A stretch of 64,000 nucleotides of DNA from NCBI GenBank assembly GCA_021741245.1, contig JAIOYF010000007.1, positions 1-64,000 on the forward strand, read 5' to 3'. Numbering within the stretch: the first letter of the stretch is position 1; every line of letters begins with the position of its first letter. Both the position numbers and the translations under genes were made by a program. The notes below the pieces were generated by a model. The model was not told where the DNA came from and ran no database searches. It saw nothing but the letters and a program-made list of their open reading frames with translations. Source of the stretch: Paracoccaceae bacterium. GTDB lineage: Bacteria; Pseudomonadota; Alphaproteobacteria; Rhodobacterales; Rhodobacteraceae. This document shows, piece after piece, positions 1 through 64,000 of the stretch.

Positions 1-342
1 GCTTCGGTGAAGGTTTTTCGATGCGGGCCGCGGCGTGACGGTTGGTTTTGGTGGGCGTTCGGCCCGCGTTGGAAACCCTCCCAAGGAGGAAGCCGCGGGG
101 GCCTGGGTCTGTGTATGGGGAAAGAGCGCTGTGGGTGGCGACAGCTGTCGCGTCCGTCAGGCATCGTGGGTGTGATCTTGGCGCAACCAGGGAATTCGCA
201 CCGCTGATTTTCGGTAGAATTGGTGTCCGATTGGATCGGTGCGAGCTGGTTTCCAACGGGTTTTGGCGCCTTCGACAATCGCCGCCGACCCTTTGCCCGA
301 GCGGTAACCGGCGATTGATCAGGCTGAGTGACGGGCGTTTCT
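1..342. other. Gene-free left edge of the mobile region
   Basis: No recognisable gene was found here. Short open frames exist on the plus strand, but their predicted proteins are arginine- and tryptophan-rich and match no family I know, as expected for random frames in GC-rich DNA. The stretch lies just downstream of the IS91-type transposase stop and probably contains the 3' end of that element, but I could not place a terminus. Confidence 0.4.
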
Positions 343-1641
343 TCATGCGGCCTGCTCCCGCGGCGGTGCTCGTGTGCGCGGCGTGTGCCCGCGCCGGAAG
401 ATCTCGATGATCCGCATCGGCGCACCGCAACAGGGGCATGGTTCGCGCAGGGTGGGCGGGACGGACTCGACAGCCGCTTCGGGGGGCGTCACCGGTTGTG
501 TTGCCCCAAGCAGGGTCCGGATCTTCGCGATGTTTGCCCTGCGACTGGCGCTTGCCAGCAGGCCATAGTGTCGAATGCGGTGGAAACCCTCGGGCAGGAC
601 ATGGATCAGGAACCGGCGGATGAACTCATCGGTGGCCAGCCGCATGACCTTTTGCCCCCTCTCGTGGTTTGCAGACAAACCACTGCCGGGCAACGGATCG
701 CCGGGCTTGATGCGATAGTCTTTCCAGCGGAAGGCGACGGTTTGGGCGTCGGCGCTGACCAAGCGGGCGTTCGAGATCGCCACGCGGTGGGTGTAACGGC
801 TGAGATAGGCCAGCACCGCCTCGGGGCCGCCGAAGGGAGGTTTGGCGTCGTGTCGAAGACGCGCCTGCGGCACGATGACCACCCATTCGGATTTGCGGAA
901 CGGGGCCAACCAAGCAGTGAAGCAGGCGGGGTCCGCAAGGCCCATCAGATCGCCGAAGAAGGCGAGATCCCCGGCGCGGTGCAACGCGAGAAGCCCTTCA
1001 AGAAACAGGCGCAGGAACAGCCGCGACAGGACCTGCACATGCAGGAAGAAGCCTGACCTGCAGGCGATCCAGCGGCTGCCGTCGGGCGATAAACCACCAC
1101 CGGGGACGATCATGTGGATGTGGGGATGGTGGGTCAGCGCCGAACCCCAGGTGTGCAGCACCGCCGTCATGCCGACCCTGGCACCGAGACGCTTGGGATC
1201 GGCGGCGAGGGTCATCACTGTCTCGGCAGTGGCACGAAACAGCAGGTCATAGACCGACTTCTTGTTCCAGAACGCGATCTGCGCGATCTCGGCCGGCAGG
1301 GTAAAGACGACGTGGAAATATTCCACCGGCAGCAGGTCCTCGGCGCGCGCTGCCATCCAGTCACGGGCCGCCGGTCCTTGGCACTTCGGGCAGTGGCGGT
1401 TCTTGCAGGAATTGTAGGCGATGTGATGGTGGCCACATTTGGCGCAACCGGCCACATGCCCGCCGAGAGCTTCGGTCCGGCAGGCTTCGATGGCCGACAT
1501 CACTTTGAGCTGGGTCAGGCTGACATGCCCCGTTGCCCGGCAGGCGAATGCATGCATTCGCCGAGAGGGGGCATTGGCCTGCCGCCACGCAGGGCCATGG
1601 GCACGGAAGATGTCAGCCAGTTCCAGCGACGGGCGAGGCAC
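343..1641 (-). CDS. IS91 family (HUH) transposase
   Basis: This is a 432-residue rolling-circle transposase. An N-terminal zinc-binding region has cysteines at about residues 66-87 (CAKCG then NRHCPKC). The HUH metal motif HPHIH is at residues 172-176, and the YLSRYTHR block at about 279-286 carries the candidate catalytic tyrosine. The conserved tail FIRRFLIHVLPEGFHRIRHY follows. Family members carry no residues equivalent to 316-329 (PLPGSGLSANHERG); this is one of the 39-bp hairpin insertions described separately. Residues 256-265 are probably a second short insertion. The gene starts 13 bases after the stop of the ancestral integrase, so the two formed one unit. It is still open end to end. 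Whether it remains active with the two insertions is unknown. Confidence 0.93.
   Translation of the reverse strand: MPRPSLELADIFRAHGPAWRQANAPSRRMHAFACRATGHVSLTQLKVMSAIEACRTEALGGHVAGCAKCGHHHIAYNSCKNRHCPKCQGPAARDWMAARAEDLLPVEYFHVVFTLPAEIAQIAFWNKKSVYDLLFRATAETVMTLAADPKRLGARVGMTAVLHTWGSALTHHPHIHMIVPGGGLSPDGSRWIACRSGFFLHVQVLSRLFLRLFLEGLLALHRAGDLAFFGDLMGLADPACFTAWLAPFRKSEWVVIVPQARLRHDAKPPFGGPEAVLAYLSRYTHRVAISNARLVSADAQTVAFRWKDYRIKPGDPLPGSGLSANHERGQKVMRLATDEFIRRFLIHVLPEGFHRIRHYGLLASASRRANIAKIRTLLGATQPVTPPEAAVESVPPTLREPCPCCGAPMRIIEIFRRGHTPRTRAPPREQAA
657..695 (-). repeat. 39-bp palindromic insertion, copy 1 (in IS91 transposase)
   Basis: Read on the minus strand, this begins CGTTGCCCGGCA and ends GAGAGGG. 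An 8-bp perfect stem (664-671 with 676-683, GTGGTTTG/CAAACCAC) encloses a 4-base loop. Removing exactly 39 bases joins a GAT CGG CAA AAG reading, giving D-R-Q-K, which fits the family sequence. Same family as the copies at 4174, 4608, 4089 and 1729. Confidence 0.85.
847..876 (-). repeat. Probable 30-bp hairpin insertion in IS91 transposase
   Basis: This stretch encodes the ten residues IVPQARLRHD between EWVV and AKPPFGGPEAVL. As I recall the family, these blocks are nearly adjacent (about one aromatic residue between). An imperfect stem pairs CGTG at 849-852 with CACG at 871-874 and extends inward with mismatches. It does not share the flanks of the 39-bp family. The boundaries are an estimate. 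Confidence 0.45.
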
Positions 1642-1728
1642 GCCCGGCGCCGGTCACTCCGGACTGCGCTTAACGGCCCGGTCTTGCAGCTTCGTCAGCA
1701 TCCCGTACGGGCTGACCGTGTCGCGGAT

Positions 1729-1769
1729 CCATTGCCCGGCAGGGTCATGCGCAGCATGATCCCGAGAGG
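1729..1769 (+). repeat. 41-bp palindromic insertion, copy 4 (in integrase)
   Basis: The plus strand reads CCATTGCCCGGCA, then a 9-bp stem with one bulged base (GGGTCATGC at 1742-1750 with GCATGATCCC at 1754-1763), then GAGAGG. The flanks match the 39-bp family but the stem sequence differs. On the minus strand, removing it joins ACC directly to ATC CGC GAC ACG, restoring the family ending TKTIRDTVSPYGMLTKL; with it the tail is out of frame. Confidence 0.8.
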
Positions 1770-2319
1770 GGTCTTGGTCGCGACATGGGTATACTGTGCC
1801 GTGGTCGAAAGCTTCGCATGGCCAAGCAGGACCTGGATCACACGGACGTCGGTGTTTGCCTCAAGCAGGTGCGTCGCAAAACTGTGGCGCAGGGTGTGCA
1901 CAGTGGCAGGCTTTCCGACACCGGCCATGTTCTTGGCCGACATGAACGCCCGGTGCAGTTGCCGCGGAGAGATCGGATTGATCTTGGGCTTGCCCGGGAA
2001 CAGCCATCCCTCGGGCCGTGCCTCGCGCCAGTAGGTCCGTAACAGCTCCAGCAGGCTGGGTGAGAGCATCACCTTGCGGTCCTTCTGGCCCTTGCCCTGT
2101 TCGACATGGATCAGCATCCGGTCGCTGTCGATATCACTCACCTTGAGACTGCACACCTCAGCGGAGCGCAGGCCGGCGCCATACGAAATGCTGAGCGCGG
2201 CACGATACTTCAGCCCCGGTCCCGGTGCCGCCATCAGGATGTCTGAGACCTCCTCGACGCTGAACACGACCGGCAGCCGCCGCGGCTCGGTCCGGAACTG
2301 CATGAAACGCGTTCAGCGG

Positions 2320-2344
2320 GAAAATGATCCCCCGGATCATTTTC
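2320..2344. repeat. Perfect 11-bp inverted repeat splitting the integrase
   Basis: Arms GAAAATGATCC (2320-2330) and GGATCATTTTC (2334-2344) enclose a 3-base spacer. The insertion, about 45 bases including flanks, keeps the integrase frame but brings two TGA codons, one inside the palindrome and one just after it. Its sequence is unrelated to the 39-bp family. Confidence 0.85.
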
Positions 2345-2583
2345 TGGACCGCCTCACCCCCTCGCGTCCGCAGGTCATGCCAAAGAAGAACCTCAGCGCC
2401 ACGATCCGGGCATTGAAGGTCGACGGCGTGACTCCGGCATCGGTCATGTGCAGTTGATAAGAACGCAATTCTTCCGACGTTGCCGTATCGGGTGATCGTC
2501 TCAAGAAGATCGCAAAATCCTTGATGGCTCGGATATGCGCCTGCTGGGCCTTCTCGCCCATGCCACGGATACGCATGTCCGTT

Positions 2584-2608
2584 CGCCATGGGCCTTGGAC
2601 CCGTGGCG
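2584..2608. repeat. Hairpin insertion near the integrase N-terminus
   Basis: CGCCATGGG (2584-2592) pairs with CCCGTGGCG (2600-2608), with one G-T pair and a 7-base loop. It lies between MKEEKTTPLRQRM and DMRIRGMGEKAQQ, which are in different frames here (offset of 1 mod 3) although they are contiguous in related integrases. An insertion of about 40 bases explains the shift. Confidence 0.6.
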
Positions 2609-2848
2609 GCCTCATGGCTCACCATCCGCTGACGCAGCGGGGTGGTCTTCTCCTCCTTCATCGAAACCTCCTGTCTGACGGGTGGGAAAACACCAATCGT
2701 CAGCCCGGAACAGCCTCAAGCAAAGTACAACGCGAAATGGATGCTGAACGCCGGCCATCGGCGCCATTGCCGCGAAGCGGCTTGGTCCATGGGCCGTTTC
2801 CACCACATCCGGAACTCGTTGCCTTCAACCCTCTGATCCCTGACCCCG

Positions 2849-2875
2849 TCCACGACAGACCAACGATGTCGTGGA
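2849..2875. promoter_or_regulatory. 9-bp inverted repeat upstream of serine recombinase
   Basis: TCCACGACA (2849-2857) and TGTCGTGGA (2867-2875) are perfect inverted arms separated by 9 bases. They end one base before the GGAGG ribosome-binding site of the recombinase gene. This could be an operator or recombinase binding site, or an RNA hairpin that occludes the ribosome-binding site; the sequence does not decide. Confidence 0.55.
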
Positions 2876-2887
2876 TGGAGGATGCCG

Positions 2888-3565
2888 ATGACGGACTATG
2901 TTGTCTACTACCGCGTGTCGACCGAGCGTCAGGGAAGGTCAGGACTTGGCCTTGAGGCGCAACGGGCGATGGTCGAGGCGTTCCTTCGACCCGGCGATAC
3001 CGTGATCGACCAGTTCACCGAAATCCAATTGGGGAAGAAGGATGATCGCGTCAAGCTGTGGAAGGCGATCAACCTCGTCAAGAAGACTCGCTCGAAGCTG
3101 CTGATCCCCACGCTGGACCGGTTTTCGAGGAAGGTCTCGTTTATCTCGGGGATCATCGATCAGGGCGTTGAGCTGGTCGTCTGCGAACATCCGAACGTCA
3201 ATACGTTCTTCCTCCACCTTCTGGCCTGCTTTGCCGAGGAAGAACGCCGACAGATTTCAGAACGGACCAAAGCCGCGCTGACAGCGGCCAAAAACCGGGG
3301 GACAGCCCTTGGCCTGAATACTCACCAACTCGCAGCGACACGGCGACTGGAACGCCGGAAATTCGCGCTGGATTGCGCCGATACGTTGATGATGGCCGTG
3401 GCCGAGGCAGGATCGATTTCGGCGGCGGCCAGATGGCTCAACGATAGGAAGGTGCCAACCGCCACTGGTGGCCGATGGCACCCTCAGACCGTCAAGAACT
3501 ATATCGATGTGATACAGACCGATCCCGCGTCACGATTGACGGCGGGATCCAGCCTTGACGGCTGA
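2888..3565 (+). CDS. Serine recombinase (resolvase/invertase family)
   Basis: A 225-residue site-specific recombinase. The N-terminal catalytic domain has the nucleophile serine in YYRVSTERQG (about residue 11), the DRFSRK arginine motif at about 77-82 and the helix E region ERTKAALTAAKNRG. A C-terminal helix-turn-helix-like part follows (SISAAARWLNDRKVPTATGG). The start was set at 2888, not 2882, because the GGAGG at 2877-2881 is 6 bases from this ATG and would touch the earlier one. It is the only integration/excision gene of the cluster that looks intact. Its 3' end overlaps the 3' end of an opposing small gene split by an insertion sequence. Its substrate is unknown. Confidence 0.88.
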   Translation: MTDYVVYYRVSTERQGRSGLGLEAQRAMVEAFLRPGDTVIDQFTEIQLGKKDDRVKLWKAINLVKKTRSKLLIPTLDRFSRKVSFISGIIDQGVELVVCEHPNVNTFFLHLLACFAEEERRQISERTKAALTAAKNRGTALGLNTHQLAATRRLERRKFALDCADTLMMAVAEAGSISAAARWLNDRKVPTATGGRWHPQTVKNYIDVIQTDPASRLTAGSSLDG

Positions 3566-4088
3566 TGATTGCCGATTGATCGCTTCGATCAGCTGAAGCC
3601 GCTTGCAGTTCAGCTTCGCCTTCTTCGGCCCCTCTCCGGCATTGTTGCAGAACTCTGGCGATGTAGGATTCACATTGTGAATCCATGTGGCTAGACGGTC
3701 CGCATGAGCAAGCCATCACCCGCCCGCTACCGCACGACGAACTGGTCCAGCTACAGCGCTTCCCTGAGGAAGCGTGGTTCTTTGCTGATCTGGCTGGACA
3801 AGGAGACGACCTGGCTCGCGCCACCTGACGGCAGCCCTGCGGTGTTCTCGGATGCCGCGATCCAGTTCTGCCTGACCATCAAGGTTCTGTACAAGCTGCC
3901 GCTGCGACAAACGACCAGGATGGTGGCCAGCCTGCTCAAGATGGCCGCCCTGAACTGGGCGGTGCCGGACTATACGACCTTGTGCCGGCGGCAAAAGACA
4001 TTGGCCGTCCAGATCCCGTATCGGCGCGCCGATGGCCCCTTGAACCTGCTTGTGGACAGCACCGGCATCAAGTTCCTTGGCGATGGCG

Positions 4089-4131
4089 CCCTCTCGGCAG
4101 ATTTGCCCTGCAAATCGCCTGCCGGGTAATA
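4089..4131 (-). repeat. 43-bp palindromic insertion, copy 5 (frameshifting, in IS903 transposase)
   Basis: The plus strand starts CCCTCTCG and ends CTGCCGGGTAATA, the inverse of the family flanks. The stem is GATTTGC (4100-4106) with GCAAATC (4110-4116), extended by two pairs past a bulged A. Removal joins GGCG to AATGGCAAG, restoring GDGEWQARK. The insertion shifts the frame by +1 and brings a TAA stop at 4127-4129. Confidence 0.85.
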
Positions 4132-4173
4132 AATGGCAAGCGCGCAAGCACGGTGTCCAGGGGCGTCGTCAAT

Positions 4174-4212
4174 CGTTGCCCGGCAACGGTTTGCTTGCAA
4201 ACCGTGATAGGG
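4174..4212 (+). repeat. 39-bp palindromic insertion, copy 2 (in-frame, IS903 transposase)
   Basis: It begins CGTTGCCCGGCA and ends GATAGGG; the 8-bp stem ACGGTTTG (4186-4193)/CAAACCGT (4198-4205) closes a 4-base loop. It encodes SLPGNGLLANRDRG in the transposase. Deleting 39 bases recreates CAA TGG CGC AAG, giving RRQWRKVHLAMD, the expected family sequence. Confidence 0.88.
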
Positions 4213-4415
4213 GGCGCAAGGTGCATCTGGCCATGGACACGGCCACGTCTGACATCAGGGCGGTGGAGTTTACCCCCAGCAGCGATGGTGACAGCCCTGT
4301 GCTGCCAGAACTGCTGGACCAGATCCCCGAAGGCGAAGAGATCGGCACGGTGACCGCCGACGGTGCCTATGACAGCCGCCGCTGCCACACCGCCATCATT
4401 GACCGGCAGGCCACT

Positions 4416-4452
4416 AAGACGTCGGGCATTCTCTCGAACCAGTGGCGTTCAT
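4416..4452. repeat. 37-bp insertion in IS903 transposase, weak hairpin
   Basis: This separates DRQAT (frame 2) from ALHPIRKNARPWKED (frame 3). GGGCAT (4424-4429) pairs with ATGCCC (4451-4456), and GAAC (4436-4439) with GTTC (4447-4450). A 37-base insertion is what the frame change requires. The sequence is unrelated to the 39-bp family, and the boundaries are inferred from the protein join. Confidence 0.6.
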
Positions 4453-4607
4453 GCCCTCCACCCGATCCGCAAGAACGCGCGGCCTTGGAAAGAGGACTGC
4501 CCGGCTGCAATCGCGCGAAACGAAGCCCTGCGCGCCACCCGGCACTATGGCAGGGCGTTCTGGAAGCACTGGACGGGATACCACGCCCGCAGCCGGATCG
4601 AAGCGAA

Positions 4608-4646
4608 CCCTTTCATGGTTTGGAGGCAAACCATTGGCGGGCAACG
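4608..4646 (-). repeat. 39-bp palindromic insertion, copy 3 (in-frame, splits DDE signature)
   Basis: The minus strand begins CGTTGCCCGCCA and ends GAAAGGG. The stem is ATGGTTTG (4615-4622)/CAAACCAT (4627-4634). It adds 13 codons directly after the catalytic Glu-Ala. Removal rejoins AA to G as a Lys codon and gives EAKMRCLK, restoring the six-residue Glu-to-Lys spacing of IS5-type transposases. It is inverted relative to copy 2 in the same gene. Confidence 0.88.
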
Positions 4647-4965
4647 GATGCGGTGCCTCAAGGCCTTCGGTGAGCGCATCGCCGCAAGACACCCCGTCAG
4701 CCAAACCGCCGAAATCCAGATCCGTGTCGCCCTCATGAACCGCTTCTCGGCGCTCGGCACGGCCGAGATCATTCGCGTGGGCTGGACATGATCATGGGGT
4801 AAGGGGACATCTTGCCTCAAGCGTGACTTACGCAACAACGCCCCCCTCTTCCATCAAGCCGAGAACGCCTTCGATGGAGGAAAGCTGCGCTTTCAAATGC
4901 GATGGCTCCCTCTGGACCAATGCGTCGATGGAAGGTTCTGATACAAATTCCTTGAAACCCATCAT

Positions 4966-5189
4966 AGCGACCATCCTCCATCAAAACGGTCATAGCTGAC
5001 CATGAAGGGCACTAATGGCATATCGTCATTGGCGGGATGTTGGCGACGGGAAAGTGGTTCGGATGCAATGCATCGTGGATTCGACATGAACCGTGCCGAG
5101 GATTGAGTGTATAGCTGTGTATAGCTTTATTCGAAGCCCAAATCCGCTTGATGTTAGTCCAGAAAACCCAACAATATCAGAGATTTAAG
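4966..5189. other. Gene-free stretch between the split gene and tRNA-Phe
   Basis: It is less GC-rich than its surroundings. The only structure seen is a direct 10-bp tandem repeat (GTGTATAGCT twice, about 5107-5126) and AT-rich DNA next to the tRNA 3' end. I found no copy of the tRNA 3' end to serve as an attachment site. Confidence 0.5.
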
Positions 5190-5265
5190 TGGTGCCCGGA
5201 GCCGGAATCGAACCAGCGACACGCGGATTTTCAATCCGCTGCTCTACCAACTGAGCTATCCGGGC
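5190..5265 (-). tRNA. tRNA-Phe (GAA)
   Basis: A 76-base tRNA on the minus strand. The acceptor stem is GCCCGGA with its partner, the D arm contains AGCTCAGTTGGTAGAGC, the anticodon loop reads TTGAAAA with anticodon GAA, the T arm is GGTTCGATTCC and the terminal CCA is encoded. It lies downstream of yacG on the same strand. The mobile genes at 343-4842 start about 350 bases beyond its 3' end. Confidence 0.97.
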
Positions 5266-5374
5266 ACACAACCCTTGGCGCGTTTGCCTTCAGGTGGCGG
5301 GGTGATACGTCAGCCAAGCGGTGCTGTCCAGAGGCTTTTTGCCAAAACAACATCCATTTATGGCTGGGTCGGAC

Positions 5375-5536
5375 CTAAGTTTCTTCCTCATCCTTTGGCA
5401 GGTCATTTTCGCCCTCGACCACTGGAATCACATAGCTTTCCTTTAACCACCGGCCAAGATCCACATCCGCGCAGCGGCGAGAGCAAAAGGGGCGATACTG
5501 TGGATCGGTGGGCTTGGCGCAGATGGGGCAACTCAT
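5375..5536 (-). CDS. yacG: DNA gyrase inhibitor YacG
   Basis: A 53-residue zinc-binding protein. Four cysteines lie in CPIC (residues 3 and 6) and FCSRRC (18 and 22), followed by ADVDLGRWLKESYVIP, the YacG signature. The acidic tail KDEEET is usual. Known family members bind GyrB and inhibit gyrase. The start ATG overlaps the TGA of the RNase E/G gene as ATGA, so translation is probably coupled. Last protein gene of the infA-maf-rng-yacG run. Confidence 0.9.
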   Translation of the reverse strand: MSCPICAKPTDPQYRPFCSRRCADVDLGRWLKESYVIPVVEGENDLPKDEEET

Positions 5537-6582
5537 TCAAAAAGCCCCCCTGCCACCTCATTCAAGGGAAGACGGTCACGCTTGCGCGTCAATTCATAGA
5601 GGCCAAGCGTCGTCCAACCCGCCAGATTGGCCTCGCCGTCGGATCGGAACGCCGCCTTGAGCACCTGATCCAGAATCGCGCGATCCTTTTTCGACATCGG
5701 TGCAAAATCCACCACCACCTGACCGCCCAGCCCACGCAGGCGCAATTGGCGGGGAAGATCGCGCGCAGCCGCGATATTGGCCTTGAGGCTGGCAGCAGGG
5801 CTTGTATCGGGCCCCGTGTTCACATCGACGGCGACAAGGGCGCGTGTCGGCTCGATCATCATATGACCCCCACCAACCAAAGACACACGCGGCGCCAGCA
5901 GATCCGCCACCATGGCGTCAACCCCATGACTGGCGAAACCGCCGGGCTCCATCACCGCCTCATCAGGCTCCGGGTCCAACCAGTCGCGGAACGCCAGATC
6001 ATGCGCCCCAGCCCCATCGATCAGCAGCTCCGGTCCGCCGTCCAGATCGGACAGTACCGCCTCTGCCAAGCCACGCATGGCAACAATGTCTTCGGCAATG
6101 GCCTCAGGCTCTGCCGCTTGACAAGCCGAGCGCAGGATCAGGCCAAGGTTTGGTGCAGCCCCTGCCATACCATCGGCGGCCATGACCGAAAGGTCGGCAC
6201 GGGCCTCTTCGTCCCTGATCTGGCGCGAGATGTTCAGGCCCGGCGCATCCGGGGTGATGATAGCAAAGCGGGATTTGAACAAAAGCCGTGTGGTGACCGG
6301 CAGGGCCTTGCCTGCCTCCGCCGGGCCACTGACCTGCACAAGCAAGCGTTGGCCGGGCGCAATCCCACTGATCTGCCGCAAGAACCCTGATCCTGATGGC
6401 AGTTTAACAAAGATACCGCCCTGCCCTTTGACCGGCCGATCCGCAACGGCACGATAGATCGCACCGGGCAACGGCACATCGCCTTCAGGGTCGATCATCA
6501 CCTCTTCCAGCCGCCCATCGACCAGCAAAGCCGCACATTGGCGGTCTGCCACCTCGTCCAGAATAACCACGCGGCCTTTCAT
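5533..6582 (-). CDS. rng: Ribonuclease E/G family protein
   Basis: A 349-residue protein of the RNase G/CafA type. It has the region [17 protein letters not shown] holding the catalytic Asp-Val-Asn motif, [11 protein letters not shown] with the second Asp, and [10 protein letters not shown] near the end. It is shorter than E. coli RNase G (about 490 residues) and lacks the Cys-x-x-Cys zinc link, a compact form common in this order. The start [10 protein letters not shown] at 6582 was chosen because it overlaps the maf stop (ATGA) and upstream codons fall inside maf. Likely role: 5'-end-sensitive cleavage of RNA precursors. Confidence 0.85.
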
Positions 6583-7154
6583 GAGAGACTCCAAACCGGC
6601 CAACCGGCAGCTGTTAAAAGAGAGGCGGTTTCGGCCACAGGCAGGCCCATGATCCCGGTATAGCTGCCGGATATCCATGGGATAAAGGCACCCGCCGCGC
6701 CCTGAATTCCGTAGGCCCCTGCCTTGCCCTGCCAGTCGCCAGCTGCCAGATAGGCGTTCAACTCGGCATCTGACAAGCGCTTCATCTTGACGGCGCTGAC
6801 ACTCTCACGCTCCCAGATCCGGTCCCCGCGACGCACGGCAATGGCTGTGATCACCTGATGGCGACGGCCGCCAAGGGCCGTCAGGAATTCGGCGGCCTCT
6901 CCGGCATCTTTGGGCTTGCCAAGGATGCGGCGGCCCAAGGCAACGGTGGTATCGGCACACAGCACGATATCGTCCGCGCCGCAGTGCACAGCCAACGCCT
7001 TTTCCCGCGCGATCCGCGCGCAGTAGGGACGCGGCAGTTCACGGGCCTTTGGGTCTTCGTTGATATCGGGGGGAAGGATGGCATCGGGCACGATCCCGAT
7101 CTGCGCCAGAAGTTCCTTCCGGCGCGGACTGGCAGATCCAAGAATAAGTCTCAC
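6579..7154 (-). CDS. maf: Maf family nucleoside triphosphate pyrophosphatase
   Basis: A 191-residue Maf/YceF-like protein. The N-terminal [10 protein letters not shown] motif, CADTTVALG (catalytic Asp), GRRHQVITA and the late [27 protein letters not shown] block are all present. Members hydrolyse non-canonical or modified nucleotides. The start is a GTG one base after the infA stop; an ATG further upstream would sit inside infA. Co-transcribed with infA and rng. Confidence 0.9.
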
Positions 7155-7155
7155 G

Positions 7156-7374
7156 TTACTTGAAACGATAGTTGATGCGACCCTTTGACAAGTCATAGGG
7201 GGTCATCTCTACTTGCACTTTATCGCCTGCCAGAACACGGATGCGGTTTTTGCGCATCTTGCCTGCCATCACTGCAATCAACTCATGGCCATTATCGAGT
7301 TCGACCTTGAATGTCGCGTTCGGCAGGAGTTCCTTCACGACACCGGGGAATTCGAGAATGTCTTCCTTGGCCAT
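7156..7374 (-). CDS. infA: Translation initiation factor IF-1
   Basis: A 72-residue S1/OB-fold protein, [18 protein letters not shown] to [11 protein letters not shown], full-length and nearly invariant in the family. IF-1 binds the A site of the 30S subunit during initiation. The start at 7374 fits the family; an upstream in-frame extension (about 28 codons) has no similarity. First gene of the minus-strand run with maf, rng and yacG. Confidence 0.97.
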
Positions 7375-7497
7375 GTTCACTCCGTAATAGGGATAGGCCC
7401 GCGAAAGCCGCAGGCCTTTGATAGGCGCGCATATGCGCCCGATTCCGTGGGTTTTCAAGCAAATTCTGCGCGTAGGGTCGCGTGGGATCGCGGGTTG

Positions 7498-7665
7498 TCA
7501 TGCCCCTTGCGATCTTTCAAGCGGCATAAATTCAAGGGCTTGCTCTGAAGCAATGTAAATCGATGGTCTATTCGCTTTCAGGCGCACCATCCTCACGTCG
7601 TTGTGTACACCAAAAGTCGTGGCCACCTGATCATGTCGTGGCAAACGGAGACCTTCTGTCGGCAT
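7498..7665 (-). CDS. Possible small ORF of 55 residues upstream of infA
   Basis: An open frame on the infA strand starting MPTEGLRLPRHDQVATTF and ending MPLERSQGA. No family recognised and no strong ribosome-binding site (GCGGAA a few bases upstream). It lies in the 348-base gap between infA and the lytic transglycosylase. It could be a remnant of a larger gene, since alphaproteobacteria often carry a phosphatase gene upstream of infA, or chance. Confidence 0.2.
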   Translation of the reverse strand: MPTEGLRLPRHDQVATTFGVHNDVRMVRLKANRPSIYIASEQALEFMPLERSQGA

Positions 7666-7722
7666 GGCATTTCCGCTTTCTGGAAAAACGACGCGTTGAA
7701 GGCCCGAGCCTGCCGTGACTGG

Positions 7723-8604
7723 TCAGCCACCCGAAGCGATGATCTTGAACACGCAGGGGTCGGTGATCAACTCCGGTGGGCTTTGACACAGGCCTTGGGC
7801 CACCTGCCATGCCGCCAGCACCTTGGGCACATAATCACGGGTTTCGACATAAGGGGGGATCCCGTCGTTGGCCCGCACCGCGCCTTCTCCGGCATTATAG
7901 GCGGCAAGGATCATAAGAGGGTCGCGGTTGAATTCTTTGGTCAGCCAATTCAGATAGGCCACGCCACCTTTGATGTTCTGGGCCGGGTCCGTGGCATCGG
8001 TCACCCCAAAGCGGCTTGCTGTATCGGGAATAAGCTGCATCAATCCTTGCGCCCCCGCCTTGGACAGGGCCGCCGGGTTGCCAGCACTTTCCACCCCGAT
8101 CACAGCCAAAACCAGCGCGGGGGAAACATCAGTGCCAATGGTTGCCGCAAGGATATGCTTGCCATACGTCTCGGCGATCTCTTGCATATGCTGCAGTCTG
8201 GGCGCCCGCACGCTGGCCCCTGCAGGCCCTTTGGACAGCGTTGCCATCGCAAGGGGAAAGCGATCCGCGACCGCTGCGCGCGAGGTAGGGACCGTTTGCC
8301 AGAACCAATCATAGGCCGCCGTTCGCTGAGGTGCCGGGGCCAAAGGCGCGGGAATGCCGGCATCGACGGGCGGCGCCTTCTCGGCGGCCTCTTCCTCTGG
8401 GGCGCGGGGTTTGACCTTGGGGGCAAGCGCCAGCAAGCGGGCCTGTTCGTCAGGGTCGATCTGCACAAGTGGCCCTTTGCGACGGCTCTCGCCCACCTTT
8501 ATGCGTTTGAATGTAAAGTCGCGATCACCTGACAAGCCTTCGGCCGCGCCCAAACAGGGCACGGAAATGATTCCCGCGATAAGAACGCCTGCAATGAAAC
8601 GCAT
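7723..8604 (-). CDS. Lytic transglycosylase (SLT domain), secreted
   Basis: A 293-residue protein with signal peptide MRFIAGVLIAGIISVPCLGA. A Pro/Ala/Glu-rich linker precedes a C-terminal SLT domain: VIGVESAGNPAALSKAGAQG with the catalytic Glu, LMQLIPDTASRFGV, NIKGGVAYLNWL and ILAAYNAGEGAV. It cleaves peptidoglycan glycan strands in the periplasm. The start at 8604 was chosen because the signal peptide follows at once; 22 upstream codons read as basic non-coding sequence. It is divergent from the pilus locus and could serve its passage through the wall, but is more likely independent. Confidence 0.9.
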   Translation of the reverse strand: MRFIAGVLIAGIISVPCLGAAEGLSGDRDFTFKRIKVGESRRKGPLVQIDPDEQARLLALAPKVKPRAPEEEAAEKAPPVDAGIPAPLAPAPQRTAAYDWFWQTVPTSRAAVADRFPLAMATLSKGPAGASVRAPRLQHMQEIAETYGKHILAATIGTDVSPALVLAVIGVESAGNPAALSKAGAQGLMQLIPDTASRFGVTDATDPAQNIKGGVAYLNWLTKEFNRDPLMILAAYNAGEGAVRANDGIPPYVETRDYVPKVLAAWQVAQGLCQSPPELITDPCVFKIIASGG

Positions 8605-8969
8605 CGCTGCTCGATGCCTACTGTTGTTTTTCTTGCGGTGAAGGTGACACGTAATTGCACACCAAACCATCTCTTTGAAGGAATTTCGGGTCTATGTTGC
8701 GCAGTTTCGCCACATTTTACATCCAATCGGATCATGTGTTTATCAAAAGTTATTAAAACATATCTTTTAGAACAATAGCTTATCACAAAATGCGGTCCTA
8801 GCATCAAAGGACAGAAAAAGACCTTATCCGCTCCCAGAAGTTGACACGATTGCAGACGAAAAGATGATCACACCGAACGGAAAGCGGGACGGAACAGAGG
8901 CCAGACCGAAAAAACGCCGAACGGTTAGAACGACCAGAGCAACACGCAAACAAACGAAAGTGATAGACC
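8605..8969. promoter_or_regulatory. AT-rich divergent intergenic region upstream of the pilin genes
   Basis: 365 bases without a gene. The middle (about 8690-8790) is markedly AT-rich, with TTATTAAAACATATC and TTATCACAAAATG. This suits promoters for the pilin mRNA (plus) and the transglycosylase (minus). The part from 8810 to 8969 would be a long 5' leader of the pilin mRNA. No operator or riboswitch was recognised. Confidence 0.4.
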
Positions 8970-9155
8970 ATGAAACTCCTGAACATCTTCAAAAACTTCA
9001 AGAACGACGAATCCGGCGCTGTGACTGTTGACTGGGTCGTTCTGACCGCAGCAGTGGTTGGCCTGGGCCTGATCGTGATCAACGCCATCACGCCAGAAAT
9101 CGAAAACGCTGGCTCCGTCATCGCTTCGGACCTCGCAAACGCTGCTTCGCGCTAA
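8970..9155 (+). CDS. flp: Flp/Fap type IVb pilin
   Basis: A 61-residue prepilin. A short charged leader MKLLNIFKNFKNDESG ends in the Gly that precedes cleavage, followed by the hydrophobic helix AVTVDWVVLTAAVVGLGLIV and a short tail. In classical Flp pilins the mature start is followed by Glu-Tyr at positions 5-6; here the residues are Asp-Trp. The prepilin peptidase at 19183 is the likely processor. It heads the Tad locus and is followed by a second pilin-like gene. Confidence 0.9.
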   Translation: MKLLNIFKNFKNDESGAVTVDWVVLTAAVVGLGLIVINAITPEIENAGSVIASDLANAASR

Positions 9156-9318
9156 TAGCGCTGGCTTGAAGGTCTAAAGTTTGACCCGGTTTGGGGCGCG
9201 GACCGTTTGTTCGGCCTGCGCCCTTTCCAAATTTGAACCATCAGGAAGCTAAACCGCCCTTTGGACGAAAATGACCACCTGATGCGCCGTTTGGATGATG
9301 GGAGTGAAAGGCACGCCG

Positions 9319-9522
9319 ATGATGAACTTCAACAACATTCTGACTTCCCACATCAACCGTTTCTGGGGCCGAGAAGATGGTGCCGTGACCGTTGACTGGG
9401 TTGTTCTTACGGCCGCTGTGGTTGGGATGGCGATGATCATCGTCAACATTTTGCAGCCCGCACTTTTTGACAACGGAGGTTCAGCGATCGCTTCCTACGT
9501 GGCTGAAGCGGCGCAACGATAA
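9319..9522 (+). CDS. Second Flp-like pilin
   Basis: A 67-residue paralogue of the first pilin, with leader MMNFNNILTSHINRFWGREDG and the core GAVTVDWVVLTAAVVGMAMI shared almost identically, then a tail with NGGSAIASYVAEAAQR. AAAGG about 9 bases upstream supports the ATG at 9319; an earlier in-frame ATG at 9295 would lengthen the leader. It may be a minor pilin or an alternative major subunit. Confidence 0.82.
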   Translation: MMNFNNILTSHINRFWGREDGAVTVDWVVLTAAVVGMAMIIVNILQPALFDNGGSAIASYVAEAAQR

Positions 9523-9596
9523 GGCGACTGGCCCGCCAATTTGGCGGGTTACTGCGTTCGGTCGTCGGACGTGGGTGGAAAAAAGGGGTAAAGACG

Positions 9597-10436
9597 ATGC
9601 GTTCGATGTTTGGATTGGTCCTGATTGCTGGTGTGGCACTTGCAGGTACGGCTGTTTACCTTGCAAAAGGGTTTATAGGCGACACACAATCGGCACTGGA
9701 ACAAGAGCGGCAAATGCGGGCAAAGGTTGGCCCGATCACACAAGTCTATGTGATGAAGAACCCAAAGAATTATGGCGACGCTCTTCTACCCGAAGATGTC
9801 GCCTTGGCCTACTGGCCCAAGAACTCGCTTCCAGAAGGCACGTTTGAGGCAGAGCTGGATCTTTTCCCAAAGGGCGCAAATCAGGCCCGTTTTGTGCTGC
9901 GGCAGATGGAAAAATTTGAACCCGTCATGGCGGTGAAAATTACCAATCCGGGCGAATCTCCCGGTTTGACGGGACAGTTGGCCAAAGGCATGCGGGCCTT
10001 TGCAATCAAGGTTGACGTCGCTTCGGGCGTGTCGGGCTTTGTGCAGCCGGGGGATCGTGTCGACATCTATTGGACCGGCGCAGTCAACGGGTTGGATGGT
10101 GAACTGACGCGGCTGATCGAAAGCACGACCCAAGTCATCGCTGTCGACCAACAGGCAGGCGCCTCCTCCGGGGCCACCGTGGCGCGGACCGTTACGGTCG
10201 CGGCATCCCCCGAACAAGTGGCCCGCTTGGCCCAAGCCCAGGCCACAGGACGCCTCGCGCTGTCCCTGGTCGGCAACTCCGATGAAAGCGTCAGCGGCTT
10301 GGTTGAAGTGAACAGCAACACCTTGCTTGGCATCGAGGCGCAAGAAATTGTGAACGTCGAAGTGGAAAAGGTCTGCACCATCCGAAACCGCAAAGGCGGA
10401 GAAGTAATCGAAATTCCCGTCCCTTGCACAAACTGA
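9597..10436 (+). CDS. cpaB: Flp pilus assembly protein CpaB/RcpC
   Basis: A 279-residue periplasmic protein anchored by an N-terminal helix (MRSMFGLVLIAGVALAGTAVYL). It has an SAF-like region (LLPEDVALAYWPKNSLPEGTF), the FVLRQMEKFEPV linker, and the RcpC/CpaB domain with GMRAFAIKVDVASGVSGFVQPGDRVDIYW. The family acts at the outer-membrane secretin of the Tad machine. Two C-terminal cysteines (CTIRN, PVPCTN) could form a disulfide. Followed by a hairpin before cpaC. Confidence 0.9.
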   Translation: MRSMFGLVLIAGVALAGTAVYLAKGFIGDTQSALEQERQMRAKVGPITQVYVMKNPKNYGDALLPEDVALAYWPKNSLPEGTFEAELDLFPKGANQARFVLRQMEKFEPVMAVKITNPGESPGLTGQLAKGMRAFAIKVDVASGVSGFVQPGDRVDIYWTGAVNGLDGELTRLIESTTQVIAVDQQAGASSGATVARTVTVAASPEQVARLAQAQATGRLALSLVGNSDESVSGLVEVNSNTLLGIEAQEIVNVEVEKVCTIRNRKGGEVIEIPVPCTN

Positions 10437-10451
10437 ACGATAAAAACCCCG

Positions 10452-10484
10452 AAGGGCGGCACCTTATATGGTAGCCGCCCTTTT
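10452..10484 (+). terminator. GC hairpin with T-run between cpaB and cpaC
   Basis: AAGGGCGGC (10452-10460) pairs with GCCGCCCTT (10474-10482), followed by TTTT within 10481-10484. It has the form of an intrinsic terminator. Because cpaC and the rest of the machine lie downstream, it probably attenuates the abundant pilin/cpaB message. Confidence 0.7.
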
Positions 10485-10640
10485 GGTTTGGACGAATTAT
10501 AGAAACTTGTTGCAAGTTATCCACAGAGACATCCTTTAGTAAGCGGTTGATTGTTGCAATAAAACCGGAACGGGGGCATGTTGATACGCAATACGGGCAT
10601 AAAGACCCGGCAAAGAGGCGTGATCGAAAGGGCAGGTCAC

Positions 10641-12044
10641 ATGAGTTTGAGTATCCTCCTGAGGGCTGGCCTTTTGGGCACGGTCCTGACGACAACGGCG
10701 CTTTGCAGCGTCGCGTCGGCTGAAACACTTCGGGTCATGCAAGGGTCGGTTTCGGCCCCTCTCAGGGTTCCGATGAACCGCGCGGTTGTTGTCGAAAGCG
10801 ACAGCCCCTTTGCAGAATTGTCGATTGCGAACCCCGGCATCGCAGATATCTCAACCCTGTCGGATCGATCGATCTATGTCTTGGGAAAGACGCCTGGCCG
10901 CACCACGATGACGCTTCTGGCGCCAGATGGCACCTTGATCTCGAACGTCGAAGTTCAGGTCACCCCTGATATCGCCGAGTTCAAGGAACGTTTGCAGCAG
11001 ATCTTGCCAGGTGAACCGATTGAGGTGCGCACCGCCAACGATGGGATTGTCCTTTCCGGGGTCATCTCATCCAGTGCAAAGCTGTCGCGCGCCCTTGATC
11101 TGGCCGAACGCTATGCCCCCGAACGGGTTTCCAACCTGATGAGCGTTGGCGGAACCCAGCAAGTGATGCTGAAGGTGCGCTTTGCCGAAATGCAGCGCTC
11201 GGTCGCCAAGAACCTCGGTGTATCCCTTGCGGGTGGCGGTGGCACCAAATTTGGCATCCGTGGCGAAACCGGAACCTATCTGGCCCCCGGCAACGGTGTT
11301 GGGGGGACGGCGCCGCTGACCTTGTCCGAAGGCACACGTGGTGGATTGGAACTTGGCTTTACCGCAGGTGCCGTTCAATTTGGCGTTTTGCTTGAGGCCC
11401 TTGAATCAAAGGGGGTCGTTCGCACACTCGCAGAACCCAACCTGACCGCCCTTTCAGGACAAGAAGCGAAATTCCTTGGTGGTGGCGAATATCCCATCCC
11501 TGTCGTGACAACCGACGGTATCGGGATCGTTTACAAGCCTTTCGGCGTTGAGCTGAACTTCACCCCGACGGTTGTGGATGGCGACATCATCAACCTTCAA
11601 ATGAACGCCGCGGTATCGTCGATTGACACCACAATCACAGTTGAGGTGGGTGGCTATTCGATCAACGCCTTCAAACGGCGCGAAACATCGACAACGGTGG
11701 AAATGCGGGACGGCGAAAGTTTCGCCGTAGCGGGTCTGTTGCAAGATGATTTTCGCAACCTGAACTCTCAGCTGCCTTGGATCGGCGATGTGCCGGTGCT
11801 TGGGGCGCTGTTTCGCAGCGCAGATTACAACCGGAACCAGTCGGAACTTGTGATCATCATCACGCCGCATCTGGTCACCCCGACCAGAGGCGATACCTTT
11901 GCCCTGCCAACCGACCGTGTTCGCCTGCCGACAGAGCGGGAGTTCTTCCTAAACGGCACTGTCGCCAAAAGCGTCCCCAAAGGGGCAGCTGGCGAAGTGG
12001 CGCGGCAGGACTTCAGCAGCTCTTACGGCTATGTGATGGAGTAA
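10641..12044 (+). CDS. cpaC: Type II/IV secretin CpaC/RcpA
   Basis: A 467-residue outer-membrane secretin. The signal peptide MSLSILLRAGLLGTVLTTTA is followed by an N-terminal pilus-assembly domain (LRVMQGSVSAPLRVP, LSDRSIYVLGKTPG), a BON-like segment and the secretin domain with VMLKVRFAEMQRS, FLGGGEYPIPV and the late ELVIIITPHLVTP motif. The start at 10641 begins the signal peptide; an in-frame ATG at 10578 would add an unlikely basic extension. It forms the ring through which the Flp pilus exits. Confidence 0.93.
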   Translation: MSLSILLRAGLLGTVLTTTALCSVASAETLRVMQGSVSAPLRVPMNRAVVVESDSPFAELSIANPGIADISTLSDRSIYVLGKTPGRTTMTLLAPDGTLISNVEVQVTPDIAEFKERLQQILPGEPIEVRTANDGIVLSGVISSSAKLSRALDLAERYAPERVSNLMSVGGTQQVMLKVRFAEMQRSVAKNLGVSLAGGGGTKFGIRGETGTYLAPGNGVGGTAPLTLSEGTRGGLELGFTAGAVQFGVLLEALESKGVVRTLAEPNLTALSGQEAKFLGGGEYPIPVVTTDGIGIVYKPFGVELNFTPTVVDGDIINLQMNAAVSSIDTTITVEVGGYSINAFKRRETSTTVEMRDGESFAVAGLLQDDFRNLNSQLPWIGDVPVLGALFRSADYNRNQSELVIIITPHLVTPTRGDTFALPTDRVRLPTEREFFLNGTVAKSVPKGAAGEVARQDFSSSYGYVME

Positions 12045-12048
12045 GCCC

Positions 12049-12711
12049 ATGCATATGACATCCAAAGCCTTTTTGTCACTCGCCCTGTCGGGTGTCCTTG
12101 CGGCCTGCTCCTACAGCCCATCGGTTGATCGGCAGTTGGGATATGAGGTTGACGAAGGTGGGTTCGGCCAAGTGACCCGCAATAATGCGGGGATCATGTC
12201 GGGTGAAATCAACGTGACCCAAGCCCTTGCAACGCGCTTTGCCTCCGAAGTGCCAAGCACGATCACCTTCCCCTTCAACAGCTCCGAGTTGACGCCCGAG
12301 GCACGACAAGTGCTTGCCCAGCAAGCAAGCTGGATCAGTCAATTCCCTGAATTGCGCTTCTCGGTCTATGGGCACGCCGATGCCGTCGGCTCCAACGCCT
12401 ATAACCAAAGCCTTGGCAAGCGTCGCGCGCAGGCCGTGGTAAACTTCTTCGCCGCCCAAGGCGTCAGCCGCAGCCGACTTGAGGCACTGGTGTCCTATGG
12501 GGAAAGCCGCCCTGCAGTTCCAAGCCAGGGACCAGAGGAGGCCAACCGCCGCACCGTGACAACCGTTTCAGGCTTCCACGGAAAACGCCGCGGCACCTTG
12601 CTTGACGGGCGCTATGCGGCCATCGTTTACCGCGAATATGTCGCCGGCGCGACCCGCCCGCACCCGGCAAACACCAACATCACAACCCAAGTCGATCCCG
12701 GCGCGAAGTAA
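12049..12711 (+). CDS. OmpA-family lipoprotein in the Tad locus (CpaD position)
   Basis: A 220-residue protein with a lipobox (SGVLAAC, Cys at about 20) and a C-terminal OmpA-like peptidoglycan-binding domain: ITFPFNSSELTPEARQVL, then VYGHADAVGSNAYNQSLGKRRAQAVVNFF and a VSYGESRP block. It occupies the place of the pilotin-like CpaD in other Tad loci and may tether the secretin to the wall. It starts 4 bases after cpaC. The strong terminator behind it closes this part of the operon. Confidence 0.88.
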   Translation: MHMTSKAFLSLALSGVLAACSYSPSVDRQLGYEVDEGGFGQVTRNNAGIMSGEINVTQALATRFASEVPSTITFPFNSSELTPEARQVLAQQASWISQFPELRFSVYGHADAVGSNAYNQSLGKRRAQAVVNFFAAQGVSRSRLEALVSYGESRPAVPSQGPEEANRRTVTTVSGFHGKRRGTLLDGRYAAIVYREYVAGATRPHPANTNITTQVDPGAK

Positions 12712-12737
12712 GCCGTTAGAGACTGGGTGAACAACGA

Positions 12738-12759
12738 GGGCCGGGAAACCGGCCCTTTT
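12738..12759 (+). terminator. Intrinsic terminator after the OmpA lipoprotein gene
   Basis: A perfect 7-bp GC stem GGGCCGG/CCGGCCC with GAAA loop, followed directly by TTTT. It separates the secretin part of the locus from cpaE. Confidence 0.9.
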
Positions 12760-12988
12760 GTCATCTAAAGCGGATTGTTAACACTTAGTGTTGACTGACA
12801 GGCAAAAAATCAAAGAAAGACGATTTTTTAGCCCCATTCCTGCCACCATTTCACAGCAACTTGTCCCTCAATGGAAACAGTCGCAGGGAAATCTCTGCAC
12901 GGTCTTCGGGTATGTCGGGATGCACTTCGCTCCAAATGCGGATCATCACAGAACCCCAAGGCTGGCTTTGTGAAGGACAAGAGGCAAG
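12760..12988 (+). promoter_or_regulatory. Intergenic region before cpaE
   Basis: 229 bases. Just after the terminator lies TTAACACTTAGTGTTGA (about 12778-12794), whose AACAC/GTGTT arms are inverted around a short centre, then an A-rich stretch. A promoter for the cpaE-to-peptidase run is expected here. The binding protein is unknown. Confidence 0.4.
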
Positions 12989-14254
12989 ATGACGAGCGTG
13001 GCAACACTCCAACCGGAACCAGCGCCTATCGTGGCTTGCACGATTTCGCGCGACGTCCAGAACTTCGATCTGCTCATTGACGATATGGAACATGAACTTG
13101 GCGAAAGCTGGGGGGATCTTTCCTTTGACGATGCAATGGTCTTTCTGGGTCAACCAGATGCGGCCAGTCTTGAATTTGTCGCCATCGCGGTCGACTCCCA
13201 AGATGAGGAAGACCTGACACGGATCACCGAGATCATCCGCACCGCCAAGGCGCAGTCCATCAAAGTCGTCCTGATCGCCGATCAGGTCAGCCCGATTGCG
13301 CTGCATCAACTTTTGCGGCTTGGGGCGGATGATTTCGTCCCCTACCCGCTGCCCAACGGTGCCTTGCATGATGCGATAGAACGGATGCGCGTGCCTGCGC
13401 CTGCCGCAGTGGTTGCCGCACCGGACGCGATCCCCGAGGAAGGTGCCGCGCCAAAGTTCAAAGCCAAAGGGGATCGTGAGGGCGTCGTTTTGCCGGTTCA
13501 CGGGCTTGCCGGTGGTGCGGGCGCGTCAACATTCGCGGTCAATCTGGCATGGGAGCTGGCCACGGTGACAAAGACCGACGGGCCGCGTGTATGCCTTTTG
13601 GATTTTGATTTCCAATACGGCTCTGCCGCCACCTATCTGGATCTGCCGCGCAAAGAAATGGTGTTTGAGGTGCTGTCAGACACCGCCAACATCGATTCCG
13701 ATGCCTTCTTGCAGTCGATGCTGACCTTTAATGACAAGTTGCATGTGTTCACAGCACCCGCCGATATGCTGCCGCTTGACATCATCAGCCCCGAAGATCT
13801 TGGCCGTCTGGTGGATATGGCAGCCTCGAACTTTGACTATGTTATCATTGACATGCCCAAAACCATTGTTGGTTGGACCGAAGCCGTCTTGAACCGCGCG
13901 CATGTTTATTTCGCGCTGCTGGAACTGGATCTGCGGTCTGCGCAGAACGTGTTGCGACTGGTGCGCGCGCTAAAGGCCGAAGGCTTGCCGCATGAAAAGC
14001 TGCGCTACGTTCTGAACCGCGCGCCCAAGTTTACCGATCTGTCTGGAAAAAGCCGCGTCAAGCGCATGGCGGAAAGTCTGGACATCGGAATTGAAATTCA
14101 ATTGCCCGATGGCAGCGTTCAAGTGACGCAAGCCAACGATCATGGCCTGCCTCTTGCAGAGACGGCTGCGAAGAATCCATTGCGAAAAGAAATTCAGAAA
14201 CTCGCCAAGTCGCTGCACGACCTCAACAAGGGCGTCGAAGCCGGCAAAGCGTGA
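12989..14254 (+). CDS. cpaE: Tad pilus localisation ATPase CpaE/TadZ
   Basis: A 421-residue protein with an N-terminal receiver-like domain (VVLIADQVSPIALHQLLRLGADDFVPYPL) and a MinD/ParA-type ATPase domain. The deviant Walker A region reads HGLAGGAGASTFAVNLAWEL: the lysine that opens the ParA-type motif (KGG-x-G) is replaced by Leu, and the second lysine position by Ala. The switch region LLDFDFQYGSAATYLDL is kept. TadZ proteins place the pilus at the pole; several are known to lack full ATPase residues. It starts 277 bases after the OmpA gene, in its own transcription unit. Confidence 0.9.
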   Translation: MTSVATLQPEPAPIVACTISRDVQNFDLLIDDMEHELGESWGDLSFDDAMVFLGQPDAASLEFVAIAVDSQDEEDLTRITEIIRTAKAQSIKVVLIADQVSPIALHQLLRLGADDFVPYPLPNGALHDAIERMRVPAPAAVVAAPDAIPEEGAAPKFKAKGDREGVVLPVHGLAGGAGASTFAVNLAWELATVTKTDGPRVCLLDFDFQYGSAATYLDLPRKEMVFEVLSDTANIDSDAFLQSMLTFNDKLHVFTAPADMLPLDIISPEDLGRLVDMAASNFDYVIIDMPKTIVGWTEAVLNRAHVYFALLELDLRSAQNVLRLVRALKAEGLPHEKLRYVLNRAPKFTDLSGKSRVKRMAESLDIGIEIQLPDGSVQVTQANDHGLPLAETAAKNPLRKEIQKLAKSLHDLNKGVEAGKA

Positions 14255-14276
14255 TCTAGGGTAAGGGGCAAGACAG

Positions 14277-15734
<1,458 letters not shown>

Positions 15735-15745
15735 GGACCAACACA

Positions 15746-16714
15746 ATGGAAATTTCCGCAGCCCCCCTCATTTATGTCCTCATCTTTGTGGCCGTCGTGG
15801 TCATGGTCGAAGGGCTATATCTGACGGTGTTTGGCAAATCGATCAGCCTTGATAACCGCGTCAGCCGTCGCCTTGCGCTGATGCAAAAGAACGGCAACCG
15901 CGAACAGGTTCTGGAACAACTCCGCAAAGAGATGAGCCAGCACATGGCGTCTCGCGGGATCCCGCTGTATTCGCTTTTGGCCTCAAAGGCACAAAAGGCC
16001 AATATCGCCTTTTCGCCCAAGCAATTGGTGATGATCATGGGCGGTTTGTCGGTTGTGGCCTTTATCGGCCTGACCTTTGCCACAGAGGTTGACACGCCCA
16101 TTCGCACAGCCATCGCCGCGATGATGGGCATTGGCGGCGTGTATTTCTGGGTCAACAAGAAGGCCAAGAAGCGCATCAAGATGATGGAAGAGCAACTGGC
16201 AGAGGCCATCGAACTGATGGTGCGGTCCTTGCGCGTGGGTCACCCCTTTGCCTCTGCTATCGGCATCGTCGCCAAGGAAGTGCCCGATCCCTTGGGCACT
16301 GAGTTTGGCTTGATCGCTGACGAGGCCGCTTATGGCCGAAACGTCGCCGAAAGCCTCAAGTCCTTTGCCGAACGGATGGACAATCAGGATCTGCGCTTTT
16401 TGGCTGTCGCGGTCACGATCCAGCAGCAATCGGGCGGCAACCTCGCCGAGATCCTCGATGGTTTGTCCAAGGTGGTGCGGGCCCGCTACAAGCTCTTCCG
16501 TCGTGTGGCGACCATCACCGCCGAGGCAAAATGGTCTGGCATGTTCCTGTCGGGCTTTCCGCTGGGCGCGCTTGTTGCCATCAACTTGGTCGATCCCACC
16601 TATTACGATGCCGTCTATGACGAGCCTGTCTTCATTCCTGCAGCAATCTTCGTGGCCGTGATGCTGACCATCAACGTGCTGTACATGAAGATCATGACCA
16701 ACATCAAAGTCTGA
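15746..16714 (+). CDS. tadB: Tad platform protein TadB
   Basis: A 322-residue inner-membrane protein of the GspF/TadB family. One N-terminal helix (LIYVLIFVAVVVMVEGLYL), a helix pair near residues 95-140, a cytoplasmic T2SSF domain (EAIELMVRSLRVGHPFASAI, ...DNQDLRFLAVAVTIQQQSGGNL) and two C-terminal helices are visible. The start MEISAAPLIYV at 15746 follows cpaF by 11 bases; an in-frame upstream ATG falls inside cpaF. It partners with TadC. Confidence 0.92.
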   Translation: MEISAAPLIYVLIFVAVVVMVEGLYLTVFGKSISLDNRVSRRLALMQKNGNREQVLEQLRKEMSQHMASRGIPLYSLLASKAQKANIAFSPKQLVMIMGGLSVVAFIGLTFATEVDTPIRTAIAAMMGIGGVYFWVNKKAKKRIKMMEEQLAEAIELMVRSLRVGHPFASAIGIVAKEVPDPLGTEFGLIADEAAYGRNVAESLKSFAERMDNQDLRFLAVAVTIQQQSGGNLAEILDGLSKVVRARYKLFRRVATITAEAKWSGMFLSGFPLGALVAINLVDPTYYDAVYDEPVFIPAAIFVAVMLTINVLYMKIMTNIKV

Positions 16715-16721
16715 GGCAGCC

Positions 16722-17702
16722 ATGCAAATCATCGACGACTTCACAGCGATGCTTACGGACGCTCTTGGACCTGCAGGCCCCTTGCTTGCCTTGGGGGGGA
16801 TTGGCCTTGCGCTGATCCTCGTGGCCCTGCCCACGATGCTCAAAAAGGAAAAGGATCCGCTTGACCGCATTCGCGCCCAGCGGACTGGCAAATCGGAACA
16901 AGTCGAGGCCCTTCGCCGTGGTGGAAACGGCAAGGCCGACAAGCTGGAGCGTTTTGCAGGTTACCTTGAACCCAAAAGCGCCGAAGAACTGACGGCCACC
17001 AAGATGAAGCTTTTGCGCGCGGGCTATCGTGGCAAGGGCGCGGTGCGGATGTTCCACTTCTTGCAATTCGCCCTTGGGCTGGGCGTTCTGGTGATCGGTC
17101 TGATCCTGACGCTGATCAAATCGACGCAGCAAGAAATGACCATGCAAACGATGGTGCTTTACACCATCCTTCCGGCGGCTGCGGGCTATTACCTGCCGCA
17201 ATACTGGATTCAACGCCGTATTCAGACGCGCCAACAAGAAATCACGGATGGCTTTCCCGATGCGCTGGACATGATGCTTGTCTGCGTCGAGGCGGGCCAA
17301 TCGCTGGACCAATCTATCATCCGCATCGCGACCGAAGCGCGGGCCGGCTATCCTGCCCTTGCCGAAGAGTTTGAGATGGTTGCGCACGAGGTCAAGGCCG
17401 GCAAGGAACGCGTGGTCGTTCTGCGTGATATGTCTGAACGGGTTGGGCTGGCCGATATCACGTCCTTTGTCACCACGCTGATCCAGTCCTCCAGCTTTGG
17501 CACCTCGATCGCGGATGCCTTGCGTGTCTATTCCGCCGAAATGCGTGACAAACGGATCATGCGCGCCGAAGAAAAGGCCAACACGATCCCCACAAAGCTG
17601 ACATTGGGCACAATGCTCTTCACGCTTCCACCGCTTCTGGTTATTTTGATCGGGCCGTCTTTGTTCCGATTCGCAAGCCAGATGCCTGGTGGTGGGGGCT
17701 GA
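16722..17702 (+). CDS. tadC: Tad platform protein TadC
   Basis: A 326-residue membrane protein of the same T2SSF family as TadB. It has an N-terminal helix, a central helix pair and the domain FPDALDMMLVCVEAGQSLDQ with ...LADITSFVTTLIQSSSFGTS, ending in a hydrophobic helix and MPGGGG. Starts 7 bases after tadB; its stop lies inside the start of tadD. Together with TadB it forms the inner-membrane platform on which CpaF acts. Confidence 0.92.
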   Translation: MQIIDDFTAMLTDALGPAGPLLALGGIGLALILVALPTMLKKEKDPLDRIRAQRTGKSEQVEALRRGGNGKADKLERFAGYLEPKSAEELTATKMKLLRAGYRGKGAVRMFHFLQFALGLGVLVIGLILTLIKSTQQEMTMQTMVLYTILPAAAGYYLPQYWIQRRIQTRQQEITDGFPDALDMMLVCVEAGQSLDQSIIRIATEARAGYPALAEEFEMVAHEVKAGKERVVVLRDMSERVGLADITSFVTTLIQSSSFGTSIADALRVYSAEMRDKRIMRAEEKANTIPTKLTLGTMLFTLPPLLVILIGPSLFRFASQMPGGGG

Positions 17703-18294
17703 TATTTTTCGCCGGTTGGTCAGACCGTTTTTTGTGGCAAGTCTATTGCTCAGTGTCGCCGCCTGTAACAGCACGGGCGGCGCAGGCCTTTTCGGCAAAA
17801 CAGATGATGTCACGCGCAATACCCCCTTTGGTGCCGATCCGCGCGAAGATGGGGTTGATGGCCTGATCGTGGGTCACCGCCTGATGGCTGCCTCCGAATA
17901 TGAACTGGCGCTCAAGGCCTATTTGCGGGCGGCGGGCGAACGCGGGTTTACCGTGGATGTCTTGTCGGCTCTTGGTTCGGCCAACCTGCATCTGGGCCGC
18001 CTTAATCAGGCCGAAGACCTTTTGCGCAAAGCGGTCAAAGAGGATCGCAACTTTGTCCCTGCCCTGAACAATCTGGGCGTCGTTTTGATGGAGCGCGGGC
18101 AGTACGGCGAAGCGCGGGTCCTGTTCCAGCAGGCCTTTGCCGCAGATAGTGGCCAAACGGACTCCATTCGCGAAAATCTAAAGCTCGCTATCGCGAAAAC
18201 CGAAGACGATGTGTATGCTGAACCCGAGGAAACACCAAGGTTCACCCTCGTCCGGCGTGGCCACAGCACCTATGAGCTGCTGTCCAGACTCTGA
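17689..18294 (+). CDS. tadD: TPR lipoprotein TadD
   Basis: A 201-residue protein with a signal/lipobox (FVASLLLSVAAC) and tetratricopeptide repeats (ELALKAYLRAAGERGF, LGRLNQAEDLLRKAVK, NFVPALNNLGVVLMERGQYGEARVLFQQAF). TadD-type lipoproteins help place the secretin. There is no ATG: the frame opens with GTG codons at 17689 and 17692 overlapping the end of tadC, so translation is probably coupled. Confidence 0.87.
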   Translation: MVGADIFRRLVRPFFVASLLLSVAACNSTGGAGLFGKTDDVTRNTPFGADPREDGVDGLIVGHRLMAASEYELALKAYLRAAGERGFTVDVLSALGSANLHLGRLNQAEDLLRKAVKEDRNFVPALNNLGVVLMERGQYGEARVLFQQAFAADSGQTDSIRENLKLAIAKTEDDVYAEPEETPRFTLVRRGHSTYELLSRL

Positions 18295-18333
18295 GGCAGG
18301 GAAAGAACCCGAGCAGTCAAAGAGGACGCAAAA

Positions 18334-19179
18334 ATGCGCCGACCAATTCTTGTGGCACTGTGCCTGTCCGGCACGGTCGCTTTAAGTGCTTGTCAGAAGT
18401 CGCCTGATGCGGAAGTTCAGCGCGCACTCAAAGACGTCAATGTGATTGACGAAAGCAACCTGTCGGACATCATGCTGACCGTCGGCGACCCGAACGAGGC
18501 CGTCGCCTATTTTGCGCGGACGGCTGAACAAAACCCCGACCGGATCGACCTGAAGCGCGGACTTGCAAGTTCGCTGATCCGTGCTGGCCGCGCGTCCGAG
18601 GCTGTTGTCGCCTGGCGTCAGACTGTCGCCCACCCGGAAAGCAACAATGATGACCGGGTTTCCCTTGCTGATGCGCTGATCCGGACCAACGACTGGAAAG
18701 CGGCCGAGGCGGAACTGAACCAGATTCCCCCCACCGTCGAAACCTTTGAGCGGTATCGGCTGGAGGCAATGGTCGCCGACAGCAACAAGCAATGGAAAAA
18801 AGCCGACAGCTTTTATGAAATCGCGGCAGGCCTGACCTCAAAACCAGCAGGCGTTCTGAACAACTGGGGCTTTTCCAAACTGACGCGCGGCGATGCCGTT
18901 GGCGCAGAAAAGTTGTTCACCCAAGCCCTAACCTATGACCCGTCCCGCTTTACAACCAAGAACAACCTTGTTCTGGCCCGTGGTGCCCAGCGCAAATATG
19001 AACTGCCGGTGGTCAAGATGAGTCAGGCGGAAAAGGCCGAACTCCTCTACACCCTTGCCCTTTCGGCCATCAAACAAAACGATGTCAGCGTCGGCAAACA
19101 ACTGTTGCGCGAAGCCATCGAAACCCATCCCCAGCACTTTGAGGCTGCGGCCCGTAGTCTTGCGGCGCTGGAGGCGTAA
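18334..19179 (+). CDS. Second TPR lipoprotein of the Tad locus
   Basis: A 281-residue protein with lipobox (SGTVALSAC) and several TPR-like units (DLKRGLASSLIRAGRASEAVV, VSLADALIRTNDWKAAEAEL, LNNWGFSKLTRGDAVGAEKLF). It is related in plan to the preceding TadD and may act with it in assembly of the outer-membrane part. It is followed by the prepilin peptidase after 3 bases. Confidence 0.85.
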   Translation: MRRPILVALCLSGTVALSACQKSPDAEVQRALKDVNVIDESNLSDIMLTVGDPNEAVAYFARTAEQNPDRIDLKRGLASSLIRAGRASEAVVAWRQTVAHPESNNDDRVSLADALIRTNDWKAAEAELNQIPPTVETFERYRLEAMVADSNKQWKKADSFYEIAAGLTSKPAGVLNNWGFSKLTRGDAVGAEKLFTQALTYDPSRFTTKNNLVLARGAQRKYELPVVKMSQAEKAELLYTLALSAIKQNDVSVGKQLLREAIETHPQHFEAAARSLAALEA

Positions 19180-19182
19180 CGG

Positions 19183-19686
19183 ATGACGGCAGGAACGGCG
19201 GTAGCCCTTTTGCCCTTTGCGCTGGCCATTGGCATTTGGGTCTCGTGGAGCGACATGAAATTCATGAAGATCCCCAACAATGCGGTGATTGCGCTTTTGT
19301 TGGTCTGGCTGTTGGTCGCCCCGCTGACCATTCTGATTGCTGGCCTTCCGGCCATGGATTGGCTCTGGGGTTGGGCGCTGGCGGCCGTCGTTCTGACCGT
19401 TGGCTTTGTCTCCAATGCCTTGCGCCTTGTTGGTGCAGGGGATGCGAAATTTGCAGCCGCCATGGCGCCGTTCTTTGTCGGATCAGACCTGCGCATCGTG
19501 ATGGCCCTTTTCGCGGCCTGCCTTTTGGGGGCCTTTACCGCCCACCGCGTCGTTCGGCTGATCGGACCGTTCCGTTCCGCGACGGCTGATTGGGCAAGCT
19601 GGACACACAAAGACTTTCCAATGGGGCTGGCCCTATCGGGAACACTGGTTTTCCATCTTTTGCTCACAATTCAAGGTGCATTCTAG
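19183..19686 (+). CDS. cpaA: Prepilin peptidase CpaA (A24 family)
   Basis: A 167-residue polytopic membrane aspartic protease. The two catalytic Asp are in SWSDMKFMKIPNN and in GAGDAKFAAA (the GxGD motif). About five hydrophobic segments are visible. It is the short type without an N-methylation domain, as in Tad systems, and would cleave the two Flp leaders after Gly. Confidence 0.92.
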   Translation: MTAGTAVALLPFALAIGIWVSWSDMKFMKIPNNAVIALLLVWLLVAPLTILIAGLPAMDWLWGWALAAVVLTVGFVSNALRLVGAGDAKFAAAMAPFFVGSDLRIVMALFAACLLGAFTAHRVVRLIGPFRSATADWASWTHKDFPMGLALSGTLVFHLLLTIQGAF

Positions 19687-19756
19687 GGCACGATTCCTGC
19701 ACAGGGGTAGGGATTGTTTCCAAGGCCCGCCCTCGCACACAGGAATAGTTGACCGC

Positions 19757-21070
19757 ATGAATATGCACACAACGCCAAATGTGATCGCCCCGCTTCAGCC
19801 AAAGTCCCTGGCTGAAACCGGTCTGAACACCGTTATGCTCCGTGATATTCTGATCAAGACGATGTTCCGCATGAACCTCGAACTTGTCTCGGACATATCG
19901 CGCATGATCGCGCTCAGCGTACCGTTGACGCAAGAGTTGATCGATATGGGCCGTGGCCAGCGCCTGATCGAGGCGACCGGCACCCTGCATGCCACCTCGG
20001 GCAATGAGATGGGCTATCAGCTGACCGACAGCGGCAAGGCCCGCGCCTTGGACGCCTTGTCGCAATCGGAATATTTCGGGGCCATGCCTGTGCCCCTTGC
20101 CGCCTATGGCGAGCAGATGAAGCGCCAATCGGTGCGCGATATTCGCCTGACACGGGATCAGCTTGTCGGGTCCATGGGGCATCTTATCTTGCCATCGGAT
20201 CTGCTGGGCAATCTGGGCCCTGCCATCACCTCGGGTCGGTCCATCTTGCTGTATGGCCCCCCCGGCAACGGGAAATCGTCAATCTCCAACGGCATCCGTG
20301 CCGCGATGGGGGACAAGATCTTTATTCCCCGCGCTATTGAATACGCGGGGCAGGTCATCACCGTCTATGACCCCATCGTGCACTCTTCGGCCGAAGAGCA
20401 GATGGATGATCCCAATGTGCTGCGCCGTGCCTCCAACCGGTTTGATGGGCGCTATGTCTATTGCGAACGCCCCACGGTGATCACCGGGGGTGAACTGACC
20501 CTTGATATGCTGGACCTGAAATACAACCCCGTCGCGCGCACCTATCAGGCACCGCTGCAGCTCAAGGCGTCGGGCGGCATCTTCATCGTCGACGACCTTG
20601 GCCGCCAATCCGAACCGCCGCAAAAACTGGTCAACCGCTGGATCGTGCCCTTGGAAGAAAGCCGCGATATCCTTGCCCTGCAATCGGGCGAGAAATTTAC
20701 GGTGCCCTTTGACACGCTGGTGATCTTTTCAACCAACTTCCACCCGAACGAGATTTTCGACGGCGCCGCTCTGCGTCGTATTTTCTTCAAGATCAAGATT
20801 GATGGCCCCAATCAGGAAATGTTCCTGAAGATCTTTGCTATGGTCGCGCGCAAGAGAAAGATGCCACTGGATGAGGGCGCGCTGCTGCATCTGCTCAAGG
20901 TCAAGTATCCGACCATCAACCACAATTTCGCAAACTATCAGCCGACTTTCCTGATCGACCAGATGATCGCGATTTGTGAGTTTGAGGGCATCCCCTATCA
21001 GATGACCCCCGACCTGATTGATCGGGCGTGGGGCAACATGTTCGTCAAGGATGAACATATCGCCAAATAA
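19757..21070 (+). CDS. AAA ATPase of the Tad locus
   Basis: A 437-residue ATPase with Walker A GPPGNGKSSISNG, Walker B GIFIVDDLGRQ and sensor region LVIFSTNFHPNEIFDGAALRR. The N-terminal part (MLRDILIKTMFRMNLELVSDISR) has no domain I can name. Genes of this type sit next to Tad loci in this bacterial order, so a pilus-related or regulatory role is likely, but its substrate is unknown. The start at 19757 was chosen because upstream in-frame residues are basic and lie in the gap after cpaA. Confidence 0.78.
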   Translation: MNMHTTPNVIAPLQPKSLAETGLNTVMLRDILIKTMFRMNLELVSDISRMIALSVPLTQELIDMGRGQRLIEATGTLHATSGNEMGYQLTDSGKARALDALSQSEYFGAMPVPLAAYGEQMKRQSVRDIRLTRDQLVGSMGHLILPSDLLGNLGPAITSGRSILLYGPPGNGKSSISNGIRAAMGDKIFIPRAIEYAGQVITVYDPIVHSSAEEQMDDPNVLRRASNRFDGRYVYCERPTVITGGELTLDMLDLKYNPVARTYQAPLQLKASGGIFIVDDLGRQSEPPQKLVNRWIVPLEESRDILALQSGEKFTVPFDTLVIFSTNFHPNEIFDGAALRRIFFKIKIDGPNQEMFLKIFAMVARKRKMPLDEGALLHLLKVKYPTINHNFANYQPTFLIDQMIAICEFEGIPYQMTPDLIDRAWGNMFVKDEHIAK

Positions 21071-21075
21071 CGGCC

Positions 21076-21633
21076 TTACCGAAACTGGCGCACGCCGGTT
21101 TCGGTGACGATCAGATCCAGCCTTTGATCCGTGGTATCAATCGGCACGGCCTCTACCTCTTGTGAGGCAAAGGCAAAGCCGATTGCCACGATGTCATGGC
21201 GCGCGCGCAGCCCCTCAAGCGTGCGGTCATAAAACCCCCCACCATAGCCAAGGCGATAGCCTCGTGCATCAAACGCCAGCAGCGGCACGATCACCACCTG
21301 CGGCTCGATCCAAGCCCCCTCTGCCGGGATCAAGGCCCCGAACTCCCCCGCCATCATCGCGCACCCCGGCGACCATTCGCGAAAGCGTAGCGGTTGTGCC
21401 GCCCCCATGATCACCGGCACTCCCACTGTGCCATCATGCGCGGCCATGGCAGGCAGGGGGTCAATCTCGGTGCGCATCGGCATATAGCCAGACAGCGCCC
21501 TGCCCCGGTGCGCCGCAAGCACATCGGCCAGCAGTTCCGCCGCCTGCCCCTGCCCTGCGGCAAAGGCGGCCTTGCGCGCCGCAAAGGCCGCCTTGCGCGC
21601 CGCCGCCTTTATTTCCGTCAAAGTAGCATCCAT
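21076..21633 (-). CDS. 5-formyltetrahydrofolate cyclo-ligase
   Basis: A 185-residue enzyme converting 5-formyl-THF to 5,10-methenyl-THF with ATP. Visible are MRTEIDPLP, VVIVPLLAFDARGYRLGYGGGFYDRTL (the family signature GYGGGFYDR) and late IDTTDQRLDLIVTE. The N-terminus contains a tandem 7-residue duplication (KAAFAAR twice) encoded by a 21-bp repeat at 21560-21601 with one mismatch. The start overlaps the end of mgtE by 16 bases, so the two are probably co-transcribed. Confidence 0.92.
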   Translation of the reverse strand: MDATLTEIKAAARKAAFAARKAAFAAGQGQAAELLADVLAAHRGRALSGYMPMRTEIDPLPAMAAHDGTVGVPVIMGAAQPLRFREWSPGCAMMAGEFGALIPAEGAWIEPQVVIVPLLAFDARGYRLGYGGGFYDRTLEGLRARHDIVAIGFAFASQEVEAVPIDTTDQRLDLIVTETGVRQFR

Positions 21634-22988
21634 GAGGCCAGCCCCAAAAAGGCAAAGAACCCCACCACATCCGTCACTGTTGTGACAAAGGGGCCAGAGG
21701 CCAAAGCCGGGTCAATCTTCATCCGCTCCAGCGCCATCGGAATAACGATCCCGCCCAGCGCCGCCGCCATCAAGGTGAATAGCATGGCAAGACCGATGAC
21801 CAGCGCCAGAAGCGGCACCCCAAACCAAAATGACGCCACGCCCGCCATGATCACCCCAAACACCGCCCCGTTGATCGCACCCACCGCAATCTCACGCCGG
21901 ATCACCCGGCCCGCGTTTTGCGCCGTCAGATCCCGCGTCGCCAGGGCGCGCACGGCCACGGTCATGCTTTGTGTGCCCGCATTGCCGCCCATGCTGGCCA
22001 CAATCGGCATCAACACCGCCAAGGCGACCATCTGGCTGATGGTCTGTGCAAACATGTCAATCACCATCGAGGCAAGGATTGCCGTCAGCAGGTTCACAAA
22101 CAACCACAGCGCCCGGCCCTTGGTCGCCTCCCAAACCGTGTCGGCCAGCGTCGCCTCATCATCCACACCGGCCATGCGCAGCATGTCTTCCTGATGCTCT
22201 TCATCTTGCACGTTCATCGCGTCATCAATCGTGATGACACCCACAAGGCGATCATGCGCATCGACAACCGGGCAAGAAATCAGGTGATACTGGTTGAACA
22301 TATAAGCGACATCCGCCTCGGGTTCGGTCGCCTCAATCGTGCGGAAACTCTCCTCGACGATATCCTTCAACGCCACGTCCCGCCGGGACGACAACAACCG
22401 CCCCAGGGTCACGTAATCCACCGGCTTCATCCGCGGATCGACCAGAATGACGTGATAGAACTGTTCGGGCAGCCAATCGGCCACGCGCAGGTGGTCAATC
22501 ATCTCGCCCACCGTCCAATGAACGGGAGCCACGACGACTTCGCGCTGCATCAATCGCCCGGCGGAATATTCCGGGTAAGACAAGGCCTGCTCAACCGCCA
22601 GACGGTCGGCAGAGGTCAGCGCCGAGAGGATCACTGCCTGCGCGGGTTCCTCAAGGTCTTCCAGAATGTCGACCACATCGTCGGTATCAAGGTCCCGCAC
22701 CGCCTCGGCCACCACTTCGGGTGGCAGGGCATCGATCACCTCTTCGCGGATCGCGTCCGAGATTTCCGAGAGGATGTCACCATCAATCTCGCCCGACCAC
22801 ATGCCCAACAGGGCATTGCGGTCATCCGCGCTGATCTGCTCCAAAAGGTCGGCCACGTCGGCCGCGTGCAAGGGTTCCAGCAAGGCGTTCAGTCGTGGGG
22901 AATCCCCCGCCTCAACCGCATCAAGCACCGCTGTCACTCGGCGCGCGTCAAGCCCTTCTTCGACATCGTCCAGAACGTCATTCGCCAT
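21618..22988 (-). CDS. mgtE: Magnesium transporter MgtE
   Basis: A 456-residue MgtE channel. The N-terminal helical domain (LLEPLHAADVADLLEQI), two CBS domains (YVTLGRLLSSRRDV; SCPVVDAHDRLVGVITIDDAM) and about five C-terminal membrane helices are present. The pore signature MPIVASMGGNAGTQS and the later segment with GGIVIPMALERMKIDPA are conserved. CBS and N domains sense cytoplasmic Mg2+ in the family. Confidence 0.96.
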   Translation of the reverse strand: MANDVLDDVEEGLDARRVTAVLDAVEAGDSPRLNALLEPLHAADVADLLEQISADDRNALLGMWSGEIDGDILSEISDAIREEVIDALPPEVVAEAVRDLDTDDVVDILEDLEEPAQAVILSALTSADRLAVEQALSYPEYSAGRLMQREVVVAPVHWTVGEMIDHLRVADWLPEQFYHVILVDPRMKPVDYVTLGRLLSSRRDVALKDIVEESFRTIEATEPEADVAYMFNQYHLISCPVVDAHDRLVGVITIDDAMNVQDEEHQEDMLRMAGVDDEATLADTVWEATKGRALWLFVNLLTAILASMVIDMFAQTISQMVALAVLMPIVASMGGNAGTQSMTVAVRALATRDLTAQNAGRVIRREIAVGAINGAVFGVIMAGVASFWFGVPLLALVIGLAMLFTLMAAALGGIVIPMALERMKIDPALASGPFVTTVTDVVGFFAFLGLASWMLL

Positions 22989-23109
22989 ACTGCCCCCTGA
23001 GCGATTACCCCGACCTTACCGAAAGCTGTTTCAGGACAACAGGACCAAAGCCCTAAATTTACCTAGCCCAGAAAAGGCGATAGGCTAGGACGTCAGATAA
23101 GGAAACCCC

Positions 23110-24387
23110 ATGCGCGACTTGATCCTTGGCCAAGTGCTGTCTTACACCGCCGATCCCTTCGCCGCAGGTCCGGATGCCGCGCGATTGACAGAAGGTCTGG
23201 TCGTCGAAGGCGGCAAGATCATTGCCGTAGGCCCCGCAGATGCCCTGCACCGCAGCTATCCAGAGGCAACTGTCACCGATTATGGCACAGATCTGATCAG
23301 CGCGGGCTTTATTGATGCCCATGCCCATTACCCGCAAACCGCCATGATCGCCTCTTGGGGGAAGCGGCTGATTGATTGGCTGAACACCTATACCTTCCCC
23401 GAGGAAATGCGTTTTTCGAACCAAACTTATGCCGAAGACGTGGCAAACCGCTATTTCGACCTGACAGTTTCGAACGGAACCACCTCTGTCTGTTCCTATT
23501 GCACCATCCACAGCGAAAGCGTTGATGCCTTTTTCGGTGCCGCCGCCGCGCGCAATCAAAGGGTCTGGGCTGGCAAGACCTGCATGGACCGCAACGCCCC
23601 CGATGGCCTGCAAGATACGGCGCAAAGCGCCTATGACGATTCGGCCCGGTTGCTGTCGAAATGGCATGGGCAGGGGCGCGCGTCTTATGTCATCACCCCA
23701 CGCTTTTCCCCCACCTCGACCGAGGATCAGCTTGCCGCCCTTGGATCGCTTTGGGCCGACAATCCCGACTGCCTGATGCAAACACATCTGTCCGAGCAGA
23801 CGGATGAAATCGCATGGGTGCGTGACCTTTTCCCCTCCGCCCGCGACTACCTTGATACCTATGAGCGGCACGGGCTTTTGGGGCGCGGTGGTCTTTACGG
23901 CCATGCCATCCATCTGGAACCGCGCGAAAAATCCCGACTGGCCGAGGTGGACGCCAGCCTGATCCATTGCCCCACCTCCAACACCTTTATCGGGTCGGGC
24001 CTGTTTGACATGGGTGGGTTGAAAGCCGCAGGGCACCGCATTGGCCTTGCCACGGATACCGGGGGGGGATCATCCTTTTCGATGCTGCGCACCATGGCCG
24101 CCGCCTATGAGGTTGCCCAATTGCGCGGACGCAGCCTGCACCCGTCCGAACTGTGGTGGCTGGCCACCGCAGGTTCGGCACAGGCGCTGCATGCCGATCA
24201 CCTGATCGGCAATATCGCCCACGGTATGGAAGCGGATCTTGTGGTGATCAACCTTGCCTCCACCCCCGCGATTGCCCAAGCAACAACCCGCGCAAGCACG
24301 ATCTGGGAGGCGATTTTTCCCACCATCATGATGGGCGATGATCGCGCCATCCGGGATGTCTGGATTGCGGGCAAGCGCAGGGTCTAG
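23110..24387 (+). CDS. guaD: Guanine deaminase
   Basis: A 425-residue amidohydrolase converting guanine to xanthine. Metal ligands are in FIDAHAHYPQT (HxH), MQTHLSEQTDEI and YGHAIHL; LATDTGGGSSFSMLRTM holds the late Asp. PEEMRFSNQTYAED and GTTSVCSYCTIHSES are characteristic. Its product xanthine would feed the xdhABC enzyme far downstream at 57398. Neighbouring 8-oxoguanine deaminase lies on the opposite strand. Confidence 0.92.
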   Translation: MRDLILGQVLSYTADPFAAGPDAARLTEGLVVEGGKIIAVGPADALHRSYPEATVTDYGTDLISAGFIDAHAHYPQTAMIASWGKRLIDWLNTYTFPEEMRFSNQTYAEDVANRYFDLTVSNGTTSVCSYCTIHSESVDAFFGAAAARNQRVWAGKTCMDRNAPDGLQDTAQSAYDDSARLLSKWHGQGRASYVITPRFSPTSTEDQLAALGSLWADNPDCLMQTHLSEQTDEIAWVRDLFPSARDYLDTYERHGLLGRGGLYGHAIHLEPREKSRLAEVDASLIHCPTSNTFIGSGLFDMGGLKAAGHRIGLATDTGGGSSFSMLRTMAAAYEVAQLRGRSLHPSELWWLATAGSAQALHADHLIGNIAHGMEADLVVINLASTPAIAQATTRASTIWEAIFPTIMMGDDRAIRDVWIAGKRRV

Positions 24388-24399
24388 GGGAATAGGCCC

Positions 24400-24729
24400 C
24401 TAGTCCTTGACGCCAAGATCCCAGCCATCTGGGTAAAAATCATAGGCAATGGCGATTTCGGTGGCCACCCGCTCTTGCGCCCAGATCGCCTCTGGCGTGA
24501 CAGGCATCGGCCCGCATGAGGCGATCAGCATATCATTCTCTTTGTCGCGCGTGGTCCGAAAACCCTTGGCTTTCAGGGATTTCTCGGCCCCTGCCCAGTT
24601 GGCATCCACCTCTTCGACCAGAAACAAGAACTCCACCACCGATTCTTTGGGCAGCTTGATCTTGTCTTTCGCTGCCTGATCAAAGGTCTCGAATGTTTCG
24701 CGCCGCTGCGCCTCGTAATTATGGGCCAT
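24400..24729 (-). CDS. RraB-like RNase E regulator family protein
   Basis: A 109-residue acidic protein containing ESVVEFLFLVEEVDANWAGAEKSL, a GF-TTRDKEND segment and the late block AIAYDFYPDGWDLGV. This layout resembles the RraB (RNase E inhibitor) family, which typically ends with a Tyr/Asp-Gly-Trp motif. It begins one base from the 8-oxoguanine deaminase stop, so it may be co-transcribed with it. The functional link is not evident; assignment by recall. Confidence 0.6.
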   Translation of the reverse strand: MAHNYEAQRRETFETFDQAAKDKIKLPKESVVEFLFLVEEVDANWAGAEKSLKAKGFRTTRDKENDMLIASCGPMPVTPEAIWAQERVATEIAIAYDFYPDGWDLGVKD

Positions 24730-24730
24730 G

Positions 24731-26071
24731 TTATCCCCTCAATCTTTGTGCCAAACGGTTCTGCCGTTCCACAACTGCGGGCAGCTCTACCGTGATCAGC
24801 TGCCCATCTGCAACGACTTGTCTGCCCTCGACGAACAAATGCTTCACCCGCATCGGTCCGCAAAAGATCAGTGCCGCCACCGCGTCCCAATGGCCTGCAG
24901 CCTCTATCCCCGACACATCCCAGATCGCGATATCGGCCCGTTTGCCAACCTCGATGGAACCGCAATCGGCCCGGCCCAAGACCTGCGCGCCACCCAGCGT
25001 GGCAATCTCAAGCGCCTCACGCGCACCCATCGCATCGGCCCCGTTCGCCACGCGCTGCAAAAGCAAGGTCTGGCGTGCCTCGGCCATCAGGTTGCCTGCG
25101 TCATTGCTTGCGGCCCCGTCCACCCCCAGCCCAACCTTTACCCCCCGATCCCGCATCTGCCGCACAGGGGCGATGCCAGAGCCAAGACGGCAGTTAGAGC
25201 AGGGGCAATGCGCCACACCCGTTCCCGTTCGCGCAAAAAGATCAATCTCTTGACCGTCAAGCTTTACACAATGCGCATGCCACACATCGGGGCCGGTCCA
25301 GCCCAGATCTTCGGCATATTGTCCCGGACGCACTCCGAACTGCGACAGGCTATAGGCGATGTCTTCCTCATTCTCGGCCAAATGGGTGTGCAACATCACG
25401 CCCTTGTCCCGCGCCAAGAGGGCCGCATCGCGCATCAACTCGCGGCTGACCGAAAACGGCGAACAGGGTGCCAGTCCCACCCTGCACATCGCGCCATCCC
25501 GCGCGTCGTGAAAGGCATCGACCACGCGGATCATATCCTCCAGAATCGCGGCCTCCGCTTCAACCAGACTGTCCGGGGGCAAGCCGCCGTTACTTTCCCC
25601 GATGCTCATCGCGCCGCGCGTGGGGTGAAACCGCAGGCCCAGTTCGGCGGCTGCGTGAATCGTATCCTCCAGCCGCACGCCATCGGGGTACAAATACAGA
25701 TGGTCCGAGGTCATGGTACACCCCGACAGCGCCAGTTCGGCAAGACCCACCTGCGCGCTGACAAACATCTCATCGGGGCCAAACCGCTGCCAGATCGGGT
25801 AAAGGGTTTTCAGCCAGCCAAACAGCAAGGCATCTTGCCCGCCCGGCACGGCCCGCGTCAGGGTTTGATACAGATGGTGATGGGTGTTCACCAAACCGGG
25901 CGTCACAACGCAGCCCGTGGCCAAGACCTGCCGCGCGCCGGGCGCTGCGATCCCCGGCCCAACCGCCGCAATCTGGCCACCGCGGATCAACACATCCGCA
26001 CCTGCCAGTTCCGAGCGCGCGCCGTCCATCGTGACAATGGCATCGGCATGCTTGATCAATACTTCGGTCAT
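24731..26071 (-). CDS. 8-oxoguanine deaminase (amidohydrolase)
   Basis: A 446-residue metal-dependent deaminase. VVTPGLVNTHHHLYQTLTR has the HxH pair, VMLHTHLAENEED and WHAHCVKL the further His ligands, and VGLGVDGAASNDAGNL the catalytic Asp. The combination with LSGCTMTSDHLYLYPDG points to the 8-oxoguanine deaminase subgroup over the chlorohydrolases, but substrate is inferred. The start MTEVLI at 26071 has GGAGGG upstream. Product would be urate-like, fitting the purine genes in this window. Confidence 0.8.
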   Translation of the reverse strand: MTEVLIKHADAIVTMDGARSELAGADVLIRGGQIAAVGPGIAAPGARQVLATGCVVTPGLVNTHHHLYQTLTRAVPGGQDALLFGWLKTLYPIWQRFGPDEMFVSAQVGLAELALSGCTMTSDHLYLYPDGVRLEDTIHAAAELGLRFHPTRGAMSIGESNGGLPPDSLVEAEAAILEDMIRVVDAFHDARDGAMCRVGLAPCSPFSVSRELMRDAALLARDKGVMLHTHLAENEEDIAYSLSQFGVRPGQYAEDLGWTGPDVWHAHCVKLDGQEIDLFARTGTGVAHCPCSNCRLGSGIAPVRQMRDRGVKVGLGVDGAASNDAGNLMAEARQTLLLQRVANGADAMGAREALEIATLGGAQVLGRADCGSIEVGKRADIAIWDVSGIEAAGHWDAVAALIFCGPMRVKHLFVEGRQVVADGQLITVELPAVVERQNRLAQRLRG

Positions 26072-26182
26072 CTTGGAACCCTCCACCCCCTTCGGTGGAC
26101 GATCAGCGCAGACCGACAGAAGGGGTAAGGACTCGGGCGCCGATATCAGGGATAGCCCGTCAGGACCGCCCCGTGCAATGGG

Positions 26183-26983
26183 TCAGCCGTTCAGAATCGC
26201 CATCGCTTGGGCGTGTATCTTCGCATTGGCCGCCGCCAGAACCTGCCCGCCCTGATGGCACGGCCCGCCCTGCCAGTTGGTCACAAGCCCGCCTGCCGCC
26301 TCAATGACCGCAATCGGGGCCTGCACGTCATAGGCCTGTAGCCCTGCCTCGATCACAAGGTCGATGCTGCCCGCCGCGATCAGGCCATAGGCATAGCAAT
26401 CGGTGCCATAGCGCGTCAGCCGCGCCTTTGCAGAGACGCGGGCAAAGGCCTGGCCTTCTTGCGCCGTCCCAACCTCGGGAAAGGTGCTGAACACAATCGC
26501 TTCGGCCAGATCACGCGGGCCCCGGCATTTCAACGCAGCCTCGCCCATCGGGCCCACCACGCGCGCCACGCCAAACCCACCCTCGAACCGCTCTTTGATA
26601 TAGGGTTGGTCGATCAGCCCATAGATCGGCCCGGTCTCATCCGCGACGGAAATCAGCACCCCCCATGTGGGCGTGCCCGAAAGATACCCCCGCGTGCCAT
26701 CAATCGGATCGAGCACCCATGTCAGGCCAGAGGCACTCGGCTTGGGGCCGAATTCCTCGCCAAGGATACCATCGTCGGGCCTGCGGATCGCCAGAACCTC
26801 ACGCATCCGCAACTCAGAGTCACGATCCGCGATCGTCACCGGATCAAAGCGTTTGGTTTCCTTGTTTTCCGCCTCAAGATCGAACCGCCGAAAATGCCGC
26901 AATGTCGCCACGCGGGCGACCTCTGCCAAGGCATGTGCGGTTTCGATCAGGTCGTTCTTGGTCTGGTCAGACAACTTCGGCAT
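26183..26983 (-). CDS. Inositol monophosphatase family protein, probable histidinol-phosphatase
   Basis: A 266-residue Mg-dependent phosphatase with motifs ILGEEFG (metal Glu), WVLDPIDGTRGYLSG (DPIDGT) and IEAGLQAYDVQAPIAVIEAAGG (late metal Asp region). The Arg after DPIDGT and length match the HisN subgroup of histidinol-phosphatases, known in this order, but inositol or other phosphomonoesters are possible. The start MPKLSD at 26983 was preferred to upstream codons. Confidence 0.8.
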   Translation of the reverse strand: MPKLSDQTKNDLIETAHALAEVARVATLRHFRRFDLEAENKETKRFDPVTIADRDSELRMREVLAIRRPDDGILGEEFGPKPSASGLTWVLDPIDGTRGYLSGTPTWGVLISVADETGPIYGLIDQPYIKERFEGGFGVARVVGPMGEAALKCRGPRDLAEAIVFSTFPEVGTAQEGQAFARVSAKARLTRYGTDCYAYGLIAAGSIDLVIEAGLQAYDVQAPIAVIEAAGGLVTNWQGGPCHQGGQVLAAANAKIHAQAMAILNG

Positions 26984-27070
26984 GTGAACCCCGATTCCCA
27001 TGGGGCAACCCTGCCCCACCAAGGGCGCTATCCACGCCCCCGGCTTAGGTCAAGCCTCACCAGAAGACTT

Positions 27071-27433
27071 TCAGGCAGCGTCACTCAAAACACGGGCCAG
27101 ATCGAACAAACGACGGCGCTGTGCTTCGGGGATTGAATAGTAGGACCGCACAAGTTCAAGCGCTTCTTTGTCCGCCAGAATATCCGCTGCCGGTGCGACC
27201 GTTGCGGCACCTTCGCCCGAAAGACCCTCAAAGAAGAAAGAAATGGTCACACCCAAGGTTTCCGAGATATCCCAAAGCCGCGATGCGCTGACCCTGTTCA
27301 TTCCGGTTTCATATTTCTGAATTTGTTGAAACTTGATACCAACTTTGTCGGCAAGTTGTTGTTGGGTCATCCCCACCATCCACCGCCGATGGCGGATACG
27401 CTTTCCAACATGTGCATCTACTGGGTGTTTCAT
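27071..27433 (-). CDS. XRE/Cro-type transcriptional regulator
   Basis: A 120-residue protein with an N-terminal helix-turn-helix (RIRHRRWMVGMTQQQLADKVGIKFQQIQKYETGMNRVSASRLW) and a C-terminal tail ending in IPEAQRRRLFDLARVLSDAA. Small regulators of this kind are common in Rhodobacterales. It faces away from a quinone oxidoreductase gene across 329 bases. Targets unknown; autoregulation is plausible. Confidence 0.88.
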   Translation of the reverse strand: MKHPVDAHVGKRIRHRRWMVGMTQQQLADKVGIKFQQIQKYETGMNRVSASRLWDISETLGVTISFFFEGLSGEGAATVAPAADILADKEALELVRSYYSIPEAQRRRLFDLARVLSDAA

Positions 27434-27762
27434 TCGATACTCCGTACTGATCTAATCTACGATATTCCTAAGCAACAGGCATGCCAATATAGACTTTTCC
27501 CCACAATTCTTAAGATTTCGTCCTGTGCGTCACAAAACCCATCCTTTTGCACAGTTTGAATTGTACAAGTGGACAAAAGACTGGAGCTTCCCGTCAAGGC
27601 AGCACCGTTAACCATTAACTCGCGCCAAAAGAGTTTTCCGTATTGCATTTCACTTTGCAACACTTTCGTCGAAACTCTCGCATTCTGCGACACATATCCC
27701 GCTTGGCATCGGGCGACGGTTGCCCCTAAAACGGGGTTGCACAAGTCGAAGAGGAAAAAGTG
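27434..27762. promoter_or_regulatory. Divergent intergenic region with a CtrA-like motif
   Basis: 329 bases, AT-rich next to the regulator start. TTAACCATTAAC at 27608-27619 matches the CtrA half-site core TTAACCAT with a second TTAAC immediately following. Several short A/T tracts could hold promoters for both directions. No gene seen. Confidence 0.45.
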
Positions 27763-28725
27763 ATGCGCGCATGGCAGGTGGAAACGCTGGGGCATCCCCC
27801 GACCCTTCATCACATCGCGCAACCCGTGCCCATGCCCGGGCAAGCGCTGGTGCGCATTCACGCCTGCGGGCTGAATTTTGCTGACCTTTTGATGGGCGAT
27901 GGCAAATATCAAACCAAGCCCGCCCTGCCCTTTATCCCTGGACTGGAACTCGCGGGCGAAGTCATCGCGCTTGGCGCCGATACCACTGGCCCGACGATAG
28001 GTACGCGCGTCGCCTGCTACTCGGGTCAAGGCGGACTGGCAGACTACGGCTGCTTTGCCGCCGACCGCCTGATCAAAATCCCCAACACGATGAGCTATGA
28101 GGATGCGGCAGCATTTCTGATCGCCTACGGGACCTCACACCTCGCCCTTGACCACAAGGCCAGAGTGCAGCCGGGCGAGACCCTGTATGTGACCGGGGCG
28201 GCAGGCGGCGTCGGGCTGACAGCGGTCGAGATTGGCAAGCGCATGGGCGCGCGCGTCATCGCCTCGGCCCGTGGGGCGGATAAGCTGGCTGTTGCCCGGG
28301 CCGCGGGGGCCGACCATGTGATCGACAGCACCTCCCCCGATGTTCTGGACCAGTTGCGCACCCTTGGCGGAGTGGATGTGACCTATGATGCCGTCGGCGG
28401 CCCCGGTTTTGAGGTGGCCATGCGGGCCACCCGTCCCGATGGCCGTATATTGGCCATTGGCTTTGCCAGCGGCGATGTGCCCCTGATCAAGGCCAACCAT
28501 CTGTTGGTCAAGAACATTTCCGTCATGGGCTTTTGGTGGGGGGGCTATCTGGCCTTTGCCCCAAAGCTGCTTGATGACAGCTTGGCCACGCTGCTGACGT
28601 GGTACGCCGCCGGGGATTTGCACCCCCATGTCTCAAACATCCTTGCAATGGAAGACTTGGCGACTGGGCTGGACATGCTGCGCAATCGCAGTGCGACGGG
28701 CAAGATCGTCATTCGCATGACGTAG
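27763..28725 (+). CDS. Zinc-type NADPH:quinone oxidoreductase (MDR family)
   Basis: A 320-residue medium-chain dehydrogenase/reductase. N-terminal GroES-like part (VRIHACGLNFADLLMGDGKYQ, FIPGLELAGEV), the Rossmann motif YVTGAAGGVGLTAVEIGKRMGA and a typical late IRMT end are seen. No structural zinc cysteines, in line with quinone oxidoreductases. The start ATG at 27763 follows GAGGAAAAAG; a GTG directly before it is a weaker choice. Confidence 0.87.
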   Translation: MRAWQVETLGHPPTLHHIAQPVPMPGQALVRIHACGLNFADLLMGDGKYQTKPALPFIPGLELAGEVIALGADTTGPTIGTRVACYSGQGGLADYGCFAADRLIKIPNTMSYEDAAAFLIAYGTSHLALDHKARVQPGETLYVTGAAGGVGLTAVEIGKRMGARVIASARGADKLAVARAAGADHVIDSTSPDVLDQLRTLGGVDVTYDAVGGPGFEVAMRATRPDGRILAIGFASGDVPLIKANHLLVKNISVMGFWWGGYLAFAPKLLDDSLATLLTWYAAGDLHPHVSNILAMEDLATGLDMLRNRSATGKIVIRMT

Positions 28726-28728
28726 CGG

Positions 28729-29610
28729 TCAAGCCAATGCGGCGACAGGCCGGGCACTATGGCTGGCATAGGCGCGCCGGATAAGCGCGGCCAGTTCTTG
28801 CACGGCGACACTATGCGTCGGTTCGGCCACATAGAGATTGACCTTCATCCGTTGCAGTTCCGGCAGCGCCCCGCCGTGGCTGATGCGGTCCACATAGGGC
28901 GGCTCAGATCCGGCAAGAACGGTGTGAACTGCCAGATCCGCGCTGACGCTGGCCTCAATCGTGCGGGTGGAATCGCTTTCCACCGCCATCTGCCACGGGA
29001 TGCCAGCCTTGTCCAAAGCCGCCTGCACCCCTTGGCGAAAGATGCAATTATGCTCAAAGGCAAGCTTCAAGGGCCGCCCTTTCCACGCAATCCCACCCGG
29101 GGCCCCCACCCAGACCAAGGACAATTCGGCAAGGGTTTCGCCCTGCGGATCGGTCCCATTCTCGGTGGTCAGGATGATGTCACATTCCCCGCGCCCGAAC
29201 TGCGCCTTCAAAACGCGGGTAAAGGATGAGATCAGCGTCACCTTCATCTTCGGATAGGCCCGCGCAAAATGCTGCAACACCTGCGGGATCACCGGATAAA
29301 CGATGTCATGCGGCACGCCCAGAACGACCTCCCCCTCATGCGGATCGCGGGTCAGACGGCCCATCACCTCGTCATTCAAGGCAAGCATCTTGCGCGCATA
29401 GCCCAAAAGCAGCTCGCCCGCAGCGGTCAACGAAACCTGACGCCCGGATCGATCCAGAACCTCGACCCCCAGCATTTCCTCCAGCCGCTTGATCTGCATA
29501 GAGACCGCTGATTGCGTCAGGTTCAAAAAGCCCGAGGCGCGGGTCACCCCGCCCGCATCCGCAATGGCCACAAAGGACCTAAGGGCCGTCAGATCGAGGT
29601 TGCGAGGCAT
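28729..29610 (-). CDS. LysR family transcriptional regulator
   Basis: A 293-residue regulator. The N-terminal winged helix (LTALRSFVAIADAGGVTRASGFLNLTQSAVSMQIKRLEEMLG) and the substrate-binding domain (VVLGVPHDIVYPVIPQVLQHFARAYP) are complete. The start MPRNLDL at 29610 has AGGAA upstream. It is convergent with the quinone oxidoreductase gene. The intergenic sequence to the DUF1127 gene may carry its site. Confidence 0.9.
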   Translation of the reverse strand: MPRNLDLTALRSFVAIADAGGVTRASGFLNLTQSAVSMQIKRLEEMLGVEVLDRSGRQVSLTAAGELLLGYARKMLALNDEVMGRLTRDPHEGEVVLGVPHDIVYPVIPQVLQHFARAYPKMKVTLISSFTRVLKAQFGRGECDIILTTENGTDPQGETLAELSLVWVGAPGGIAWKGRPLKLAFEHNCIFRQGVQAALDKAGIPWQMAVESDSTRTIEASVSADLAVHTVLAGSEPPYVDRISHGGALPELQRMKVNLYVAEPTHSVAVQELAALIRRAYASHSARPVAALA

Positions 29611-29759
29611 ATCACATTTCCTGATATGAGAGTTCAAAAGCATTCACTTTCCTAATGAACCCGATTCGCCTATAGGGATCAAGTGATTTGATGACCCAAG
29701 CGGCACCCATCACGAAAGACGATGACTTTACGCCAAAACGATTCTTGAAAGGAAAGACC

Positions 29760-30002
29760 ATGTTTGCCTCGCTCCACACCGCAACGCTTGCCACGGGCCG
29801 CGTTCAGGCGGTTGGCAGCACCTCGCGCCTGTTGACTCTGGTCCGGGCAGCCCTTGCTGCAAACCGCCAGCGCCAAAGTCTTGCGCGACTTGATGATCGC
29901 ACCTTGGCCGATGTTGGCCTGACCCGTGCCCAAGCCGCAGCAGAAGCTGCCCGCCCCGCATGGGATCTGCCCGGCAATTGGCCAAACCGCTGGATCGCTT
30001 GA
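29760..30002 (+). CDS. DUF1127 domain protein
   Basis: An 80-residue protein ending in the DUF1127 motif RQRQSLARLDDRTLADVGLTRAQAAAEAARPAWDLP. AAAGGA 6 bases upstream supports the ATG at 29760 over in-frame codons at 29688. Small Arg-rich DUF1127 proteins act in RNA or phosphate/carbon physiology in other alphaproteobacteria; no specific role can be read here. Confidence 0.85.
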   Translation: MFASLHTATLATGRVQAVGSTSRLLTLVRAALAANRQRQSLARLDDRTLADVGLTRAQAAAEAARPAWDLPGNWPNRWIA

Positions 30003-30063
30003 AAAGCCTTGCAAAAATGCCTGTTGGCCGCTTGGAAAAAAAGTTGGCCGACAATGAAGGCTT
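30002..30063 (+). terminator. Possible long-loop terminator after DUF1127 gene
   Basis: AAAAGCCTT just after the stop can pair with AAGGCTTTT about 45 bases on, the second arm running into a T-rich tract. Inside, GTTGGCC occurs twice as a direct repeat. The long loop makes this a moderate call. Confidence 0.45.
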
Positions 30064-30116
30064 TTTCTCGGGAAATCCTTGAAAACCGACTATGGTGTCC
30101 CGATATCCCAACAGCA

Positions 30117-30141
30117 CCCCGTGTGTTTCTTGCACACGGGG
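30117..30141 (+). promoter_or_regulatory. 9-bp stem-loop in the leader of the BI-1 gene
   Basis: CCCCGTGTG (30117-30125) pairs perfectly with CACACGGGG (30133-30141), loop TTTCTTG. It sits 27 bases before the start codon and is not followed by a T-run, so it is more likely an RNA structure or operator than a terminator. Confidence 0.55.
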
Positions 30142-30168
30142 ACCATGTTTCAAAATCGGAGGCTTCAC

Positions 30169-30909
30169 ATGGCTGACTACACAACGATCCGTACGGCCGG
30201 CGCAGGCGCCCGTACCGAACAGATCGACGCGGGCCTACGCGCCCATATGAACAAGGTCTACGGGCTGATGTCCGTTGGCATGTTGATGACCGGCGGCGTT
30301 GCTTGGGCAGTCGGGACGTCAGATATGCTGCTGTCGATCTTCCGCAACCCTGTCACCTTGCAGCCCAATATCCTTGGCTGGGTGGTCATGTTTGCGCCGC
30401 TGATCATGGTGTTTGCTTTTGGCGCCGTGCTGAATCGCCTGTCGGTTGCCGCAGCCCAATTGTTCTTCTACGCCTATGCCGCTGTGATGGGCCTGTCGCT
30501 GGCCTGGATCTTCAAGGCCTTCACCGGCGTGTCGATCGCGCAGACCTTCTTGATCACCTCAATCGCCTTCGCGGGCCTGTCGCTTTATGGCTATACCACC
30601 AAGAAGAACCTGTCAGGGATGGGCACCTTCCTGATGATGGGCCTGATCGGTCTGCTCGTGGCGATGGTCGTGAACATCTTCCTCGCCTCCTCGGCGCTGG
30701 CCTTTGCGATCTCGGTCATTGGCGTGCTGATCTTCGCTGGTCTCACCGCCTATGACACGCAGTCCATCAAGAACGAGTATCTGCAACATGCGATGGCCGC
30801 CGATCAAGAGTGGCTGGGCAAGTCGGCGATCATGGGCGCCCTGCGCCTGTACCTCGACTTCATCAACATGTTCATGTTCTTGCTACAATTCCTCGGCAAC
30901 CGCGAGTGA
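30169..30909 (+). CDS. BI-1/YbhL family integral membrane protein
   Basis: A 246-residue protein with seven hydrophobic segments, beginning after MADYTTIRTAGAGARTEQIDAGLRAHMNKVYGLM. The late FAGLTAYDTQSIKN carries the conserved Asp associated with pH-dependent Ca2+ leak in the Bax-inhibitor family. GGAGG 7 bases upstream fixes the start at 30169. Cellular role in bacteria is unclear; a strong terminator follows. Confidence 0.9.
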   Translation: MADYTTIRTAGAGARTEQIDAGLRAHMNKVYGLMSVGMLMTGGVAWAVGTSDMLLSIFRNPVTLQPNILGWVVMFAPLIMVFAFGAVLNRLSVAAAQLFFYAYAAVMGLSLAWIFKAFTGVSIAQTFLITSIAFAGLSLYGYTTKKNLSGMGTFLMMGLIGLLVAMVVNIFLASSALAFAISVIGVLIFAGLTAYDTQSIKNEYLQHAMAADQEWLGKSAIMGALRLYLDFINMFMFLLQFLGNRE

Positions 30910-30931
30910 CGCGACACCCCTGAACACAGAC

Positions 30932-30960
30932 AAAGGCCGGTCGCAAGACCGGCCTTTTTT
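30932..30960 (+). terminator. Intrinsic terminator after BI-1 gene
   Basis: AAAGGCCGGTC/GACCGGCCTTT, an 11-bp stem with a GCAA loop, followed by TTT. It also covers the last bases of the opposing acetyltransferase gene and can serve both strands. Confidence 0.92.
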
Positions 30961-31484
30961 CATAGCTGGCGCTGCATCGGAACGGCTGGAAAGACGATGC
31001 CGGGGCCAAGCGGCACGTCCACTTCCGCGCCCATCACCACAAAGCCCTGCGCGGCATAGAAGGGCACCGCCGTCCGCGTCGAAAGACACTCCATCCGCCG
31101 CACTCCCGCTATACGCGCAGCCCCCAGCACCTCGGCCATGATCGCCGCAGCAATCCCCTTTCGCAAAGCCGCAGGGTCGGTTACCAGATGCCGCACATGG
31201 CCCGTGCCTGCCAACTGTTGCCCAGAAGCGGCGCCCTCCGTCGCAGGGGCGGCAAGGCTCCAGCCGCCCGCGCCAAGGATCCGCCCTGCAAGGTCCACAA
31301 CGACATAATACCGCCCCGAGGCCAGCAAAGACGGCCGCGCCCTTGCAATGACCGGCAAGGCCGTGACCATCACCGAAGGCGGATAATCAGGCGCAAGAAG
31401 CCGCGGATAGCTGCGCGCCAAAAGTGCGTCGACACCAGACAGATCATCGGTCAAAGCCACGCGAAGGGTGAGGGTCCGCTCCAT
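30960..31484 (-). CDS. GNAT family N-acetyltransferase
   Basis: A 174-residue acetyltransferase. The segment VRHLVTDPAALRKGIAAAIMAEVLGAARIAGVRRMECLSTRTAVPFYAAQGF holds the acetyl-CoA binding motif (R-x-x-G-x-A/G) and the closing YxxxGF. Substrate unknown. Ends at the terminator of the convergent BI-1 gene. Confidence 0.85.
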   Translation of the reverse strand: MERTLTLRVALTDDLSGVDALLARSYPRLLAPDYPPSVMVTALPVIARARPSLLASGRYYVVVDLAGRILGAGGWSLAAPATEGAASGQQLAGTGHVRHLVTDPAALRKGIAAAIMAEVLGAARIAGVRRMECLSTRTAVPFYAAQGFVVMGAEVDVPLGPGIVFPAVPMQRQL

Positions 31485-31542
31485 CCGTCAAAGCTAGGGG
31501 TGCCACGCGCAAAGAAAAGCCCGATCCGCGCGCCCCAAATGC

Positions 31543-31564
31543 AAAAGGCCGCCCAAGGGCGGCC
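31543..31564 (-). terminator. Intrinsic terminator of rpmG
   Basis: On the minus strand GGCCGCCC/GGGCGGCC (8-bp perfect stem, 2-base loop) is followed by TTTT, 26 bases after the rpmG stop. Confidence 0.85.
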
Positions 31565-31589
31565 ATCGCACAAAGAAACATACAAGATC

Positions 31590-31757
31590 TTACTTGATCT
31601 TGCCTTCTTTGTACTCAACATGCTCCCGCTTGACGGGGTCATATTTGCGCACAGTCATCTTCTCGGTCATGGTGCGGGCGTTCTTCTTGGTCACATAGAA
31701 GTGCCCCGTGCCCGCCGTCGAGTTCAGACGGATCTTAATCGTCGCCGGTTTTGCCAT
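31590..31757 (-). CDS. rpmG: 50S ribosomal protein L33
   Basis: A 55-residue protein, [20 protein letters not shown] to [14 protein letters not shown]. It is the cysteine-free, zinc-independent form (no CxxC). The start at 31757 fits the family; in-frame codons upstream to 31841 are unrelated. Ribosomal large-subunit protein near the E site. Confidence 0.97.
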
Positions 31758-31947
31758 AGTCGTCTCTCCTGAATCGGGGAAACACCGTTGCCCCAGCACA
31801 TCTTTGAAGCCGCTTTTTACTGGTAGCTCCGGCAGAGTCAACAGCCAAACGTTTTGCAGCCAAATCTAAATGCGCGCCTGCGGCGCAAGACTCTTTATCT
31901 CGCCTCTGTGGCATCGCCACAACCGGCTCGGCGTTGCCTCCGGCGGG

Positions 31948-32035
31948 GATATTTATCAACAGATGAGGCGATTTCATCTGTTTGTAAATATCCTGGGGGT
32001 GAGGCGCGGCACGCGCCGAGGGGGCAAAGCCCCCT
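31948..32035. repeat. Repeat family B, copy 1: large inverted repeat plus GC hairpins
   Basis: Two arms of the motif face each other: GATATTTATCAACAGATGA (31948-31966) and TCATCTGTTTGTAAATATC (31974-31992), 17 of 19 pairing. They are followed by GGGGG-TGAGGCGC/GCGCC and GGGGGCAAAGCCCCC hairpins. It lies between the 3' end of the RNase P RNA and rpmG and could act as the 3' boundary of that RNA. Confidence 0.8.
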
Positions 32036-32051
32036 AAGGTTCGAATAAAAT

Positions 32052-32470
32052 GCGCGGATGGCCTATAAGCCGGATTTTGTCCAAGGCTTGCGCCTCTGGA
32101 TGACCATTCCTCTGCCCCCGCCGTTACCGACGGGATCTAGCTGCCAACCCGGGCCTCCGGGCTGAAGTGTCCCTGCGGCGGTATCGAATGGCCTTGCGGC
32201 CCCCGACCTGCCCCGCGTGAGGCCCCTATTCGGCATTGCTCCGGGTGGGGCTTGCCGTGCCGTCCCGGTTGCCCGGTCCGCGGTGGGCTCTTACCCCACC
32301 GTTTCACCATCACCCCCAGTGATCCGCAAGCGAACCGCGGGGGCAGACTCTTCTCTGTGGCGCTTTCCCTGGGGTTACCCCCGCCGGGCGTTACCCGGCA
32401 CCCTTCCTTCATGGAGTCCGGACTTTCCTCGCACCCGCAAGCGGGCACGCGGTCATCCAGCCATCCGCGC
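32052..32470 (-). ncRNA. rnpB: RNase P RNA
   Basis: A bacterial type A RNase P RNA on the minus strand. The P1 helix is formed by 32461-32470 and 32052-32061. Near the 5' end is GAGGAAAGTCCGGACTCC (the universal P4/J3-4 region), and near the 3' end ACAAAATCCGGCTTATAGG (P4 partner). It starts about 10 bases after the amidase stop, so its promoter must lie in or before that gene unless it is processed from a longer transcript. Confidence 0.97.
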
Positions 32471-32480
32471 GAGCCGGGGC

Positions 32481-33203
32481 TTACGCCTGCGCATCGCCTG
32501 CGTCAACGGACAAACGTGCAACCTGTTGGATCACGGCCATATCTTGGGCGTCAAGCGCGCCGGTCGCCCAAGGGCGAAACCGCAAGCGAACGGCCGCCAG
32601 CAAGACCTCATCCGGCACCGCCATGCCATAGCCTGCGCCTGCGGCAAAGGCGCGAAACGCCGCCCCGTCCACCTGCCCTGCCCCGTTCATCTGGCCTGCC
32701 GAATCCGGCCAGATCGACAAGCCGAGACGCGCCAGACGCCGCCAGTCAAACCTTGGCCCCGGATCGCCCTTGCGCGCAGGGGCCATGTCGGAATGCCCAA
32801 TCACACGATGTGCAGGAATGTGCCACCGGGTCATGAGTCCGCGCAACACAGCCTCGAGGGCCACCATCTGGGGTTCAGGAAAGGGGTGATTGCCGCGGTT
32901 GGCAAGCTCAATGCCAATGGAATGGCTGTTCACATCCGTGATCCCGGCCCACTCCCCCACCCCGGCATGCCAGGCGCGCGCGGCCTCGGGCACCAGCGCT
33001 TCGGCCTCACCCCGCTCGGATATCAGCCAATGTGCGGACACCTCTGCATCGGGGTCGCAGAGCCGTTGCCGCGCGGCGGAACAGGTCTGCATCGCCGTGT
33101 AGTGAATGACAATTATCGAAGGGAGTACCCCGCCACGCCTTTCGCCAAAATTGGGGGAAGGCCACGTCAAGCCATCCCCGTCATCGGCCCCAGCCACGGG
33201 CAT
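32481..33203 (-). CDS. N-acetylmuramoyl-L-alanine amidase (AmpD/AmiD type)
   Basis: A 240-residue zinc amidase with IIVIHYTAMQT (zinc His), SAHWLISERGE, ARAWHAGVGEW (second His), SIGIELANRGNHPF and VIGHSDMAPARKGDPGPRFDW (third His and DPG). A C-terminal helical part resembles a peptidoglycan-binding domain. No clear signal peptide. The start ATG directly follows the stop of the lipoprotein gene; the true start could be a few codons later. Confidence 0.9.
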   Translation of the reverse strand: MPVAGADDGDGLTWPSPNFGERRGGVLPSIIVIHYTAMQTCSAARQRLCDPDAEVSAHWLISERGEAEALVPEAARAWHAGVGEWAGITDVNSHSIGIELANRGNHPFPEPQMVALEAVLRGLMTRWHIPAHRVIGHSDMAPARKGDPGPRFDWRRLARLGLSIWPDSAGQMNGAGQVDGAAFRAFAAGAGYGMAVPDEVLLAAVRLRFRPWATGALDAQDMAVIQQVARLSVDAGDAQA

Positions 33204-33926
33204 TTAACGCAGACGGAAGGGCGACGGATCCCAGCCACAGGCATAGCCATCGCCATCGGGATCAAGACCAAGGCGATCCTTTTCCGGGCCACCTTTGGCA
33301 AGAAACGCCTCTTGCGCCAGATCGGGCGAGGCATAGCCCGCACATCTGGCGGCATTTCTGGAACCAAATGAGGACCGCCGATGCATCTGCGTCCCGACGG
33401 GATGTTTCGTTGCAAGGGCATAGTCAACGATATTGGGCTCTGTCGCCCCGGGCCGCGTTGGCAAGGCACCGGGCTGGATCACCTGATATTGCGACCGGTT
33501 GCGTTCGATTCTGGCCTTGTCGCTGGCAATGGTCTCACGCTGGGCCACCGCCTGAAAATCCTGCTCGTCCGAGATTGCGGGCGTGTTGGCATGCACCATC
33601 TCACCCGACTCTTCCTTGATCCCGGCTGGCGCATTGCCACGTGGACGGGCGGCCGCATTGACATCACCGACAGGTTGCGCCCCGATGACGACGCCGGTCT
33701 GTGGCCCGCTTGTCGCTGGCACGCCATCTGCACGGTCGATGGCTGCCCCCAAGGCATCCGTCGAAAATCCGGGCGGAACAATCGGCTGGGGCCGCAACGC
33801 TGCAGCATCCCGTTCGCGAATGTAGGAGTTGTAGTCCTGACGACCGACCCCGGCACCACTTTCCGGCACAGGGGGAGAACAGGCCAAAAGGGCAAGCGGC
33901 AGCAGCATAAACACAGAGGCGCGCAT
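33204..33926 (-). CDS. Lipoprotein with Excalibur calcium-binding domain
   Basis: A 240-residue protein with lipobox (LPLALLAC), a low-complexity middle and a C-terminal Excalibur-type domain: CAGYASPDLAQEAFLAKGGPEKD, then LDPDGDGYACGWDPSPFR with the DxDxDG loop and paired cysteines. Probably periplasmic and Ca2+-binding. Start set at MRASVFMLLP (33926), where the signal begins. Its stop abuts the amidase start, suggesting co-expression. Confidence 0.85.
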   Translation of the reverse strand: MRASVFMLLPLALLACSPPVPESGAGVGRQDYNSYIRERDAAALRPQPIVPPGFSTDALGAAIDRADGVPATSGPQTGVVIGAQPVGDVNAAARPRGNAPAGIKEESGEMVHANTPAISDEQDFQAVAQRETIASDKARIERNRSQYQVIQPGALPTRPGATEPNIVDYALATKHPVGTQMHRRSSFGSRNAARCAGYASPDLAQEAFLAKGGPEKDRLGLDPDGDGYACGWDPSPFRLR

Positions 33927-33964
33927 TTTATCGCAGATCCGATCGGTCAACATGAAATTGGCTG

Positions 33965-35443
33965 TTACCACCAATTGTTTGGTTTGGCCACAAAGCCCGC
34001 CGCAGACTCAAGCACATAGGCGTGATTTAGCAACGCCCCTTCCTCCCACGGCCGCCCGATCAGTTGCAAGCCCATGGGCAAGCCCTTTTGATCCAGTCCG
34101 ACAGGCACCGAAACGCCCGGCAGGCCAGCAAGGTTCAAGGTCACTGTGAACACGTCATTGAGGTACATCTCGACCGGATCGCTGCCGCCCTGCTCACCGA
34201 TCCCAAAGGCAGATGAGGGGGTCGCTGGCGCAAGGATCGCATGAACCCCGGCGGCAAAGGCCTGCTCAAAGTCACGCTTGATCAGGGCGCGCACCTTGCG
34301 GGCACGGTTGTAATAAGCGTCATAAAAGCCCGCTGACAGCACATACGTGCCCGTCATGATGCGGCGCTGCACCTCCGCGCCAAAGCCTTCGGCGCGGGTC
34401 TTTTCATACATTTCTGTGATGCCATCGCCTTGCGCCAGCTTGGCCCGATGGCCATAGCGCACCCCGTCATACCGGGCGAGGTTCGATGATGCCTCGGCGG
34501 GCGCAATGACGTAATAGGTGGGCAGGGCGTATTTCGTGTGCGGCAGGCTGATCTCGCGGATCTCGGCCCCGGCGTCGCGCATCATCTCGATCCCGCGATC
34601 CCAGATCGCGGCCATCTCGGCGGGCATGCCATCAAGGCGGTATTCCGTCGGAATGCCGATCACCTGCCCCCGGATATCGCCGGTCAGCGCCGCTTCGAAA
34701 TCCGGCACCGCAAGATCTGCGCTTGTCGAATCCTTGGGGTCATGCCCGGCCATCGCGCCCAGCATGATCGCCGCATCGCGCACCGATTTGGTCATCGGCC
34801 CGGCCTGATCAAGGGAGGATGCATAGGCCACGATCCCCCAGCGGCTGACGCGGCCATAGGTCGGCTTGATGCCGGTGATGCCGCAAAAGGCAGCAGGCTG
34901 GCGGATAGACCCGCCCGTATCCGTCCCTGTCGCCGCAAGGCACAAATCCGCAGCCACCGCCGCTGCCGATCCGCCAGAAGACCCGCCCGGGGTCAACTGC
35001 CGGTCGTCGATCTTCCACGGGTTGACCGCAGGGCCATAACAAGAGGATTCGTTTGACGACCCCATGGCAAACTCGTCCATGTTCAGCTTGCCCAGCATCA
35101 CGGCGCCCGCGCCAAACAACTTGGTGGTCACGGTCGAGTCATACTCGGGCTTGAACCCGCGCAGAATGTTCGATCCGGCCTGCGTCGGCACACCTTTGAC
35201 CGCAAAAAGATCCTTCATGCCCAAGGGGATGCCACACATGGCGGGTGCCTCACCAGCCGCCAGCCGCGCATCCGCCGCCCGGGCCTGCTCCAGCGCCAGT
35301 TCCGGCGTCTTGTGCACATATGCATTCAAGGCATCGCCCGCATCCATCGCCGCCAGGCAACTCATCGTCAGGTCAACGGCCGAAATCTCGCCCTTGCGCA
35401 ACGCATCGCGCGCTGCCGCAATCGTCCAGCTATTCGCACTCAT
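33965..35443 (-). CDS. gatA: Glu-tRNA(Gln)/Asp-tRNA(Asn) amidotransferase subunit A
   Basis: A 492-residue amidase. The catalytic triad is visible: Lys in [14 protein letters not shown], cis-Ser in [15 protein letters not shown], and Ser in [16 protein letters not shown]. Supplies ammonia for transamidation of mischarged tRNA with GatB and GatC. The start overlaps the gatC stop (ATGA). gatB is not in the window. Confidence 0.96.
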
Positions 35444-35727
35444 TCGACCACCTTTGGCACTGCAAAAAAGCCCTCACGCGCATCGGGCGCGTTTTTCAGG
35501 ATGGCGGCTTGGATGTTGCCATCGGTCACAACGTCCTCCCGACGTTTCAGGCGCATGGGCGTGACGCTTGTCATCGGCTCAATGCCCGTGACATCCACCT
35601 CACTCAACTGCTCCATAAAGCCCAAGATCCCCGAAAGCTCCTGTGCGAGCTTTGGCAGATCGGCTTCGTCCACCCGGATGCGGGCCAGTTTTGCCACCTT
35701 GCGGGCGGTGTCGGTGTCGATGGACAT
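35440..35727 (-). CDS. gatC: Glu-tRNA(Gln)/Asp-tRNA(Asn) amidotransferase subunit C
   Basis: A 95-residue protein, [21 protein letters not shown] with [22 protein letters not shown] and the late [12 protein letters not shown]. It stabilises the GatA-GatB complex. The start at 35727 fits family length; the upstream in-frame part is unrelated. Coupled to gatA. Confidence 0.96.
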
Positions 35728-35904
35728 CGGCGTTCCCTTTCGTCTGATCCAGCATCGTTTAGCCCCACGCCCCCCGCGCTGCAAGGGCCGGGGCAACAAC
35801 GATATGCATGATCCCCTGATGCAAGTGGGACACAGATCCCTTTGCGTCATGGACAGGTTAATCTGGGATGCTAAGTTATGCGCCCAAACAAAGAGGCATC
35901 ATAC

Positions 35905-36600
35905 ATGATCATCACTTGGCTCGGCCACTCTGGCTTTCGCATCGAAATTGAGTCCGCCGTTTTGTTGGTAGACCCATGGCTTACCGGAAACCCGATGTTC
36001 CCCGCCGATCGCCGGGATGACGCGTTGCAAGGGGCGACCCATGTCCTTTTGACCCATGGTCATGGTGACCATGCAGGCGACGCGGTGGCCATCGCAAAAC
36101 AGCTGTCGATCCCGGTGGTCGGGATCTATGATCTGATGAGCTGGATGGCGACCAAGGATGACGTCCAGACCATCGGCTTCAACAAGGGCGGCACGGTGGA
36201 TCTGGGCGGCGCAAAGATCACGATGGTCAACGCCGTGCATTCTTCCTCCGTCGCGGGCGATGCCGGGCCGATCTATGCCGGGGCCGAAGCCGGGTTCATG
36301 ATCAGCGGCGAAGGCCAGACCGTCTATGTCTCGGGCGATACCGACATCATGGCCGATATGGAATGGATGGCCGATCTGCACAAACCCAGCATCGGGATTT
36401 TGGCCAGTGGCGGGCATTTCACCATGGATATGGAACGCGCCGCCTATGCCGCCCGGCGCTATTTCGCCTTCAAGACCATCATCCCCTGCCACTACCGCAC
36501 CTTCCCCCTCCTGGCCCAAGACAGCAGCGTTCTGCGCGCGGGCCTTCCTGCCGGGGTAAAGGTCATCGACCCCGAGGTCATGGACCCGATCACCCTGTAA
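35905..36600 (+). CDS. UPF0173 metallo-beta-lactamase-fold hydrolase
   Basis: A 231-residue protein: ITWLGHSGFRIE, THVLLTHGHGDHAGDAV (HxHxDH), VNAVHSSS, VSGDTDIMADM and late IIPCHYRTFPLL. This is the UPF0173 group of metal-dependent hydrolases with unknown natural substrate. Start at MIITW. Divergent from gatC across 177 bases. Confidence 0.9.
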   Translation: MIITWLGHSGFRIEIESAVLLVDPWLTGNPMFPADRRDDALQGATHVLLTHGHGDHAGDAVAIAKQLSIPVVGIYDLMSWMATKDDVQTIGFNKGGTVDLGGAKITMVNAVHSSSVAGDAGPIYAGAEAGFMISGEGQTVYVSGDTDIMADMEWMADLHKPSIGILASGGHFTMDMERAAYAARRYFAFKTIIPCHYRTFPLLAQDSSVLRAGLPAGVKVIDPEVMDPITL

Positions 36601-36630
36601 ACCCGACAGGGCCGTCCTGCCTCGGCGGCC

Positions 36631-37065
36631 CTATCCGCGCCTGCGGACAAAAAAGTCCCGCAACAGGGCCTCGGCCTCAGGCGCTGCAATCGCATCGTAA
36701 ACTTCGGGCACGTGATGGCACTGGGGGTGCGAAAAGACCCGCGCTCCCACGGCAACCCCGCCCGATTTCGGATCTCCCGCCCCATAGTACAGCCGGGCGA
36801 TCCGCGCCGCCGACAGCGCTGCGGCACACATCGGGCAGGGCTCCAGCGTCACATAGAGATCATGGCCAACCAAGCGCTCGCTGCCCGCCGCGACACAGGC
36901 CGCCCGCAGGGCAAGGACCTCGGCATGGGCCGTGGGGTCGCAGAGTTCCCGCGTCCGGTTCCCGGCCCGCGCCACAACCGTCCCCCCCGGCGCCACGATC
37001 ACAGCCCCCACAGGAACCTCGCCCCGCAGACCCGCCGCCCGCGCCTCCTCCAAGGCTATTTCCAT
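36631..37065 (-). CDS. tadA: tRNA-specific adenosine deaminase TadA
   Basis: A 144-residue deaminase that makes inosine at the wobble position of tRNA-Arg. The zinc site is TAHAEVLALR (His, catalytic Glu) and EPCPMCAAAL. The start MEIALEEARAAGLRGEVPVGAV at 37065 has GGAG 5 bases upstream. An alternative start at 37095 lies inside a dispersed repeat and is unlikely. Confidence 0.93.
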   Translation of the reverse strand: MEIALEEARAAGLRGEVPVGAVIVAPGGTVVARAGNRTRELCDPTAHAEVLALRAACVAAGSERLVGHDLYVTLEPCPMCAAALSAARIARLYYGAGDPKSGGVAVGARVFSHPQCHHVPEVYDAIAAPEAEALLRDFFVRRRG

Positions 37066-37089
37066 GAAACTCCGGAAGGCGCGTTGCTC

Positions 37090-37142
37090 TTTCATCTGTT
37101 CCCAAATATCCTCGGGGGTCCGGGGGCAGACAGCCCCCGGCG
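37090..37142 (-). repeat. Repeat family B, copy 2
   Basis: On the minus strand a GGGGGCTGTCTGCCCCC hairpin is followed by CCCCGAGGATATTTGGGAACAGATGAAAG. It lies directly upstream of tadA and contains a spurious ATG in the tadA frame. Same family as the copies at 31948, 57895, 59961 and 63610. Confidence 0.85.
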
Positions 37143-37172
37143 CTTTACACCCCGCGCCAAAGGTTTTCCCCA

Positions 37173-38459
37173 ATGACCGAAAAGACAAGCCCAAAAGCGA
37201 AGGGCCCTGCGAGGGCCGCTCCGCGCCCCACAGCAGCCCCTCCCGCCCCCAAGGCGATCGAGGGTGAGCGTATTGCCAAAGTCCTGTCCCGCGCCGGCAT
37301 CTCGTCGCGCCGTGAGGCCGAGCGATTGATCGAGTCGGGCGAGGTGCAGGTGAACGGCAAGACCATCACCTCTGCCGCCCTCAACGTCACCTCGCGCGAC
37401 AAGATCACCGTCTCGGGCGAACCCGTCGGCGCGCCCGAACCGGCCCGTCTGTGGCTTTACTACAAGCCCGAGGGGCTTGTGACGTCGGCCTCTGACGAAA
37501 AAGGCCGTGAAACCGTTTTTGATCACCTGCCCCCTGAATTGCCGCGCGTCATGTCAGTGGGCCGGCTTGACCTGAACTCCGAAGGTCTGCTCCTGCTGAC
37601 CAATGACGGCGCGCTCAAGCGCCAGCTTGAACTCCCCTCCACAGGCTGGCTGCGCAAATACCGCGTGCGCGTCAAAGGAAATCCCACCGACCCCGAGCTT
37701 GAACCCCTGCGCCGCGGCATCACGGTCGAGGGTGAGCGTTTCTTGCCGATGGAGGTGGTGCTTGACCGCCATCAAGGGTCCAACGCCTGGTTGACCGTTG
37801 GCCTGCGCGAGGGAAAGAACCGCGAAATCCGCCGTGCGATCAACGCCATCGGCATGATCGTCAACCGGCTGATCCGCATCAGCTATGGCCCGTTTCGACT
37901 GAACGACATGAAACCGGGCGAGGTGGAAGAGGTCCGCGCCCGCATCTTGCGAGACCAACTTGGGGCCATGCTGTCGGGCGCGATCGAAGATGAGGGGCCA
38001 ACGAAAACCCGCCCCGGATCCAAACCCTCGGTCCGCACAACAAGCCGCACGTCTGCGGCGGACGGCCCGCGCCCTGCACGTGCCACCAAAACCGAAGCTG
38101 AGCCAAAGTCCAGAACCTTTGGCCGAAGCGGCGCTGCCAGCGACAGCCCGCGCCGCCCGTCATCTTCTACCACCGAAGCTGAGGCCAAACCGACCGCACG
38201 TGGCCGCGCCAAACCGGCGTCCGGCCCCGGCACGATCACGTCGTCCCGCGGGCGGGCGGCCCTTGGCACCTTGTCCGATGCTTGGGTCAGTGCCACCAAA
38301 CCCGTCCGCAAACCCCGGCGCGATGATGACGACACCGCCCCCACCCGCGCCCGACCAAAGGCCGCGCCAAAGCAAAGCACACGATCCGGCCCCAAACCCG
38401 AAGGCGCCAAACCAACCGGGTCCAGACCTGCGGGCAAACCGCCAGCCCGGCGGAAATGA
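37173..38459 (+). CDS. 23S rRNA pseudouridine synthase RluB type, with long basic tail
   Basis: A 428-residue protein. S4 domain (RIAKVLSRAGISSRREAERLIESGEVQVNG), then the pseudouridine synthase domain with VGRLDLNSEGLLLLTNDG (catalytic Asp), and GLREGKNREIRRAINAIGMIVNRLIR. The catalytic part ends near residue 255. The last 170 residues are low-complexity, rich in Arg, Pro, Ala, Lys and Thr, with no fold recognised. Such tails in alphaproteobacterial RluB proteins may bind RNA. Divergent from tadA, sharing the repeat-containing intergenic region. Confidence 0.9.
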   Translation: MTEKTSPKAKGPARAAPRPTAAPPAPKAIEGERIAKVLSRAGISSRREAERLIESGEVQVNGKTITSAALNVTSRDKITVSGEPVGAPEPARLWLYYKPEGLVTSASDEKGRETVFDHLPPELPRVMSVGRLDLNSEGLLLLTNDGALKRQLELPSTGWLRKYRVRVKGNPTDPELEPLRRGITVEGERFLPMEVVLDRHQGSNAWLTVGLREGKNREIRRAINAIGMIVNRLIRISYGPFRLNDMKPGEVEEVRARILRDQLGAMLSGAIEDEGPTKTRPGSKPSVRTTSRTSAADGPRPARATKTEAEPKSRTFGRSGAASDSPRRPSSSTTEAEAKPTARGRAKPASGPGTITSSRGRAALGTLSDAWVSATKPVRKPRRDDDDTAPTRARPKAAPKQSTRSGPKPEGAKPTGSRPAGKPPARRK

Positions 38460-38578
38460 CACTCACCATTGGGGGGGAATTGCATCGGCGACTTCCCCCC
38501 ACCTCTGCACTGGCATGCAAGGCAGGCATCTCCTATAGTCTTTCGGTATAGGCCCCTTACCGCAGGAATGAGGCTGAG

Positions 38579-38662
38579 ATGTCCACAAGCGGGTTGCAAA
38601 CCCTGTCATTCGTCATTCTGATGGGCCTTGTGGCCTATGTGGCCTTTGGCGGAGGCTTCTGA
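38579..38662 (+). CDS. 27-residue membrane peptide upstream of xpaC-like gene
   Basis: A short frame MSTSGLQTLSFVILMGLVAY to GGGF, almost wholly a single membrane helix. Its TGA overlaps the next ATG (TGATG), so its translation is coupled to the XpaC-like protein. GAGGCTGAG precedes the start. I know no family for it. It is too short for most gene finders but coding is supported by the overlap and strong hydrophobic pattern. Confidence 0.6.
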   Translation: MSTSGLQTLSFVILMGLVAYVAFGGGF

Positions 38663-39579
38663 TGGCCCAACGTTTTGGCGGAAAGTTCAGCCCCAATGCC
38701 CCGCCCTCGGGCAATGACGGCACAGGCAAATCCCTCGGCCAATCCCCCGGCGAAACCACCGCGCCGACGGCACACCCCTTTGATGCAGCACAGCCTGCCC
38801 GTGCCGGCACACGATCGACCCTGTTGTTCTTTGCCGCCCTTCTGTTCCTCCCCCCGGCCTTTACCGGCACCCCGCGCGCGCTGATTCTGGGCCTAAGTGC
38901 CACTGCCCTCATGCTGCTGGCGGCTTGGCTGACGCGAGAGGGGCTGCGCGCCCATGCTGCCTATGACCAACGCCGCGTCGCCCGCCGCCCTGCCATTCCG
39001 CGCAAGATCTTTGGCAGCGTCCTGACGGGCCTGTCCTTGGGCGTGGCCGGTCTGATGTCGCATGATGGCGTGCTCTACCCGGCCCTCTTTGCCCTTGCGG
39101 GGGCCGCCCTGCATCTGGCCTCTTTTGGGCCTGATCCTTTGCGCGACAAAGGGGCCGAGGGGATTGACCACTTTCAAACCGATCGCGTCGCCCGTGCGGT
39201 GGATGAGGCCGAAAAACACCTCTCGGCCATGACGGATGCCGTGTTGCGTGCCAGCGACCGTCAGGTCGAAGCCCGTGTTAAACGGTTTTGCGCCGCCGCC
39301 CGTGGACTGTTTCGCACGGTTGAGAAAGACCCCGGCGATCTGACCGCCGCGCGCAAATACTTGTCGATCTATTTGATCGGGGCCCGCGATGCGACGGTCA
39401 AGTTTGCCGATCTTTACGCCCAAAACCGCGATCCACAGGCCCGTGCGGCCTATCTGGCTTTGCTGGATGATCTGGAAACCACCTTTGCCGACCGCAGCAA
39501 GAGCCTTTTGGCCGATAACCGCACAGATCTGGATGTTGAAATTGAAGTGTTGCGTGACCGTCTTAAGCTGGAAACCTGA
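38662..39579 (+). CDS. XpaC-like (5-bromo-4-chloroindolyl phosphate hydrolysis) family protein
   Basis: A 305-residue protein with two pairs of membrane helices in the first half (LLFFAALLFLPPAF, ALILGLSATALMLLAAWL, IFGSVLTGLSLGVAGLM, VLYPALFALAGAALHL), followed by a cytoplasmic helical domain with TDRVARAVDEAEKHLSAMTDAV. XpaC proteins are found next to TelA genes. Biochemical role unknown; the family name comes from an indirect phenotype. First large gene of the TelA module. Confidence 0.78.
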   Translation: MAQRFGGKFSPNAPPSGNDGTGKSLGQSPGETTAPTAHPFDAAQPARAGTRSTLLFFAALLFLPPAFTGTPRALILGLSATALMLLAAWLTREGLRAHAAYDQRRVARRPAIPRKIFGSVLTGLSLGVAGLMSHDGVLYPALFALAGAALHLASFGPDPLRDKGAEGIDHFQTDRVARAVDEAEKHLSAMTDAVLRASDRQVEARVKRFCAAARGLFRTVEKDPGDLTAARKYLSIYLIGARDATVKFADLYAQNRDPQARAAYLALLDDLETTFADRSKSLLADNRTDLDVEIEVLRDRLKLET

Positions 39580-39617
39580 CGACCCCAAATTACGCCCCAA
39601 AGTGAGAGTATGACGAG

Positions 39618-40796
39618 ATGACCCAGAGCATTCGCGAACAAGCCGCACAGGCCCTTTCCAAGATCGAGGACGTCACCGCCGTTTTGCTGCCCGAACCCGG
39701 GGGGGAAATCGTGGCGCTTGAGGCGGCCCCCGCCGACAAGGCCGCCGAAATCCGCAAGCGCATGGAAGAGCTGGATATGGGCAACACCCAGTCCATCATC
39801 TCTTTCGGGTCGGCCGCGCAGGCCGAGCTTCAGGTCATCAGCCAAGAGATGCTGAGCGACGTCAAGAACAAGGATGCAGGCCCCGCCGGGGACAGTTTGC
39901 GCAAAATCGTGACCACGATCCGTGGCTTTGGCAGCGAAGAGCTTGACCTGCGCCGCGAACGCAGCTGGTGGGAGAAAGTCACCGGGCAGGCCGCCCCCTT
40001 TGCCGAATTTCTGTCACGCTATGAAACGGTGCAAAGCCAGATCGACAAGGTCACCGAGGACCTTTTGCGCCATGAGCATACCTTGCTCAAGGATATCAAA
40101 TCGTTGGATATTCTCTACGGCAAGACCCTGAACTTTTACGACGAACTCGCCCTTTATATCGCCGCAGGCGAGGCCAAGTTGGCCGAGGTCGACGCAACCA
40201 CCATCCCCGCGATGGAGGCTGCCGTCGCCGCCGCACCTGAGGCTGATCAGATCAAGAAAGCGCAAGAATTGCGCGACGTGCGCGCCGCACGTGACGATCT
40301 GGAACGCCGTGTGCATGACCTAAAGCTGACACGTCAAGTCACGATGCAATCCTTGCCCTCGATCCGTTTGGTGCAAGAGAATGACAAAAGCCTTGTCACC
40401 AAGATCAACTCCACCCTCGTCAACACCGTGCCGCTGTGGGAAACCCAGCTTGCCCAAGCCGTCACCATCCAACGCTCGCGCGAGGCAGCCGAGGCGGTGC
40501 GCGATGCCAATGATCTGACCAATGAGCTGTTGACCAGCAACGCCGACAATCTGCGTGAAACGAACCGCGTGGTGCGCGAAGAGATGGAGCGCGGGGTTTT
40601 TGACATCGAGTCGGTCAAAAAGGCCAATGAGCAGTTGATCGCCACCATCAACGACAGCCTCGCAATCGCCGATGAAGGCAAGGCCCGCCGCGCGGCTGCA
40701 GAACAAGAGTTGCAGCATATGGAAAGTGAACTCCGCGACACCCTCTCTTCGGCCCGGGCGCGCGCACCTGCCCCGTCCGACACGCCACAGGCCTGA
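39618..40796 (+). CDS. TelA/KlaA family protein (toxic anion resistance)
   Basis: A 392-residue, mostly alpha-helical protein. Conserved blocks are RRERSWWEKVTGQ, FLSRYETVQSQIDKVTEDLLRHEHTLLKDIKSLDILY, and the late TKINSTLVNTVPLWETQLAQAVTIQRSREAAEAV. The family was named from tellurite resistance on plasmids and is now linked with membrane stress modules. It directly follows the XpaC-like gene. Confidence 0.9.
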   Translation: MTQSIREQAAQALSKIEDVTAVLLPEPGGEIVALEAAPADKAAEIRKRMEELDMGNTQSIISFGSAAQAELQVISQEMLSDVKNKDAGPAGDSLRKIVTTIRGFGSEELDLRRERSWWEKVTGQAAPFAEFLSRYETVQSQIDKVTEDLLRHEHTLLKDIKSLDILYGKTLNFYDELALYIAAGEAKLAEVDATTIPAMEAAVAAAPEADQIKKAQELRDVRAARDDLERRVHDLKLTRQVTMQSLPSIRLVQENDKSLVTKINSTLVNTVPLWETQLAQAVTIQRSREAAEAVRDANDLTNELLTSNADNLRETNRVVREEMERGVFDIESVKKANEQLIATINDSLAIADEGKARRAAAEQELQHMESELRDTLSSARARAPAPSDTPQA

Positions 40797-40805
40797 AGCA
40801 CAGAC

Positions 40806-41759
40806 ATGAACCTTGCCGCCACCCTCCGCCGCGTGACTGCCCTTGTCTGTGCACTTGCCGTTGCAGGTTGCGTGGTCTCGCCACAAGCGCCTATCTCCTC
40901 AGTGGCGGCCCCCGGTCGCCCAGCGGCCGAGGCGGCACACAGCCCCGCCGCCTCGGCCGCAAGCGAGGCCATTGGCCAGCATTTCGCCCAAGTTCAGATG
41001 GAGTTGCTGTCCAATGGCTTGCTGCGCTCAGATGGGGGCGGGACCGACACGCCCTATACCGAGCGGATGTTGGCCGAAAACTTCATCCGCATCGCGCTTT
41101 ACGATGAATACGCGCGCGGCCCTTTGGGTCCTGTGCAACGCCAGACCGAAAGCCGTCTGCGGCGGTGGGACGTCCCGGTTCGTGTGGCCCTGCGGTTTGG
41201 CGCCTCGGTCAGCGCGGATCGGCGGGCCACGGATACAGCCCGCATCAGCTCCTATCTTGATCGGCTCAGCCGATTGACGGGGCACCAGATTTCGCTCAGC
41301 GATACGGCACCGAATTTCTTTGTGCATCTGGTGAACGAGGATGAACGCCGCGCCCTAGGCCCCACCCTGCGCAGCGCCCTTCCCGGCCTTTCGGCGGGCG
41401 AAGTGTCGGGCATCACCCAGATGCCGCTTTCAACCTATTGCCTTGTCTATGCCATGTCGGATGGCGACTCGGGGCGCTACACCCGCGCTTTTGCCGTGAT
41501 CCGGGCCGAGCATCCCGATCTTTTGCGCCTGTCTTGCATGCACGAAGAGATCGCCCAGGGCCTTGGCCTTGCCAATGACAGCCCGCGCGCGCGGCCCTCG
41601 ATCTTTAATGATGATGAGGAATTCGCCCTGCTGACCGGCCAAGATGAATTGATGCTGCGGATGCTTTACAACCCCGCCCTGACCCCCGGCATGACCGAAG
41701 CCGAGGCGCGGCCTATCATCTTTTCGCTCGCGCGGTCCTTGCTGGGTGGGGAAAGCTGA
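40806..41759 (+). CDS. DUF2927 lipoprotein
   Basis: A 317-residue exported lipoprotein (lipobox VCALAVAGC) with a DUF2927 domain: LAENFIRIALYDEYARG, VRVALRFGASVSADRRATD, YCLVYAMSDGD, LSCMHEEIAQGLGLANDSP. The HEE motif in the last block, in a protein with later acidic residues, resembles a zinc metalloprotease site; activity is unproven. Starts 9 bases after telA. Confidence 0.85.
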   Translation: MNLAATLRRVTALVCALAVAGCVVSPQAPISSVAAPGRPAAEAAHSPAASAASEAIGQHFAQVQMELLSNGLLRSDGGGTDTPYTERMLAENFIRIALYDEYARGPLGPVQRQTESRLRRWDVPVRVALRFGASVSADRRATDTARISSYLDRLSRLTGHQISLSDTAPNFFVHLVNEDERRALGPTLRSALPGLSAGEVSGITQMPLSTYCLVYAMSDGDSGRYTRAFAVIRAEHPDLLRLSCMHEEIAQGLGLANDSPRARPSIFNDDEEFALLTGQDELMLRMLYNPALTPGMTEAEARPIIFSLARSLLGGES

Positions 41760-41816
41760 TGCCCCCCACCATCCCCCTTTTCGGCACAAAGCCCTGCCAA
41801 GTCTAGGAGAACAAGA

Positions 41817-42926
41817 ATGGTTTTCGATTTCCTCAAAGGCGAATTCATTGACGTCATCTCATGGCTTGATGATACCCGCGACACGATGGTCTGGCGCTTT
41901 GAGCGTCGCGGAAATGCGATCAAATACGGCGCGAAACTGACCGTGCGTGAGGGGCAGGCCGCCGTTTTCGTCCATGAGGGGCAGTTGGCCGATATCTTTG
42001 GCCCTGGCTTGTATATGTTGGAAACCAACAACATGCCGATCATGACCACCTTGCAGCATTGGGATCATGGCTTCGACAGCCCCTTCAAGTCAGAGGTCTA
42101 CTTCGTCAACACCACTCGCTTTAACGACAACAAATGGGGCACCAAAAACCCCATCATGTGCCGCGATCCCGAATTTGGCCCCGTGCGTATCCGCGCCTTT
42201 GGCACCTATTCCATGCGCGTGGCCGATCCGGGCGTGTTCTTGCGTGAAATCGTCGGCACCGATGGTGAGTTCACGGCAGATGAAATCTCGCATCAGATCC
42301 GCAATGTGATCTTGCAAGAATTCAGTCAGGTCATCGCCAAATCCGGGATTCCGGTTCTGGACATGGCCGCCAACACGGGCGATCTGGGCCGCATCATCAC
42401 CACCGCCATTGCGCCAAAGATCGCGGACTATGGGCTAAGCCTGCCAGAATTCTACATCGAAAACGTCAGCCTGCCGGAAGAGGTGGAAAAGGTGCTCGAC
42501 AAGCGCACCTCGATCGGAATTGCGGGAGATCTGAACAAATACATGCAGTTCAACGCCGCCGAAGGCATGGCAAACCCCGCTTCGGGCGCAGGTGCGATGA
42601 TGGGCGCGGGCATGGCCGCCGGAATGGGGGCCGCGATGGCGCAAGCGGCCGGCCCATGGGGGGCGGCGCCCCAGCCCGCCACAGCCGCCGCCCCGCCTCC
42701 CCCTCCCCCCCCACCACCCGCCGCAACCGCGTGGCATGTGGCAGAAAACGGCGCGACCAAGGGCCCGTTTGATGAGGCGGCCTTGGCCCAGATGGTGGCC
42801 TCGGGCAGCCTGTCCCGCGCCAGCATGGTCTGGACGGCAGGGCAAGACGGCTGGAAGATGGTGACCGAAACCGCCCTCAAACGCCTGTTCGACATGGTGC
42901 CCCCGCCCCCGCCGCCGGGCCTCTAG
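41817..42926 (+). CDS. SPFH-domain protein with C-terminal GYF_2 domain
   Basis: A 369-residue protein. N-terminal SPFH/band-7-like domain of the YdjI/virion-core type (VREGQAAVFVHEGQLADIFGPG, FGTYSMRVADPGVFLREIVG), a Gly/Ala/Met-rich and then Pro-rich linker, and a C-terminal GYF_2 module WHVAENGATKGPFDEAALAQMVASGSLSRASMVWTAGQDGW. SPFH proteins scaffold membrane domains; GYF modules bind proline-rich peptides. Next in the TelA module after the DUF2927 gene. Confidence 0.88.
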   Translation: MVFDFLKGEFIDVISWLDDTRDTMVWRFERRGNAIKYGAKLTVREGQAAVFVHEGQLADIFGPGLYMLETNNMPIMTTLQHWDHGFDSPFKSEVYFVNTTRFNDNKWGTKNPIMCRDPEFGPVRIRAFGTYSMRVADPGVFLREIVGTDGEFTADEISHQIRNVILQEFSQVIAKSGIPVLDMAANTGDLGRIITTAIAPKIADYGLSLPEFYIENVSLPEEVEKVLDKRTSIGIAGDLNKYMQFNAAEGMANPASGAGAMMGAGMAAGMGAAMAQAAGPWGAAPQPATAAAPPPPPPPPPAATAWHVAENGATKGPFDEAALAQMVASGSLSRASMVWTAGQDGWKMVTETALKRLFDMVPPPPPPGL

Positions 42927-43086
42927 GGTCCTTTGCGCTTTGTGCGCGTCACGGCCCAAGCCCATGTTTCCACAGCCAAACACCATTCTGGCTTGCAAAA
43001 CACACTTGGGCACATCAGGCTCCGGCCTTGTGCCGCCCGTGGCCCGCTTTGTGTGTGGCTTGGTGAAAAACGGTGGTAGCGTTCGG

Positions 43087-43110
43087 CACTTGGGGTATTT
43101 TTCCCAAGTG
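43087..43110 (+). promoter_or_regulatory. Stem-loop upstream of the zinc-ribbon protein gene
   Basis: CACTTGGG (43087-43094) pairs perfectly with CCCAAGTG (43103-43110) around GTATTTTT. It lies 39 bases before the GTG start. The 223-base gap before the gene may contain its own promoter. Could be terminator-like for the preceding gene, although no T-run follows. Confidence 0.5.
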
Positions 43111-43149
43111 ACCATGCCCCGATTCCTTTTGTGAAATAGGACCTGCGCT

Positions 43150-44250
43150 GTGACGACTGATGAGCAACACTGGCCCTGCGAGCAATGCGGAGCGGATCTG
43201 CGCTTTTCCCCCGGCGATACGGCCCTCAAATGCGACCATTGCGGCCATACCCAAGCCGTTCCTGCCGCCCCGCCGGCCCGCGTCAGCCCCTTGGCAGAGC
43301 TGGATTTGCTCAGCGCGCTCAAAGACGGTCTTGCCCCCGCAGATATGGAGGATGTACGCATCACCCCTTGCCCGTCCTGTGGCGCGCAGGTGGAATTCAA
43401 AGGGGCGACCCACGCCACCGAATGCCCGTTTTGCGCCACCCCCGTCGCCCTTGGCACTGGCACCCAACGCCTGATCAAACCGCAGGCCCTTATCCCCTTT
43501 GCTTTGGATGAACGGCAGGGCCGCGATGCGATGGTGAAATGGCTGGGCAACCTGTGGTTTGCCCCCGGTGGTCTGGTTGAATATGCCCGCAAGGGCCGCG
43601 CACTGAACGGCATTTACGTGCCCTACTGGACCTTTGATGCCGCCAGCCGCAGCCGCTATCAGGGCCAGCGCGGCGACCATTATTATGAAACGCGCACCGT
43701 CACCGTGGTTGAAAACGGCAAGAATGTGCAGCGTCAGGAACAGGTGCAAAAAACCCGGTGGAGCCGCGCCTCTGGCTGGGTGTCCCGGCGGTTTGACGAT
43801 GTTCTGGTGCTGGCCAGCCAATCCCTGCCCCGGCGCTATACTGAAAACCTTGCGCCTTGGGATCTTGGTGCCCTGACCCCCTATAACACTGATTTCATGG
43901 CTGGTTTGTCAGCCGAAGGATACACCGTTGGCCTGTCAGACGGCCAAGAGATTGCCCGTCAGATCATGGATGCCCAGATCCGCGAAGACGTGCGCCGCGA
44001 CATTGGCGGCGACGAGCAACAGATTGATGAGGTCAACACAGCCCTGTCCGCCCAGACCTTCAAGCATATCTTGCTGCCGGTCTGGATGGCCGCCTATAAA
44101 TACAACGGCAAGACCTATCGCTTTGTCGTCAATGGCCAAACGGGGCGGGTGCAGGGTGAACGCCCCTATTCGGCATGGAAGATCGCCTTTGCCGTCATCG
44201 CCGCGGCCATCGTCATCGGGGCAATCGTTTACATCTCGCAAACGCAGTAA
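43150..44250 (+). CDS. Zinc-ribbon protein with C-terminal membrane helix (TelA module)
   Basis: A 366-residue protein starting with GTG. N-terminal zinc ribbons (CEQCGADLRF/CDHCGH and CPSCGAQVEF/CPFC) resemble TFIIB-type fingers. A middle domain with YVPYWTFDAASRSRYQGQRGDHYYETRTV and WSRASGWVSRRFDDVLVLAS follows, then VWMAAYKYNGKTYRFVVNGQTGRVQGERPYSAWKI and a final helix IAFAVIAAAIVIGAIVYI. This composition accompanies SPFH/YdjI-like proteins. Function unknown. Confidence 0.82.
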   Translation: MTTDEQHWPCEQCGADLRFSPGDTALKCDHCGHTQAVPAAPPARVSPLAELDLLSALKDGLAPADMEDVRITPCPSCGAQVEFKGATHATECPFCATPVALGTGTQRLIKPQALIPFALDERQGRDAMVKWLGNLWFAPGGLVEYARKGRALNGIYVPYWTFDAASRSRYQGQRGDHYYETRTVTVVENGKNVQRQEQVQKTRWSRASGWVSRRFDDVLVLASQSLPRRYTENLAPWDLGALTPYNTDFMAGLSAEGYTVGLSDGQEIARQIMDAQIREDVRRDIGGDEQQIDEVNTALSAQTFKHILLPVWMAAYKYNGKTYRFVVNGQTGRVQGERPYSAWKIAFAVIAAAIVIGAIVYISQTQ

Positions 44251-44356
44251 CCGACTTTTGGTTAAGATCGCTCGGCGGATGTATGCCACCCGGCTTTGCG
44301 GATGCGGGGTTATCGTCTAGGGTGGCGTGATGTATCCTTTCAAAGGTTTGGGGCAA

Positions 44357-45610
44357 ATGCGGTCCACGCGGCGGTCGATCATCATCGGATTGGGGGCGCT
44401 TGGCCTGTCGGGCTGTGTCGGGGGCGGTCGTGGTGCGGCCGTGGCAGAGGTCAGCCGCGCGACGGATCCCGGGATGATCCCGGTGGCCAACGCCGGGTTT
44501 GACGACTGGGTCGAACAATTTCGCAACCGTGCCGCTGCACGCGGCATTCCCGCAGGCACCCTCTCCACCGCCTTTCGCGGGGTAGGCTATTTGCCCGGCG
44601 TGATTGAGCGGGATCGCAACCAGACCGAATTCAAGCGCAGTTTGGAAGATTACCTTGCCATCGCCGCCTCGGATGAGCGGCTGTCAAAGGGCCGGGCGGC
44701 GCTTTCGCGCCACGCAGGGTCCCTGCGCGCGATTGAGGCGAACTACGGGGTGGAGGCAGAAGTGGTCACGGCCGTCTGGGGCCTTGAGAGTTTTTACGGC
44801 GAACGGCGCGGCACCGTGCCTGTGATCTCGGCCCTTGCCACCCTTGGCTATGACGGGCGGCGGGGCGAGTTCTTTGAACAACAACTGATCGCTGCCCTGC
44901 GTATCTTGCAAAACGGCGATACCACGCCTGACCGGATGACCGGATCTTGGGCCGGGGCCATGGGCCACACGCAATTCATCCCGACCAGCTATCTGCAATT
45001 TGCCGTCGATTTCACCGGCGACGGGCGGCGTGACATCTGGTCAGATGACCCAACAGATTCTCTCGCCTCTACCGCAGCTTATCTGTCGCGCTCTGGCTGG
45101 AAAAAGGGCCCGCCCTGGGGAGTCGAGGTCACGCTGCCTGCTGGCTTCAACACCGGCCTCACCGGGCGCGGCAAGGGGCGCAGCCCCGATGTGTGGGCCG
45201 ATCTGGGGGTGCGGGCGGCCACAGGCGGGCGCGTGCCCAATCATGGCAGCGCCTCGATCCTGCTGCCACAAGGTGCCTCTGGCCCTGCCTTTATGATCTT
45301 CAACAATTTCAACGCCATCGCCCGCTATAACAATGCCGTTAACTATGTGATCGGAGTGGGCCACCTGTCCGACCGTCTGCGGGGTGGCGGCCCGATCCGG
45401 GGCAATTTCCCCCCCGACAGCGCCGGCATGTCCATGGCAGACCGCCAAGACCTGCAACGCCGCCTGACCGCCGCGGGTTTTGATACCGAAGGGTCTGATG
45501 GTGTGATCGGCGCAAAAACCCGCGCCGCGATTGAGGGGTTTGAACGCGCACGCGGCCTGCCCGTGACGGGTGAGCCCACGTTGGACCTGCTGCGCCAGTT
45601 ACGCCGTTGA
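44357..45610 (+). CDS. Lytic murein transglycosylase (MltB family)
   Basis: A 417-residue enzyme from a twin-Arg/lipobox N-terminus (MRSTRRSIIIGLGALGLSGC). The SLT_2 domain contains VTAVWGLESFYGERRG with the catalytic Glu, GSWAGAMGHTQFIPTSYLQFAVDFTGDGRRDIW, and a C-terminal peptidoglycan-binding domain (DLQRRLTAAGFDTEGSDGVIGAKTRAAIEGFERARGLPVTG). The start at 44357 was chosen because it opens the signal sequence; ATG at 44330 is possible. Confidence 0.92.
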   Translation: MRSTRRSIIIGLGALGLSGCVGGGRGAAVAEVSRATDPGMIPVANAGFDDWVEQFRNRAAARGIPAGTLSTAFRGVGYLPGVIERDRNQTEFKRSLEDYLAIAASDERLSKGRAALSRHAGSLRAIEANYGVEAEVVTAVWGLESFYGERRGTVPVISALATLGYDGRRGEFFEQQLIAALRILQNGDTTPDRMTGSWAGAMGHTQFIPTSYLQFAVDFTGDGRRDIWSDDPTDSLASTAAYLSRSGWKKGPPWGVEVTLPAGFNTGLTGRGKGRSPDVWADLGVRAATGGRVPNHGSASILLPQGASGPAFMIFNNFNAIARYNNAVNYVIGVGHLSDRLRGGGPIRGNFPPDSAGMSMADRQDLQRRLTAAGFDTEGSDGVIGAKTRAAIEGFERARGLPVTGEPTLDLLRQLRR

Positions 45611-45685
45611 CCGCCTGCTGCGGTCTTTGCCGTTGACTCCACCCGCCACCCGCGCGATAGCCGCCGCACTTGCCCGGAGGCCCAG

Positions 45686-46654
45686 ATGACCCGCCAGATC
45701 GATCTTGCCCGTGTCCTGCCCCATGCCCGCATCGCGGAATTGCCGAACCCCTACTTTGGCAAGGTCCGCGATTGCTACGACCTGCCCAATTGCACGCGTA
45801 TCCTGATTTCCTCGGACCGGATCAGCGCCTTTGACCGCATCCTTGCGGCCATCCCCTACAAGGGGCAGGTGTTGACCCAGACCGCCCGCTTTTGGTTCGA
45901 CCGTACCGCAGACATCTGCCCCAACCATGTCTTGGGCTATCCCGACCCCAATGTGGTAATCGGCAAACACCTGACGATCCTGCCGGTCGAGATTGTGGTG
46001 CGCGGCTATCTTGCGGGCACCACATCCACCTCGGTGCTGACGCAATACAAGCAAGGCGCGCGTGTTATGTATGGCCACAGCCTGCCCGATGGTTTGCGCG
46101 ACAACGCCCCCCTGCCGCATGCCATCATCACGCCGACCTCCAAGGCCTTTGACGGCGGCCATGATGAACCGCTGACCCCGGCGCAGATCCTTGACCAAAA
46201 GCTGCTGACCGCCGCACAATGGGAGGCTGTTTCGGGCTATGCGCTTGCCCTTTTCGAACGCGGTCAGAAAATGGCGGCCGAACGTGGGCTGATCCTCGTC
46301 GATACGAAATACGAATTCGGTCTGGATGCCGATGGCCAGATCCTGATCGCGGATGAGATTCACACCCCCGATTCCAGCCGCTATTGGCTGGCAAATGGCT
46401 ATGACGCAGCCTTTGCCGCAGGCAGCCGCCCGCCCAGCTTTGACAAGGATGTGATCCGGGCATGGGTCGGCGCGCGCTGCGATCCCTATACCGATCCGAT
46501 TCCCGAAATCCCGCCCGAGATGATCGCGCAAACGGCCCAAATCTACATCGACGCCTATGAGGCGATCACGGGTCAGACATTCCTGCCCGATAACGCGGGC
46601 CCCACAACACTGGATCGCATTCGGGCGAACCTGTCGCCGTATTTTCCCGCCTGA
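45686..46654 (+). CDS. purC: Phosphoribosylaminoimidazole-succinocarboxamide synthase
   Basis: A 322-residue SAICAR synthase of the longer type. Recognisable are [55 protein letters not shown] and [32 protein letters not shown]. Adds aspartate to CAIR in de novo purine synthesis. Short spacing to neighbours gives no operon evidence. Confidence 0.95.
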
Positions 46655-46713
46655 CTGTTTGCGCTAACACGGCCTGATCGTCTATGGTCGGGCAAATTAC
46701 CGGAGGGTGCGAA

Positions 46714-47637
46714 ATGATTCTCAGCTGTGGCGAAGCCCTGATCGACATGTTGCCGCGAACCAGCACGACGGGAGAGGCTTGTTTTGCCCCCTATGCGGGC
46801 GGGGCCGTGTTCAACACCGCCATCGCCCTTGGCCGCCTTGGCGCGCCGTCGGCGTTCTTTTCCGGCGTCTCGACCGATATGCTGGGCGAGATTCTGGCCG
46901 ATACGCTGAGCGCATCGCAGGTTGATACCCAATATCTCGCCCGTTCCTCCCGCCCCACCACGGTGGCCTTCGTCAAACTGGTCGACGGTCAGGCCACATA
47001 TGCCTTTTATGATGAGGCAACGGCGGGCCGCATGCTGTCGACCGATCAACTGCCCGCCCTGCCCGACAGCACGCAGGCGCTGTTCTTTGGCGGCATCTCA
47101 CTGGTCAACGACCCCGCCGCCAGCACCTATGAGGCGCTGCAACAGCGCGAGGCCCCGACCCGCATCACCATGATCGACCCCAACATCCGCCCCGGTTTCA
47201 TCGCTGGCCAAGAGGGCCCCTACCGCGCCCGGATCGAGCGGATGATCGCCCGCGCCGATATCGTGAAACTGTCGGATGAGGATCTGCACTGGCTCGAAGG
47301 GCCCGGCGATGTCTCGGCTCTTGCCCGCAAGATCCTGTCGATGGGGCCAAAACTCGTGTTCATCACCGAAGGGGCCGACGGCGCGCGCGCCATCACCGCC
47401 ACCCAAAATCGCTTCTTTGCCGCCACAAAGGTCACCGTGGCCGATACCGTTGGTGCGGGCGATACTTTCAACGCGGGCGCACTTGCCGCCCTGCATGCCG
47501 CAGGGGCGCTGACCAAACAGGCCATCACGGCAGTGTCGGACGAAACCCTTGATGCGGCCCTGTCCCTTGGCACCCGCGCCGCCGCCATCACCGTCAGCCG
47601 CCCCGGTGCCAACCCACCGTGGAGCCATGAGTTGTGA
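46714..47637 (+). CDS. PfkB family carbohydrate kinase (fructokinase-like)
   Basis: A 307-residue ribokinase-fold kinase with the N-terminal signature GEALIDMLP and [15 protein letters not shown], and the C-terminal signature [17 protein letters not shown] with the catalytic Asp. Most similar in plan to fructokinases; substrate inferred. CGGAGGG upstream supports 46714. Its stop overlaps the dtd start. Confidence 0.88.
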
Positions 47638-48068
47638 GAGCCGTTCTGCAACGCGTCTCGCGCGCGAGTGTCTCGGTTGAGGGGGAAGTGAAGGGCGAGA
47701 TTGGGGCGGGCCTATTGATCCTTGTCTGCGCCATGCAGGGGGACGAGGCGGCAAAGGCCGACCAACTGGCCGCAAAGATCGCCAAGATGCGGATTTTCAA
47801 GGATGACGCGGGCAAGATGAACCTTTCGGTGCGCGATATCGGAGGGGCGGCCCTGATCGTCTCGCAATTCACCCTTGCGGCTGACCTGCGCGGCAATCGC
47901 CCCGGCTTTTCCACCGCCGCCCCGCCGGAAGAGGGCAAACGCCTTTATGAGCATTTCACAGCCGCGATGCAGGCCGAAGGCATCCCAACCGCCAACGGCA
48001 TCTTTGGCGCGGATATGGATGTGAGCCTGAACAACGATGGGCCTGTGACCATCTGGATGGACCTCTGA
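47634..48068 (+). CDS. dtd: D-aminoacyl-tRNA deacylase
   Basis: A 144-residue enzyme: [49 protein letters not shown] (SQFTL signature) and [20 protein letters not shown]. Removes D-amino acids from tRNA. The start is GTG inside the kinase stop (GTGA), so it is coupled. Ends before twin palindromes. Confidence 0.95.
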
Positions 48069-48070
48069 CC

Positions 48071-48112
48071 AAAATCCTTTCAAGGATTTTGCAAATTTCT
48101 TGCAAGAAATTT
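48071..48112. terminator. Twin palindromes between convergent dtd and Nudix genes
   Basis: AAAATCCTT/AAGGATTTT (48071-48090) is followed by a perfect 20-bp palindrome with arms AAATTTCTTG and CAAGAAATTT (48093-48112). T-runs on both strands suit a bidirectional terminator. Confidence 0.65.
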
Positions 48113-48137
48113 GGCGCAAGCCCGACAAGCGCAGCGA

Positions 48138-48584
48138 TCACGCAACGATGACTTCCAGCGCATCGTATAGTATCCCCTGCCCCCACACGGCCTCCGCCAG
48201 ACTGTCCGGCTTGACCCGGATCGCCGCCACCTCGTCGCGGCTGAAAAAGCGCCGTTCGGTCACCACGCCCTCCGGGTCGCGCCAGCCGTCGGTCACCTGA
48301 CCCGTCGCAATGGTGCAGCGGAAAAACACCTCTACTTGATGAAATCCACTTTTGGGATCGTGGAACTCATTGACCAGACAAGGGGCGCCCACCTCGACGC
48401 TCAGGCCGGTTTCTTCCCAGACCTCGCGGATCAGGTTTTCGGGCAGGCTGCTGCCCGCCTCCACCCCGCCGCCCGGCGCGCACCACAGATCCGATGTCCC
48501 GCCCGGATAGGCGTTGACCAACAACAGCCGATCCCCGTCAAGGATCAGCGCACGCACGGCAAGTCGGGGGCGATGGGCACTCAT
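48138..48584 (-). CDS. Nudix hydrolase
   Basis: A 148-residue protein with a full Nudix box GGGVEAGSSLPENLIREVWEETGL (G-x5-E-x7-REVxEExGL pattern). The rest (VNAYPGGTSDLWCAPGG, FHQVEVFFRCTI) is typical of nucleoside-diphosphate-linked substrates, but no specific substrate can be assigned. Convergent with dtd. Confidence 0.9.
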   Translation of the reverse strand: MSAHRPRLAVRALILDGDRLLLVNAYPGGTSDLWCAPGGGVEAGSSLPENLIREVWEETGLSVEVGAPCLVNEFHDPKSGFHQVEVFFRCTIATGQVTDGWRDPEGVVTERRFFSRDEVAAIRVKPDSLAEAVWGQGILYDALEVIVA

Positions 48585-48743
48585 GACCGCCAGAGTGTTG
48601 CGCCAATCGGCCTTTGTCTACCGCCAAAGCGTTTTGCGCCCGCCCGCCGTGCAGGTCAGTCTTGACTTCGCCTGCGTCAAGGGGTGTATCGGGCCGGATG
48701 ATTTCTGCGCCAAACATGGCGCCCGCCCAAAAGGGGAAAACCC

Positions 48744-50525
48744 ATGCACGCCTATCGCAGCCACACCTGCGCCGATCTGAACACAACCAATGTTGGACAA
48801 GAGGTTCGCCTGTCCGGCTGGGTGCATCGGGTGCGCGATCATGGCGGCGTCTTGTTCATTGACCTGCGCGACCATTATGGCATCACGCAGGTGCTTGCAG
48901 ACAGCGACAGCCCGGCCTTTGCCGAGATTGAAAAACTCCGCGCCGAGTGGGTCATTCGCATTGATGGCCGGGTCAAGGCCCGCGATGCATCTCTTGTGAA
49001 CCCAAAGCTCGCGACGGGTGAGATTGAGGTTTATGCCACCGGCATGACCGTTCTTGGCGCCTCCGAGGAACTCCCCATGCCGGTCTTCGGCGAGGTGGAC
49101 TATCCCGAAGAAACCCGCCTGACCTATCGTTTCCTCGATCTGCGCCGCGACGGGCCGCATGCCAATATGATGCTGCGATCCAATGTGGTGCGGTCCATCC
49201 GCAACCGCATGTGGCATCAGGGTTTCAACGAATTCCAGACGCCGATCATCACCGCCAGCAGCCCCGAAGGCGCGCGCGACTTTCTGGTGCCAAGCCGCCT
49301 GCATCCGGGCAAGTTCTATGCCCTGCCGCAAGCGCCCCAGCAGTTCAAGCAGATGATCATGGTCGCCGGTTTCGACCGTTATTTCCAGATCGCGCCGTGC
49401 TTCCGCGACGAAGACCCCCGCGCCGACCGCTCGCCCACCGACTTTTACCAGTTGGATGTCGAGATGAGCTTTGTGCAGCAAGAAGACGTCTTTGCCGCCG
49501 TGCAGCCCGTCATCCAAGGGCTGTTTGAGGAATTCGCCCCCACCAAAACCGTGCATGCCGACTGGCCGCTGATTTCCTACCGCGACTCTCTGCTGTGGTA
49601 TGGCTCTGACAAGCCCGATCTGCGCAACCCGATCAAGATGCAGGTGGTGTCCGAGCATTTCGCAGGCTCCGGCTTTGCGATCTTTGCCAAGCTTTTGGAA
49701 AACGAAGGCACCCAGATCCGCGCCATCCCTGCCCCCACGGGCGGCAGCCGCAAATTCTGCGACCGCATGAACGCGTTTGCGCAAAAAGAGGGTCTGCCCG
49801 GCATGGGCTATATCTTCTGGCGCAAGGCAGAAGACGGCTCGGGCATGGAAGCTGCGGGCCCCTTGGCCAAGAACATCGGCCCTGAGCGCACAGAGGCCAT
49901 CCGTCAGCAACTTGGCCTGAATGAGGGCGACGCCGCCTTCTTCCTTGGTGGCAAGCCCGAAACCTTTGAATCCATCGCTGGCCGCGCCCGCAATGAAATT
50001 GGCCGCGAACTGGGTCTGATCGAGGAAAACGCCTTCCGCTTCGCCTGGATCGTTGATTTCCCGATGTACGAGAAAACCGACGACGGCAAGATCGACTTCA
50101 GCCACAACCCCTTCTCCATGCCGCAAGGCGGGATGGAGGCGCTGATGGGCAATCCGCTGGACGTTTACGCCTATCAGTATGACCTTGCCTGCAACGGGTA
50201 TGAGCTGATCTCGGGCGGTATCCGCAACCACAAGCCCGAGATCATGTACAAGGCGTTCGAACTGGCAGGCTATCCAAACTCCGAGGTGGACAAGCGCTTT
50301 GGTGGTATGGTCAAAGCGTTCAAATACGGCGCTCCGCCCCACGGTGGCTGTGCGGCGGGGATTGACCGGATCGTGATGTTGCTCGCCGATACCCAGAACA
50401 TCCGCGAGGTCATCATGTTCCCGATGAACCAGCGTGCCGAAGACCTGTTGATGAACGCGCCATCTGAACCCACCAACGAACAGCTGCGCGAATTGCGCCT
50501 GCGCGTGCTCCCTAAGGACGCATGA
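48744..50525 (+). CDS. aspS: Aspartate-tRNA ligase
   Basis: A 593-residue class II synthetase of bacterial type. N-terminal OB fold ([31 protein letters not shown]), motif 2 region [17 protein letters not shown], the GAD insertion domain, and motif 3 [14 protein letters not shown]. Its TGA overlaps the following ATG. Confidence 0.97.
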
Positions 50526-50995
50526 TGTATCTGGCCACCGTCCCGGTCTTTCGCCACTACCTCGGACAGATGTCCGCGATGGTGGAAAAGGCCGGGCGCG
50601 GTGCCATGAACGCGCAAATCGCCGACAGCTTTCCCGCAGCCCAACAATTCGGTACGGCTGCGGCCTTTTCCCTGCGCATCGCCTGCCCCCTTGCCGGGCG
50701 CGAAATCCCCGATCTGCCTTCTGCCCTTGCCCCCCGTCTGGCGGTGGCCCGCGCCACGCTTGGCGCGATGAAGGTGGCCGAGTTTGATGGGGCTGCCGAG
50801 CGGATCATCATCCACCGTGCAGGTTTTGCCGATCTGGAACAGACGGGCGCGCAATTTGTGTATTTCTTCGGTCTGCCGAATTTCTTCTTTCATCTGACCA
50901 TGGGCTATGCCGCCCTGCGCGCGGCGGGCGTGCCACTTGGCAAGGCCGATTTTGATGGGCTGCACAGCTATCCGCCGGATTTCCATTTCGACTGA
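50522..50995 (+). CDS. DUF1993 family protein
   Basis: A 157-residue protein starting [24 protein letters not shown], with [45 protein letters not shown] at the end, the DUF1993 signature (a DinB-like helical bundle). Start ATG overlaps the aspS stop (ATGA); a second ATG follows at 50525. Function unknown. Confidence 0.85.
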
Positions 50996-51083
50996 TGGCA
51001 ATATCCCGCCGCATTCCACCGCTACAGGTGAAAGCGTCAGCATAACCCCCTATCGTGGCTTCAACGTGCAGACGGAGCCTGCA

Positions 51084-52454
51084 ATGACGCCAGACCCGAT
51101 CATCGCCGCCTTTCGTTTTGGCTATGGCCTGCCCTCACCTGCGGGCGCGCCGCGTGGGCCCGAGGCTATGCTAGCGGCCCTCGCTGGCCCGGATACCATG
51201 GCCACGGCCTTTCCCGGCCCAAGGGTGGATGCGGCCATGCTGGCCCTGATGAACGATGCCGATACCGCCCTTAGAACCTCGCGCCGCAGCGAAGGGGCGG
51301 CCGCGACCGAGGCCCGCGCCACCTATCGCGCCCATATCGCCGACCTGCAAAGCCTTCGGACTGACGCGGTCAAGGCCAGTTTTGCCCGCGCAGTCGAGGC
51401 CCCGGACGGCTTTCGCGAACGGCTGGTGCAATTCTGGTCCAGCCATTTCACCACCACTGCCCGCAGCAATACCCAAGCAGCATTGCCAGCCGCCTTGGTG
51501 GAAGAGGCAATCCGCCCCCACCTGACCGGCCCTTTTTCGGCCATGCTGCGCGCCGCCATCTTGCACCCCGCGATGCTGTCCTATCTGGATCAATCGGCCA
51601 GCATCGGCCCGAATTCGGCCTTTGGTCAGCGCAAGAACAAGGGGCTGAACGAAAACCTCGCGCGGGAATTGCTGGAGTTGCATACGCTTGGCGCAGGCTC
51701 TGGCTACACCCAAACCGATGTGCGCCAGATGGCCGAGTTGCTGACAGGCCTGTTCATGGGGAAAAAGGGCGTCACCTTCAACCCAGTCCGGGCCGAACCG
51801 GGGCCTGAAACCGTGCTGGGCCAAACCTATGACGGCGACACGCTGGCCGCGATCACCCGCGCTTTGGATGATCTGGCCATCCGCCCCGAAACCGCCACGC
51901 ATCTTGCGCGCAAACTCGCCACGCATTTTGTGGCTGACAGTCCCGACCCTGCGATAGTGACCGCGATTGAACTGGCATTGACCCAAAGCAACGGCGATCT
52001 GATGGCCGCCTACACCGCCCTTCTGACCCACCCCGCCGCATGGGACCCCCGCAAGCAAAAGGCCCGCCAGCCCTTTGATTTCATCGCGGCCTCGCTGCGG
52101 GCGCTTGGCCTGACCGGGCCGCAGATCCTGCGCATGGGCGATGGTCCCTTTCGCCGCCTGATCCTGTCGCCCATGACCCCGATGGGCCAGCCATGGCAAG
52201 CCGCCCCCGGCCCCGATGGCTGGGCAGAAGAGGCCGAGGCATGGATCACCCCCCAAGGCATGGCTGCCCGCATCACTTGGGCGATGGAGGTTCCGGGCCG
52301 CCTCGTCCGGCCCTTGCCTGCGCCGCAAACCCTGCTGGATCGGTGCCTAAGCGCGTCAGCCTCCGACGCGCTGATCTGGGCGGTCCCACGGGCCGAAAGC
52401 GTGCGTCAAGGCGTGGGCCTTATCCTTGCCTCTCCCGATTTCAACCGCAGGTAA
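51084..52454 (+). CDS. DUF1800 domain protein
   Basis: A 456-residue protein with DUF1800 features: AAFRFGYGLPSPAG, ERLVQFWSSHFTTTARSN, ILHPAMLSYLDQSASIGPNSAFGQRKNKGLNENLARELLELHTLGAGSGYTQTDVRQMAELLTG. It always pairs with a DUF1501 gene. The start MTPDPIIAAF at 51084 was chosen by family and by GGAG upstream. No signal peptide is evident. Function unknown. Confidence 0.88.
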   Translation: MTPDPIIAAFRFGYGLPSPAGAPRGPEAMLAALAGPDTMATAFPGPRVDAAMLALMNDADTALRTSRRSEGAAATEARATYRAHIADLQSLRTDAVKASFARAVEAPDGFRERLVQFWSSHFTTTARSNTQAALPAALVEEAIRPHLTGPFSAMLRAAILHPAMLSYLDQSASIGPNSAFGQRKNKGLNENLARELLELHTLGAGSGYTQTDVRQMAELLTGLFMGKKGVTFNPVRAEPGPETVLGQTYDGDTLAAITRALDDLAIRPETATHLARKLATHFVADSPDPAIVTAIELALTQSNGDLMAAYTALLTHPAAWDPRKQKARQPFDFIAASLRALGLTGPQILRMGDGPFRRLILSPMTPMGQPWQAAPGPDGWAEEAEAWITPQGMAARITWAMEVPGRLVRPLPAPQTLLDRCLSASASDALIWAVPRAESVRQGVGLILASPDFNRR

Positions 52455-52458
52455 CGCC

Positions 52459-53694
52459 ATGACCGGACATCCCTTTGCCCCGCGCCTGAACCGCCGCCAC
52501 ATGCTGCGCGGGCTTGGTGCCGTGGCCTGCTCTGCCGCCGCGCATCCGCTGATGACCACCGTCACCCTTGCCGGGTCGGATGGCGCGCAGCCCTTGGGCG
52601 ACCACCGTCTTGTCGTCGTGATCTTGCGTGGCGCGATGGATGGGCTGGACCTTGTCCGCCCCATGGGGGATCCGCTGCTGGCCAGCTATCGCCCCGGCCT
52701 GTCGGCCACCCCCGGCCTTGATCTGGACGGCTATTTTGCCTTGTCGCCTCATCTGTCGGGCCTGACAGACCTGTGGCAAAAGGGGCAGCTTGGCTTTGCC
52801 CATGCCGTCTCGACGCCCTATCGCAACCAAAGATCGCATTTCGACGGGCAAGATATACTGGAGGCCGGAACCGGCCTTGATCTGCCCGATTACGCGGTGC
52901 GCGATGGTTGGCTGAACCGCATGTTGCAATCCGTGCCCGGCCTGCGCGCCGAAACCGCCTTTGCCATCGGGCGTGAGGCAATCCCGATCCTTGAAGGCCG
53001 CGCCGAAGTCCGCAACTGGACACCCGGCATGACCTTTGACCTGCCCAGCCAAAGCCAGCTTTTGCTGGACCATATCTACCATGACGACCCGCTCTTCCGC
53101 GCCGCCACAACCGAAGCCCTGACCTTGGGGGTCAGCATGGATGCCGCACGCATGATGGAGGGCCAGACACCGCCCGTATCAGACAACCGCCGCCTGCGCG
53201 AAATGGACCGTCTGGTTGATTTCGCCGCTGATCGTCTGGCCGAGGCCACGCGCATCGCGGCCTTTTCCCTTTCGGGTTGGGATACGCACCGCAATCAGGC
53301 GGGGGCCATCTTGGGACCCATGCGCCAGTTGGAACGGATCGTGCTGCGCATGGCAGACCGCCTTGGCCCGCCTGTTTGGGACAAGACCCTGCTGCTGGCG
53401 ATGACCGAATTTGGCCGCACTGTGCGCGAAAACGGCTCAAACGGCACCGATCACGGCACTGGCGGGGCGATGCTCATGGCGGGCGGGGCGCTGCGCGGCG
53501 GGCGCGTCATGGGCCAATGGCCAGGGCTTGCGACGGCGGACCTGTATCAGGGGCGTGATCTGATGCCCACATCAGACGTCAGGGCTTGGGCCGCCTGGGC
53601 CATGCGGGGGCTTTACGGGATTGAGGCAGGCGTGCTGGAACGCAGTATCTTTCCCGGCCTGCACATGGGGGACAACCCCGGCCTTCTGGCGTGA
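52459..53694 (+). CDS. DUF1501 domain protein (sulfatase-like, Tat-exported)
   Basis: A 411-residue protein with a twin-Arg-like leader (NRRHMLRGLGAVACSAAAHP), LVVVILRGAMDGLDLVRP, QKGQLGFAHAVSTPYRNQRSHFDGQDILE and TLLLAMTEFGRTVRENGSNGTDHGTGGAML. The fold is alkaline-phosphatase-like. It starts 4 bases after the DUF1800 gene; the pair is widely conserved but its substrate is unknown. Confidence 0.88.
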   Translation: MTGHPFAPRLNRRHMLRGLGAVACSAAAHPLMTTVTLAGSDGAQPLGDHRLVVVILRGAMDGLDLVRPMGDPLLASYRPGLSATPGLDLDGYFALSPHLSGLTDLWQKGQLGFAHAVSTPYRNQRSHFDGQDILEAGTGLDLPDYAVRDGWLNRMLQSVPGLRAETAFAIGREAIPILEGRAEVRNWTPGMTFDLPSQSQLLLDHIYHDDPLFRAATTEALTLGVSMDAARMMEGQTPPVSDNRRLREMDRLVDFAADRLAEATRIAAFSLSGWDTHRNQAGAILGPMRQLERIVLRMADRLGPPVWDKTLLLAMTEFGRTVRENGSNGTDHGTGGAMLMAGGALRGGRVMGQWPGLATADLYQGRDLMPTSDVRAWAAWAMRGLYGIEAGVLERSIFPGLHMGDNPGLLA

Positions 53695-53731
53695 TGCGCG
53701 GTTTGCGACCGGCCCGACGGGGGGATGCCGC

Positions 53732-56700
53732 CTAAACCTCTTCGATCATGACCACGCCCTGCATCGCCTTGATCGCGCCCTTGATCTGGGGCGTCACCGG
53801 ATAGGGATTGGGCAGCATCAGGTCGATCTCGCGCCCCGTCTCATCGGGGATACACAGCGTGATGGCGGCGCGGTTGCGCCCTTCGACCTTTGAGAGCAGC
53901 GCCGCAAGCGAGGGCACGGCCTCCGCCCGGTTCAAGTGGATGCGCAGGGCCGAGGCCCCGGCTTCGGCGGCCACGGCATCAATGGGTTGCACGGCATTGG
54001 CCAAAAGCTTGACGCCATCACCATCAGGATCGACCTTGACGGTCAGCACCACGTTCTTGCCCGCCTCCAGATTATCCCGCGCGGCCTCCAGCACATCCGA
54101 AAACACCGTCACCTCATAAAGGCCCGTCGGGTCTGACAGTTGCACAAAGGCAAAGCGGTTGCCCTTGGCCGATTTACGCTCTTGCTTGGACGAGACGGAG
54201 CCCGCGATCTTGGCAATCAGCGGCCCGCGCTCGGACAAAACGATGATCTCGGCCAAGGTCTTGACGTCCTTGCGCTTAAGCGGCCCCATATAATCATCCA
54301 ACGGATGCCCCGACAGGTAAAAGCCGATCGCCTGATGTTCATGGCCAAGCCGTTCAACAGGCAGCCAATCATCCCGAAACGGAATACGCGGTTCAGGGAT
54401 ATCCGAGCCGCTGTCGCCAAACAGGCTGACCTGATTTGACGACTTCGCCTCATGGATCGCGGCGGAATAGGCCACCAGCCCATCCAGTGCCTCAAACACG
54501 CGGGCGCGGTTCGGGTCCAGCTGGTCAAAGGCCCCGGCGCGGGCCAGCATCTCCAGCGGCCGCTTGCCCACGCGTTTCAGATCGACGCGGCGGGCAAAAT
54601 CAAACAACGTGGCAAAGGGTTTGACGCGCCCGTCCACCTTGCGCGCCTCAACGATCATCTTCATCGCCTCGACGCCCACATTCTTCAGCGCGCCCAGCGC
54701 ATAGATCAACTGGCCGTTTTGCACATCAAACACCGCTTCCGAGCGATTGACGCAAGGTGGCACGGTGAGGATGCCCAGCTTGTCCACCTCACGCTTATAG
54801 ACCGCCAGCTTTTCAGTCAGATGCAAATCGCAGGTCATCACCCCGGCCATGAATTCGGCGGGGTAATTGGCCTTGAGGTAAGCCGTTTGATAGCTGACCA
54901 CGGCATAGGCGGCGGCGTGCGATTTGTTGAAGCCGTAGTTGGCAAATTTTTCCAGCAGGTCAAAGACTTCGCCGGCCTTCTTCGCGTCGATCCCGTGGGT
55001 TTTCTTGGCACCCTCAATGAATTTCGGGCGCTCCTTGGCCATCTCTTCGGCAATCTTCTTGCCCATCGCGCGGCGCAGAAGGTCAGCCCCGCCAAGCGAA
55101 TAGCCGCCCATGACCTGCGCGATCTGCATCACCTGTTCCTGATAGACGATGATGCCTTGGGTTTCCTTCAGGATCGGGTCAATGGTCGCATGCAGCGATT
55201 CAATCTCGCGCAGACCGTTCTTGACCTCACAATAGACCGGGATGTTCTCCATCGGGCCGGGGCGATACAGCGCCACTAGCGCCACGATATCCTCGATACA
55301 GGTCGGTTTCATGCGCCGCAGCGCATCCATCATGCCGCTGGATTCCACCTGAAACACCGCGACTGTCTTGGCGGCGGCATAAAGCTCATAGCTCGGCTTG
55401 TCGTCCAAGGGGATCAGGTTGATGTCAAACACCACGCCCCGCTTGGCCAAAAGGTTCATCGCGGTCTGAATGACGGTCAGGGTTTTCAGACCCAGAAAGT
55501 CAAACTTCACCAACCCCGCCTGTTCCACCCATTTCATGTTGAACTGGGTCGCAGGCATGTCGGACCGAGGGTCCTGATACAGCGGCACCAATTCGTCCAG
55601 CGGACGGTCGCCAATCACCACGCCTGCGGCATGAGTCGAGGCGTTGCGATACAGCCCTTCCAGCTGTTCGGCATAACCCAACAGGCGGCCCACCACCTCT
55701 TCCTTGGCGGCCTCACGCAGACGCGGCTCATCGGCCAACGCCTTGGTGATGGAAACAGGCTTGACCCCCTCGACCGGGATCATCTTCGACAGCCGGTCCA
55801 CTTGCCCATAAGACAGCTGCAACACACGGCCCACATCGCGCACCGCGGCCTTGGACAGCAGCGCACCAAAGGTGATGATCTGCCCCACTTTGTCGCGGCC
55901 ATATTTCGCCTGCACATACTGGATCACCTCTTCCCGGCGATCCATGCAAAAGTCGATGTCAAAGTCGGGCATGCTGACCCGTTCGGGGTTCAAGAACCGC
56001 TCGAACAGCAAGGCATAGCGCAGCGGATCAAGATCGGTGATCGTCAGCGCATAGGCCACAAGACTGCCCGCGCCCGACCCCCGGCCCGGCCCCACCGGAA
56101 TGTCATTGTCCTTTGCCCATTTGATGAAATCGGCCACGATCAGGAAATAGCCGGGAAAGCCCATCTTTTCGATGATCCCCAGCTCAAAATCCAGACGCGC
56201 CTGATACTCTTCGGGCGTGGCCGAATGCGGGATCACGGCCAGCCTGGCCTGCAGGCCCGCATTCGCCTGACGGCGCAGTTCATTCACCTCGTCATCGGCG
56301 AATTTCGGCAAGATCGGCGCGCGCTTATAGGTTGCAAAGGCACAGCGGCGGGCAATCTCCACGCTGTTCTCCAGCGCCTCTGGCAGATCGGCGAACAGCG
56401 CGCACATCTCGGCCTCGGACTTGAAATAGTGCTGCGGCGTCAGGCGGCGGCGGGGCTGTTGCTGGTCCACATAAGCGCCTTCGGCAATGCAGATCAGGGC
56501 GTCATGCGCCTCATACATCGTGGATTTGGGGAAGTAGACGTCATTGGTGGCGACAATCGGCAGGCCCATGTCATAGGCAAGCTCGATATGGCCGCGCTCG
56601 GATTGCGCCTCGCCGGCGGGCAATTTGCCGCCCTCGCCCGGATGGCGCTGTAATTCCACATAAAGCCGGTCCGGAAAGGCGCGGGCCATCCGCTCCAACA

Positions 56701-57175
56701 GCGCGCGCGCCTTGGCCCCCTGTCCCGCCTGCAAAGACCGGCCCAAGGGACCGTCCGGCCCCCCCGTCAGACAGATCACATCCGCCGAATACCGCTCCAA
56801 CTCTTCCAGCGTCACCTGAATCTGCTGACCGCCCTTGTCCAGATAAAGGCACGAGTTCAGCTTCATCAGGTTCATATAGCCCGCCTCGGACTGCGCCAGC
56901 AGCACGATGGGCGCAGGCGCACGCGGCTTTTCCCCCGGCTGGGCCGGGTCATAGGCAAGGCTGACCTGACAACCCACAATGGGTTGCAAACCCGCCCCCT
57001 TGGCGGTCACCGAAAATTCCAATGCGGCAAACATATTGTTGGTATCGGTCACCGCGATGGCAGGCATTTGCGCCTCCACCGCCATTTTGACCAGTTTCTT
57101 GACCGGCACAGCACCCTCCAGCAAGGAATGCTCTGTGTGGACACGCAGATGGATGAATCGGGGGGCGTTGCTCAT
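53732..57175 (-). CDS. dnaE: DNA polymerase III alpha subunit
   Basis: A 1147-residue replicative polymerase of DnaE1 type. N-terminal PHP domain (FIHLRVHTEHSLLEGAV), catalytic aspartates in PDFDIDFCMDRREEVIQYV, GPGRGSGAGSLVAYAL, IIVYQEQVMQIAQVMGGYSLGGADLLRRAMGKK, helix-hairpin-helix near ANYGFNKSHAAAYAVV, and a C-terminal OB domain (IAGSVSSKQERKSAKGNRFAFVQLSDPTG). Divergent from xdhA. Confidence 0.97.
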   Translation of the reverse strand: MSNAPRFIHLRVHTEHSLLEGAVPVKKLVKMAVEAQMPAIAVTDTNNMFAALEFSVTAKGAGLQPIVGCQVSLAYDPAQPGEKPRAPAPIVLLAQSEAGYMNLMKLNSCLYLDKGGQQIQVTLEELERYSADVICLTGGPDGPLGRSLQAGQGAKARALLERMARAFPDRLYVELQRHPGEGGKLPAGEAQSERGHIELAYDMGLPIVATNDVYFPKSTMYEAHDALICIAEGAYVDQQQPRRRLTPQHYFKSEAEMCALFADLPEALENSVEIARRCAFATYKRAPILPKFADDEVNELRRQANAGLQARLAVIPHSATPEEYQARLDFELGIIEKMGFPGYFLIVADFIKWAKDNDIPVGPGRGSGAGSLVAYALTITDLDPLRYALLFERFLNPERVSMPDFDIDFCMDRREEVIQYVQAKYGRDKVGQIITFGALLSKAAVRDVGRVLQLSYGQVDRLSKMIPVEGVKPVSITKALADEPRLREAAKEEVVGRLLGYAEQLEGLYRNASTHAAGVVIGDRPLDELVPLYQDPRSDMPATQFNMKWVEQAGLVKFDFLGLKTLTVIQTAMNLLAKRGVVFDINLIPLDDKPSYELYAAAKTVAVFQVESSGMMDALRRMKPTCIEDIVALVALYRPGPMENIPVYCEVKNGLREIESLHATIDPILKETQGIIVYQEQVMQIAQVMGGYSLGGADLLRRAMGKKIAEEMAKERPKFIEGAKKTHGIDAKKAGEVFDLLEKFANYGFNKSHAAAYAVVSYQTAYLKANYPAEFMAGVMTCDLHLTEKLAVYKREVDKLGILTVPPCVNRSEAVFDVQNGQLIYALGALKNVGVEAMKMIVEARKVDGRVKPFATLFDFARRVDLKRVGKRPLEMLARAGAFDQLDPNRARVFEALDGLVAYSAAIHEAKSSNQVSLFGDSGSDIPEPRIPFRDDWLPVERLGHEHQAIGFYLSGHPLDDYMGPLKRKDVKTLAEIIVLSERGPLIAKIAGSVSSKQERKSAKGNRFAFVQLSDPTGLYEVTVFSDVLEAARDNLEAGKNVVLTVKVDPDGDGVKLLANAVQPIDAVAAEAGASALRIHLNRAEAVPSLAALLSKVEGRNRAAITLCIPDETGREIDLMLPNPYPVTPQIKGAIKAMQGVVMIEEV

Positions 57176-57397
57176 GGGATATAGCCTAGCGATGCGTCAC
57201 GGTCAGGGAAAGGGTGCCTGATTTATCGGCAAAAGCCGAGACTGCTTCAACCAAAGGCATAAAGTTTTGACTTGCCAACTGGCCTCGCCCCCGGCTTGAT
57301 GGGATCACAGCACAACAGGGGCGCAGGGCCCGCTTTACGCCGCATCGGGCGGGCCTGCAACAAACCTCGAACGAAGAGAAGGCGGCGGACGAACATC
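57176..57397. promoter_or_regulatory. Divergent intergenic region between dnaE and xdhA
   Basis: 222 bases with promoters for both directions expected. TTGACT at about 57268 is a possible -35 element for the xdh operon. A GC-rich dyad (GGCCCGC...GCGGGCC, about 57326-57355) lies between it and xdhA and could be an operator. No operator family was recognised. Confidence 0.35.
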
Positions 57398-58813
57398 ATG
57401 TCGGAGATTGCGTTTCTACTCAACGGAACGCCCGTCCGCGTGGGTGGTGAAAGCCCCACCAGAACCTTGCTTGACTGGTTGCGCGAAAGACCTGGCCTCA
57501 CCGGCACAAAAGAGGGCTGCAACGAGGGCGACTGCGGCGCCTGCACCGTCATGGTGACAGATGCCACTGGCAGTCGCGCGCTCAACGCCTGCATCCTTTT
57601 TCTGCCCCAGCTTCAGGGCAAGGCCATCCGCACGGTCGAGGGGATCAGCGGCCCCAATGGCCAGTTGCACCCGGTGCAAACGGAAATGATCGCCCATCAC
57701 GGCAGCCAATGCGGCTTTTGCACGCCGGGCTTCATCGTCTCGATGGCCACCGCGCATCTCAACGGGCAAACCGATCACGATGACCAACTCGCAGGCAACC
57801 TGTGTCGCTGCACGGGTTATGCCCCAATCATCCGCGCGGCAAAAGCCGCCGAAACCGCCCCGGTGCCGGACTGGATGAAAACCGACGCCGATGTCATCTG
57901 TTCAAAAATATCCTCGGGGGGTGAGGCCGCAGGCCGAGGGGGGCAGACAGCCCCCCTGCCCGCCTTCCGCCCCGCGACATCGGATGAGCTTGCCGCATGG
58001 TATGCCCAAAACCCGACCGCCACGCTGATCGCAGGCGCCACCGATGTCGGCCTTTGGGTCACCAAGCAGTTGCGCGACCTTGCCCCCGTGGCCTTTCTGA
58101 ACGGGATCGCGGACATGGCCCGGATCGACCACAAGGGCGACAGCTTGCGCATTGGTGCGGGCGTCACGATTGCCGATCTGCGCCGGGCCGTCGCGCCACT
58201 GCATCCGTCCTTCGCGGAACTCATGCGGCGCTATTCCAGCGAGCAGGTGCGCAATGCTGCAACCATCGGCGGCAATATCGCCAATGGCAGCCCGATCGGC
58301 GATGGCCCGCCCGCGCTGATCGCCTTGGGGGCCACGCTGCACCTGCGTCACGGCGAGACGCGGCGTGCACTCCCGCTGGAGGATTTCTTCCTTGATTACC
58401 GCAAACAAGACCGCAAGCCGGGAGAATTTGTCGAGGCCGTGACCATCCCCGCCCATGCGCCGGGCCTGCGCTGCTACAAACTCTCCAAACGCTTTGACCA
58501 AGACATCTCGGCTGTGCTGGGCTGTTTCAATCTGACGATCACCGAAGGCGTGGTCACCGCCGCCCGCATCGCCTTTGGCGGCATGGCGGGCGTGCCCAAA
58601 CGGGCGAGTAGGGTCGAGGCGGCCTTGATCGGTCAGCCCTTCACCCTTGCCAGTGCAAGCCAATGCGCGCCCCTGATGGCGCAGGATTTCGCGCCGATGA
58701 CAGACATGCGCGCCAGCGCCGCCTATCGCCTGACCACTGCGCAAAACATGCTGATCCGCTATTTCCACGATCTCGCGGGAACACCCGTCTCGGTGCTGGA
58801 GGTGCGGGCATGA
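57398..58813 (+). CDS. xdhA: Xanthine dehydrogenase small subunit (2Fe-2S and FAD)
   Basis: A 471-residue subunit. Plant-type 2Fe-2S cluster in [15 protein letters not shown], second cluster in [12 protein letters not shown] and [12 protein letters not shown], then the FAD domain with [15 protein letters not shown] and [24 protein letters not shown]. Residues about 166-187 ([19 protein letters not shown]) are encoded by a dispersed repeat inserted in frame at the linker between cluster and FAD domains. Its stop overlaps the xdhB start (ATGA). Passes electrons from XdhB to NAD+. Confidence 0.94.
57895..57957 (-). repeat. Repeat family B, copy 3, inside xdhA
   Basis: The plus strand reads CATCTGTTCAAAAATATCCT, then CGGGGGGTGAGGCCGCAGGCC and a GGGGGG-CAGACAG-CCCCCC hairpin. 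Its inverse is the family core. It stays open in the xdhA frame and falls in the flexible linker. Confidence 0.88.
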
Positions 58814-61158
58814 GTATGGGCAAACCCCTGCCGCATGACGCGGCCCCTTTGCATGTGACGGGTCAGGCGCGCTATGTCGATGACATCCCCCTGCCCGCCG
58901 ATGCGCTGCATCTGGCCTTTGGCCTGTCGACAATTGCCCATGGCGCGATCAGTGCGATGGACCTGTCCGCCGTGCGCACGGCCCCCGGCGTGGTGGCGGT
59001 CTGGTCAGCGACAGATTTCGACACCATGCCCGATTGCAGCCCCTCGGCCCATGATGAGCCGCTGCTGTCCACAGGTGCGGTGCTCTATCTGGGCCAGCCC
59101 CTGTTTCTGGTCATGGCCGACAGCCATCTGGCCGCCCGGCGGGCCGCCCGCTTGGCACAGGTCACCTATGACGTGCGCCCTGCGATCCTGACCGTGGACG
59201 AGGCCTTGGCCGCCAACAGCCGCTTTGAGGATGGCCCGGTGATCTGGTCCAAGGGCGACGCAGACCGCGCCATCGCCAACGCCCCGCGACAGCTTGAGGG
59301 GCGGTTCGAGGTCGGCGGGCAGGAACATTTCTATCTTGAGGGGCAGATCGCCGCCGCCCTGCCGCTGGAGGGCGGGGATATCTTGATCCATTCCTCGACC
59401 CAGCATCCCACCGAAATTCAGCACAAGGTGGCGCATGCCCTGCACCTGCCCATGGCCTCGGTGCGGGTCGAGGTGCGGCGCATGGGCGGCGGCTTTGGCG
59501 GCAAGGAAAGTCAGGGCAATGCCCTTGCCATCGCCTGCGCGGTTGCGGCCACGCGGTTGGGCCGCCCGGCCAAGATGCGCTATGACCGCGATGATGACAT
59601 GATGATCACCGGCAAGCGCCACGATCTGCGCATCCAGTACCGCGCAGGGTTTGACGATCAGGGCCGGGTGACCGGGGTGGAGTTCACCCATCTGATCCGC
59701 TGCGGCTGGTCACAAGACCTGTCGCTGCCCGTGGCGGACCGGGCCATGCTGCATGCCGACAATTGCTACCACCTGCCCCATATCCGCATCGAAAGCCACC
59801 GGCTGAAAACCCACACCCAAAGCGCCACCGCCTTTCGCGGCTTTGGCGGGCCACAGGGCATGATCGGGATCGAGCGGGTGATGGATCATATCGCCCACGC
59901 CTTGGGGCGCGATCCACTGGCCGTGCGGCGCGCGAATTTCTATCGCAGCGCCGAAGAAGAGGGGGCTTTGCCCCCCGCGCTGACGCGCTCCCCCCAGGAT
60001 ATTTTTGAACAGATGAAGGGGCAGCAGACCACGCCCTATGGCATGGCGGTCGAGGATTTCGTCGGTGACGCGCTTGTGGCGCAGCTTGAGGACAGCGCGG
60101 GCTATGCGCAGCGGCGGGCCGAGATTGCGGCATGGAATGCCAGCAGCCCGGTGCTCAAGCGCGGGATTGCGCTGACCCCGGTCAAGTTCGGGATTTCCTT
60201 TACGCTCACCCATCTCAATCAGGCCGGGGCCTTGGTGCATGTCTATCAAGATGGCAGCATCCATCTTAATCATGGTGGCACCGAGATGGGACAGGGCCTG
60301 TTCCAAAAGGTGGCACAGGTGGCCGCCGGGGTGTTTGGCGTGGACCCGCAGGCGGTCAAGATCACCGCAACCGACACCGCCAAAGTGCCCAATACATCCG
60401 CCACGGCGGCATCGTCCGGCTCTGACCTCAATGGCATGGCGGCGCAGGCGGCCTGTGTGACCATCCGCGACCGGATGGCGGAATTCATTGCCGAAAAGCA
60501 TCAGGTTGCGGCGGGGGCTGTGCGCTTTGCCGAGGGAATGGTGCGGGTGGCAGGCGAGGCCTATCCCTTTGCCCGCGTGGCGCAATGGGCCTATGAGGCG
60601 CGGGTGTCGCTGTCATCAACCGGGTTTTATGCCACGCCAAAGCTGCAATGGGACCGCAAGGCGGGCAAGGGGCGGCCATTCTTGTATTTCGCCTATGGTG
60701 CCGCGGTGACCGAGGTGGTGATCGACACGCTGACGGGCGAGAACCGCATCTTGCGGGCAGATCTGTTGCATGACACAGGCAACAGCCTGAACCCGGCCTT
60801 GGATATCGGGCAAATCGAGGGGGCCTATGTGCAGGGCGCGGGTTGGCTGACGACAGAAGAACTGGTCTGGGATGGCAAGGGCGCGCTGCGCACCCATGCG
60901 CCCAGCACCTATAAAATCCCTGCCTGTTCGGATCGGCCCGAGGTGTTCAATGTCGCGCTCTGGGGGCGCCCGAACCGGGAGGCAACGGTGGGCAAATCCA
61001 AGGCCGTGGGCGAGCCGCCCTTCATGCTGGGGATCTCGGCCTTGATGGCACTTTCGGATGCGGTGGCGGCCTGCGGGCCGGGCTATCCGGCCCTTGATGC
61101 GCCAGCCACGGCCGAACGGGTGCTGGCAGCGATCCAGCGGGTGCAGCGCGATGCTTGA
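58810..61158 (+). CDS. xdhB: Xanthine dehydrogenase large subunit (molybdenum-binding)
   Basis: A 782-residue molybdopterin subunit with [50 protein letters not shown], a [20 protein letters not shown] block and the catalytic Glu in [14 protein letters not shown]. Residues about 385-404 ([18 protein letters not shown]) are encoded by a dispersed repeat inserted between [10 protein letters not shown] and [11 protein letters not shown]. Coupled to xdhA and xdhC by overlaps. Oxidises hypoxanthine/xanthine to urate. Confidence 0.95.
59961..60022 (+). repeat. Repeat family B, copy 4, inside xdhB
   Basis: A GGGGGCTTTGCCCCC hairpin and GCGCTGACGCGC are followed by CCCCCCAGGATATTTTTGAACAGATGAAGG. 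It stays in frame and replaces a short loop of the molybdenum subunit. Opposite orientation to the copy in xdhA. Confidence 0.88.
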
Positions 61159-62086
61159 CCTTGACAGCCTGCACGCAGCCGTGGCGGCCCATGGTGCGGT
61201 GGCGCGCGTGGTGATCGCGGCCCATGACGGCTCCTCCCCGCGCGAGGTGGGGGCGGCCATGCTGGTCTGGGCGGATGGGCAATCGGGCACTATTGGCGGC
61301 GGCGCGCTGGAGTGGGAGGCGCTTGGCCTTGCCCGTGCCATGCTGACGGGCGGCGGCCAGCATCTGCGCCGCGTCCCCCTTGGCCCGGCCCTTGGGCAAT
61401 GTTGCGGCGGGGCGGTGACCGTGTTGACGGAAGTGTTCGATCCCCACCACCTGCCCCGGCCCGAGGCAGGCGTCTTTGCCCGTGCCCTTGAGGCACGCGA
61501 AAGACCACTGGCCGTGGCGCGAATCGTGGACCGGGCGCGCGGGCAAGGCATCTTGCCCGCCCCGCAGCTGGTGCAAGGCTGGTTCCTCGAACCCGTGGCG
61601 CATCCCCAACGGCATCTGTGGGTCTGGGGTGCGGGCCATGTGGGCCGGGCCTTGGTCAGCGTGCTGGCCCCCTTGCCCGGCGTGCAGATCACATGGGTCG
61701 ATGTGGCGGCGGACCGCTTTCCGGATGCGGTGCCCATAGGCGTGCAGGCGGTGCCTGCGGCGGAGGCCGCAGCCCTTGTGGCCCATGCGCCAAAGGGGGC
61801 CGAGCATCTGATCCTGACCTATTCCCACGCCCTTGATCTGGACCTCTGCCACCGTTTGCTGACCCATGGCTTTGCGCGCTGCGGGTTGATCGGATCGGCC
61901 ACCAAATGGGCGCGGTTTCGGTCGCGGCTGGCAGCCTTAGGCCACGCACCGGGCGCGATTGCCCGGATCGACTGCCCGATTGGCGACCCAAGTCTGGGCA
62001 AGCACCCTCAGGCCATCGCGGTCGGGGTTGCGGCGGCCTTCTTGCGCAGCCATAGCATTTCACACCGACGGGAGGGCCGGCAATGA
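61151..62086 (+). CDS. xdhC: Xanthine dehydrogenase accessory protein XdhC
   Basis: A 311-residue protein with an N-terminal XdhC/CoxI domain (VARVVIAAHDGSSPREVGAAMLVWADGQSGTIGGGALEW, GQCCGGAVTVLTEV) and a C-terminal Rossmann domain (LWVWGAGHVGRALVSVLAPLPGVQITWVD, GLIGSATKWARFRSRLAALG). It binds molybdopterin and helps insert the sulfurated cofactor into XdhB. Overlaps both neighbours. Confidence 0.94.
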   Translation: MLDLDSLHAAVAAHGAVARVVIAAHDGSSPREVGAAMLVWADGQSGTIGGGALEWEALGLARAMLTGGGQHLRRVPLGPALGQCCGGAVTVLTEVFDPHHLPRPEAGVFARALEARERPLAVARIVDRARGQGILPAPQLVQGWFLEPVAHPQRHLWVWGAGHVGRALVSVLAPLPGVQITWVDVAADRFPDAVPIGVQAVPAAEAAALVAHAPKGAEHLILTYSHALDLDLCHRLLTHGFARCGLIGSATKWARFRSRLAALGHAPGAIARIDCPIGDPSLGKHPQAIAVGVAAAFLRSHSISHRREGRQ

Positions 62087-63603
62087 CAGATCTGTTGCGC
62101 GTTGAGGGGGTGACCAAGGCCTATCCCGGTGTGGTGGCCAACAGCGACGTGTCCTTTGCGATCTCGCCCGGCGAAATCCATGCGCTTCTGGGCGAGAATG
62201 GCGCGGGCAAATCGACGCTCGTCAAGATGATCTACGGGCTGGTGCGGCCCGATACAGGGCGGATGCTGCTGAACGGCGCGCCCTATCACCCCGCAGAGCC
62301 AAGGGCCGCGCGGGCCGCAGGCGTGGCCATGGTGTTTCAGCATTTCAGCCTGTTCGAGGCGCTGAACGTCGCCGAAAACGTGGCCTTGGGCATGGAAAAC
62401 CCGCCCCCCATGAAGGAACTGGCCAGCCAGATCCGCAAGGTGAGCGAAGAATACGGCCTGCCACTGGACCCTGCACGCATGGTGGGCGATCTGTCGGCGG
62501 GCGAACGTCAGCGGGTGGAAATCATCCGCTGCCTGCTGCAAGACCCCAAATTGCTGATCATGGATGAACCCACCTCGGTTCTGACCCCGCAAGAGGTTGA
62601 GATCCTGTTCAAAACCCTGCGTCAACTGTCGTCCGAGGGCACAGCGATCCTTTATATCAGCCATAAGCTGGAGGAAATCCGCGCCCTATGTGATGAGGCC
62701 ACGATCCTGCGCCGGGGCCGCGTGGTCGCGACCTGCACCCCGCGGGAGCGCACCGCGCGTGAGATGGCCGAGTTGATGGTGGGCGCCGTGCTGACCCCGC
62801 CTGCGCGGGTGGGCGCGGCCAAAGGGGCCATCGCGCTTGAGGTGCGGGGGCTTTCGGTGCCCTCGCCCATTCCCTTTGGCACTTCGCTCAAGGATGTGTC
62901 CTTTGCGGTGCGGCGCGGTGAGGTTCTGGGCATTGCGGGCGTGGCGGGCAATGGGCAAGACGAATTGCTGCTGGCCCTGTCGGGCGAGGTCAGGGCCGCA
63001 CAGGATGCGGTGCAGATCGACGGCAAGGGCTGTGGCGATCTGGGCCCGAATGAGCGGCGGCGGCTTGGCCTTGTTTCGGCCCCCGAAGAGCGTCTGGGCC
63101 ATGCGGCGGCCCCGGACATGAGCCTTGTGGAGAATGCGCTGCTGTCGGGCGCGATCCGCAAAGGGTTGACGCGCAACGGCTTTATCGACTGGGGTGCGAC
63201 GGAAGCCTTCGCCGCCACCATCATCAAGGAGTTCGACGTGCGCACGCCCGGCACCCATGTCGCGGCCCGTGCCCTGTCGGGCGGGAATTTGCAAAAATTC
63301 GTGGTCGGCCGCGAGTTGAGCCAGACCCCCTCGGTGATCGTGATCAACCAGCCGACATGGGGGGTGGATGCGGCAGCGGCGGCGGCCATCCGGCAGGCCA
63401 TTCTGGACCGCACGGCGGGGGGGGCCGCCGTTGTGGTGATCAGTCAGGACCTCGATGAATTGCTGGAGATCGCCGATAATTTCGCTGCCCTGAATGAGGG
63501 ACGGCTGACCCCGCCGCGCCCGGTGGCGGGGCTGACGATTGACGAGATTGGCCTGATGATGGGCGGCGCACATGGGATGGAGGTGGCGCATCATGGGTCC
63601 TGA
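62083..63603 (+). CDS. ABC transporter ATP-binding protein, nucleoside/purine (BmpA-linked) type
   Basis: A 506-residue double ATPase. First domain: Walker A GENGAGKSTLVKMIYGL, signature LSAGERQRVEIIRC, Walker B LLIMDEPTSVLTP. Second domain: degenerate Walker A GVAGNGQDELLLALSG and Walker B VIVINQPTWGVD, but intact signature LSGGNLQKFVVGREL. This layout is that of sugar/nucleoside importers (RbsA, YufO/NupO). Coupling to xdhC points to purine or nucleoside uptake. The permease gene follows. Confidence 0.9.
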   Translation: MTDLLRVEGVTKAYPGVVANSDVSFAISPGEIHALLGENGAGKSTLVKMIYGLVRPDTGRMLLNGAPYHPAEPRAARAAGVAMVFQHFSLFEALNVAENVALGMENPPPMKELASQIRKVSEEYGLPLDPARMVGDLSAGERQRVEIIRCLLQDPKLLIMDEPTSVLTPQEVEILFKTLRQLSSEGTAILYISHKLEEIRALCDEATILRRGRVVATCTPRERTAREMAELMVGAVLTPPARVGAAKGAIALEVRGLSVPSPIPFGTSLKDVSFAVRRGEVLGIAGVAGNGQDELLLALSGEVRAAQDAVQIDGKGCGDLGPNERRRLGLVSAPEERLGHAAAPDMSLVENALLSGAIRKGLTRNGFIDWGATEAFAATIIKEFDVRTPGTHVAARALSGGNLQKFVVGRELSQTPSVIVINQPTWGVDAAAAAAIRQAILDRTAGGAAVVVISQDLDELLEIADNFAALNEGRLTPPRPVAGLTIDEIGLMMGGAHGMEVAHHGS

Positions 63604-63609
63604 AGAAAA

Positions 63610-63680
63610 GGGGGCTGTCTGCCCCCTCGGCGCAAAGCGCCTCACCCCCGAGGATATTTTTGAACAGATGAAGGGGGCAG
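63610..63680 (+). repeat. Repeat family B, copy 5, before the permease gene
   Basis: The most complete copy: GGGGGCTGTCTGCCCCC hairpin, CGGCGCAAAGCGCC hairpin, then CCCCCGAGGATATTTTTGAACAGATGAAGGGGGCAG. Its last bases AAGGGGG are the only ribosome-binding site in reach of the next start codon, 6 bases downstream. Confidence 0.9.
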
Positions 63681-64000
63681 ATGATGCTTCGGCTTGAAAA
63701 ACGCCCTTCGCCCAGCGGGTTCTGGCAGGCGACCACCCCGATACTGGCCGTGGCCTTGACGATGATCGCGGGCGGGTTGATGTTTGCGGCGCTGGGCAAG
63801 AACCCGTTCGAGGCGATCCGCACGATCTTTTGGGACCCGCTGTTTCATGAGCAATTCGCCAGCTATTCGCGGCCCCAGCTTTTGGTCAAGGCGGGCCCGC
63901 TGATCTTGATCGCGATTGGCCTTTCCTTGGGCTTTCGCGCCGGGATCTGGAACATCGGCGCCGAGGGGCAATATATCATGGGCGCCCTTGCCGGGGCCGG
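63681..64000 (+). CDS. ABC transporter permease (nucleoside/purine type), partial
   Basis: A frame open to the window edge, MMLRLEKRPSPSGFWQATTP, with helices ILAVALTMIAGGLMFAALG and LLVKAGPLILIAIGLSLGFR, then AGIWNIGAEGQYIMGALAGA. The NIGAEGQ motif is characteristic of the BPD_transp_2 permeases of nucleoside importers (YufP/NupP). About 106 of some 360 residues are present. It belongs with the ATPase before it. Confidence 0.9.
   Translation, partial: MMLRLEKRPSPSGFWQATTPILAVALTMIAGGLMFAALGKNPFEAIRTIFWDPLFHEQFASYSRPQLLVKAGPLILIAIGLSLGFRAGIWNIGAEGQYIMGALAGA

What the first reader, a model, noticed from the sequence alone, without database searches (positions are those of the whole stretch)
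657..4646. A family of about 40-bp palindromic elements inserted inside unrelated mobile genes
Five copies (657-695, 1729-1769, 4089-4131, 4174-4212, 4608-4646) share flanks TTGCCCGGCA and GAGAGGG around a hairpin. They sit in three unrelated proteins: an HUH transposase, a tyrosine integrase and a DDE transposase, in both orientations. Three are exactly 39 bp and stay in frame, giving the peptide LP(G/A)-x-GL-x-x-N-x-x-RG in both transposases. Rickettsia and Wolbachia palindromic elements are the only comparable protein-inserting repeats I know; I know of none described in Rhodobacterales.
Basis: partly seen in the sequence, partly recalled or inferred. Interest (0 to 1): 0.92.

Follow-up and report, generated by a model that had tools for sequence, protein, structure and literature searches.

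The report
Tiny palindromes that invade transposase genes
Several families of roughly 40-base palindromes have inserted themselves again and again, cleanly and usually out of frame, into the transposase genes of Rhodobacterales bacteria, which looks like a new habitat for miniature mobile DNA and may mean either that jumping genes are being disabled or that the inserts are somehow skipped.

Summary
The window has six copies of the ~40-bp element (F1), all in the 4-kb transposase cluster, plus four insertions of three other palindromic families (F2, F3, F4). All ten are absent from at least one homologue; junctions are clean, without target duplication. In the window's genome 16 of 16 F1 and 11 of 11 F2 copies lie in transposase or integrase genes. 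F1 occurs in 122 of 295 sampled genomes of the family; six rich genomes recounted hold 20-46. It is a structured element: all nine stem pairs covary and stem sequences are almost all different. It prefers CATC^G, recurs at the same sites in different genomes and ignores reading frame, so it is not RPE-like in general. No Y1/RAYT transposase is linked to it. Best reading: non-autonomous hairpin elements that favour transposase genes and usually disable them. A bolder reading, that inserts are removed or bypassed, is not excluded: two istA copies sharing four insertions (one with a stop, two frame-shifting) differ at dS 0.54 with dN/dS 0.05, and a multi-copy IS3-type element has an intact orfB only if its four inserts are left out.

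The parts
343..1641 (-). IS91-family HUH (Y2) transposase gene; its frame stays open through insertions of 39, 39 and 27 bp
   Evidence: Pfam Y2_Tnp 1.5e-60, Zn_Tnp_IS91 6.1e-31; ORF; aligned to annotated IS91 transposases L177, L178
1654..2661 (-). tyrosine integrase gene paired with the IS91 transposase; split by three insertions (41, 42, 37 bp), no other frameshift or stop
   Evidence: Phage_integrase 2.2e-40 on a fragment; alignment and insertion-free frame; end points read from the sequence
3704..4791 (+). IS5-like DDE transposase gene; four insertions (43, 39, 37, 39 bp), no other frameshift or stop over the part compared
   Evidence: DDE_Tnp_1_5 5e-42 and DDE_Tnp_1 2.2e-11 on fragments
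657..695 (-). F1 element, 39 bp, sense and in frame in the IS91 transposase
   Evidence: same site also filled in L042 and L147
851..877 (-). F4 element, 27 bp, CGTC-like tag and short hairpin
   Evidence: insertion against L177, L178; similar 25-27-bp inserts in L185, L207 and L147; weak fold, z -0.84
1533..1571 (+).
1730..1770 (+). F1 element, 41 bp, antisense and frameshifting in the integrase
   Evidence: best model score in the genome
2311..2352 (-). F3 element, 42 bp (CAGAAAATGATCCGGGGGATCATTTTCC core) in the integrase
   Evidence: fold z -4.93
2581..2617 (+). F2 element, 37 bp, frameshifting in the integrase
4089..4131 (-). F1 element, 43 bp, frameshifting in the DDE transposase
4174..4212 (+). 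F1 element, 39 bp, sense and in frame; same site filled in L167, L179 and, with another stem and two stops, in L180; empty in L424
4420..4456 (+). F2 element, 37 bp, frameshifting in the DDE transposase
4608..4646 (-). F1 element, 39 bp, antisense in the DDE transposase

Best explanation
F1 (with F2, F3 and F4) is a family of non-autonomous miniature palindromic mobile elements whose preferred place is inside transposase and integrase genes. Shown: clean insertion, no target duplication, both orientations, any frame, a short 5' target preference (CATC^G), conserved hairpin architecture with covarying stems, recurrent use of the same sites, several inserts per gene. Inferred: a hairpin-reading enzyme acting in trans (most likely an HUH-type single-strand transposase or an unknown recombinase, not found next to the elements) moves them as folded single strands; most insertions disable or weaken the host transposase, a few in-frame ones are tolerated as 13-residue loops, and the elements then spread with the IS they sit in. 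Why transposase genes are chosen is not explained by the short target motif and is the open point.
For: Ten insertions in three window genes and seven in one IS21, each absent from at least one homologue. Genome: 16 F1 and 11 F2, all in transposase/integrase genes. 74 F1 loci from other genomes: 47 assigned to transposases (42 of them through clusters in which at least one tested member carries a transposase domain, one of the rest below its curated cut-off), 2 in or beside other genes, 25 unassigned. Covariation: 94% of 916 cells paired, 9 of 9 pairs change on both sides, score 0.49 against 0.15 shuffled and at most 0.06 slid. Target preference from 143 flanks. 124 distinct stems in 137 elements, not copied from flanks. 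Some same-site pairs are no more alike than random members.
Against: No mobilising enzyme found: Y1_Tnp is absent from the window genome and from the few-contig element-bearing genomes G028, G050 and G090; present in 5 of 17 genomes with 10 or more F1 and 1 of 16 with none, with no F1-F3 motif in the eight loci around them. F3 also sits in an intergenic stretch (2 of 8 matches), one F1 lies in or by a RelE gene and one by an ornithine cyclodeaminase gene, and one F1 in 2.0 Mb of G028 is not in an evident transposase. The low dN/dS of filled genes fits disablement only if insertions are recent. Caveats: most loci were fetched by exact flanks, so flank invariance is partly by construction; the covariation alignment was fitted to the model and includes its building copies, and one of its five measures (number of pairs changed on both sides) was reached by 30 of 500 shuffles.
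Confidence: 0.5

Rival explanations
1. The inserts are removed from the RNA or skipped by the ribosome (a bacterial counterpart of mitochondrial byps or mini-introns), so filled transposases stay functional and selection keeps the rest of the gene clean.
For: Two istA copies in the window genome share four insertions (39 bp with in-frame TGA, 39, 41, 38 bp): 0 of 157 insertion positions differ, 177 of 1709 others do, by codon position 23, 9 and 142 of 511; dS 0.538, dN 0.026, ratio 0.049; differences run to within 2-4 bp of one insert. Window genes show no other frameshift or stop and a dN/dS against empty homologues of 0.075-0.152. A 1385-bp IS3-type element (rve domain) in at least six copies (98.6-99.9% identical) in one few-contig genome has four F1 (38, 40, 38, 38 bp) in orfB and an intact orfB once they are left out.
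Against: Both orientations occur, so one RNA signal cannot serve all. 0 of 157 changes is too conserved for elements whose stems vary freely, which fits recent arrival at least as well. Polymorphism among the six IS3 copies is not synonymous-biased (2 of 7 third-position in orfB), and two of its inserts (40+38 bp) together keep the frame open, so only the first and last must break it. A D. shibae IS with two F1 also has a further stop yet three identical copies, so filled IS can spread with a dead gene. Other filled genes carry small frameshifts, as do some empty ones. Matching take-off and landing codons were not tested systematically.
Confidence: 0.17
2. Insertion is random; copies in host genes are purged and those in IS are seen because IS multiply and travel.
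For: Filled IS are multi-copy in several genomes; the filled D. shibae IS moved to three places, apparently with a TA duplication (my reading).
Against: Seven inserts of three families in one 2.3-kb IS21, while in the rest of that 4.2-Mb genome F1 and F2 were found only in other transposase/integrase genes and F3 in those plus one intergenic stretch. The six rich genomes recounted had at most 46 F1; others were counted on 20 candidates only, so a peppered host is not strictly excluded. Purging does not explain the absence of F1 and F2 from intergenic DNA of the window genome.
Confidence: 0.18
3. RPE-like selfish peptides: elements are kept because they add a tolerated in-frame peptide.
For: Inserts at the 657 site (39, 39 and 42 bp in window, L042, L147) and at the 4174 site (39 bp in window, L167, L179 and by alignment L180) are multiples of three.
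Against: 40 of 146 F1 lengths are multiples of three; L180 has two stops inside the element at the 4174 site; most inserts in the window integrase, DDE gene and IS21 shift the frame or bring a stop.
Confidence: 0.08
4. A host defence that marks or kills foreign transposase genes by inserting short hairpins.
For: Concentration in unrelated transposase families, several hits per gene, and no other frameshifts in the window and IS21 copies.
Against: No candidate system is known to me and none was searched for; element content is patchy (7 of 16 genomes of the genus); stems and families are too diverse for one payload.
Confidence: 0.07

Closest known systems
REP elements (GTAG and CGTC superfamilies; Di Nocera et al. 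2013, PMC3733652)
   Same: short hairpins (20-40 bp), heterogeneous stems within a family, tagged at one end; CGTC REPs occur mostly in alphaproteobacteria and lack a dedicated transposase (abstract and other passages, sections 6 and 15 read)
   Different: F1 has neither tag; REPs are mostly intergenic and that paper saw only a few fortuitous associations of CGTC elements with other transposase genes. F4 may be a CGTC-type REP
Rickettsia palindromic elements (RPE)
   Same: palindromes inserted inside protein-coding genes; proteins with RPE-1 are said to be expressed in vivo
   Different: the first-described RPEs are ~150 bp and reported as in-frame fusions in unrelated metabolic genes (passages of the review PMC10969869); F1 ignores frame and sits mainly in transposases
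IS200/IS605-type single-strand hairpin substrates and integron attC sites (recalled, not tested)
   Same: hairpin with an extrahelical T, short 5' target, no target duplication
   Different: no such enzyme found with the elements; no internal gene
Translational bypassing elements (byps) of yeast mitochondria (recalled; the listing, 10 of 107 papers, showed nothing relevant)
   Same: ~40-nt hairpin inserts in coding genes at many sites
   Different: no direct evidence of bypass here; inserts in both orientations
Small dispersed repeats of cyanobacteria (mentioned in a passage of PMC2884548; original not read)
   Same: very small, possibly mobile repeats
   Different: described there as about 20 bp and tandemly repeated

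Membership tests
RPE | insertion keeps the reading frame | tested here: not met
   40 of 146 F1 lengths are multiples of three; frameshifting inserts
RPE | palindrome inside unrelated protein-coding genes | tested here: met
   IS91, IS21, IS3-, IS5-, IS66-, IS110- and Mutator-type transposases and an integrase
GTAG REP / REPIN | GTAG at the foot of the hairpin | tested here: not met
   consensus C[A/G]TTGCCCGGCA...GAGAGGG
GTAG REP / REPIN | RAYT (Y1) gene flanked by the repeat | tested here: not met
   Y1_Tnp in 5 of 17 genomes with 10 or more F1; no F1-F3 motif in 8 Y1 loci
CGTC REP | CGTC tag followed by an 8-9-bp stem | tested here: inconclusive
   F4 has GCGTC plus a short hairpin; F1-F3 do not
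MITE | terminal inverted repeats and target-site duplication | tested here: not met
   no duplication read at the 17 insertion junctions aligned to empty homologues
Rfam RNA family | match at gathering score | tested here: not met
   only RNase P and a tRNA in the window
byps / mini-intron | insert absent from the mRNA or protein | not testable with these tools
   no RNA or protein data; indirect tests

The most novel reading that the evidence does not exclude
The ~40-nt hairpins are a family of bacterial mini-introns or bypass elements: transposase genes carry up to seven of them, out of frame and with stops, yet make functional protein because each is precisely removed or skipped at the C[A/G]TTGCCC...GAGAGGG boundaries (and the corresponding ones of F2 and F3).
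Probability: 0.15. Interest if true: 0.97.

Novelty: new variant of a known kind. Interest (0 to 1): 0.8.

Why it matters
Small palindromic repeats are known mostly between genes; here several unrelated families share one main habitat, the transposase genes of other mobile elements. If this is targeting, it is either a parasite of parasites or a way that genomes disarm insertion sequences. If the inserts are skipped, it would be a new way for bacteria to express interrupted genes. Either is testable in culturable strains.

Tried and rejected
Chance: six copies in 4 kb, none in the other 60 kb at the same threshold, 0 in shuffles and in the reversed-pattern control. A native part of the transposases: empty homologues. 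Excision scar or halves of a larger element: all 71 left motifs in the loci then held were followed by a right motif, but most of these loci were fetched by both motifs, so this test is weak; of 128 right motifs 4 had no clear left one. RAYT/IS200 mobiliser: not found. Stem copied from the target: no excess. Helper copy for the G028 IS3-type element: 2.0 Mb (46% of the chromosome) held only two partial copies, no full one, filled or empty, so uninformative. Gene conversion to explain the istA pair: judged unlikely because differences reach within 2-10 bp of two inserts. Other same-site pairs gave mixed codon periodicity: third-position bias in L061/L115, L096/L106, L041/L122 and L179/window, none clear in L159/L163 or on the right flank of L046/L172. 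Paper searches: 8, 11, 75 and 114 returned no paper; the listings of 13 (20 of 27,141), (6 of 6; 8 of 18) showed no description of these elements; 62, 73 and 113 served comparison. Most subscription-journal papers are not in that library.
Full report
What is there. The window begins with a 4-kb cluster of mobile genes: an IS91-type HUH transposase (343-1641), its tyrosine integrase (1654-2661), a serine recombinase (2882-3565) and an IS5-like DDE transposase (3704-4791). Six F1 copies lie in the first, second and fourth of these and nowhere else in 64 kb at the threshold used.

Empty sites. Homologues on plasmids of other Rhodobacterales were aligned. Nine window insertions of 27-43 bp, and seven in an IS21 istA-istB pair elsewhere in the genome, are absent from both homologues used. 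The tenth, at 4174, is filled in those two but empty in a third, L424, which lacks all four DDE insertions (L424 itself has an 8-bp deletion near its end). Junctions are clean, without target duplication. Apart from these insertions, the other indels against the homologues are multiples of three, and no internal stop remains in the window genes when insertion columns are ignored. The insertions sort into F1, F2 (stem-CTCGAACC-RTGGCG-stem), F3 (CAGAAAANGATCCGGGGGATCNTTTTCC) and F4 (25-27 bp, GGCGTCRTGCC-AGGCAYGC).

Census. A covariance model of F1 finds 16 copies in the window genome (the next match, E = 0.08, lies in a glycosidase-like gene, my reading) and copies in 7 of 16 genomes of the genus. 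In the family sample 122 of 295 genomes have F1 at E up to 1e-4, scored on at most 20 candidates each; six rich genomes recounted with 150 candidates have 20, 22, 26, 35, 44 and 46. F2 gives 11 and F3 8 matches in the window genome. By Pfam on some fragments, by alignment to annotated homologues and, for the rest, by my reading of the frames, 16 of 16 F1, 11 of 11 F2 and 6 of 8 F3 are in transposase or integrase genes; two F3 are in an intergenic stretch of contig 5 (three of ten fragments had no Pfam match). Of these 74 loci, 47 are assigned to transposases (42 by cluster membership), 2 are in or beside other genes and 25 are unassigned.

Anatomy. The consensus reads CCC-GGCA-stem-loop-GAGA-GGG; three copies folded as RNA and four of the six window copies folded as DNA take the form of an outer CCC/GGG stem, a GGCA/GAGA internal loop and an inner hairpin; the copies at 1730 and 4089 have another minimum-energy fold as DNA. 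The outer parts are nearly invariant, partly because most loci were fetched by them. The inner stem varies in sequence and length (33-45 bp in all) but pairs in 94% of cells, with changes on both sides in all nine pairs (on an alignment fitted to the model). In the 41-, 43- and 45-mers of the GGC class the base before the last GCC, which is bulged in the one such copy folded, is T in 35 of 38, and T in 11 of 13 of the GGG class. DNA fold z-scores of the ten window inserts run from -0.84 to -4.93. The flanks of 143 copies show a preference for CATC before and G after the insert and little further out.

Recurrence. The same site in homologous genes of different genomes is often filled. Some such pairs have elements no more alike than random members of equal length (L061/L115, L124/L095, L112/L088, L096/L159) or of different length; others are nearly identical and look inherited (L167/L179/window, L046/L172, and within genomes L159/L163 and L146/L149). 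F2 sits at one istA site in three diverged IS21 copies.

Does the host gene still work? For: the istA pair; the clean frames of window genes, with dN/dS similar to that among empty homologues for the IS91 (0.132-0.152 against 0.141) and DDE transposases (0.075-0.125 against 0.088) but above it for the integrase (0.079-0.112 against 0.049); and the IS3-type element of G028, at least six copies, whose orfB is intact only without its four F1. Against: the further stop in the D. shibae IS; small frameshifts or a stop in filled copies L147, L185, L194, L204, L207 and the Phaeobacter IS3-type copy, though several empty IS21 copies have them too; polymorphism in the six G028 copies that is not synonymous-biased, with two of the four inserts compensating each other's shift; and the perfect identity of shared istA inserts, which suggests recent arrival. 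I therefore favour mostly disabling insertion and keep skipping as the bold alternative.

Mechanism. The hairpin with a bulged T, the short 5' target, the absence of target duplication and the diversity of stems around fixed outer parts fit an enzyme that reads folded single strands. This step is inferred. The most obvious candidate, a Y1 transposase, is missing from the window genome and from G028, G050 and G090; 5 of 17 genomes with 10 or more F1 have one, against 1 of 16 without F1, and none of the eight Y1 loci fetched has F1-F3 beside it.

Known systems. REPs and RPEs are the nearest by size and by intragenic position (passages and sections seen). F1 fails the GTAG tag, the RAYT link and the in-frame rule; F4 may be a CGTC REP. 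I found no account of these elements in the searches named.

Noticed in passing
window 2882-3565: The serine recombinase gene in the same cluster shows no F1, and no F2 or F3 motif was found there.
   Followed up: no
window 5193-5265: A tRNA gene lies about 400 bases beyond the transposase cluster, which may mark an integration site.
   Followed up: no
L240 (G000 contig 5) about 2164-3003: F3-like hairpins recur in an intergenic stretch with repeated flanks, like an ordinary REP cluster.
   Followed up: partly
L271-L273 (G050 contig 5): A 919-bp IS5-like element with two F1 and a further stop is present in three identical copies with an apparent TA duplication, so filled IS can spread; related element-free copies at 73-75% share its right end.
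   Followed up: partly
L310-L313 (G090): A Phaeobacter IS3-type copy with five F1 and one F3; two sister copies carry a 131-bp internal deletion.
   Followed up: partly
L026 1343-1389: An F1 in or beside a RelE-type gene, a rare non-transposase location.
   Followed up: no
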